Assembly: GCA_025966365.1 (NCBI GenBank)
Contig: JAICWV010000017.1
Location: forward strand, 1-36,646
DNA length: 36,646 nucleotides
Origin: Chloroflexota bacterium
GTDB lineage: Bacteria; Chloroflexota; UBA5177
Reading direction: 5' to 3'
Positions within the stretch are counted from its first letter, which is position 1. Every line of letters begins with the position of its first letter. The notes below the pieces were generated by a model that was not told the DNA's origin, did not search any database, and saw only the letters and a program-made list of their open reading frames with translations. Made by a program: the position numbers and the translations under genes. Below, one piece after another: positions 1 to 36,646 of this stretch.

Positions 1-1
1 G

Positions 2-658
2 GACTCGCTGCGCTACTTTCCCGCCAGGAAGGTCGTGGTTACCGGCTATCCCGTCCGGGAAGAATTCCTCACTGCCAGCCGCAAGAGTGGGCGGGCCCGA
101 TTCGGTATTCCCACCGACGCCGTGGTCCTGACCGTGACCGGGGGCAGTCTGGGCGCGCGCAGTCTCAACGAGGCCGTGGAAGCTTGCCTGCCCTGGCTGC
201 TGGAGCGAGGCCACGTCATTCACGTGACGGGGAGCCAACGGCACACCGAAGTTCTGCCAATTATCGAATCACTTCCGCCAGTCGCGCGCGAGAGGTACCA
301 CCTTTTCCCGTACCTGGACGCGCACGGGATGGCGGACGCGCTGGCCGCGGCGGACCTCTGCCTCTGCCGCGCCGGTGCCTCGACCCTGGGAGAGCTGCCT
401 GCCACGGGAACACCCGCCGTGGTCGTGCCGCTCCCCATCGCCGGCGTACATCAGCGAGCTAACGCCGAGTACCTGGTGGCCGGCGGTGCCGCGGTGATGC
501 TGGACGAAAACGACCTCCAGACTACGCTGGCTCCGGTCCTGGAAACACTGCTCCCAGACCGCGAGCGGCTCGATGCCATGGCTGTTGCCGCGCGGCGCCT
601 GGCCCGACCGGACGCCGCTCAAACCATCGCCGAACTCATCCTGGAGACGGCTCAATGA
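2..658 (+). CDS. murG: MurG, lipid II-forming GlcNAc transferase (5' truncated by window edge)
   Basis: This is the C-terminal part (218 residues visible) of the enzyme that adds GlcNAc from UDP-GlcNAc to lipid I on the inner face of the membrane, giving lipid II. The reading frame is open from base 2 (DSLRYFPARKVVVTGYPVR), so the gene starts before the window. Family motifs are visible: TGYPVR at the domain junction, GGSLGAR for phosphate binding, CRAGASTLGEL in place of the usual SRAGA-T-AEL, and PLPIAGVHQRANAE for the sugar and uracil pocket. The stop overlaps the murC start by the ATGA arrangement, so the two genes are probably translationally coupled in a cell-wall and division operon. 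The family is certain; only the N-terminal acceptor domain is missing from view. Confidence 0.95.
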   Translation, partial: DSLRYFPARKVVVTGYPVREEFLTASRKSGRARFGIPTDAVVLTVTGGSLGARSLNEAVEACLPWLLERGHVIHVTGSQRHTEVLPIIESLPPVARERYHLFPYLDAHGMADALAAADLCLCRAGASTLGELPATGTPAVVVPLPIAGVHQRANAEYLVAGGAAVMLDENDLQTTLAPVLETLLPDRERLDAMAVAARRLARPDAAQTIAELILETAQ

Positions 659-2016
659 CAGCGGATCTCTCCTCGCCCCGGCACGTTCACTTCGTCGGAA
701 TCGGCGGAATCGGGATGAGCGCGCTTGCTCGTCACCTGCTCGCCACCGGCCATGTCGTTTCCGGCTCAGACGCGACCCCCGGCGAGCAGGGAGCGGCAAT
801 GGGCCAGCTGGGCGCGGTCGTCCACGCCGGACACGCTGCCGAATACCTGAATGGAGCCGATCTGGTGGTGGTCACCTCGGCGGCGCGCGGGGACAATCCC
901 GAAGTGGTGGCCGCCCGGACAAAGGGAGTTCCGGTCATCAAGCGCGCTCAGCTACTTGCGGAGATCCTCAATCCCGTACGCGGCATCGCCGTTGCCGGAA
1001 CTCATGGCAAGACCACGACCAGCGCTCTTCTCGGACATATCCTGCTTGAATCCGGGCTCGACCCGACCATCTTGATCGGCGGGATCAGCACCTCTCTCAG
1101 CTCCAACGCGCGGGTCGGAGGCAGCGATCTGGTCGTGGCCGAGGCCGACGAGTACGACCGCTCCTTTCTCTACCTCCACCCCTCGATTGCGGTCATCACC
1201 AACGTCGAGGCCGAGCATCTGGACATCTACGGCACCGAAGAGGGCGTTCGGAATGCCTTCACGGCCTTCGCCTCTCAGGTAGGCGACCTGCTGGTTACCT
1301 GCGCCGATGATCCGGGCGCCGCCGGCGTCGCCGCGGTCGCCCCGGTGAAGACGGTGACCTATGGAATCGACGCCGGGGACTGGCGCGCCGAGGATATTCA
1401 GGACAACCTGGACCGGATCGTTTTCGTGGCCAGGAACGGCAATGAAGCGATCGAGGTGGAGTCGCCGCTTCTGGGACGTTATAACGTCCGGAACACGCTT
1501 GCCGCGCTGATCGTGGCGCGCTCACTGAACGTCCCGGGCGATGCCATTGCTCGCGCGGTGTCCTGCTTCGCCGGCGTCGCCCGACGCACCGAGGTCATCG
1601 GCGAGGCTGCCGGCGTGACGGTTATGGACGACTATGCCCATCATCCCAGCGAGATCCGGGCGGTTCTCTCCGGCCTGAGGACCCGGACGCACAGGCCGAT
1701 TCGGGTGATCTTCCAGCCGCACACCTACAGCCGCACCCGCGACTTTCTGGGAGACTTCGCCGGCGCCTTCGGTGACGCGGAGCACGTCTATCTTCTCGAT
1801 ATTTATGCCGCCCGTGAAATCGATACCCTGGGCGTGGGCAGTGCGGACCTGGCATCGGAAATTGCCCGCTGGCACCCGTCACTCACCTACATTCCCGATA
1901 TCACGGAAGTCGCGAGGACCGTCGTCCTGGACGCCAGGCCGGGCGACCTGGTGGTCACCATGGGTGCCGGAGACGTCTATCTCCTCGGCCCCGAGATTCT
2001 GGAGGGACTGCGGTGA
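655..2016 (+). CDS. murC: MurC, UDP-N-acetylmuramate--L-alanine ligase
   Basis: The product is a cytoplasmic Mur ligase that joins L-Ala to UDP-MurNAc at the expense of ATP, the first step of stem-peptide synthesis. At 453 residues it has the normal family length. The N-terminal Rossmann domain carries VGIGGIGMSALA (about residues 14-25). The ATP-binding P-loop AGTHGKTTTS lies near residues 114-123. EADEYDRSF and the central YNVRNTLAA follow, and the C-terminal domain has DDYAHHPSEI and a terminal MGAGDVYLLG. The ATG overlaps the murG stop (ATGA). The stop TGA overlaps a GTG that opens a 22-codon frame leading to ftsQ. murB, which often follows murC, is absent here. Confidence 0.97.
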   Translation: MTADLSSPRHVHFVGIGGIGMSALARHLLATGHVVSGSDATPGEQGAAMGQLGAVVHAGHAAEYLNGADLVVVTSAARGDNPEVVAARTKGVPVIKRAQLLAEILNPVRGIAVAGTHGKTTTSALLGHILLESGLDPTILIGGISTSLSSNARVGGSDLVVAEADEYDRSFLYLHPSIAVITNVEAEHLDIYGTEEGVRNAFTAFASQVGDLLVTCADDPGAAGVAAVAPVKTVTYGIDAGDWRAEDIQDNLDRIVFVARNGNEAIEVESPLLGRYNVRNTLAALIVARSLNVPGDAIARAVSCFAGVARRTEVIGEAAGVTVMDDYAHHPSEIRAVLSGLRTRTHRPIRVIFQPHTYSRTRDFLGDFAGAFGDAEHVYLLDIYAAREIDTLGVGSADLASEIARWHPSLTYIPDITEVARTVVLDARPGDLVVTMGAGDVYLLGPEILEGLR

Positions 2017-2081
2017 CGAACGTTCGACTCGCCGAGGCCTGGGTTGATGCAGCATCGCGGTCGTGGCAGGAGGCAGGATGA
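2013..2081 (+). CDS. 22-codon coupled mini-ORF between murC and ftsQ
   Basis: A GTG overlapping the murC stop opens a frame of 22 sense codons (VTNVRLAEAW..., ending SWQEAG) whose TGA overlaps the ftsQ ATG at 2078. Both junctions are the four-base type (GTGA and ATGA) used for translational coupling. The peptide has no recognisable domain. It sits exactly where murB is often found, so it may be a relic of murB or a short frame kept only to pass ribosomes from murC to ftsQ. I could not match it to the MurB N-terminus by eye. Chance is possible, as the stretch is only 69 bases. Confidence 0.3.
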   Translation: MTNVRLAEAWVDAASRSWQEAG

Positions 2082-2800
2082 GCACCAGGACCGTCGCCAC
2101 GAAGAAGACCGTGGAGGAACGGATTCACCCGGCGGTTCCCGCTATCGCTGTCTTCGGCCTCTCGCTGGGATTTCTCCTGGCCGCTATCAGCGGTCAGTTC
2201 ACGGTTCGCCAGATCGAGGTCGTGGGCGAGAACCTTCCGGCCGCGGCCATCGAGCAGTCGGCGCGGGTAGAGGGAGCCAACATATTTATGGTCCGAACGG
2301 ACGCGGTGGTGACCAACCTCCAGGGGGTTCAGGAGGTAGCGGTCCGTCGAGTCGACGTGTCGTTCCCGGACCGGGTGGTCATTTACGCGCGACTGCGCCG
2401 GGCAATGGCCGCCTGGCGGACTTCTGGAGGTCTCTTTCTGCTCGATCCGGAGGGCAGGATCATCAAATCGGTGAAGTCCACCGCACTGCCCGTTATCACG
2501 AGCACCGAGAAAAACGGATCCCTGGGTCCCGGGATCGTGGAAGCGGTCCGCGAGGCGGTAGTCCTGCTCCCGTCCGCCCCAGACGGCGCCGTCAGCGCCT
2601 TTACGTACGATCCCCGGATCGGCCTGACGATCACCGGCCGATCGGGATGGCAGGCGGTGGTGGGAAGCGGCTCTCGCCGCGCCATGGTGAATCGCATTGC
2701 CACTCTGGCCGGATTACTGGGCAAGCTGCACCAGCAGGGCCGCAGTTTCAGCAGAGTGGATCTCCGCACCAAAGCTCCGTACGCCACGCTGGTGCCCTGA
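2078..2800 (+). CDS. ftsQ: FtsQ/DivIB-type cell division protein
   Basis: This is a 240-residue bitopic membrane protein of the divisome. FtsQ links the early FtsZ/FtsA ring to the later septal synthesis proteins from the extracytoplasmic side. A short basic cytoplasmic tail (STRTVATKKTVEERIHP) is followed by one membrane helix near residues 20-40 (IAVFGLSLGFLLAAISGQF). A POTRA-like domain starts at FTVRQIEVVGENLPAAAIEQSA, and a second beta domain includes VRRVDVSFPDRVVIY, the usual VxxxxPxxLxIxxxER-like segment. I chose ATG 2078 because AGGAGG lies four bases upstream and the start overlaps the preceding mini-ORF stop. A GTG at 2063 is in frame but has a poorer site. The family is identified by position and topology as much as by sequence. 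Confidence 0.88.
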   Translation: MSTRTVATKKTVEERIHPAVPAIAVFGLSLGFLLAAISGQFTVRQIEVVGENLPAAAIEQSARVEGANIFMVRTDAVVTNLQGVQEVAVRRVDVSFPDRVVIYARLRRAMAAWRTSGGLFLLDPEGRIIKSVKSTALPVITSTEKNGSLGPGIVEAVREAVVLLPSAPDGAVSAFTYDPRIGLTITGRSGWQAVVGSGSRRAMVNRIATLAGLLGKLHQQGRSFSRVDLRTKAPYATLVP

Positions 2801-2842
2801 TGCCTGTTTCGACAAGCCGGATTTTTCGAGCCATGAAGGGCG

Positions 2843-2870
2843 TTACACGCCGCTCCCGGTGCTTTATACT
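2843..2870 (+). promoter_or_regulatory. Possible internal promoter before ftsA
   Basis: TATACT (2865-2870) is a good -10 match, 26 bases before the ftsA ATG, in the only spacer of the division cluster near 100 bases. The -35 region (around 2843-2848, TTACAC) is weak. It would allow ftsAZ to be expressed separately from the mur genes. This is seen only as a sequence match. Confidence 0.3.
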
Positions 2871-2896
2871 GTGGACAATTTATCGGGAGCCCTCCC

Positions 2897-4129
2897 ATGC
2901 CTAGAGATCAGGTCCTGGTCGGCCTCGACGTCGGCACCACGAAAATCTGCACGCTCATCGCCGAGGTAGACGCCGAGCGTCGGGTCAATATCGTGGGAGT
3001 CGGCACCGCTCCGGCTCGCGGCATGCGCAAGGGCGTGGTCGTGGACATCGACGAGGCGGCGCGCGCAATCGCCGAGTCGGTGGATAAATGCGAGCGGCTC
3101 TCCGGCTACAACATCGATTCCGCCTTCGTCGGCGTGACGGGCCAGCATGTCGCGGGAATGAATCGCCGGGGGGTCGTGGCGGTGTCCCAACACGCCATGG
3201 AGATCAGTGAGGCGGATGTCGATCGGGCCAAGGAAGCGGCGCGAGTCCAGGCAATCGCCAACGACCGTGAAATTCTGCACGTTCTGCCGCGCGGGTTTAC
3301 CCTCGACGGCCAGGATGGCGTGCGCGATCCGGTGGGCATGGCGGGCCAGCGTCTGGAGGCCGAGATTCACATCGTGACCGCTGGCACCAGTGCCATACAC
3401 AACCTGGCCAAGTGCGTCCGCCAGGCGGGCCTCCAGATTGACGAGTTGATCCTGCAGCCGCTGGCGTCGGCCGAAGCTGTTGTTAACGGTCCGGAGCGCG
3501 ACGTGGGGGTGGCACTCGTCGACATCGGCGGCGGCACCACCGATGTGGCCGTCTTTTCCGATGGCGGCGTGGTCCATACCGGCGCACTGACCGTCGCCGG
3601 CAACCATATCACCAATGACCTGGCCCTGGGACTGCGTTCCCCTTTCGAGGTAGCAGAGTCGGTCAAGAAGACGGCCGGCAGCGCGTTGGCGGCAGACGTG
3701 GATCCGGAGGACGCGATCGAGGTCAGCACCTTCGATGCCGACGAAGGAGAGCTCGTATCCAGGCAACTGGTGGCGGAGATCATCGAGTCTCGGGTGCAGG
3801 AGATTTTCAGCCTGGTTCGCTCCGAGATCCGCAAGGCCGGATTCGACCGGCGGCTTCCGGCCGGTGTGGTGCTCGTGGGGGGAACGGCCGAGCTGCGGGA
3901 CATCCGGCAGGTTGCCCGCGAGGTGCTCGATCTGCCGGTTCGCATCGGCGCTCCGCGGGGCGCGACCGGTCTGACCGACACCATCACGCGGCCGGCGTAT
4001 GCTACCAGCATTGGACTTCTGCTGTGGGCGGCATATCATACTGATGAAATTCCACAGTCTGCCTTTACACTCCCCGAGTGGCGAGGCGCGGGACGGCTGA
4101 AAGGGTGGTTCCGCGAGTTTCTGACCTAA
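2897..4129 (+). CDS. ftsA: FtsA, actin-like membrane tether of FtsZ
   Basis: FtsA is an actin/Hsp70-fold ATPase that polymerises on the inner membrane, binds the FtsZ tail and recruits later divisome proteins. The 410-residue protein has phosphate-1 [15 protein letters not shown] near residues 7-21 and the FtsA-specific 1C domain ([17 protein letters not shown] onward). Phosphate-2 is [13 protein letters not shown], and the adenosine motif is [13 protein letters not shown]. It ends in a short amphipathic helix ([11 protein letters not shown]), as expected of the FtsA membrane-targeting sequence. GGGAG seven bases before the ATG supports the start. It is followed at once by ftsZ. The presence of FtsA argues against an actinobacterial origin. 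Confidence 0.97.
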
Positions 4130-4200
4130 TCAGGAAGAGGAGAGCATTATTGGACAACATGCGACCCTTCCGGGACCCGGATAGGAGAGGAGAAGAAAGC

Positions 4201-5391
4201 ATGGAAGGACCCGGTGTGCTACCGCACGCCAATATCAAGGTTGTCGGTGTGGGCGGCGGAGGAACCAATGCCGTAAACCGAATGATCAAGGCACAGGTGC
4301 AGGGCGTCGAGTTTGTGAGTGTGAACACGGACAGCCAGGCACTCCAGCACGCACAATCGCCGGTCCGCGTGCAGATCGGCGAGAAGCTCACGCGTGGCCT
4401 GGGAGCGGGCGGCAACCCCTCGATCGGGCAGAAGGCCGCGGAAGAGAGCAGTGAGGACCTCTACGAAGTGCTGCGCGGGGCCGACATGGTATTCGTGACC
4501 TCCGGCATGGGCGGCGGTACGGGAACTGGCGCTGCACCCATCGTGGCCAGCATCGCTCAGGATCTGGGCGCTCTGACCGTGGGCGTCGTGACCAAGCCGT
4601 TTTCTTTCGAGGGCAAGCGGCGCCAGACGGCGGCCGAGGAAGGCATCACCTCGCTCAAGGACCGGGTCGATGCGCTGATTACGATTCCCAACGATCAGCT
4701 CTTGAAAATCGCCGACTCCAAGATGTCCATGACGGACGCCTTCGCCATGGCCGATGAGGTCCTGCATCAGGGCATCCAGGGCATCTCGGACATCATCACC
4801 AGGCCGGGCATGATCAATGTCGACTTCGCCGACGTGAAGGCGATCATGTCGCACGCAGGCTCGGCGCTGATGGCCATCGGCCGGGCCGGAGGTGAAAATA
4901 GGGCAGTGGAAGCGGCGCAGGCCGCGGTTTCGAGCCCCCTTCTCGAGGTTTCGATGTCCGGTGCCAAGGGCGTGCTCTTCAACGTCGCGGGCAGTGACTT
5001 CACGATTCACGAGATCAATGAGGCAGCGCGCGTGATTCAGGAAGCGGCCGCGCCGGACGCCAACATCATTTTCGGAACAGTCCTCGACGACCGTCTTCAG
5101 GACGAGATCCAGATCACGGTCATCGCCACCGGCTTCGAATCCAGGACGAGCAGCGCGTCGGGACGCAGCGGGCTTTCGCAGTACCAGCGTCCGGTGACGC
5201 CGCCGTTCAGCTCGCGCCAGGAGCAGCCGACCACGGAAGCGCCGCGCGTCGAGACACCGCGGCCGGAGCCGCGGGCTGAACCACGGAATGAGCCGCGGCC
5301 GGCGGTGCGGACCGAGCCTAACTATCAGCCTCGCGCCGATACGGACGGGGATGACGAGTACGACATTCCCGCCTTCATCCGTCGCCGCTGA
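4201..5391 (+). CDS. ftsZ: FtsZ, tubulin-like division GTPase
   Basis: This tubulin-fold GTPase forms the cytokinetic Z-ring. From ATG 4201 it has 396 residues. [17 protein letters not shown] starts at residue 12, and the tubulin signature [12 protein letters not shown] covers about 102-113. [11 protein letters not shown] (the catalytic T7 loop) is near 206. A Pro/Glu/Arg-rich linker with many PRxEPR repeats follows, then the C-terminal peptide [12 protein letters not shown] that binds FtsA. GGAGAGGAG eight bases upstream supports 4201. An in-frame TTG at 4150 also has a good site (GAGGAGAG, six bases) and would add 17 residues ([16 protein letters not shown]), so a longer isoform is possible. 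A strong terminator follows the gene. Confidence 0.97.
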
Positions 5392-5405
5392 CCCAGGCAA
5401 CGAGA

Positions 5406-5439
5406 GGGCCGGCACCCCAGGGGTGCCGGCCCGTTTTTT
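5406..5439 (+). terminator. Rho-independent terminator of the mur-fts cluster
   Basis: A 13-base arm GGGCCGGCACCCC is followed, after one A, by its exact complement, then G and six T. This gives a very stable stem with a small loop and a T-tract, 15 bases after the ftsZ stop. It separates the division operon from the next gene. Confidence 0.93.
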
Positions 5440-5461
5440 AGCGCTGGAGCGACCGACACCC

Positions 5462-6523
5462 GTGGGTACAGCCCGCACACTCGCTCAGACGTACCGACTC
5501 TTCGGCGAGAGGGATGCCGCCGAAACATCGCCGCTGTACGAGCGCGTCGCCGTCGCCCTCAGTGAGTCCGTCGAGGCGCTGCGTGCCATCGAGACAGCGC
5601 CCGCGCGCAAGCGGCACCCGGCGCTGATCCTCGCCGCGCTCCACGACCTCGCTCTCGCCGGACGCGCTCCGGCGCTTGCCGCGGCCTATGCCGCTGCGGA
5701 CGGCGACGCTGCCGCGGACGCAGCGATCGACACGCTGCTGAAAATGACCGACTCGGTCGCGGCCACAGCCTCCCGTCGGAAGATGCGAACCAATGAGACT
5801 GGACGCTGCGCCGTCCTCTATCCGGCCATCGCCGAGGCGGCGCGCCGGGCAGGCGCGAACGCGGTTGGGCTGATCGACGTGGGCTGTTCGGCCGGATTCA
5901 ATCTCACTGTCGATCGTGCCGGCATCACGTGTAGCAACGGACAATACCTTGGCGACCCGGCATCCCCCGTGCAGATGTCGTCTACGGTCGTCGGAGACCG
6001 ACCCATTCCCGCGCGCGCGATGCCCGAGGTTGTCGCCCGGGTCGGCATCGATCTCGATCCGATAGACGTGACCGACGCGGACAGCGCCCGATGGTTGCGC
6101 GCTTGCCTGTGGCCGGAAGCGGTGGAGCGGGCCGCGACGCTCGAAGCGGAGATGGCCCTGTTGTCCACGGCCCCTCCGCTGCTGCTACAAGGTGACGCTG
6201 TCGAGGTCCTTCCCGACGCCTTCGCCCGTGTGCCCGCGAACGCCCTGCCTGTCGTCACCACGACATGGACCCTGTCGCACTTCCCGCTGGAGAGCCGCCT
6301 GCGCTTCCTGCACCGCCTCGATGAAGCGGCGGCCGGCCGGGGGGTGGCGTGGGTGTCAGCGGAGGGAGTCGGAGTCGCACCGGCGATACCCACCCTGGGC
6401 GATCGCCGCGCCTCCGGCCACAGCATCATCGGCCTGGTGGTGTTGGGTGACTCAACACTGCACGCCGAGGCCGTTGGCCGCTGCTGGTCGCAGGGCCGCT
6501 TCCTGACGTGGATAGGCGGCTAG
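5462..6523 (+). CDS. DUF2332 family protein
   Basis: The 353-residue product resembles the DUF2332 family, which has a degenerate methyltransferase-like fold and no established function. Diagnostic stretches are the N-terminal helix with TSPLYERVA, the long Ala-rich helical segment, and NETGRCAVLYPAIAEAA. The motif VGLIDVGCSAGFNLTVDR (about residues 133-150) looks like a methyltransferase glycine loop. TTWTLSHFPLESRLRFL comes later. GTG 5462 is chosen because an upstream in-frame GTG (5423) lies inside the ftsZ terminator stem. GGAG is 12 bases upstream, which is rather far. The stop abuts the convergent stop of the next gene with no gap. A SAM-dependent role is only inference. Confidence 0.8.
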   Translation: MGTARTLAQTYRLFGERDAAETSPLYERVAVALSESVEALRAIETAPARKRHPALILAALHDLALAGRAPALAAAYAAADGDAAADAAIDTLLKMTDSVAATASRRKMRTNETGRCAVLYPAIAEAARRAGANAVGLIDVGCSAGFNLTVDRAGITCSNGQYLGDPASPVQMSSTVVGDRPIPARAMPEVVARVGIDLDPIDVTDADSARWLRACLWPEAVERAATLEAEMALLSTAPPLLLQGDAVEVLPDAFARVPANALPVVTTTWTLSHFPLESRLRFLHRLDEAAAGRGVAWVSAEGVGVAPAIPTLGDRRASGHSIIGLVVLGDSTLHAEAVGRCWSQGRFLTWIGG

Positions 6524-6931
6524 TTAATGGCCGGAATCACCCGTGTTCCCGGAATGAGCGTTGTTCGCGGTGCCGTGACCGTGGTTTCCGCTCCTGCCGG
6601 CGGCCGAGACGCACTGGCCGTGATTGGGCTTCGCCTTCGGATTGTGAGGGTTCGGGGCGGTGCACGTGCTCCTCGCAACCGCCGACACCGACGATCCGTG
6701 GTTGTTCCCGTTCCCGTGTCCGTGGCCGTGATGCCTGGCCGCGGCGGCCACGCACAGTCCGTGGTTCGGGGTATCGGTGGGATTATGTGGATTCGGCGCG
6801 GTGCACGTGCTCTTCGCAACTGCGCTCACGCCATTGCCGTGACCGTTGCCAGACCCAGTCTGGGCCATCACACCGCTCGAAACTGAAATTCCGAGCAGCA
6901 GCGCTCCTATCGCGTAGCTGATCTTCCTCAT
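6524..6931 (-). CDS. Small secreted Cys/His/Asn-rich protein with two tandem repeats
   Basis: The 135-residue protein opens with a signal peptide (MRKISYAIGALLLGISVSSGVMA, probable cleavage after VMA). The mature part holds two copies of a unit of about 40 residues. Its core is SAVA(K/R)STCTAPNPHNP, then PNHG(L/Q)CV(A/S)AA. Each copy has two Cys and is followed by a His/Gly/Asn-rich linker (HHGHGHGNGNN, GNHGHGTANN). The paired Cys could form one disulfide per repeat, and the His clusters could bind metal; both are inference. Related NHGxxVSxxA phrases occur in secreted proteins of Gram-positive phyla. GGAAGG lies about ten bases before the ATG. I do not know a function. Confidence 0.75.
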   Translation of the reverse strand: MRKISYAIGALLLGISVSSGVMAQTGSGNGHGNGVSAVAKSTCTAPNPHNPTDTPNHGLCVAAAARHHGHGHGNGNNHGSSVSAVARSTCTAPNPHNPKAKPNHGQCVSAAGRSGNHGHGTANNAHSGNTGDSGH

Positions 6932-6975
6932 CTCACGGCCCCTTCCTCACACGCACAATAGATCCCTGCGACTAG

Positions 6976-7004
6976 ACGGTACCACCCAGACGGCATGTTG
7001 TCAA
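6976..7004 (-). promoter_or_regulatory. Promoter of the Cys/His-rich secreted protein gene
   Basis: Read on the minus strand, TTGACA (7004-6999, perfect -35) is followed after 17 bases by TACCGT (6981-6976), which keeps the TAxxxT core of a -10 box. It lies about 45 bases before the ATG and directly next to MITE-like element A. Confidence 0.5.
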
Positions 7005-7020
7005 CTATAGACCGTCAAGC

Positions 7021-7247
7021 GGGTGCAGTCGAAGATGTTGCAGCGAGGAGGTTGGAGGGGTCGGGGTGATGTGCAATCGCCCGCCGGCCCGCCGGCCGGC
7101 TTCGGTGTCCGCACCCTGCTCCGTGCCTGGCCGGTGGAAGCGACGTATTTACGGGTAAACGTCATCGGAGTCTCGTTGCCAGGAGGCGCGCTGCGGCACG
7201 CCGGACGATTGCACATCGCCCCTACTGCAACAACGTGGGGCACACCC
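7021..7247. mobile_element. MITE-like element A (227 bp, non-coding)
   Basis: The ends are imperfect inverted repeats beginning GGGTG and sharing TGTTGCAG: 7021-7043 against the complement of 7225-7247, 16 of 23 matching. Just inside are two inverted copies of GGGG(T/C)GATGTGCAATCG (7063-7079 and the complement of 7207-7223). Each can fold as a hairpin. The element is flanked by a near-perfect direct repeat, CCGTCAAGC (7012-7020) and CCGTCAAAC (7248-7256), which looks like a target duplication. No credible coding frame lies inside. The right end resembles the ends of element B at 23100-23270 (17 of 21), so the two belong to one family. Confidence 0.72.
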
Positions 7248-7332
7248 CCGTCAAACAAACCGATACTTCCCCTCCGCAGCGATGTAGACTGAGGCGCGGC
7301 CGCGGTTGGCCGCCTGAACTGAGGGTTTATCA

Positions 7333-8442
7333 ATGCTTTTCAAGAAAGAAGACACAGCGTCGGTGACCAAAGAGATGGTCCTCGACGCGCTACGTCAGAT
7401 CATCGACCCCGATCTGCATCGGGATATCGTGTCCCTGGGCATGATCAAGCAGCTGGAAATTCGCGATAACGACGGAGAGGCTGCGGTCAGCTTTACCTTT
7501 GAGCTCACCACCCCGGCATGCCCGGTTCGGGACCGATTCAAAAGTCAGGCGGAAGCCGCGGTCTCCGCCATTCCCGGTGTGGCCTCGGTTCAGGTCACCA
7601 TGTCCGCCAACGTGCGGGCTGCCGCTCCCCAGAGCCGCCAGGGCCAGATCGAGCTACCCAATGTCAAGAACGTCATCGCGGTCGGAAGCGGCAAGGGCGG
7701 GGTGGGCAAGTCCACCGTGGCCGCCAACCTGGCAGTGGCGCTGGGGGCAAGCGGCGCATCCGTCGGGCTCCTGGATGCCGACGTGTATGGGCCGAGCGTG
7801 CCTGCCCTCATGGGCGCTCACGACGGCGTCCGCGCCGCTGATAAGCGTCTCATTCCCAACGAGGCGCACGGGGTGAAGCTGATGTCGCTTGGATTCATGA
7901 CCGAGGACAATCGCCCGATCATCTGGCGCGGCCCCATGGTGGGCCAGGCGGTTCGTCAGATGCTCAATGACGTGGAATGGGGAGAGCTCGACTACCTCAT
8001 CGTCGATCTTCCCCCCGGAACCGGCGATGCTCCGCTGACCCTGATCCAGTCCATTCCGCTGTCCGGCGTCGTGGTGGTGACCACGCCGCAGGACGTCGCC
8101 CTGGGCATCGCCACCAAGGCTCTGAGCATGTTCCGAAATCTCAAGGTGCCGGTGTTGGGCATCGTCGAAAACATGAGCTTCTTTGCCTGCCCCAACTGTG
8201 GGCACGAGCACCACATCTTCGCGCATGGTGGAGGCAAGGATGCCGCGACTGCTCTCAACGTCCCCTTCCTGGGCGAGGTACCTCTGGAACAGCGGGTTCG
8301 GGAAAGCGGTGATGACGGGGCTCCTATAGTCGGCTCGGCCCAAGACGACGGCGCAGCCGGAGCCTTCCGCAGCATCGCGCGCAAGCTGGCGGCGCAGGTC
8401 AGCATTCGCAACAGCATGGCCATTCCTCTCGCGGTGCGATGA
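7333..8442 (+). CDS. mrp: Mrp/ApbC family Fe-S cluster carrier ATPase
   Basis: This is a cytoplasmic P-loop NTPase of the Mrp/NBP35 group, which carries and inserts [4Fe-4S] clusters into apoproteins. The N-terminal DUF59/MIP18 domain (about residues 10-90) contains TTPACP. The deviant Walker A SGKGGVGKST is near 119-128, the Mrp signature VDLPPGTGD near 225-233, and the cluster-binding CPNC near 287-290. The length of 369 residues is normal. GAGGG seven bases before the ATG supports the start. The stop overlaps the start of the dehydratase gene (ATGA), so the two are probably coupled. The reason for pairing it with a PLP dehydratase is not obvious; some dehydratases use Fe-S clusters, but this one does not. 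Confidence 0.95.
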   Translation: MLFKKEDTASVTKEMVLDALRQIIDPDLHRDIVSLGMIKQLEIRDNDGEAAVSFTFELTTPACPVRDRFKSQAEAAVSAIPGVASVQVTMSANVRAAAPQSRQGQIELPNVKNVIAVGSGKGGVGKSTVAANLAVALGASGASVGLLDADVYGPSVPALMGAHDGVRAADKRLIPNEAHGVKLMSLGFMTEDNRPIIWRGPMVGQAVRQMLNDVEWGELDYLIVDLPPGTGDAPLTLIQSIPLSGVVVVTTPQDVALGIATKALSMFRNLKVPVLGIVENMSFFACPNCGHEHHIFAHGGGKDAATALNVPFLGEVPLEQRVRESGDDGAPIVGSAQDDGAAGAFRSIARKLAAQVSIRNSMAIPLAVR

Positions 8443-9425
8443 CCGCCCCCATCGACCTGTCAGAGATCGTCCGCGCCCGGGAGCGCATTGCTCCGGCCGC
8501 CCTGGTGACGCCGCTGCTCCCCGCCCTGGATATGGCGATGCCCGACGGCGTCGAGCTGGGACTCAAGGCCGAAAATTTGCAACGCACGGGCTCATTCAAG
8601 TTTCGGGGGGCGTACAACGCGATTGCCGGCCTGCCTCCCGACGAGCGCTCCCACGGCGTCATCACCTACTCGTCGGGCAACCACGGTCAGGCGGTCGCCG
8701 CTGCCGCGCATATGCTGGGGGTGAGGGCGGTCGTGGTGATGCCGGAAGATGCCATCCCGATCAAGGTACGGCTGACGCGTGAATGGGGAGCGGAGGTCGA
8801 GTTTGCCGGGCGCACCTCACTGTCCCGGGAGCAGCGGGCACGTGAGCTGGCCGAGACCCACGGCTACACGGTTATCCCGCCTTTCGACGACCGGCGGATT
8901 ATTGCCGGGCAGGGGACGGTCGGACTCGAGATCCTGGAGCAGCGCCCGGATGTAGAGACGGTGGTGGTGCAAGTTGGCGGCGGCGGGCTCATCTCGGGGA
9001 TCGCAACCGCGATCAAGGTGCAACGTCCGGACGTCCGCATCATCGGCGTCGAACCCGAGGGGGGCGCTGATGCTCGCGCTTCCCTCCAGTCCGGGACGCT
9101 GACAACCTGGGACAACATCGACACCGTGGCCGATGGGCTCAGGACCAGCCGCATCGGCGAGCTCAATTTCGCCACGATTCGCACCTACGTCGATGACATC
9201 GTCACCGTATCTGACGACGAGATTCTGGCCGCGGTAGGTACACTTGCCACGGCATCGAAGTTGGTCGTCGAGCCCTCGGGGGCGGTTGCGGCAGCAGGCG
9301 TGCTGACAGGCAGGGCGGGTGAGACGGGCAAGACCGTGGCCGTGATAAGCGGCGGGAATGTCGATCCGTCGCTCCTGGCCTCGGTGCTGGGGACGTCAGG
9401 GCGATCGACGGTCGGCAGCCGGTAG
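8439..9425 (+). CDS. PLP-dependent threonine/serine dehydratase (short, no ACT domain)
   Basis: This fold-type II PLP enzyme deaminates threonine to 2-oxobutyrate or serine to pyruvate. The Schiff-base lysine is K54 in GSFKFRGAYN. SGNHGQAV (about 79-86) grips the substrate, and GGGGLISG is the phosphate loop. At 328 residues it lacks the C-terminal regulatory ACT domain of biosynthetic IlvA. It therefore resembles the catabolic TdcB type, and serine racemase or hydroxyaspartate ammonia-lyase cannot be ruled out from sequence. It overlaps mrp by four bases and is followed within about 15 bases by mobA. Confidence 0.9.
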   Translation: MTAPIDLSEIVRARERIAPAALVTPLLPALDMAMPDGVELGLKAENLQRTGSFKFRGAYNAIAGLPPDERSHGVITYSSGNHGQAVAAAAHMLGVRAVVVMPEDAIPIKVRLTREWGAEVEFAGRTSLSREQRARELAETHGYTVIPPFDDRRIIAGQGTVGLEILEQRPDVETVVVQVGGGGLISGIATAIKVQRPDVRIIGVEPEGGADARASLQSGTLTTWDNIDTVADGLRTSRIGELNFATIRTYVDDIVTVSDDEILAAVGTLATASKLVVEPSGAVAAAGVLTGRAGETGKTVAVISGGNVDPSLLASVLGTSGRSTVGSR

Positions 9426-9439
9426 CGATTTCGAGCATC

Positions 9440-10024
9440 GTGCTCTGCGGTGGCTCCAGCCGCCGTATGGGACGCGACAAGGCGCAGCTCAGTCTGGGAA
9501 GGATAACTCTCCTGGACCGCACTGTCCGCGAGCTGCGCACCATCAGCGAGGAGGTCCTGGTGGTGGGACGTGCCACCTGCATGACGGACGTGCGTTCGCT
9601 AACCGACGAGATGCCGGGTAGCGGTCCTGCTGGAGGTCTGATCACCGGACTGCGTGCGGCGCGCTTGCCGCTGTGCCTGACGGTGGCCTGCGATCATCCC
9701 TTTCTCGACGCCGAGGTGCTCCTGTCACTGGCCCATCTCATCCCCGGCTTCGACGCAGTGGTGCCGCGCAAGGGAGCAGACCCACAGCCGCTCCACGCCG
9801 TCTATCGTCGCGACACCCTGCCCGCGGCCGAAGACTATTTCTCGCGTGGCGGACGCTCTCTGCGGGGTTTGCTGGACGGGCTCCACGTGCGCTGGGTGTC
9901 TGAAGCGGAGATGACGCGCATCGATCCCTCCGGCCGGTCTCTCATAAATGTCAATACGCCGGAGGAATGGGAGCGGGCCGCGACCAGAACGGAAGGCACC
10001 GTGCCCTGGGAGAAGGCCCGGTGA
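9440..10024 (+). CDS. mobA: MobA, molybdenum cofactor guanylyltransferase
   Basis: The protein is a nucleotidyltransferase that attaches GMP to molybdopterin to form the guanine-dinucleotide cofactor of DMSO-reductase-type enzymes. Motifs are CGGSSRRMGRDKA at residues 3-15 (family LAGGxSxRMGxDKA), VACDHPFL for the metal aspartate, PLHAVYRR, and INVNTPEEW near the end. The start is uncertain. GTG 9440 falls only two residues before the glycine-rich loop and has no clear ribosome site. The frame stays open upstream (VAISSIVLCGG) without ATG, GTG or TTG, so an ATT start at 9428 or coupling to the dehydratase is possible. No molybdoenzyme is in the window. Confidence 0.88.
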   Translation: MLCGGSSRRMGRDKAQLSLGRITLLDRTVRELRTISEEVLVVGRATCMTDVRSLTDEMPGSGPAGGLITGLRAARLPLCLTVACDHPFLDAEVLLSLAHLIPGFDAVVPRKGADPQPLHAVYRRDTLPAAEDYFSRGGRSLRGLLDGLHVRWVSEAEMTRIDPSGRSLINVNTPEEWERAATRTEGTVPWEKAR

Positions 10025-10075
10025 TCCATCCGTGGCAGCATAGGACAGCAGGCAAGCGCCAGAACGGAGCGGCAC

Positions 10076-11218
10076 GTGGGTAACGGAGTCAAAGTCTTTT
10101 CGATCGGCGGCATTGGCATTTATGTCAATTGGAGCTGGATCATCGCCATTGCCATCGTGACCTGGTCGGTGGGCGATTTCTTCCATGTCACCTACCCTTC
10201 CTGGTCAACCGGCACCGCCTACGCACTGGGCCTCCTTTCCGGCGTTCTCCTTTTCGTCACCGTTCTCATTCACGAGCTCGCCCACTCCTTCACGGCCCGG
10301 GCCAACGGACTGCCCGTCAACACCATCACCCTCTTCATCTTCGGCGGCGTGTCCAATCTGACGCGCGAGCCGCAGACGCCCCGGATCGAGTTCCTGGTCG
10401 CCATCGCCGGCCCGCTGATGAGCCTGGTTCTGTCGGGCATCTTTTATGTCCTCTACATCGCTCTACACGGCGGTCCCACCGAAGTCACCGCGGTCCTCGG
10501 CTATCTGGCCTCGGTCAACCTCATCCTGGCGATCTTCAACCTGATCCCCGGGTTTCCGCTTGACGGTGGGCGGGTACTGCGGTCGATCGTGTGGGCGATC
10601 ACCGGCAATCTCCGCCGCGCCACCCATATCGCCAGCAACATTGGAGACGGGTTCGGCTATCTGTTCATCGTGGCGGGTCTCCTGGAGGCCTTCGTCGGGG
10701 GGGACGTGATCGCCGGAATCTGGCTGGCATTTATCGGATGGTTCCTGCACAACGCTGCCACCGCCAGCTACCAGCAGGCTGTGATGGACCGCGTCCTTAT
10801 CGGAGTGGAGGTTCGCAACGTCATGGACCCGGCGCCGGCGGGAGTCGGCCCCAGTCTCACCATCCAGGAGGCAGTGGAGGGACATATGATGACCCGCGGC
10901 ACTCGCGCGCTGCCCGTGAACGGGCCGGATGGCAGCCTTCTCGGTCTCCTCACTCTCAGCGATGTGCAACAGGTCCCGCGGGACGACTGGGCCACCACGC
11001 CGGCGAGCAAGGTCATGACCTCGTTGGACCACCTCCAGACCACCACCCCGGACGCCGGTCTGCGCGAAGCCCTGGCGGCCATGGCGGAGCACAATTACAA
11101 CCAGCTACCGGTGGTCTCCAACGGCCGGGTGGTCGGTATCCTCAACCGCGGGCACGTCCTGCAGTGGATCCACCTGCGCGAGGCCCTGGCGCAAAAGCAA
11201 GAAGCCGGGAAGAGTTAA
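10076..11218 (+). CDS. Site-2 protease family (M50) membrane metalloprotease with two CBS domains
   Basis: The 380-residue protein is a polytopic intramembrane zinc protease. The N-terminal part has about six hydrophobic segments, with HELAH (residues 66-70) giving two zinc histidines and the catalytic glutamate, and NLIPGFPLDGGR (about 155-166) giving the aspartate ligand. The C-terminal half (about 245-370) is a tandem CBS pair (VRNVMDPAP..., ASKVMTSLD...), which in this subgroup senses adenine nucleotides. Such proteases cut membrane-anchored regulators, but the substrate here is unknown. GGAG seven bases before GTG 10076 supports the start. Its stop overlaps the convergent peroxiredoxin stop by four bases. 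Confidence 0.93.
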   Translation: MGNGVKVFSIGGIGIYVNWSWIIAIAIVTWSVGDFFHVTYPSWSTGTAYALGLLSGVLLFVTVLIHELAHSFTARANGLPVNTITLFIFGGVSNLTREPQTPRIEFLVAIAGPLMSLVLSGIFYVLYIALHGGPTEVTAVLGYLASVNLILAIFNLIPGFPLDGGRVLRSIVWAITGNLRRATHIASNIGDGFGYLFIVAGLLEAFVGGDVIAGIWLAFIGWFLHNAATASYQQAVMDRVLIGVEVRNVMDPAPAGVGPSLTIQEAVEGHMMTRGTRALPVNGPDGSLLGLLTLSDVQQVPRDDWATTPASKVMTSLDHLQTTTPDAGLREALAAMAEHNYNQLPVVSNGRVVGILNRGHVLQWIHLREALAQKQEAGKS

Positions 11219-11721
11219 ACCTCTCCAGCAGCAGGCAGGGCCGCAACCGCCGTCAATATTTCCGGGATCGGGGGCAGGCCGCCGGAGTCTGCGCCATACC
11301 AGGCATAGCGCACGGTCCGCGCGGCATCGATGACGAAGGCTGACCTGGTATGGACGTTCCGGATCAGACCCGAGGCGCGCGAAGGAATTCCATATGCCGC
11401 CATGATCTCGCGATTGGCGTCGCTGAGCATGGGGAAGGAGATGCCGAGCTCTCCTGCCCAGACACGGTGGCAATACGGACTATCGCTGCTCAGAGTCGCT
11501 ACCTCGACGTTCTCACGGCGAAACTCACCGTATGCGTCCCGAAACTGGGACACCTGATTCCGTCAGCCGCCGGTGAAGTCCAGCACGTACGAGGTCAAGA
11601 CCACCCCCCGGTTGCCTGCGAGCAGTGCACCCAGGTCAAGCTGGACGATCTCTCCTTCACGCGCCGCCATCACTGTGAAATCGGGCGCGGCGTCGCCGGG
11701 CCGCAGCAGCGTCTTTTCCAT
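11215..11721 (-). CDS. Selenocysteine-containing peroxiredoxin (AhpC/TSA family), UGA at codon 53
   Basis: Translated from ATG 11721 the frame reads MEKTLLRPGDAAPDFTVMAA..., then LDFTGG, an in-frame TGA (11563-11565), then RNQVSQFRDAYGEF and on to TAA: 168 residues counting the UGA. A peroxiredoxin has its peroxidatic cysteine at exactly this place (DFTxxC.xQ..xFRD), so UGA stands for Sec. A second thiol in SDSPYCHRVWAGELG may resolve the selenenic acid. Downstream LSDANREIMAAYGI and the strand RSAFVIDAARTVRYAWYG complete the thioredoxin fold. AGGAGG seven bases before the ATG is a strong site, and no frameshift is needed. Ordinary gene calling would keep only the part after the UGA. It should reduce hydroperoxides. 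It follows the gamma-CA-like gene by 21 bases in the same operon. Confidence 0.87.
11534..11553 (-). promoter_or_regulatory. Bacterial SECIS hairpin for UGA recoding
   Basis: On the minus strand, nine bases after the TGA, GTGTCCC pairs with GGGACGC (seven pairs, one G-U) around the six-base loop AGTTTC. The loop starts 16 bases after the UGA and has G as its second base. Both fit the published bSECIS rules: a loop at 16-37 bases with a G among its first two bases. SelB would bind this hairpin and deliver Sec-tRNA. Confidence 0.78.
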
Positions 11722-11742
11722 CGCAGGCTCCTCCTTCCACCT

Positions 11743-12282
11743 TCATACGTCGGCCGTAACATGCTCCAGTCCGGCGGATCGATATCTCGCCGCCAGCCGC
11801 ACGTAATACTCCGCGCTCACCTCTATCCACTGCCTGGCCGGGCCCTCCAGCACTTTCTTGACCCGCGCGGGCGAGCCCGCCGCCACCGTGTCGGCCGGGA
11901 TCTGACCGCGCTCCAACACCACGCTTCCCGCGGCTACCAGGGCCCGAGGGCCTATATGGGCGTGGTTGAGGACAATCGCGCCCATGCCGATCAGGGCCCC
12001 ATCCTCGACCTCGCAGCCTTCCAGCAGCGCCCCGTGCCCGATGGTGACTCCGCGGCCCACGGTTGTCCCACGCCCGAGAGCGACGTGAATGACCGTGTTG
12101 TCCTGCACGCTGGTCCGTGCGCCAATCACGATTCCGTGCTCGCCGTGGTCGGCACGGAGCACGGCGCCATACCAGACGCTCGCCTCCTCCTCAACCACCA
12201 CGTTGCCGATGAGCACGGCCGTGGGGGCGACGAACGCCGTCGGCGCCACGCGGGGTGTGAAACCGTCTAGCGACACAATCAT
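11743..12282 (-). CDS. Gamma-carbonic-anhydrase-like hexapeptide-repeat protein, third metal ligand replaced
   Basis: This 179-residue left-handed beta-helix protein belongs to the gamma-class carbonic anhydrase/YrdA/PaaY group. Hexapeptide turns run through residues 15-130 (VAPTAVLIGNVVVEEEASVW and similar), followed by a C-terminal helix with AGSPARVKKVLEG. The first two metal histidines are present: H66 in VIHVA and H83 in TIGHGA. The third, expected five residues later in the usual HGC, is E88 (LLEGC). Metal binding may be altered or the protein may act as an acyl- or CoA-enzyme partner. The ATG at 12282 has a GGATGG a few bases upstream. It is the first gene of a two-gene unit with the Sec-peroxiredoxin. 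Confidence 0.9.
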   Translation of the reverse strand: MIVSLDGFTPRVAPTAFVAPTAVLIGNVVVEEEASVWYGAVLRADHGEHGIVIGARTSVQDNTVIHVALGRGTTVGRGVTIGHGALLEGCEVEDGALIGMGAIVLNHAHIGPRALVAAGSVVLERGQIPADTVAAGSPARVKKVLEGPARQWIEVSAEYYVRLAARYRSAGLEHVTADV

Positions 12283-12348
12283 TCCATCCGGAGCCTAGCA
12301 CGGTCGTGTTACTAGAACGGGCGTGCTATTATTGAGCGGAGGAAATGT

Positions 12349-12858
12349 ATGGAAATTATCTATGGAGGCGGAGCCTCCTTCATCCTGCGGGGAAGCAAAA
12401 GCGTGTCGATCGACGGCGGTGATGCGGACATTTCCCTGTTTACCAGGCGGCAGAAGCGCGCCGCGCTGAAATTGAACGGCCCGGGTGAATACGAAGTGGG
12501 CGGGGTTCTTATCACCACGCTGGATAGCGCAGGAACACTGATGCACTCGATCACGCTCGACGATGTGAACGTGGTCCATCTCAGCGGCAGTGGGTCACTG
12601 ACGGATCGCGACCTGGCCGCGATCGGACGGACCGACGTGCTGTTGGTTCGGGCAGACGATCTGCGTGCCGCCCAGGCAGCCGTTGCCGACCTTTCGCCGC
12701 GCGTCGTGATCCCGTTCGGTACCCATGCCGCGGCGCTCGCGGCCTCGGTCGGGATCAAGAACCCGGAGCCGCAGCGGAGCTTCACCTGGAACGGGTCCGG
12801 AACGCCGCCGAAAGCCGCGCTGCTCAAGGAGCCGGGTGCTCGACGCAAAGCTGCCTGA
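12349..12858 (+). CDS. Degenerate metallo-beta-lactamase-fold protein (UlaG-like, no metal motif)
   Basis: The 169-residue protein keeps the beta-strand pattern of the Lactamase_B_3/UlaG-like family. Strands are MEIIYGGGASFILRGS, SVSIDG, then GPGEYEVGGVLITTL, HSITLDDVNVVHLSGSG, LTDRDLAAIGRTDVLLVRA and SPRVVIPFGTH. It lacks the HxHxDH loop that binds zinc, and the segment that would carry it is shortened to DADISLFTRRQKRAALKLN. It is therefore probably not a hydrolase. GGAGG seven bases before the ATG gives a clear start. TATTAT (12327-12332) may be the -10 box. It is divergent from the gamma-CA-like gene. Confidence 0.75.
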   Translation: MEIIYGGGASFILRGSKSVSIDGGDADISLFTRRQKRAALKLNGPGEYEVGGVLITTLDSAGTLMHSITLDDVNVVHLSGSGSLTDRDLAAIGRTDVLLVRADDLRAAQAAVADLSPRVVIPFGTHAAALAASVGIKNPEPQRSFTWNGSGTPPKAALLKEPGARRKAA

Positions 12859-13017
12859 GCACGTTCCGGTACGTTCTTTCCGGTGTAGCCACGCCCGACG
12901 GATTTGGCGGGGAGGTCCGCGCGGTCAGCGAAACTGGACAATCTCGAGCGTGTCCGAGGCACGTCTGGGCCGCTCCTGAGTGAGTCGCGTTCGCACGCGC
13001 CGTTTCACTTCACGACG

Positions 13018-13026
13018 TGATATGAT
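13018..13026 (+). promoter_or_regulatory. Possible extended -10 promoter for the 617-residue secreted protein
   Basis: TGATATGAT is an extended -10 (TGnTATgAT) about 86 bases before the ATG at 13112. No convincing -35 is seen, which extended -10 promoters tolerate. The 250 bases between 12859 and 13111 hold nothing else I can recognise. Confidence 0.35.
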
Positions 13027-13111
13027 GCGCCCATACAAAATCCTGATCGCGTCGCACGGTCAGGGAACACGCGTACGCTGAACCGCTGCGTCCAAAGGAA
13101 GGGAGCCTGTG

Positions 13112-14965
13112 ATGACCTGCCATGTCGTTCGTCGCGCCGGTGCCGCCGTCGTGGTCTTTGTGCTCCTTGGCGCGATCACCATGCAGCCCAGACATTCCGG
13201 CGCCAATGCTGCCTCGCTCCACGGGCCGGCACCGGCCAGGACTTGCAAGACGGTCAAGAAGCACGGCAAGAAGACGAAGGTCTGTAAGACCGTCAACGAA
13301 AATAGCCAGGCAACTTCACTGGCAGCAGCACTCGCCCGCGGCGGAAGTGATACTGCCCGCTATGCCGCCCTGCTTCAGATCATGAAGGCACTGCGCATCA
13401 CGGTGTTCAATGCCGACAGCGGCAAGTCCATTGTCGCCGGCTCTTCAAAAATGCCTGCCGGGTCTGAAGTACCGGACGTCCTGCTGAAGACGCTTGCCGG
13501 CCAGTACGGAAGCCATGAAGGAGTCAGTCTAGACGGGCTTGGGGTGGAGGTAAGCGCGCTGATCGTCAAGAACACCCTGGCTCCCCTCACCGGCACCCAG
13601 ACTTGGGGAATTCTCCAGGAGGCGGTGAAGGAGGCGAAGGCGGCTCCGACCGCCGGCTACTCACTGGATCCACTGCTGCTCTATCACCTGGGACTCGACG
13701 ATCCAACACCCATCGATCTCTCCAGCACAGCGCCGGCCGGCTCGGTACAGCTGGACGCCGTCCAGAGCTTCCTCATCCTCTATGACCTGGCGGTTGGTCT
13801 TCCTCAGCCAACCAGCGCGCGGCGAGCCAATTTCGTCGCCGCGGACAGTGGTCCGTGTACCTGGCACGGGAAGACCACGAACCAGCCGGCGAAGGTGGGC
13901 GGCTCCTTCCTGAAAGCGGCCAGGACCTGGGTTCAGAACAATCCCATCTGGCCCTCGAATGACGGCATCGACCCGAGTGACGCGGCGGTGATTGACGTCC
14001 TGAGTGGGCTGAGCGGGGGGATCAAATCGATCCAGAATGCCATCAACATCGTGGCGATGTTCATCATCGAGCATGGGCTGCAGGTCGACACCACCCCGGA
14101 CACCGCTACCACATCACGGACGCACTACGGCCCTCCGCACGCCACCTCGAACGGGGATGCAGCCGGGAAGGTGCTGACGTTCAAGATCCGCGTCTCGATG
14201 AAAGATGAGTTCCCGGATGCCCTGCGCAACTGCGTTTCCCGCGTCATGACCATCCCCAGGCAGGGGGTCTTGGCCAACATCCCCGTGAAGTGGTCGAGCG
14301 TGGCGTACGGGACCGACGATATGGGGAACGGCACGGTGATCGGGATGGACAAGTACGGGACGAGTACTTCCGATGCTCAGACCAATGCCGGTGGTGAAGC
14401 CAGCTTCACGTTCACCCCGAATACGGAGGTCTTTCCCGGCATGGGCAAAGAGGTGGAGTCTCCGCCTGGCGAACTGTACGCCCAGCCGCAAGTGGAGTCG
14501 ATCTTTGGACCGGGGGTGGCGAAGGTGATCGAGTACACCCTGAGCGGCCTGCACCGCACCACCTTCCCCTGGGTCGTCTCCTACCACCAGCCGCGTGGCT
14601 TCCAGTTTTCCGGGCTCTCTTCTCAGGTACACACAACATTGGGAGTTGACACAACAGATACTGTTACCTTGCAGGGGCATTACTGCGGGAGCGACCCGTA
14701 TGGTGGGGACTGGCAAATCACGCAGAACACAGTCATCGTGTCGGGCGGAAAGACAGAGACGGGCGGCGGCACTTTCGCCTGGAACTTCAAAACCGACACC
14801 ACGGCCCCTCTATACGGGTACTTCCTCGAGCTGGTACCTGGTCCAAATCCTCAGATGAAGATGACGACGAAGGCAGCACCCAATATTGCGCCCGCCGTCC
14901 AGACGACGATGGGCCCCATTACCGAGGACAAAGACTGCCCGGATAACAGCGCCACCTCTCCATAA
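13112..14965 (+). CDS. Secreted protein of unknown function (617 residues)
   Basis: I do not recognise the family. A signal peptide (MTCHVVRRAGAAVVVFVLLGAITM...) is followed by a basic Cys pair repeat (CKTVKKHGKKTKVCKTV, about residues 48-64). Then comes a helical, Ala/Leu-rich middle (about 70-330). A second half rich in beta strands, Gly and Thr has SEASFTFTP-like phrases (GGEASFTFTPNTEVFPGMGK) reminiscent of Ig-like folds. Cys residues in GPCTWHGK, LRNCVSRV, HYCGSDPYGG and KDCPDNS suggest disulfides in an exported protein. There is no obvious anchor. ATG 13112 has GGGAG six bases upstream; GTG 13109 is one codon earlier. It ends about 100 bases before the groES promoter but has no visible link to it. 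Confidence 0.72.
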   Translation: MTCHVVRRAGAAVVVFVLLGAITMQPRHSGANAASLHGPAPARTCKTVKKHGKKTKVCKTVNENSQATSLAAALARGGSDTARYAALLQIMKALRITVFNADSGKSIVAGSSKMPAGSEVPDVLLKTLAGQYGSHEGVSLDGLGVEVSALIVKNTLAPLTGTQTWGILQEAVKEAKAAPTAGYSLDPLLLYHLGLDDPTPIDLSSTAPAGSVQLDAVQSFLILYDLAVGLPQPTSARRANFVAADSGPCTWHGKTTNQPAKVGGSFLKAARTWVQNNPIWPSNDGIDPSDAAVIDVLSGLSGGIKSIQNAINIVAMFIIEHGLQVDTTPDTATTSRTHYGPPHATSNGDAAGKVLTFKIRVSMKDEFPDALRNCVSRVMTIPRQGVLANIPVKWSSVAYGTDDMGNGTVIGMDKYGTSTSDAQTNAGGEASFTFTPNTEVFPGMGKEVESPPGELYAQPQVESIFGPGVAKVIEYTLSGLHRTTFPWVVSYHQPRGFQFSGLSSQVHTTLGVDTTDTVTLQGHYCGSDPYGGDWQITQNTVIVSGGKTETGGGTFAWNFKTDTTAPLYGYFLELVPGPNPQMKMTTKAAPNIAPAVQTTMGPITEDKDCPDNSATSP

Positions 14966-15064
14966 GCAGTGAGCCGGGCCGGCCCGAACCGGACCGGGAA
15001 TCTGGAAGACCCGCTGCCGAACCACGTTTTCGCGGGCATGGTGGACGCGCCGCTTTCACCCCCC

Positions 15065-15093
15065 TTGCCTTGATTCCCCCTGCTGGGTACAAT
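15065..15093 (+). promoter_or_regulatory. Vegetative-type promoter of groESL
   Basis: TTGCCT (15065-15070) and TACAAT (15088-15093) are separated by exactly 17 bases. The predicted start of transcription is about 15100, so the CIRCE operator begins at the start point, the usual place for HrcA repression. Confidence 0.75.
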
Positions 15094-15103
15094 GGCAGTG
15101 GTA

Positions 15104-15130
15104 TTAGCACTCTCGGTGTGAGAGTGCTAA
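15104..15130 (+). promoter_or_regulatory. CIRCE operator (HrcA binding site)
   Basis: TTAGCACTC, nine bases, then GAGTGCTAA: a perfect match to the CIRCE consensus on both arms. HrcA should repress groESL here and release it on heat stress. hrcA is not in the window. Confidence 0.98.
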
Positions 15131-15163
15131 CGCACGATAGAGACCATAGCAGGAGGCAGTTCG

Positions 15164-15475
15164 TTGGCTACACAGACCAAAACGAAGGTCAAGATCGAGC
15201 CGCTGGCCGACCGCGTTGTCGTCAAGCCCGCCGAGGCTGAGACACAGCGGCCAAGTGGCATTTACGTGGCGGACACCGCCAAGGAGAAGCCCCAGAAGGG
15301 GACGGTTCTCGCGGTCGGTCCCGGCCGCTGGGAAGAGGGACAGCTCGAGCCCATGAGCGTTCAGGTCGGAGACGAGGTGCTGTTCGCGAAGTATGCCGGC
15401 ACCGATATCCGGTTGGACGACGAGGACGTGCTCATTCTGAGCCAGAAAGACATTCTGGCCAAGGTCAACGGCTAG
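15164..15475 (+). CDS. groES: GroES co-chaperonin
   Basis: GroES is the 103-residue lid of the chaperonin chamber, forming a heptamer. It has the family order [17 protein letters not shown], then the mobile-loop region [44 protein letters not shown] and the terminal [13 protein letters not shown]. The mobile loop here reads SGIYV where SGIVLP is common. The start is TTG at 15164, with AGGAGG seven bases upstream; no ATG lies at the right place. It is first in a CIRCE-controlled operon with groEL 18 bases behind. Confidence 0.97.
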
Positions 15476-17101
<1,626 letters not shown>

Positions 17102-17120
17102 ACCGACTCAGGTACATAAA

Positions 17121-17150
17121 GAAGAGGCCCGGAGTGATCCGGGCCTCTTC
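17121..17150 (+). terminator. Terminator after groESL
   Basis: GAAGAGGCCCGGA pairs perfectly with TCCGGGCCTCTTC around a GTGA loop (13 pairs), 19 bases after the groEL stop. The trailing T-tract is weak (CCCCTATAAGG follows), so termination may be partial. Confidence 0.8.
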
Positions 17151-17810
17151 CCCTATAAGGAGCCGTATATTGGCAGTTCTTCTTGCTGTGACTGGTCCCA
17201 ATCGCTCCTTCCGTCCCAATCCCGTCCCAATTCTTTGGATCGGACACGCCGCCTTGGCGGCGCTAGTACAGAGGCCGGGAAGAGGGTGGAAAGACGGCCG
17301 ACGGACTCGCCGGACGACGTGAGTGGAAACAGAACGTGCCCAGACCGCCGGACGTGATCGAAGCGAGAATCCAGGCCAGTGAAGTTCGAGGGGTCCGCGT
17401 GCCCGCTCCGTGTGATTTCACCTCGCAAGCCCGTCCGGGAGCCGTTGCTGGAAACTGGGACAGACTAGGACCGAGCAGGGGGTCCTTCGGCTGGTCATGA
17501 CCGGGCTGCCCTGTTCGTCTTGATCCGGGACTCGGACGTTCCGTCCCGAATCGTGATTCCCAGCAGGACACAGCAAAGCCCAGCACGCCCCTCCCTCTTT
17601 ACCAGCGGCTCTGCCCCCGTCGCACCGGCCAGCGTGCCCTCAGCGGCGACGAGCCTGTGAAGCAGATCACTGACGTAGCGAAGTGCCGGCACTAGAATGT
17701 GAGCCACTTGCGTCAGCGAGTTGCGAGGGCAGCGACGTGAACGATGAGCTTGGCGAGCGCCTCTCGCACCTGCAGCGGCCTCCGGGTCGCGTTCGTGGAA
17801 GGTGAAGTTT
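17151..17810. other. 660-bp stretch without a credible gene
   Basis: Short frames exist on both strands, but none has a ribosome site with a recognisable protein. Three direct copies of GTCCCAAT (17195-17202, 17213-17220, 17224-17231) are the only clear repeat. The stretch may be decayed sequence; a minus-strand fragment around 17500-17730 has helix-like composition but no family I can name. Confidence 0.5.
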
Positions 17811-18305
17811 ATGCCGCGTCGATTACTCATGCTTATCTCGGTGGTCACGGTCACCTGCACTATTGGTCTGGCAAGTGGCACAACGGGGACCCATGCCGCT
17901 GGATGGTGGGGTGTGGGGCCGAGTCCGACCGGAGCAACGGGAACCGCTCGTGCCTGTGAAGCGACGGCGGCCAACCACGGCCTCAGCTATGCCAACGGCC
18001 TGAAGTGCGTTGCTGGCACTGCGTCCTTGACCATCACCTACGATCCGAGCATTACATCCCCCATCATTACCGGGAGCGGGCTCATCCCGGGAAGTGAGGT
18101 GTGGATTTACGACTCGACGGTGGGAGAGTACTATGACGCGGGATCCGTCGATGCAAACGGCAACTTTAATTTTTCTGCCCCGGGTTGCCCCCTGGGGTAC
18201 TCCGACACCTGGACGCCGCAGGCGTTTGCTGCCGGGGTCAATCCTAATGTGGACACGAGCGCAACTCCCTATCTCACCGGCAACACGCTGACCCTCAACT
18301 GCTAA
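17811..18305 (+). CDS. Small secreted Ig-like protein
   Basis: The 164-residue protein has a signal peptide (MPRRLLMLISVVTVTCTIGLASG...). It carries one Ig-like unit at about residues 65-125: SLTITYDPSI..., ITGSGLIPGSEVWIYD, then SVDANGNFNFSAPGC. The pattern GSGhxPGxxV followed by (A/T)NGxGxF matches the repeats of the large exported protein at 19191-22739, so the two share a module. Four Cys outside the signal peptide (RACEATAA, LKCVAG, APGCPLG and the C-terminal NC) suggest two disulfides. ATG 17811 has GGAAGG eight bases upstream; GTG 17802 overlaps that site and is less likely. No function can be named beyond a surface or extracellular role. Confidence 0.72.
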   Translation: MPRRLLMLISVVTVTCTIGLASGTTGTHAAGWWGVGPSPTGATGTARACEATAANHGLSYANGLKCVAGTASLTITYDPSITSPIITGSGLIPGSEVWIYDSTVGEYYDAGSVDANGNFNFSAPGCPLGYSDTWTPQAFAAGVNPNVDTSATPYLTGNTLTLNC

Positions 18306-18337
18306 GCCCGAGCACGTAACCGCACAGAACCACTGGC

Positions 18338-18367
18338 ACCGAGGCCGGGGACGTCCCCGGCCTCGGT
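18338..18367 (+). terminator. Perfect 30-bp palindrome after the small Ig-like gene
   Basis: The arm ACCGAGGCCGGGGAC is followed directly by its exact complement, then CTCTTG. It starts 33 bases after the stop and probably ends transcription, though the T-tract is weak. A second, better terminator follows at 18437. Confidence 0.6.
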
Positions 18368-18436
18368 CTCTTGCCTGCGAACCACCACGGTCCGGTAGGA
18401 CTGAGGAGCAGCAGCATCGGACCGCTGCTGAAGAGG

Positions 18437-18459
18437 CCGGGGCTTTCTCCGGTTTTTTT
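18437..18459 (+). terminator. Rho-independent terminator
   Basis: CCGGGG pairs with CTCCGG (one G-U) around CTTT and is followed by seven T. It repeats the GAGGCCGGGG phrase of the palindrome at 18341, so the two hairpins may be duplicated terminators. Confidence 0.8.
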
Positions 18460-18526
18460 GCCTCTGCGGATCGCCACGTCCCAGGCGGCGGTCGTCTTTC
18501 TGATTGACTGATCCGGCCTTCGCCTT

Positions 18527-18559
18527 CCCTCCCTGCAGTGCAATGCACAGCAGGGAGGG
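18527..18559. repeat. Strong hairpin of unknown role
   Basis: CCCTCCCTGC and GCAGGGAGGG form ten pairs around a 13-base loop that can itself pair (TGC/GCA around AAT). No T-tract follows on either strand, so it is not an obvious terminator. It is part of the 450-bp gene-free stretch 18306-18754. Confidence 0.5.
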
Positions 18560-18754
18560 GCATTCGGGCGAGACTCGCCACCCTTCGGCTCCGGGGGATT
18601 GAAGCTGTCTCTGTCCCTGCCGACATGGCCGGGAGCGGAAGCCGGGCCGGTAGACGTGGCTCTGGCCCCTGCGCAGAGGGTAGCCTGACGCGGCCGGTGG
18701 GCGAGAGGACGCCAGCCGCTGCACCGGGCTCATTGGAGACAGGGAGGCGACGCG

Positions 18755-19000
18755 ATGGCAGGAGCCGGGACGGTGCTCTGGATCGTACTGATCGTGGCAA
18801 CCGGGGTCATGGCCAGGCGCAAGGGCCGAAGCGCTGAGAAGTGGCTGCTGGCAACGGCAGTGCTTGGCCCCCTCGCCTTCCTCATCCTGCTCGGGATGGA
18901 GGCTGTTCCCCGCCCACGCCGCGTCCGAAGCTCCGGGTCGAGGTCGAGATCACCATTGGGACTGACGCTCTCGCCTCCACACAGAATTCACCGGACGTAG
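18755..19000 (+). CDS. Small two-helix membrane protein
   Basis: The 81-residue frame has two hydrophobic segments (VLWIVLIVATGVM, about residues 7-19, and WLLATAVLGPLAFLILLGM, about 30-48). They are joined by the basic turn ARRKGRSAEK, which should lie in the cytoplasm. AGGGAGG seven bases before the ATG is a strong start. The tail after residue 50 is Arg/Ser/Pro-rich. Another frame over the same bases reads PRPKLRVEVEITIGTDALAS, which looks more protein-like, so a frameshift near 18905 is possible. The function is unknown. Confidence 0.55.
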   Translation: MAGAGTVLWIVLIVATGVMARRKGRSAEKWLLATAVLGPLAFLILLGMEAVPRPRRVRSSGSRSRSPLGLTLSPPHRIHRT

Positions 19001-19091
19001 GGAAAGAGACGAAGGGAACGCCGAGCTGAAGCACAAGTCGATCCGGTTCCATCCCAATCGCGGTCATCCACCTACGTCGTAACAGGTTCGG

Positions 19092-19119
19092 TTGTCAGTT
19101 AATCGACTTGTAATAATAT
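19092..19119 (+). promoter_or_regulatory. AT-rich promoter region of the large exported protein
   Basis: TTGTCA (19092-19097) and TAATAT (19114-19119) have a 16-base spacer. A second pair, TTGTAA (19108-19113) and TAGAAA (19131-19136), has 17. The 19090-19140 stretch is conspicuously AT-rich for this GC-rich sequence and lies 50-100 bases before the ATG. Confidence 0.5.
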
Positions 19120-19190
19120 TGTATTTGGCATAGAAATTGCGGTTGATCTCTCCATACGTCGCAATCGCGCGTGGAGAGGAACACAACACA

Positions 19191-22100
19191 ATGCATGTCT
19201 TTCGCCTGGCCCGCTTGCTGGCCATCACCGTTATTTTCGGGCTCTGCGTCCCGCTCTTACCCGCCGGCCGCGCCGCTCACGCGGCGCCCAGCCCGGCACT
19301 GCACCTATCGCGCAGCACGGCTGCGCCAGGAGACAAGATACATATCACGGGCACTGGATGCACGCCGGCGAAGAGCGTCACAGTCTCGATCAACTTCGTC
19401 GCAGATGGGAAGAGCGCGCCCTTTCACACCACCACCCCGGTCTCGGCCGCCGGCACCATTGACCTGTCCGTAAGCGTTCCCGCAAAGACGGCTCCCGGAC
19501 AGTACCGGGTCACCACCGAGGGGACTCAGGGCGCCACGGCCAGCCAGACGCTTACCGTGCTCCCCCTCGCCGTACTCGCGATGAACACGAAGGAAATACC
19601 CACTATCCAGGTCATTGCCGGCCACACGTTCTACGTTGACGCGTCGGGCTTCGCGGCCGGTGAGACGGTGACCGTGAGCGGTTCCTTCCCGACCTATAAC
19701 GCCTCCACGGTCACCGTCTCCAGGACGGTCAAAGCCGGCTCGAACGGCACCATGTACGAGCTCCCCCTGACCGTGCCCGACCGGGCGAAACAGGGAGTCG
19801 TGCGGCTGACTGCAGCGGGAACGACCAGCAAGAAACACGCGTTCGCCGACGTATCGGTCGTGTATCGCCCGTCGCTGGCGCTCACCCCGAACCCGATACG
19901 CCCAGGCGCCGAATTATCGATCTCGGGAACCGGATTCGTGCCCAAAAGCCAGGTCTCGCTCTCCGTTCCCCTTACACGGACCGACGGCGCTTCGGTGACG
20001 CTCGCCAAAACAGTCCAGGGCGGCGACCATGGCGACTTCACAACCCAGGTCAATCTGCCTTCCGCCGTGAAGACGGGAAGTTACACCGTCACCGCCACCG
20101 ATCAATTTTCAGAGGTGCATGCCTCGGCACACCTCGCCATCACCATCTCGCCCACACTCGCCGCCGCGCCGCGGACTCCGGGCCCGGGCGGCGCCGTCAC
20201 GCTCACCGGAAGCGGGTTCACGGCCAATGCTCAGGTTCAGATCTCGGCAACGGTTCCCCTGTATGAAGGCGGGACACAGGCACTCAGCCAGACGGCCACG
20301 ACTAACGGCCAGGGGGCATTCACCGCTCAGGTGCGCCTGCCCGGACATGCCGCCGCCCGCGCGGTCCAGTTCAGTGCAGTCGGTCCAAACGGCCGGGCAG
20401 CGGCGACTGTTACCGTTCATTCCATTCCCACGCGGATCGGCGTCAGCCCCACCCCGGTGCGTCCCGGCTCGTCGCTCACCATTCACGGGTCCGGGTATCC
20501 AGCCGGCGACACGGCAACGGTCAGCATGCGCATAAGACTTACCGACGGTAGCTCCAGGCTCCTGAGCACGAAGGTCACCGCCAACGGGTCTGGAGACTTC
20601 AGTACTTCGCTGACCCTTCCCGGCAACACGCGGGTCGGCACCTATTCCCTGATAGCGGTGAGCGGAGCCACGGGGCGTGCCCCCAGGGCAGGCGTGCGCG
20701 TTGCCGTCAATGCCCACATCTCCCTCCAGCCGGGCACCATTAAGCCTGGCCAGATGGTCACCGTTACCGGCGACGGCTTCAGCGCTCATGTGTCCGTCAC
20801 GCTCAAAGCAACCATACCCCTGTATGGCGGCGGCGCAAAGACCGTGCAGACGACCGCTACGACAAATGCCTCTGGACAATTCACGGCTCGCATCCATTTC
20901 CCGGCGAACGCGGCAGCAGGGTCCCTCCGGGTCATTGCACAGGGCCCCAACAGCCAGACCACCGCCCAGCTGCAGGTCGGCCGTGTCACCGCAACCATCG
21001 CGGTATCGCCACCGGCAGCCATTCCGGGCGCGTCGGTCCGGGTCACGGGACAGGGGTATCCGGCGGATGATACCGTCAGTGTCCGCGCCCAGGTGGCGAC
21101 ATCGTCAGGAACGCAGACGTTGAGCCAGACGGCGAAAACGGACGCCCAGGGCCGCTTCACCGCGTCGTTGCGGGTTCCAGCCAACGCGACGGCGGGCACA
21201 TTCACGGTCGCCGCCAGGAGCGAGACAAGCGGACGTGTCCCCACCACCCGGTTGAAAATCGTCACCGTGCCGACTTCACTCATCGCTGCCCCCACCACAG
21301 CGGCTCCCGGAACCGCGGTCACGCTGAACGGCTTCGGCTTTGCCGCCGGAGAATCGGTAACCGTCACCCTCAACGGACAGGCACTGGGCACTGCAACCGC
21401 AAACAGCAGCGGGAATTTTACGACCAGGGTCACCGTGCCCGCTGCGACCGCCAGCGGCAGCTTTACTCTGGCGGCGACAGGCAGCGCCGCGCACAGCGCC
21501 AAGGCGACGCTCGTCGTCAACCGCCGGGTCGCCACCCACTTCTACTTTGCGTCGCTCTTTACCGGGAAAGACCGGGCCGTCTCGCTCACGTTCCTCAATC
21601 CCACCCAGATACGTGCTCGCGTGCAGATCACGTATCAGTTAAAGGGCGGCGGCACCAAATCGAAAACTGTGAGCGTTGCTGCGCACGCCCGTGCCACCGA
21701 GAATGTCAACGCCGACCTCGGTGCCAACATCTCGGCATCGGCTACCGTCGCGGCCGATGTCCCCATCGCCGCCGAGCGGCTGATGTACGTCCGACACAGC
21801 GGCGCCGTCACGCCCGGAGCCCGGGCCCCGGCCCAGCGCTGGTACTTCGCAAACGGCAATACTATCGGCAACTACCGCGTCTACATCGCGGTCCAGAACC
21901 CGAACAACGCCTCGGTGCAGGTGAACCTGCGCTTGTTGCCGACCCATAGCAAACCGTTCACGGTCACTCGCACCATGCCTCCGAACTCCCGCACGACCTT
22001 CAAGATCAACAACTACGTCAAGCATGATGCGGTGGGCACCCTAGTCACCGCCAACATGCCCATCGTGGCCAACCGGACGATCTTCGTGCACCACGGCATG

Positions 22101-22739
22101 ACCAGCAAGCTCGGCATCACCCAGCCGCAGCGCACCTGGTACTTTGCCGCCGGTCCGCGCGACTCCAGGGCACATCACTGGATCGGGGTCATCAACCCCG
22201 CGGGGCAGTCCGTCCAGCTGACCCTCCATGCCTACGGCCCGAACGGTCAGGAACTGGGCAGCGTGCACGGGACCCTGCGCGCAGGTGCTCGTGCCGGATA
22301 CCTGATGAACAAGCTTGCCCATCAGACGGACGTGTCGGTGGTCATCACTACTTCGCTGCCGATCGTGGCCGAGCAGACAACGTACGTCGGCAGTGGCCAT
22401 AATGCCTCGACCGACAGCATGGGAGTGCCGGGCGCGGCGAAGTCGTGGGCCTTTGCGGCCGTGAATACCACGGCCGGCAGCGCCGATGGCCTGGACCTGT
22501 TCAATCCCAGCCTGACGCCCGCGCCGATTGTGGTCCAGTTCATGACCGCCTCCGGCACAGTGGTCCAGCGGACCTACGTGGTGTCCCCGCTGGCGCACCG
22601 TCACGTGGACGTGACCAGCGTTATGCCCAACGCCCAGCTCGGCATGGTGGCCTCGTCGAGCCAGCCGTTCGTGGCCATGAACCGGCTGTTCTTCAACAAC
22701 CGCGCTGGTTCGGCCACCAGCCACGGCGTGCAGATGTAG
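19191..22739 (+). CDS. Large exported protein: eight Ig-like repeats and four WYFA-type repeats
   Basis: The 1182-residue protein begins with a signal peptide (MHVFRLARLLAITVIFGLCVPLLP). Residues up to about 780 form eight Ig-like units of 85-95 residues. Each has PG.x(h)xhxGxGh near its start (ISGTGFVPKSQV, LTGSGFTANAQV, IHGSGYPAGDTA, LNGFGFAAGESV) and GxFxxxhxhP in the middle. The last 400 residues form four units that start (T/R/S)(H/W)(F/Y/A)(Y)FA and contain LxxxNP, then a (P/A)IVAx(R/Q)xx(F/Y)V-like strand (HFYFASLF, WYFANGN, WYFAAGP, WAFAAVN). No sortase motif or C-terminal helix is seen, so it may be released or bound by another surface layer. GGAGAGGA ten bases before ATG 19191 sets the start. 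An adhesin or matrix role is inference. Confidence 0.82.
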   Translation: MHVFRLARLLAITVIFGLCVPLLPAGRAAHAAPSPALHLSRSTAAPGDKIHITGTGCTPAKSVTVSINFVADGKSAPFHTTTPVSAAGTIDLSVSVPAKTAPGQYRVTTEGTQGATASQTLTVLPLAVLAMNTKEIPTIQVIAGHTFYVDASGFAAGETVTVSGSFPTYNASTVTVSRTVKAGSNGTMYELPLTVPDRAKQGVVRLTAAGTTSKKHAFADVSVVYRPSLALTPNPIRPGAELSISGTGFVPKSQVSLSVPLTRTDGASVTLAKTVQGGDHGDFTTQVNLPSAVKTGSYTVTATDQFSEVHASAHLAITISPTLAAAPRTPGPGGAVTLTGSGFTANAQVQISATVPLYEGGTQALSQTATTNGQGAFTAQVRLPGHAAARAVQFSAVGPNGRAAATVTVHSIPTRIGVSPTPVRPGSSLTIHGSGYPAGDTATVSMRIRLTDGSSRLLSTKVTANGSGDFSTSLTLPGNTRVGTYSLIAVSGATGRAPRAGVRVAVNAHISLQPGTIKPGQMVTVTGDGFSAHVSVTLKATIPLYGGGAKTVQTTATTNASGQFTARIHFPANAAAGSLRVIAQGPNSQTTAQLQVGRVTATIAVSPPAAIPGASVRVTGQGYPADDTVSVRAQVATSSGTQTLSQTAKTDAQGRFTASLRVPANATAGTFTVAARSETSGRVPTTRLKIVTVPTSLIAAPTTAAPGTAVTLNGFGFAAGESVTVTLNGQALGTATANSSGNFTTRVTVPAATASGSFTLAATGSAAHSAKATLVVNRRVATHFYFASLFTGKDRAVSLTFLNPTQIRARVQITYQLKGGGTKSKTVSVAAHARATENVNADLGANISASATVAADVPIAAERLMYVRHSGAVTPGARAPAQRWYFANGNTIGNYRVYIAVQNPNNASVQVNLRLLPTHSKPFTVTRTMPPNSRTTFKINNYVKHDAVGTLVTANMPIVANRTIFVHHGMTSKLGITQPQRTWYFAAGPRDSRAHHWIGVINPAGQSVQLTLHAYGPNGQELGSVHGTLRAGARAGYLMNKLAHQTDVSVVITTSLPIVAEQTTYVGSGHNASTDSMGVPGAAKSWAFAAVNTTAGSADGLDLFNPSLTPAPIVVQFMTASGTVVQRTYVVSPLAHRHVDVTSVMPNAQLGMVASSSQPFVAMNRLFFNNRAGSATSHGVQM

Positions 22740-22854
22740 CCCGGCGAGGTGGCAGCACGTTCGGGTCGAGCCCGGCCGTGCTGCTACCACCCGTCGCTTT
22801 CTGCTTGTCCAGTGTGCGCTGCCGTACCGGCAGGTGTGTTGCCGGGATAGTTCG

Positions 22855-23099
22855 CTATACCGCGACCGGCTTCGGTGCTCGGAGCGGCAGGAGTGCTCTG
22901 GTCCAGCGCTCAAGCTCGCCCAGCATGGCTTCAGCGGCGGCATCCAAGGTCTCGTTTGCGTTGATGCGGTCGTCGTCGCCAATGGACGGCGCGCGTTCCT
23001 GCCGAGACGTCGCCGTAGCTCACGAAGCCAACTGGCTTGTGGGCCCACTCGTGGAGCAGGTAGTCGATGGCGTTGTTCAGCGGCGCGCTGAGCGGGCCG
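22855..23099 (-). pseudogene. Decayed NADPH-dependent FMN reductase (3' remnant)
   Basis: Read on the minus strand from the edge of element B, the sequence encodes APLNNAIDYLLHEW, AHKPVGFVSYGDVSAGTRA. After a frame change near 22985 it continues DRINANETLDAAAEAM, LGELERWTRALLPLR and a TAG at 22855. These are the middle and the C-terminus of the flavodoxin-fold FMN reductase family. The segment that normally joins them (about 30 residues) is missing, and the whole N-terminal half is gone. The homology stops exactly at the target duplication of element B. It cannot be functional. Confidence 0.75.
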
Positions 23100-23270
23100 G
23101 GGTGTGACTCACATTTTTGCGGTGTGACTGGGACGTCGGCGCATAGGTGCGATCATCGACGTCCATCAACGACGGGGCCGCGGTGCAATCGACGGGTGAG
23201 GTGGAGGGCCGATGGGCAATCGGCCCTACACCGCCTCGCGCCACCCATTGCAAAAACGTGAGTCGCACCC
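23100..23270. mobile_element. MITE-like element B (171 bp) with 21-bp inverted ends and 8-bp target duplication
   Basis: The left end (23100-23120, GGGTGTGACTCA...) and the complement of the right end (23250-23270, GGGTGCGACTCA...) match at 19 of 21 bases. The flanks carry a perfect 8-bp direct repeat GCGGGCCG (23092-23099 and 23271-23278), the mark of a transposition event. Inside is a hairpin, GGGCCGAT and ATCGGCCC around five bases (23206-23226). It resembles the inner hairpins of element A. No transposase frame fits, so it depends on an enzyme encoded elsewhere. Transposon families with 8-bp duplications, such as ISL3 or IS256, are candidates. Confidence 0.85.
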
Positions 23271-23285
23271 GCGGGCCGCCCCGCA

Positions 23286-23314
23286 TTGACAACTTGTCTC
23301 CTGGTCGTTAAGCT
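23286..23314 (+). promoter_or_regulatory. Orphan promoter with palindrome over the -35
   Basis: TTGACA (23286-23291) is a perfect -35; TAAGCT (23309-23314) is a weak -10 at 17 bases. GACAA-C-TTGTC (23288-23298) is a perfect palindrome that could be a repressor site. It now leads only into the FAD-oxidase remnant. Confidence 0.4.
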
Positions 23315-23329
23315 GAGGGCCATTGTTAG

Positions 23330-23747
23330 GGAACCGTGGTTTGATGCTCGATCTCTCACTCATGACGGCGGTGCGGGTCAATCCCGATACGAGAACCGCC
23401 CGGGTCCAGGGCGGCGCCCTCTGGGACGATGTCGATCAAGAAACGCAGGCTTTTGGCCTCGCCGTGACCGGCGGACAGATCTCGTACACCGGGGTCGGTG
23501 GCCTCACCCTGGGCGGCGGTCTTGGCCACCTCATGCGCAAGTGCGGCGCCTCCGTGGACAACTTCATCGGCGAGGACGTCGTCACCGCGGACGGCCGGCT
23601 GATCCACGCCAACGCGAACGAGCATCCTGACCTGTTCTGGGCACCCGGGCTGGCGGCGGAAACGTCGGCGTCGTTACAGAATTGAAGGGAGTCCACGACC
23701 CGCACAATTTCTTCCATCTGAATCAGAACATCGCTCCAGCATACTGA
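23330..23747 (+). pseudogene. Decayed FAD-linked oxidase (berberine-bridge-like), truncated and frameshifted
   Basis: The frame GLMLDLSLMTAVRV, DPDTRTARVQGG-like (NPDTRTARVQGGALW), GGLTLGGGLGHLMRKCGASVDN and EHPDLFW is the FAD-binding core of BBE-type oxidoreductases. The N-terminal part is missing. After DLFWA a one-base frame change gives GGGNVGVVTEL. This is joined directly to the C-terminal signature DPHNFFHLNQNIAPAY and a TGA at 23745-23747, so roughly 250 residues have been deleted. The intact gene is typically about 450 residues. The reading frame as it stands ends earlier, at 23685, in nonsense sequence. Confidence 0.78.
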
Positions 23748-23788
23748 CCACATCCGACGATGTCGGCTCGCCCAAAGGAGATGCACTG

Positions 23789-24619
23789 ATGGACACCATA
23801 GACGTTGACCTGTCCGCTCCGGCTCTGACCGACGCCATCGTCGGGAACACAGCGGAGACGTTCGCCCTGATCGGCTCTTCCATCGGTGAGGTAGTTCGAG
23901 TCGACGAAACCCTCGTATTCTTCTCGGGTCTGCCACTTCCCCCCTTCAACGGCGCGATCTGCCCCCGATTTTCAGCGGAGACGGCAGACGAGCGCATTGA
24001 ATGGGTGGTGGAGCAGGCGCGGATGCGCGGCGTGCCGATGGTCTGGCAACTGGGGCCCGGAACTGAGCCACAGGATCTGGCCGTGCGCCTGAAGGCACGT
24101 GGCTTCGTGGCCGGCGAGCCGCTTCCCGGAATGGCGGCCATCCTCGACAGCCTCGAGGACGAGCCGACCCCGGACGGCGTCTCGATCGGGTGCATTCACG
24201 AACTGGAGAAGCTCAGGGAGGCCACGCTGGTCATGTGCGAGGTGTTCGGGATCCCAACCGAGCTCGAGCCTCCGTTCACCCGGCTACTAGCATCCGAGGG
24301 CAATTCGAGAGACGCCCGGATCGTCACGTACGGCGCGTCTATCGCCGGCAAGCTTGTCGGCACGGCAACGGTCGTCTATGTCGCAGGTGTTGCCGGGATC
24401 TACAACGTAACGACGCTCGAGGGCTACCGCGGGCGTGGCATCGGCCGCGCGGTCACGCTCGCACCGTTACTCGACGCCCGGCGCCGAGGCTATCGGGTGG
24501 GCATACTCGAGTCCAGCCATATGGGGTACTCGGTGTACCGCAACCTCGGATTCCAGCATATCTGCGACTTCGACACCTACGCCTGGCTCGATGTCCAAGA
24601 GCCGGGCGCCGAGGGCTAG
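23789..24619 (+). CDS. GNAT family N-acetyltransferase
   Basis: The protein has 276 residues with the acetyl-CoA-binding fold in the C-terminal half. GIYNVTTLEGYRGRGIGRAV (about 203-222) is motif A with the RGxGIG pyrophosphate loop, and GYSVYRNLGFQ (about 246-256) is motif B. The N-terminal half (1-120) is a second, degenerate GNAT-like domain seen in many members. AAGGAG eight bases before the ATG supports the start. The substrate cannot be told; such proteins modify amines of antibiotics, peptides or metabolites. It is transcribed away from the pseudogenes and converges on purU with an 11-base gap. Confidence 0.88.
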   Translation: MDTIDVDLSAPALTDAIVGNTAETFALIGSSIGEVVRVDETLVFFSGLPLPPFNGAICPRFSAETADERIEWVVEQARMRGVPMVWQLGPGTEPQDLAVRLKARGFVAGEPLPGMAAILDSLEDEPTPDGVSIGCIHELEKLREATLVMCEVFGIPTELEPPFTRLLASEGNSRDARIVTYGASIAGKLVGTATVVYVAGVAGIYNVTTLEGYRGRGIGRAVTLAPLLDARRRGYRVGILESSHMGYSVYRNLGFQHICDFDTYAWLDVQEPGAEG

Positions 24620-24630
24620 CGCTCAGGATC

Positions 24631-25503
24631 TCAGTCGAAAACGACGGTTCGGTTGCCATGGAGCAGAATGCGGTCCTCCACGTGCCAGGAGACAGCACGG
24701 GCCAGCACATGGCGCTCGATGGAACGGCCAATGCGGCGCAGGTCCTCCGGCGTATCGCCGTGGTCCACCCGCTCGACCCCCTGCTCGATGATCGGCCCGG
24801 CGTCGAGCTCTTCCGTCACGTAATGGGCGGTGGCACCGATGAGCTTGACTCCCCGCTCATACGCCTGGTGGTACGGCCGCGCTCCAGCAAAGGCGGGCAG
24901 AAAGCTGTGATGAATGTTGATGATCCGGGCCGGCCACTGCTGGATGAAATGGGGGGACAAGATCTGCATGTAGCGCGCCAGCACGACCACGTCCACCCGG
25001 CCGGCCAGTAAATCTAGCTGCTCTTGCTCGGCCTCAGCCTTGCGGCCCGGCTCTACGGGAACGTGGTGGAACGGGATTCCCCATCCATGCACAGTCTCCT
25101 CCAGATCGCGGTGGTTCGAGATCACCATGGCGATGTCAGCCGGCAGGTCTCCTGCCCGCCGTTGCCAGAGCAGCTCCAGCAGGCAGTGCTCGGCGCGCGA
25201 AACGAAAATGGCCAGCCGGTACGGTACGGACACGTCACGAAATTGCCACTGCATCTCAAATCTCCGGCCAATCGGAGCAAATTCGCGATCCAGAGCCAGC
25301 ACCTCCCCGGCCGCCTCGACGAGGTCGAACTCGGCTCGCATGAAGAACCTGCCCCCCACTGGCGCCGTCGCGTGTTGGTCGAAGTGCGCGATGTTGGCGC
25401 CGTACTCGTACAGGAATCGAGAGACGGTGGCGACGATGCCGGGTCCGTCGGGGCAGGAGATGAGCACTCGTCCGCGGTGAGGCTCGGATGTGCGGATAGC
25501 CAT
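24631..25503 (-). CDS. purU: PurU, formyltetrahydrofolate deformylase
   Basis: PurU hydrolyses 10-formyl-THF to formate and THF, balancing one-carbon pools and feeding formate to purine synthesis. From ATG 25503 it has 290 residues, the normal length. An N-terminal ACT domain ([20 protein letters not shown], about 12-31) is followed by the formyltransferase fold with [11 protein letters not shown] and ELDAGPII. The catalytic triad is N196, H198 and D234. An open frame continues upstream of 25503 but encodes nothing like PurU. There is no ribosome site; a TACAAT box lies seven bases before the ATG, so the message is probably leaderless. Confidence 0.94.
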
Positions 25504-25510
25504 GGGCAGG

Positions 25511-25516
25511 ATTGTA
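25511..25516 (-). promoter_or_regulatory. purU: -10 box of a leaderless purU transcript
   Basis: TACAAT on the minus strand ends seven bases before the purU ATG, with no Shine-Dalgarno sequence between them. This spacing is typical of leaderless genes that start transcription at the initiation codon. Confidence 0.5.
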
Positions 25517-25881
25517 CCGCCGTTATTCAGTGCTCCGAAAGCGATGTGATCCAGCGGGGGGGAGACCACGCCCTGCTTGAGGGCATCTTCGAGGGCGAGG
25601 CGATCGCACGCGCCTGACCTCATACCCGTAGGGCGCGCCCTAGCCGAAAAATAGGGGCTGCACCCAATTGTTGGGGCTGCAACATGTCCCGAGAATGAGA
25701 TCAGGACACACCATCGGTGTGCCAGCACGCGTACCGGATTGTGCCTCCGCCGCTCACGGCTATGACCTGCTGCGACGGAGCCGATCACGACCGCCACAAG
25801 GAGGAACGGCTCTCGGGGATATGGGACCTACCTGGCTGTCTCTAACGATTTCCGGTGTGAGTTGAAGTGGAGAAGAAGAAC
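25517..25881. other. Gene-free stretch with palindrome and direct repeat
   Basis: It contains a perfect 14-bp palindrome TAGGGCGCGCCCTA (25629-25642) and two direct copies of GGGGCTGCA (about 25654 and 25674). A 14-codon frame ([14 protein letters not shown], 25821-25865) ends just before the next gene. No function can be assigned to any of these. Confidence 0.45.
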
Positions 25882-28503
25882 GTGAAAGTAACGACCCGGC
25901 GCATCATTCCGATTCTCGCGATCGCCACGATCGCGATCTTCCTGCCCTACCGCGGGGTTCAGGCCGCGACTCAGGCCGGCCCGGGCGGCGGCATCACCAA
26001 CCCGCTGGTCCTTACCAACATCGTCAACGGCGAGCACGTGCAAATCATGCCCACCACCGCGTGGGTCGCGGCACATCCGCAGGTCAACAATCCGGCGGCC
26101 TCGACCTCGGGGTCAGCCTCCAGCACGCCGGGGCTCCCGAGCCCCACCTGCACCCTCGGCACCGACGATTCGGAGGGCGACGCGCACGTCCTGGTGAATT
26201 CCACCGAGACGCAGTACGACTCCCTCGACTTCACCGCATTTGGCCTCTCCAGCGATACCAGCAATGTCACCGGGCAATTGTCGGTAGAGAGCCTGAACGA
26301 CGGCACACCGCTCAGCGGTAGCCCCGCCCCGGCCACCCCTGCACTGGCTGGCGGCGCCGATATCTGGTACCTGGTGTGGGATTACGGCAATGCGCCAGGC
26401 ATCAAGGGCTACTTTGTTTCGGCGCAGTACCCCGGCACTCCCACCGACACCGGCTACACCAACAGCGCCGCTACCTCGAACCTGCCGGTTGACTTCACCT
26501 GGGGTACTATCGGCACGTCCGCCACCGGCGGCGATCAGTACAACTCATCGGGCGCCGCCACCGGCAGCTTCGACACCGCCAACAGCCGCATCACCATCAC
26601 TGCTCCCCTGAGCTCGGTCGGATCCCCACCCGCAGGCGCGGTACTCGCCACGCCCAAGGCCCAGGCCGACGCGCTCGTCGGGACTCCGTTTACCGGCGGC
26701 TTGCTTGAAACCGCGGACTCACTCGACTCCGGCTACAACGACTATCACGTGGGCCAGTCGGGCACGGACTGCCCCACTCTCGCCACCGCCTCGACCGGCG
26801 CCGGGCGCCTGCCCACCACGGGCAGCACCAGCAATCTCGCCTACTTCGGCGGCCCCGTCGTCCACACCGTCCACAACTACCTGATCTGGTGGCTCCCCCA
26901 GGCCGGGACTACCACCTACTCCGACGGCAGCTCCTGCGCCATTCCCGGCACCGCTTCCTACTCCTACGAGCAGCCCGCAAGCGGAACGGCCGCGGTCGGG
27001 GCACTCCCTGGAGGCCCGGACGGTGATGTGGATTACAGGGCCATCATCTCGCAGTACTTCAGGGACGTCGGCGGCACCGGCTTCTACAACCTGCTCACGC
27101 AGTACTCGGATGAGGAGACCGGCCCCACCGTAAACAACGCCACGCTCGCGGGTCAATGGACCGACAACTGTGGCTATACCTCGACGCTGGACCCGACCGT
27201 GGGCCCTTTGCCCGGGGGCACACAAGCGGCGCCGATGTACATGCAGGACATCCAGGCCGAGGTGGAGAGGGCAATTCAGGTCAACCACTGGCCGGAGGGC
27301 ATGGATAACGAGTACTTCGTGTTCACGGGGTATGGCGAAAGCGATTGCTTCGCGCCCGCCGCCCAGAGCCTCAGCGGCACCGCCTGCAACACATCCGGCC
27401 CCGTTCCCACATACTGCGCCTACCATGGCGACTTCATGGCGCCGGACGGCAACTACATCCTCTTCGCCAACATGGCGGACGGAGGCAGCGGTGCCAATCC
27501 CAGTACCGTCAACCTGTGCTACAGCAGCCCGATCGGCGTTACCGACCCCACCCATGCCGTCAACGGAAATCAGGTGACCGACCCCATCGCCGACGCTGAG
27601 GTTTCGATCACCTCGCATGAGGAATTCGAGACGGTCAACGACGCGCAAGTGGGTACGGCTCAGCAGTACGCGCCGCCGCTCGGCTGGTACGACGAGGTCA
27701 ACGGCGAAATCGGAGACAAGTGCGCCTACCTGTATGGCAACTACGCCACCGATGGCAGCAACATCAACCTCCACGGTGACCATTACATCGTTCAGTCGGA
27801 GTGGAGCAACTGGGACAACGGCTGCGCCCTGACTGCGTACCAAGGCAATGGAGGTTTCGGCGGCTCGGGCGTGTCCGTCCCCATTCAGAAGGGCTGGAAC
27901 TTGATCAGCGTCCCCGTGTCCGGAATCACCAACTCCGCAGCGCTGATCTCGAGCATGACGGCCGCGGGACAGCTACCTGCCGGGTCCATCACCGAGGTGC
28001 AGACATACCACAACGGCTCCTACCAGACCTACATGGCCGGCAAAAAGAAGACGATCCCGCTGGCCCAGACGGACGGCGTGCTGGTCGACAGCACCGCTGC
28101 CGGGACCTGGACACCATCCGGCACCCCCTACACTTCCTCGCCGGCCATCAATCTGGTCCCCGGCTGGAATCTCGTCGCCGCCACCTACCCCGACCCCGGG
28201 ATGATGACGGATTCCATCTTCAACCAGATCGAGGCCCAGAACGGGGCCTGCACCTCGGCCGTCCTCACCAACGCCGCCTGCAGCCCAACCGTCACCCAGA
28301 TCAAGACGGTCGGCGCCGGAGGTCAGGCCCTGGTCTGGACGCCAACCGCCAACTCCGCCACCGGTCAGGCGACCTGGCCGCAGACCTACGGCAATCAAGT
28401 TCCCTTCACCAGCGGCGTGTGGATCTATGCCACCAGGTCGCTCACCTGGACGCCGCAGGGGTCGGCGTGTGGATCGCTGGACGGCTCCGGCGCCTGCAAC
28501 TAG
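25882..28503 (+). CDS. Secreted putative metalloprotease-like protein with GWNLI repeats (873 residues)
   Basis: The signal peptide (VKVTTRRIIPILAIATIAIFL) is followed by a low-complexity Ser/Pro/Thr stretch and a beta-rich domain (about 60-280). The core (about 330-660) has VHNYLIWW, DYRAIISQYFRDVGGTGFYN, then SITSHEEFETVNDAQ, GWYDEVNGEIGDKCAY and YIVQSEWSN. The HExxE pattern followed by WYDxxxxEIGDxC resembles secreted bacterial proteins related to plant EXORDIUM, and H, E and the second E could bind zinc. The C-terminus holds two repeats beginning KGWNLISVPV and PGWNLVAATY, a module of extracellular proteins. GTG 25882 is chosen because GGAGAAG lies six bases upstream; GTG 25867 is five codons earlier. 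Catalysis is unproven. Confidence 0.75.
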   Translation: MKVTTRRIIPILAIATIAIFLPYRGVQAATQAGPGGGITNPLVLTNIVNGEHVQIMPTTAWVAAHPQVNNPAASTSGSASSTPGLPSPTCTLGTDDSEGDAHVLVNSTETQYDSLDFTAFGLSSDTSNVTGQLSVESLNDGTPLSGSPAPATPALAGGADIWYLVWDYGNAPGIKGYFVSAQYPGTPTDTGYTNSAATSNLPVDFTWGTIGTSATGGDQYNSSGAATGSFDTANSRITITAPLSSVGSPPAGAVLATPKAQADALVGTPFTGGLLETADSLDSGYNDYHVGQSGTDCPTLATASTGAGRLPTTGSTSNLAYFGGPVVHTVHNYLIWWLPQAGTTTYSDGSSCAIPGTASYSYEQPASGTAAVGALPGGPDGDVDYRAIISQYFRDVGGTGFYNLLTQYSDEETGPTVNNATLAGQWTDNCGYTSTLDPTVGPLPGGTQAAPMYMQDIQAEVERAIQVNHWPEGMDNEYFVFTGYGESDCFAPAAQSLSGTACNTSGPVPTYCAYHGDFMAPDGNYILFANMADGGSGANPSTVNLCYSSPIGVTDPTHAVNGNQVTDPIADAEVSITSHEEFETVNDAQVGTAQQYAPPLGWYDEVNGEIGDKCAYLYGNYATDGSNINLHGDHYIVQSEWSNWDNGCALTAYQGNGGFGGSGVSVPIQKGWNLISVPVSGITNSAALISSMTAAGQLPAGSITEVQTYHNGSYQTYMAGKKKTIPLAQTDGVLVDSTAAGTWTPSGTPYTSSPAINLVPGWNLVAATYPDPGMMTDSIFNQIEAQNGACTSAVLTNAACSPTVTQIKTVGAGGQALVWTPTANSATGQATWPQTYGNQVPFTSGVWIYATRSLTWTPQGSACGSLDGSGACN

Positions 28504-28528
28504 ACGCCTCGCACGCTGGGATCGTTCG

Positions 28529-28564
28529 GAGGCTCGGGGTTTCGGCCCCGGGCCTCTTCCTTTT
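28529..28564 (+). terminator. Terminator after the 873-residue secreted protein gene
   Basis: GAGGCTCGGGG and CCCCGGGCCTC form 11 pairs (one G-U) around TTTCGG, followed by TTCCTTTT. It starts 26 bases after the stop. Confidence 0.85.
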
Positions 28565-28579
28565 GTCGGAGAGTGCGGC

Positions 28580-28660
28580 CTAGTGCCGGGGCCGCTTGCT
28601 GCTGGGCAGCATCAAATAGACGAACCCCAGCAGAATGCAGACTGAATACCAAACGGTCAT
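28580..28660 (-). CDS. 26-residue single-helix membrane micropeptide
   Basis: The frame encodes MTVWYSVCILLGFVYLMLPS then SKRPRH: one membrane helix of about 17 residues with a basic C-terminal tail. TATAGT (28670-28675, minus strand) lies nine bases before the ATG with no ribosome site between, the same leaderless layout as purU. Composition and layout suggest a real micropeptide, perhaps a small subunit or regulator of a membrane complex. At 81 bases chance cannot be excluded. It faces the terminator of the preceding gene and diverges from the MMPL gene. Confidence 0.4.
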   Translation of the reverse strand: MTVWYSVCILLGFVYLMLPSSKRPRH

Positions 28661-28824
28661 GATGGGCGCACTATACGCCTGGATTCCCAACCTGATCATG
28701 GGTCAAAGTGATAATTCGCCCGGATGAAACGGACCATGCCCTGCTCCGCGCGAGCACTGCCGGTTGCCAACCCCGGGCGCCGCTTGGTACGGTCAGGTCA
28801 ACTGAACGAGGGAGACAGACCTGA

Positions 28825-31062
28825 ATGATCGGCCGGCTCGCGCACCTCATGTATCGCCGTCGCTGGACGGTACTCGGCATCTGGCTCGTCGCCGTCATCG
28901 CGGCAGGAATATTCGCGTCTCAGACAAGCGCTCTTCTTGGAGCGCCCGATTACGGGGACCCCGGAAGCGAGTCGGCGCGCGCGGGTGCCATCCTCGATCG
29001 TACCTTCCACCAGAACGGACAGAAGACGACGCTCATCATCCTGACTAACCGGTCACTGACCGTCGCCGACCCCGGGTTCCGCCGGCCCGTCGCCGGCCTA
29101 ACCAGGCGGCTTCTGGCCGATCCGGCGCTACACCTCAGTGCCGTTGACAATCCTCTCGTGTCTCACAACGCCGAATCGATCAGCAGGGATCGGCACTCCC
29201 TTGTGTTGACCGCGTCCACCCGACTAAACGAAAGCGATATGGAGCACCAGATCGATCACCTGCGCGCCGCCACCCGCGTGCCCGGATTCACCACCCGACT
29301 CACCGGCTACAGCGTGATCTCGGAGGAGGACAACGTCACGGCGACCAAGGACCTGAGCCGCGCCGAGATGCTCACGCTGCCCATTCTGCTCGTCATCCTT
29401 ATCCTGGTATTCGGCGCGCTGGTCGCTGCCGGCCTGCCGCTCCTGATCGCGCTGGTGTCGATTGTGGTCTGCATGGCCTTTATCTGGGTCGGCGCCCATT
29501 TCATGTCGATGTCGGTCTACGTTCTGGACGTCGTGACCTTCATTGGCCTCGGCATCTCGATCGACTACTCGTTGTTCATCGTCTACCGCTTCCGCGAGGA
29601 GTTGGCGCGCGGCTTCGACTGCGAGACCGCGGTGGTGCATGCGATGGAAACCACGGGCCGCGCCATTTTCTTCTCCGGACTTGCGGTGGCCGTCGGTCTC
29701 TCCTCACTGCTTCTCACCGGGCTGCCGTTCATGCAGGCCATGGGCCTCGGCGGCATGCTGATTCCGCTCAGCACGCTGGTGGTGACCCTCACGCTGCTCC
29801 CCGCCGTCCTGGGTGTGCTCGGAACCCGTGTGAACCGGTTCCGCGTCATGCCGTCACGCTGGCTCCGTCCCGGCACCGGCGGAACCTGGCGCGCCATCGG
29901 CGGCGCCATCATGCGCCGGCCCTGGCTCACGGGCGGCGTGGTCCTGGTCATCATGGTGTTGCTGGCGCTTCCCGCGGGGCGCCTCACGCTCTCGCAGGGT
30001 ACCCAGAAGCAAAGCTCAGGAAACAGCGCCAGCGTGGCGGCTCTCGCCTTCCTTCACGCTCACTTCGCCGTCGGCTCCGACCCGTTGACCGTGGTGGTCC
30101 AGAACCGGTCCTCGCTGCTTGGAGGGACAATGCTATCTGGAATGCGGTCGCTGGAGAACGCCATTGGGCAGGACCCTGAAGTGGCGCGGGCGTACGGGCT
30201 GCCGGACGTGGTGCGTCCCGGTGCCACGCTCCCACCTGCCGCCGGCCAGTTCCTCAGTCCGGATCAAAGGACCGCGCTGATCATCGCCGTGCCCAGAGAC
30301 GATCCCACGACTGCAAAGAATATGGCCGGCCTCCGGCGGATCCGTGCTCTAGCGCAAAGCGCAGAGCAGTCGCAGTTGCGTGGGGCAACCGTTTTAGTAG
30401 GTGGATCCTCGGCGTGGTATGTCGATTTTGACAACGTGATCACCGATCGGCTGCCGCTCATCGCGCTGGTGGTTCTCGGCCTCACCTACGCCTTCCTCTT
30501 CGTCGCTTTCCGCACCGTGTTCTTGCCGCTCAAAGCGGTGCTGTTGAACGTTCTTTCGGTCGGCGCCGCATTTGGCATGCTGCAATTGGTCTTCCAGGAG
30601 GGTTACGGCGTCAGCCTACTGGGAACCTCGCGCGCCGACGGCGTCCCCACCTGGGTCCTTCTGTTTCTTTTCGCCTTTCTGTTCGGGCTCTCCATGGACT
30701 ATGAAGTTCTACTGCTCAGCCGGATTCGCGAGGCCTGGATGGCGTCGGGAGACAACTCCGAAGCCGTGGTCTCGGGTCTGGCCCGCACCGGTCGCCTGAT
30801 CTCCTCGGCCGCCGTCATTATGGCTATCGCCTTCTCCGGCTTCATGCTGGGAACGGCTCTGTGGATGAAGGAGATGGGCTTCGGGCTGACAGTCAGCATC
30901 CTGGTCGACGCCACTCTCATTCGCGTGGTCCTGGTTCCCTCCATCATGGCCATCATGGGCCGATGGAACTGGTGGGTGCCGCCGGCACTCCGCGCCTGGT
31001 CGCGGCGGGGCGGAATTGAGCGAGAGAACGTCACCGAGGAGCGCGAGCCGGTTCTCGCCTGA
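28825..31062 (+). CDS. MMPL family RND-type transporter
   Basis: The 745-residue protein belongs to the MMPL branch of the RND superfamily, proton-driven exporters of lipids or hydrophobic compounds. It has a first membrane helix (VLGIWLVAVIAAGIFA, about 16-31) and an exported loop. A helix bundle follows with the signature GLGISIDYSLFIVYRFREEL (about 238-257). After a second loop comes a second bundle with FGLSMDYEVLLLSRIREAW. The paired (S/G)xDYxxxxxxRxRE motifs hold the proton-relay aspartates. GAGGGAG ten bases before the ATG supports the start. The exported substrate is unknown. The next gene follows after three bases. Confidence 0.93.
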   Translation: MIGRLAHLMYRRRWTVLGIWLVAVIAAGIFASQTSALLGAPDYGDPGSESARAGAILDRTFHQNGQKTTLIILTNRSLTVADPGFRRPVAGLTRRLLADPALHLSAVDNPLVSHNAESISRDRHSLVLTASTRLNESDMEHQIDHLRAATRVPGFTTRLTGYSVISEEDNVTATKDLSRAEMLTLPILLVILILVFGALVAAGLPLLIALVSIVVCMAFIWVGAHFMSMSVYVLDVVTFIGLGISIDYSLFIVYRFREELARGFDCETAVVHAMETTGRAIFFSGLAVAVGLSSLLLTGLPFMQAMGLGGMLIPLSTLVVTLTLLPAVLGVLGTRVNRFRVMPSRWLRPGTGGTWRAIGGAIMRRPWLTGGVVLVIMVLLALPAGRLTLSQGTQKQSSGNSASVAALAFLHAHFAVGSDPLTVVVQNRSSLLGGTMLSGMRSLENAIGQDPEVARAYGLPDVVRPGATLPPAAGQFLSPDQRTALIIAVPRDDPTTAKNMAGLRRIRALAQSAEQSQLRGATVLVGGSSAWYVDFDNVITDRLPLIALVVLGLTYAFLFVAFRTVFLPLKAVLLNVLSVGAAFGMLQLVFQEGYGVSLLGTSRADGVPTWVLLFLFAFLFGLSMDYEVLLLSRIREAWMASGDNSEAVVSGLARTGRLISSAAVIMAIAFSGFMLGTALWMKEMGFGLTVSILVDATLIRVVLVPSIMAIMGRWNWWVPPALRAWSRRGGIERENVTEEREPVLA

Positions 31063-31065
31063 GGC

Positions 31066-31899
31066 GTGCCCGCTCCTCCCTGGACCAGTCGCTACCCGCC
31101 ACCCGGCGCTCTGCGGCGAGAGACAGAGGCCATGGCAGATGCCTTCCTGGCCGCCCTGTTCGAGGTCTATACGCCCGACGAGGTCACCCGCGTCACAGTG
31201 AAGGGCTCCTCGCGCAAGCCCTGGGACTCGCCCATCGACTACGTCCCCACGTTCAGCGACGTCGATATACACGTCCGCTACGCCGCCCCGCCAGACCCCG
31301 ACCGGCCGTACGTCTCACTCGAGCAGGGGCTGCGCATGCAGGAGGCCGTGGAGGATGGCTATCACCGACGCGTTCCCGCACCGCTTCACGTGCCACGGCT
31401 CCAATTTCTGCCCGTGAACGTCCTGGAGACGCAGCCGCTCTACGTTCCGTCTCCGCCATCCACCGTCCATGTCCTGTACGGCACGCCGCCCGACGTGGCC
31501 GAGATTGATCCGGAAACCAGCCGGTCCGCCGCCCGCTCGCTCCTCCTGGACTACCGCCCTTACCTGCGGCTGCTTGGCGAGCACGTGTCCGAGAAGTCAA
31601 CGCCCTACCTGTGGGATGTGCTCCGGCAGCTTACCTGGCGGGTAGCCCCGGCCGTCCCGCGGGCGCTCGAAGTGATGGGGCTACCCTATGAGGACGCCTG
31701 GGGCATCAATCGCTCGACGGCCGTACGCCGCCTCGAAGTCGCCGGGAAGGACGAGCTGGCACATGCCTACACCTCGTTCTATCTGCACGAGTGGGCTTTT
31801 TACCTCTCGGGGTATTCGGACGCCGCCGCAGGACGCGCGATTGTCGCCTCGGCTGCGCGCGTCCTGGCACTTGCCGTGGCGATCGCCGAGTCCGCCTGA
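31066..31899 (+). CDS. Nucleotidyltransferase-fold protein
   Basis: The 277-residue protein has an N-terminal helix (GALRRETEAMADAFLAALFE) and then VKGSSRKPWD and VPTFSDVDIHVRY. This fits the GS...DxD pattern of the nucleotidyltransferase superfamily (G47-S48, D65, D67). The rest is helical with several conserved-looking Tyr/Trp/Pro residues. The start is uncertain. GTG 31066 lies three bases after the MMPL stop and keeps the full helix; ATG 31132 has AGAGG a few bases upstream. Coupling to the transporter gene suggests cotranscription. Substrate and role are unknown; antibiotic adenylyltransferases and toxin-type NTases share the fold but no specific match is claimed. Confidence 0.65.
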   Translation: MPAPPWTSRYPPPGALRRETEAMADAFLAALFEVYTPDEVTRVTVKGSSRKPWDSPIDYVPTFSDVDIHVRYAAPPDPDRPYVSLEQGLRMQEAVEDGYHRRVPAPLHVPRLQFLPVNVLETQPLYVPSPPSTVHVLYGTPPDVAEIDPETSRSAARSLLLDYRPYLRLLGEHVSEKSTPYLWDVLRQLTWRVAPAVPRALEVMGLPYEDAWGINRSTAVRRLEVAGKDELAHAYTSFYLHEWAFYLSGYSDAAAGRAIVASAARVLALAVAIAESA

Positions 31900-31902
31900 C
31901 AC

Positions 31903-32700
31903 TCAGCGGTTCCGCCTGCCCTCCAGGGGCCGGCCCCAGATCACCGACGGGGCCGACTCCAGCGTGACCATGCCGGCACGTTCCCACGGGCTAACGATCT
32001 CGCGTAAACGGCTGTCGAAGGCGCGGACGCCATCCGAACCGAGGCCTTCGGGCGTGAGGCTCGCGCGTGAATGGAACGACCGAATGTAGTCATCCACGGA
32101 CTGCTCGGTATGCTGCACGTCAACGGAAACGCGGCCGCGCAGCTGAAACAGTCCTCGTCCTTCCAGCAGTTCCACCAGGTCATACTCCTCATAGGTTCGG
32201 AACGTGAAAAAGGTGCGTATCAGATCCATAAGCGAGCTCTGCCAGGGAGGGGCGTGCTCGTCTCTGCTCACAATTGCCAGACTTCCCCCTGCGGTCAGCA
32301 GCCGGGCCAGGCGGGGAAGCAGAACCTCCCAGTCCATCCAGTGCAAGCTCTCGCCCGCGGTCACCAGGGCGTAAGGAGGCGCGAGGGCTGCGTCCTCCGC
32401 GCGACCCTGGATCCAGGTCAGGTTGGGCGCATCGCCGCCCGCAAGGGTTCTGCCCCGGGCGATCATCGCACTCGACAGATCCACCGCGTCCACCCGATGG
32501 ACCCGCGGAGCCATCCGCCGGGCCAGGTCGCCGGTGCCGGAGCCCAGGTCGAGCACGGTTCGGGGCTGACCCACGATGAGGGTGTCAAGGACAGTGAAGA
32601 CTTCGTCAGGGTAGGGCAGCCTGAACGGGTAGGCATCGACGACGCTCTGCGACCCGAAGGCCGAGGCATTTTCCGGAGTGAGGTGCGCGGGACGACGCAT
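31903..32700 (-). CDS. Class I SAM-dependent methyltransferase
   Basis: The 265-residue protein is a Rossmann-fold methyltransferase. Motif I is VLDLGSGTGDLARRM (about residues 49-63), followed by the acidic VDAVDLSSAMI for the ribose. IQGRAEDAAL is next, then LVTAGESLHWMDWEVLLPRL and the post-motif strand LTAGGSLAIVSRD. It resembles the Methyltransf_11/25 group acting on small molecules. GGGAGG about six bases before the ATG supports the start. It follows ruvC by 29 bases on the same strand and meets the NTase gene head-on with a three-base gap. The substrate cannot be inferred. Confidence 0.9.
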   Translation of the reverse strand: MRRPAHLTPENASAFGSQSVVDAYPFRLPYPDEVFTVLDTLIVGQPRTVLDLGSGTGDLARRMAPRVHRVDAVDLSSAMIARGRTLAGGDAPNLTWIQGRAEDAALAPPYALVTAGESLHWMDWEVLLPRLARLLTAGGSLAIVSRDEHAPPWQSSLMDLIRTFFTFRTYEEYDLVELLEGRGLFQLRGRVSVDVQHTEQSVDDYIRSFHSRASLTPEGLGSDGVRAFDSRLREIVSPWERAGMVTLESAPSVIWGRPLEGRRNR

Positions 32701-32729
32701 AGTGGACCTCCCTGTGCATGAGGTACTCG

Positions 32730-33236
32730 TCAGGCACGCAGGAGGTTGCGCGGATCGGGGGTGCCTTCGCGGTAGATGTGAGTCAGTGCAATGGCGACTG
32801 CATCTGCCACGTCCGGGGGATTGGGTGTCTCCACCAATCCAAATGTCCGCCGGATCAGGTGCTGGATCTGGCCCTTGCTGGCACGGCCGTTGCCGGTGAG
32901 CGCGCTCTTGATCTGGGCCGGGGGATAGTGAAATAGCGGAATATCATGCAGCCCGGCCGACAGGCAGATCACGCCGCGGGCGTGGCCCATGAGTATGGCT
33001 GTGCGCGGGTGCTCATAGTGGGAGTAGAGCTGTTCCAGCGCCATCACGTCGGGCTGGTGGTCGCGGATCAGGCTCTCCATCTCCATGTGCAAGCGTCGCA
33101 GCCGGACCGGCAACGAATCCCGCGCATTGCCGCTGTCAACCGTGCCCGCTTCGACCAGCGTCACCCGGCCGCCGTTCGTATCGAGCACTCCGTACCCGGT
33201 CACCACCAGTCCCGGATCAACGCCCAGGACTCTCAT
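32730..33236 (-). CDS. ruvC: RuvC, Holliday junction resolvase
   Basis: RuvC is the 168-residue endonuclease that cuts Holliday junctions after RuvAB branch migration. The acidic catalytic residues are in place: D7 (MRVLGVDPG), E68 (ALEQLYSHYEHP), D142 and D145 (PPDVADAVAIAL). Its length is normal. The ATG at 33236 overlaps the stop of the upstream peptidase gene (ATGA), so translation is coupled and the poor ribosome site is explained. An upstream extension of the frame is not needed. ruvA and ruvB are not nearby, so the usual ruvCAB operon is broken up. Confidence 0.96.
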   Translation of the reverse strand: MRVLGVDPGLVVTGYGVLDTNGGRVTLVEAGTVDSGNARDSLPVRLRRLHMEMESLIRDHQPDVMALEQLYSHYEHPRTAILMGHARGVICLSAGLHDIPLFHYPPAQIKSALTGNGRASKGQIQHLIRRTFGLVETPNPPDVADAVAIALTHIYREGTPDPRNLLRA

Positions 33237-34051
33237 TCCACAATGCTTCGCGTCAGCTGAACAATCGTGTAGAAGGTGCGGTAGGCCTCGAGACCGTCCG
33301 GCGCCCTGAACCGCACGGTTCGCGGCCCGGTCCGCTCCACGCCGCGGATCCACTCCGCCATGCCCGCCATGTCCGCAACCAGGAAGGTCAGCTCGATTTC
33401 CACCGGCCGTCTCGTCACTGACGATTCCGGCACCGCGGCCAGACAGGCAGCCGCCTCCCGACGAATAACGGATCGCGACTCCTCCGGGCTCAAGCTCTCC
33501 GCACTATAGCGACTGAACGACCGCTTGACCTCGGCCACGTGGACGCTCGGAATGACTTCGCGTGCCTCCACGGCAGTCGCCTGGTCACCGGAAACCAGCC
33601 TGATAGGAACCCCGAAGTACTCGCAGACCAGCGCATTGAGACCGATCTCACCCGCCACCCTGCCGTCGACCTTCGCTTCCCAGATGGCCCCTGGATTGTA
33701 GGTGTGAGAGAGAATCGCTTCGGGCTCGCCGATGGCGCCGTGATAGCCGACAAAGTAGGCAGCGTCGAAGGAGTCGTCCAGGCCCTGGAGCATATACATG
33801 GGTTTGTAGTGGCCGAGCACGAGCCGTGCCCTGGGGTCCACCTCTTCCGGCACCAGATTGGTCATGCGGGCATGGGAGTCGTTGACGACGACACGCGAGG
33901 CTCCACCGTCAAAGGCCCCGGCGATGGCGGCGTTCACCTCGCCAACCATCAGGCGCCGTCCAATTGCGTAGTCGTCGGCGCCCGGGGTGATCTGGCTCCA
34001 GTCGGCGATGCCCGCCACGCCTTCCACGTCCGCGCTGATAAAGACGTCCAC
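33233..34051 (-). CDS. dppA: DppA-type M55 D-aminopeptidase
   Basis: M55 peptidases are decameric zinc enzymes that cleave N-terminal D-amino acids, such as D-Ala from cell-wall fragments. Zinc ligands match the family: D8 and E10 (ISADVEG), H60 (VVNDSH), H104 (VGYHGA) and E135 (AGEIGLNA). At 272 residues it has the normal length. The start is GTG 34051, with TATACT ending six bases upstream and no ribosome site, so it is probably leaderless. It overlaps ruvC by four bases. Pairing with the divergent M24 peptidase points to a peptide-salvage locus. Confidence 0.92.
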   Translation of the reverse strand: MDVFISADVEGVAGIADWSQITPGADDYAIGRRLMVGEVNAAIAGAFDGGASRVVVNDSHARMTNLVPEEVDPRARLVLGHYKPMYMLQGLDDSFDAAYFVGYHGAIGEPEAILSHTYNPGAIWEAKVDGRVAGEIGLNALVCEYFGVPIRLVSGDQATAVEAREVIPSVHVAEVKRSFSRYSAESLSPEESRSVIRREAAACLAAVPESSVTRRPVEIELTFLVADMAGMAEWIRGVERTGPRTVRFRAPDGLEAYRTFYTIVQLTRSIVE

Positions 34052-34057
34052 GGCGAG

Positions 34058-34063
34058 AGTATA
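34058..34063 (-). promoter_or_regulatory. -10 box of a leaderless dppA-ruvC transcript
   Basis: TATACT (minus strand) ends six bases before the GTG start of dppA, with no Shine-Dalgarno sequence. Same layout as purU. Confidence 0.5.
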
Positions 34064-34078
34064 GCCCGGGAGCGTTTT

Positions 34079-34145
34079 GAGTTGTGAGTTATGAGTTAAT
34101 AAGGGAGGTCCGAGCTACTCACTCGAAAACCAGAACTCACAACTC
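34079..34145. repeat. Heptamer-like inverted repeat between dppA and the M24 peptidase gene
   Basis: GAGTTGTGAGTT (34079-34090) is a perfect complement of AACTCACAACTC (34134-34145), and both arms continue with further GAGTT/AACTC units. The seven-base units recall the short tandem AACTCA-type repeats scattered in cyanobacterial and other genomes. It can form a long stem around a 43-base loop just before the peptidase gene. Confidence 0.65.
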
Positions 34146-34165
34146 AGAACTAAGGACTTCAAGCC

Positions 34166-35284
34166 ATGTCCGACGCTATCCTTCTCATCGGCGACAGCGA
34201 GCAAAACGCGAATCTGTACTTCAAGACCCACTTCCTTGCCGAGATGGTGATTTACTTCGAGGTCGACGGCAAGGGGACGCTCATCACCAGTTCCATGGAG
34301 GCGGGACGCGCGGAAAAACAGGCTCAGGTGGACACCATCAGAACGCTCGAGGATTACGACTTTATGAAGATCCTCAAGGAGTTGGAGGACCGGCAGCGGG
34401 CGGTTCCGGTGGTGATCGCCCGTGCACTCAAGGACAGCGGCGTCACTGAAGTGGTGGTGGAGCCGCGATTTCCGTTGGGCACCGGCGAAAATCTGCGCCG
34501 CGAGGGCATCGAGGTCCGCGTGGACCCGGAGCTTCTGGTGCCGGAACGCCGACAAAAGTCGCCGGCGGAGATCGCAGCCATCGAGGACGCTCAGCGCGCG
34601 AACGAGCGCGTCACGGGCAAGGCCGTCGACATGATCCGGCAGAGCGAGGAGCGCAATGGCATCCTGCATTACAACGGAATCCCGCTAACGTCGGAGCGCG
34701 TGCGGACAGATATGGAGATCGACTTTCTCCGGGAGGGCTTCGAGAATTCGCACGGCATGATCGTGGCGGGAGGAAAGGACGCCGCCGACCCGCATTCGAG
34801 CGGGGAAGGTCCTCTGCGCGCGCGCCAGGCGATCGTCATGGACATCTTTCCCCGGAGCAAGAAGACGCGCTACTGGGCGGACATGACGCGGACGGTATCG
34901 AAGGGCGAGCCCAGTGAGGAGCTGATGAAGATGTACGACGCGGTGCTGAGGAGTCAGGAGGCGGCCTTTGCGCAGATCAAAGCAGGGGCAAACGGAAACG
35001 ATGTCCACGAGGCCGTGGTCGAGGTGCTGAAGGAAGCCGGATACAACCGCGAGGACGGTGGCCCGCGCATGAATCACAGCACCGGACACGGCGTCGGCCT
35101 CTCGATTCACGAGGCGCCGGGATTGGGCTACACCGATGTCGAGCTACGTGAGAATGAGGTCGTCACCGTCGAGCCAGGACTCTACGACCCGGAGATCGGG
35201 GGAATCCGCATCGAGGACATGGTCGTCGTCACCAAAGACGGCTACCGCAACCTCACGCACTTCCCCAAGGAGTTCGTGATCTAG
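34166..35284 (+). CDS. M24 family metallopeptidase (Xaa-Pro aminopeptidase type)
   Basis: The 372-residue protein has an N-terminal creatinase-like domain (about 1-140) and a C-terminal pita-bread domain with the five metal ligands. These are D in IVMDIFPRS, D in YWADMTRT, H in GHGVGLSIHE, E in VVTVEPGLY and E in GGIRIEDMVVV. These enzymes remove the residue before proline or cleave dipeptides, using two Mn or Co ions. TAAGGA ten bases before the ATG gives the start. It is divergent from dppA. The exact specificity (PepP or PepQ) is not decided by sequence reading. Confidence 0.94.
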   Translation: MSDAILLIGDSEQNANLYFKTHFLAEMVIYFEVDGKGTLITSSMEAGRAEKQAQVDTIRTLEDYDFMKILKELEDRQRAVPVVIARALKDSGVTEVVVEPRFPLGTGENLRREGIEVRVDPELLVPERRQKSPAEIAAIEDAQRANERVTGKAVDMIRQSEERNGILHYNGIPLTSERVRTDMEIDFLREGFENSHGMIVAGGKDAADPHSSGEGPLRARQAIVMDIFPRSKKTRYWADMTRTVSKGEPSEELMKMYDAVLRSQEAAFAQIKAGANGNDVHEAVVEVLKEAGYNREDGGPRMNHSTGHGVGLSIHEAPGLGYTDVELRENEVVTVEPGLYDPEIGGIRIEDMVVVTKDGYRNLTHFPKEFVI

Positions 35285-35294
35285 TGGGCCCGGT

Positions 35295-35528
35295 CTACGT
35301 GTTGTCGTCGACCGGATACCCGGCGCTGTTGAGCCGCTCCTCGATAAGATTCAGGTTCACGATGGTGGGGTCGTACTTCACGGTCACCGTGTGAGCGTTC
35401 GGATCAGCCTGCACCGACCGAACCCCGTCGAGCGATCCCAGAGCCGTTTCCACAGCGTCCACATCGCCCGCGCCGGTAATCTTGCTGCTATTCAGAGACA
35501 GGTTCTCGGTCAGCGCTTGCTGCTCCAT
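35295..35528 (-). CDS. HMA-fold protein lacking the CxxC metal motif
   Basis: The 77-residue product has the beta-alpha-beta pattern of heavy-metal-associated domains. ENLSLNSSKITGAGDVDAVETAL is strand 1 and helix 1, VRSVQADPNAHTVTVKYDP gives strands 2 and 3, and IEERLNSAGYPV is helix 2 and the end. The loop that normally holds GMxCxxC reads ITGAGDVD, without any Cys, so it should not carry copper or zinc in the usual way. ATG 35528 has AGGAGGG six bases upstream; a longer in-frame start is not needed. It converges on the peptidase gene with a ten-base gap. Confidence 0.8.
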   Translation of the reverse strand: MEQQALTENLSLNSSKITGAGDVDAVETALGSLDGVRSVQADPNAHTVTVKYDPTIVNLNLIEERLNSAGYPVDDNT

Positions 35529-35585
35529 GACTACCCTCCTGTGTCCACGCGACGTCCGGGTAGCTGCAAGAGGCATGCCAGATGT

Positions 35586-35613
35586 TTGACGAATAGACGG
35601 TTCATGCTATAGA
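35586..35613 (+). promoter_or_regulatory. Promoter of the ABC ATPase gene
   Basis: TTGACG (35586-35591) and TATAGA (35608-35613) with a 16-base spacer; the -10 is extended (TGCTATAGA). It is the best vegetative promoter match in the window, about 40 bases before the ATG. Confidence 0.7.
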
Positions 35614-35654
35614 AGGTGGTAGGAATACGTCCGATTGAAATAGAGGAGAGGATC

Positions 35655-36646
35655 ATGGCCAGGGTTGGAATCGACCACGTATGGAAGCGCTACGGCGACG
35701 TAGTGGCGGTCCATGATGTGTCGCTGGAAGCTCGCGATCAGGAATTCCTCGTTCTTGTCGGTCCATCTGGGTGCGGCAAATCCACCACGCTGCGCATGGT
35801 CGCCGGCCTCGACGACGTCAGCGACGGCGCCATTAGCATCGGCGAGCGCGTGGTCAACGACCTCTCGCCCAAGGATCGGGACATCGCCATGGTGTTCCAG
35901 AGCTACGCGCTCTATCCCCACATGAACGTGTACGATAACATGGCTTTTGGTTTGAAGCTGCGTCACACGCCGAAGGACGAGATCAAGCGCCGCGTCCAGG
36001 AGGCGGCCGGAATTCTCGGGATCGAGAACCTGCTCGACCGCAAGCCGAAGCAGCTTTCCGGCGGGCAGCGCCAGCGGGTTGCGCTGGGCCGCGCCATCGT
36101 GCGTAACCCCGCGGTCTTCCTCATGGACGAGCCACTGTCCAACCTGGATGCCAAGCTTCGCGTTCAGACGCGAGCCGAGATCATCAAACTCCATCAGCGG
36201 CTTCAGACAACCGTTATCTACGTCACCCACGATCAGGTCGAGGCCATGACCATGGGCGACCGCATCGCCGTCATGAAGGACGGTTTCCTGCAGCAGATCG
36301 ACAAGCCGCAGGTGTTGTACGATTTTCCGACCAATACCTTCGTGGCCGGCTTCATCGGCAGCCCTGCCATGAATTTCATCCAGGGAACTCTGGGCCAGTC
36401 TGACGGCCGGCTGGCGGTTCAGGGCGACGGATTCAACATTCCGGTGCCCGACAACATCATGGGACCGGCCCGCTCCTCCAATGCGGCGCAGGTTCTGCTC
36501 GGTGTGCGGCCGGAGCATCTCATTCCCATGCAGACCTACGACGGCACGCCGCCGAACGAGCTTACCTGCACGGTGGACGTGGTAGAACATCTGGGCAGCT
36601 CGCAGCACGTCTACCTGACAAAGGGCAACACCGCGCTTACGGCGGA
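35655..36646 (+). CDS. ugpC: Sugar-type ABC transporter ATP-binding protein (UgpC/MsmK group), 3' truncated
   Basis: This ATPase powers import of sugars or glycerol-phosphate; one such protein often serves several permeases. The visible 330 residues hold Walker [10 protein letters not shown] (about 38-46), Q-loop [11 protein letters not shown], signature LSGGQRQR, Walker [18 protein letters not shown] and the switch [10 protein letters not shown]. The C-terminal OB domain then starts ([20 protein letters not shown]), which marks the MalK/UgpC subgroup. GGAGAGG before the ATG supports the start. The gene runs off the window at ...GNTALTA, probably 30-40 residues short. No permease or binding protein is seen here, so a stand-alone ATPase is likely. 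The symbol follows common annotation of the subgroup. Confidence 0.95.

Follow-up and report, generated by a model that had tools for sequence, protein, structure and literature searches.

Results

An in-frame TGA in a peroxiredoxin gene

The window, that is the whole 36,646-nt stretch of Chloroflexota DNA analysed here, carries on its minus strand a peroxiredoxin gene (prx, 11215..11721) that runs from an ATG at 11721-11719 to a TAA at 11217-11215 and contains an in-frame TGA at codon 53 (11563..11565, minus). Read across this TGA, the frame gives a product of 168 residues. A sequence-only reading of the locus, which gave no strand, had placed a ribosome site at the upstream ATG, and indeed AAGGAGGA can be read directly from the sequence at 11729..11736 (minus), about 7 nt before the start codon. 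It had also anticipated that a gene caller would yield a 112-residue piece after the UGA; this matches the list of open reading frames, where the only entry for this gene is a 112-aa frame that begins with GTG 3' of the TGA (11215-11553) and lacks the active site. The prx stop overlaps, at 11215-11218, the stop of a convergent gene for an M50-CBS protease (10076-11218, plus strand), which lies downstream of prx. On the other side, 21 bp upstream of the prx start and on the same strand, is a gene identified by Pfam and NCBIfam matches as encoding a gamma-carbonic-anhydrase-like (gamma-CA-like) hexapeptide protein (11743..12282, minus), and the two genes could be co-transcribed. Their pairing as a unit, which had been put forward from the sequence, did not hold up: in three related genomes (G003, G004 and G005), the regions extending about 8 kb from the orthologues showed none of the window's neighbours.

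The 168-residue product matches the Pfam family AhpC-TSA (PF00578) over residues 8-139 with a score of 100.3 bits (cut-off 26), which places it in the superfamily by score; this match spans the TGA, in agreement with the claim that the frame is intact on both sides. In sequence alignments with PDB entries, the best of which are archaeal BCP-type peroxiredoxins and the 1-Cys AhpE, a Cys sits under codon 53, so the TGA does lie on the peroxidatic column, as had been proposed. An AlphaFold2 model with Cys replacing selenocysteine (Sec, U) has a mean pLDDT of 93.8, and the best solved-structure matches listed in a structure search with it are peroxiredoxins. Codon 53 is embedded in the motif DFTGG-U-RNQVSQFRD. 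Compared with the superfamily motif Pxxx(T/S)xxC, the active-site stretch V46-L-D-F-T50-G-G-U53 keeps the T, replaces C by U to give a TxxU motif (T50-G-G-U53), and has V in place of P.

Conservation of the TGA and selection on the gene

The nearest relatives (58, 51 and 48% identity) keep both the TGA codon and the motif LDFTGGU. More broadly, 400 genomes of the phylum were searched, and the 30 best matches, spread over many genera and referred to below as the clade, all (30/30) have exactly one TGA, at the position of codon 53, which confirms that the TGA at the peroxidatic codon is real and not a product of chance. In homologues the column at codon 53 holds U or C, the pattern expected by the sequence-only reading, and in an alignment of 74 homologues all in-frame TGAs but one fall either on this column or three residues earlier, the latter in a UxxC Prx-like group; the exception (L097) has its TGA outside the active site. 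In every pair compared, dN/dS was below 0.5 both upstream and downstream of the UGA (with dS near saturation for distant pairs), pointing to purifying selection on either side. The orthologue in G003 (L023, C171:17098-17583) keeps the Sec TGA and has an extra in-frame TAG at the column of the window protein's Tyr83, which is Tyr in relatives; this may reflect an error in sequencing or a gene copy in decay.

The catalytic positions Thr50 and Arg126 are kept in the close clade. When the 30 best relatives were aligned, no conserved second Cys was found: most members are otherwise free of Cys, and the sole further Cys of the window protein, Cys84, is not conserved. The product also has no UxxC or CxxU pair, unlike thiol-disulfide oxidoreductases.

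Selenocysteine machinery of the host

The host genome (3.59 Mb, 97.4% complete, 253 contigs) was searched for selA, selB, selC and selD, as the sequence-only reading had suggested, and all four are present, on contigs other than that of the window. The matches are 502.8 bits for selA, 75 bits for tRNA-Sec (selC), whose anticodon loop carries TCA (a UCA anticodon), and 381 bits for selD, which has an in-frame TGA near its start (SLVRCAGU); selB lies on two contigs (C122/C77) with an exact 141-nt overlap that jointly form one open frame. By this gene content the host would be able to insert Sec. TGA also serves as an ordinary stop elsewhere in the host, for example in the gamma-CA-like gene upstream of prx. 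Rfam and tRNA scans of the window itself returned nothing relevant. The host selD (contig C28) is itself probably a selenoprotein gene, and a second candidate Sec gene, Prx-like with a TUPFC (UxxC) motif, lies at C204:1386-1727; similar UxxC genes occur very commonly across the phylum.

We also compared TGA use with the presence of selA in 61 genomes (the host and relatives), 13 of which had no selA match above the cut-off. An active-site TGA occurred in 49/127 matches from selA-bearing genomes and in 0/17 from those lacking selA (Fisher p = 0.0007, a value that is only indicative, as the test ignores kinship and treats as independent matches that share a genome or come from relatives). The phylum includes complete genomes of 1.4-1.5 Mb without selA.

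A candidate SECIS hairpin

Downstream of the UGA the window reads CGGAAUCAG-GUGUCCC-AGUUUC-GGGACGC. The last three segments form a proximal hairpin (11534..11553, minus) that we regard, from folding and from covariation in relatives, as a candidate bacterial SECIS element, with a 7-bp stem, the loop AGUUUC at a spacing of 16 nt from the UGA, and a folding energy of -11.2 kcal/mol. The loop of the best hairpin lies 16 or 17 nt after the UGA in 29/30 clade members. The limit of the published bacterial SECIS model, -7.5 kcal/mol, is reached by only 17 of the 30 in a search restricted to perfect stems, and by none of the 24 Cys homologues. Gene by gene, comparison with synonymous recoding gave a borderline result (median p about 0.06), and we therefore used covariation as well. 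Among 13 sequences sharing one stem register, three of the six pairs had changed on both sides, and the covariation score was reached by 0/500 shuffles. The strength of the hairpin as evidence lies in conservation and covariation across relatives rather than in single genes.

A distal hairpin, ACGGUGA-GUU-UCGCCGU (11515..11531, minus), has the apex GAGUUUC and follows the proximal one in the four closest species, with compensatory differences; a covariation test would need more sequences than these four. The proximal loop of G005 is without its G, and either hairpin may be the partner of SelB there.

Loss of the active-site proline and phylogenetic placement

All peroxiredoxins have been described as carrying a Pxxx(T/S)xxC motif (PMC8945050), and Sec peroxiredoxins a conserved PxxxTxxU motif (PMC13188914). 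The column of this proline, seven residues before the Sec, corresponds in the window to codon 46 (GTG, 11584..11586, minus), which encodes Val, and of PxxxTxxU the window protein has the TxxU part only. This holds for most of its clade, where the position is V in 27 members and E, P and Y in one each, against a proline in 24/24 Cys homologues (Fisher p about 4e-12, with no correction for relatedness). Another 20 Sec relatives have V at this column in ten cases, H in seven, L in two and P in one. Other types of Sec peroxiredoxin in the phylum mostly keep the proline, for example those with YPGDFTFVU. Four of the further Sec relatives (L137, L139, L140 and L146) read FDFGRxU, with neither the proline nor the T/S, and may do something else.

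In a tree of 63 rows the window protein groups with relatives from its own family and order (support 100/99); close to these is a large Sec clade (99/94) whose members belong to one other family, and support at deeper forks is weak. One Cys form with the proline (L025) joins two Sec forms at 92/77, so the change between Cys and Sec may have run in either direction. A search of genome contigs beyond the phylum sample found only distant Cys homologues.

Discussion

Taken at the level of the gene, prx very probably codes for a small enzyme that removes peroxides and has Sec in its active site, and we hold with high confidence that the sequence evidence points to a real selenoprotein belonging to the known TxxU peroxiredoxins. 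In the mechanism that we propose, selenocysteyl-tRNA(Sec) would be delivered by SelB, attached to the hairpin that closely follows the UGA in the mRNA, so that codon 53 would be read instead of terminating translation. The selenolate would then attack peroxide to give a selenenic acid, and a thiol or redoxin from outside the protein would reduce the oxidised selenium. This last step is that of a '1-Sec' enzyme, which is expected because there is no conserved second Cys, and we infer that the most fitting description of the product is a 1-Sec peroxidase that depends on an external thiol for its reduction. The proposal builds on where the codon lies and how well it is conserved, on the hairpin and the host's Sec machinery, and on the predicted fold and the absent resolving Cys; on this basis we predict that Sec is in fact inserted, that the protein acts as a peroxidase and that an outside thiol or redoxin is its reductant.

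Other explanations of the TGA deserve consideration. It could be a true stop in a pseudogene, or an assembly error, with at most the 112-residue fragment being made, as the output of a standard gene caller would have it; a fragment devoid of the active site, the same TGA in all 30 best relatives from many genera, and purifying selection acting before and after the codon make this exceedingly improbable, and we rejected it on the grounds of the conservation and the selection. A different possibility is that the UGA is read as another amino acid, such as Cys or Trp, through a suppressor or recoding. The Cys found in homologues at the codon-53 column is in line with this idea, which is nevertheless very improbable in a host with complete Sec machinery, including a tRNA-Sec with a UCA anticodon, where TGA terminates ordinary genes, a SelB-type hairpin follows the UGA and the active-site TGA is confined, within the sample, to selA-bearing genomes.

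Accepting Sec at codon 53 still leaves its role to be considered. Having lost the proline, the protein might be mainly a redox sensor or another redox protein rather than a peroxidase, a reading for which one can cite the change of Pro to Val in 27 of the 30 clade members, the Val, His or Leu that replaces it in 19/20 further Sec relatives, and the missing resolving Cys. On the other hand, the active-site positions Thr50 and Arg126 are kept in the clade and no UxxC or CxxU pair of the thiol-disulfide oxidoreductase type is present, and we consider a main role other than peroxide removal unlikely. Within the preferred reading as a Sec peroxidase, the missing proline (Val46) could alter activity. 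One tentative idea, to which we would give somewhat less than even chances, is that Sec use in the clade is tied to the loss of the proline, either because Sec made the proline dispensable or because both changed jointly towards a differently shaped active site served by an outside reductant. The association offers a direct test of the role of the proline in peroxiredoxins, as the natural Sec/Val and Cys/Pro forms are exchangeable. In a wider context, the locus is a case in which standard annotation truncates, and thus hides, a selenoprotein, and such genes are common in the phylum.

Several known systems resemble the window protein in part. The nearest cysteine-based ones are the 1-Cys AhpE (Rv2238c) and the archaeal BCP-type enzymes (2ywn, 2cx3, 3hjp), its best PDB sequence matches at about 60-65 bits, and the model superposes on Bcp4 (3hjp) with TM-scores of 0.85/0.90. 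AhpE works with one Cys only (PMC8945050), akin to the expected 1-Sec window enzyme. Unlike the window protein, however, these enzymes rely on a Cys and retain the Pro located seven positions ahead of it, and identity to them is only about 30%. The Prx-like thiol:disulfide oxidoreductases (UxxC; PMC9312934), one of which is encoded in the host genome (contig C204), share PF00578 and the use of Sec, but in them the Sec precedes the peroxidatic column by three residues and is paired with a Cys, whereas that of the window protein lies on the column itself. PrxU (NCBIfam NF040737) is likewise a peroxiredoxin and gave the best match among NCBIfam models, a partial one over residues 4-137; with 61.7 bits where the cut-off is 270, the window protein falls outside this equivalog.

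The closest likeness is to the 'Prx, TxxU' selenoprotein family (PMC1794560, PMC2398784, PMC13188914), with which the window protein shares the PF00578 fold, a peroxidatic Sec in TxxU, and a UGA followed by a hairpin. As described in PMC13188914, this family has PxxxTxxU, whereas the window protein has Val46 and the proline is absent from almost the whole clade; the proline is retained in another group of Sec peroxiredoxins from the phylum (YPGDFTFVU), which is placed elsewhere in the tree. A literature search, beyond whose reach lay the alignments in figures of older surveys, found no description of a proline-less Sec clade. The Sec peroxiredoxin of Eubacterium acidaminophilum (2001), as cited in PMC9312934, indicates that enzymes of this kind have been known for more than two decades. 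Overall, the kind is not new, and the proline-less, Sec-specific clade with its covarying hairpin represents a distinct variant of it.
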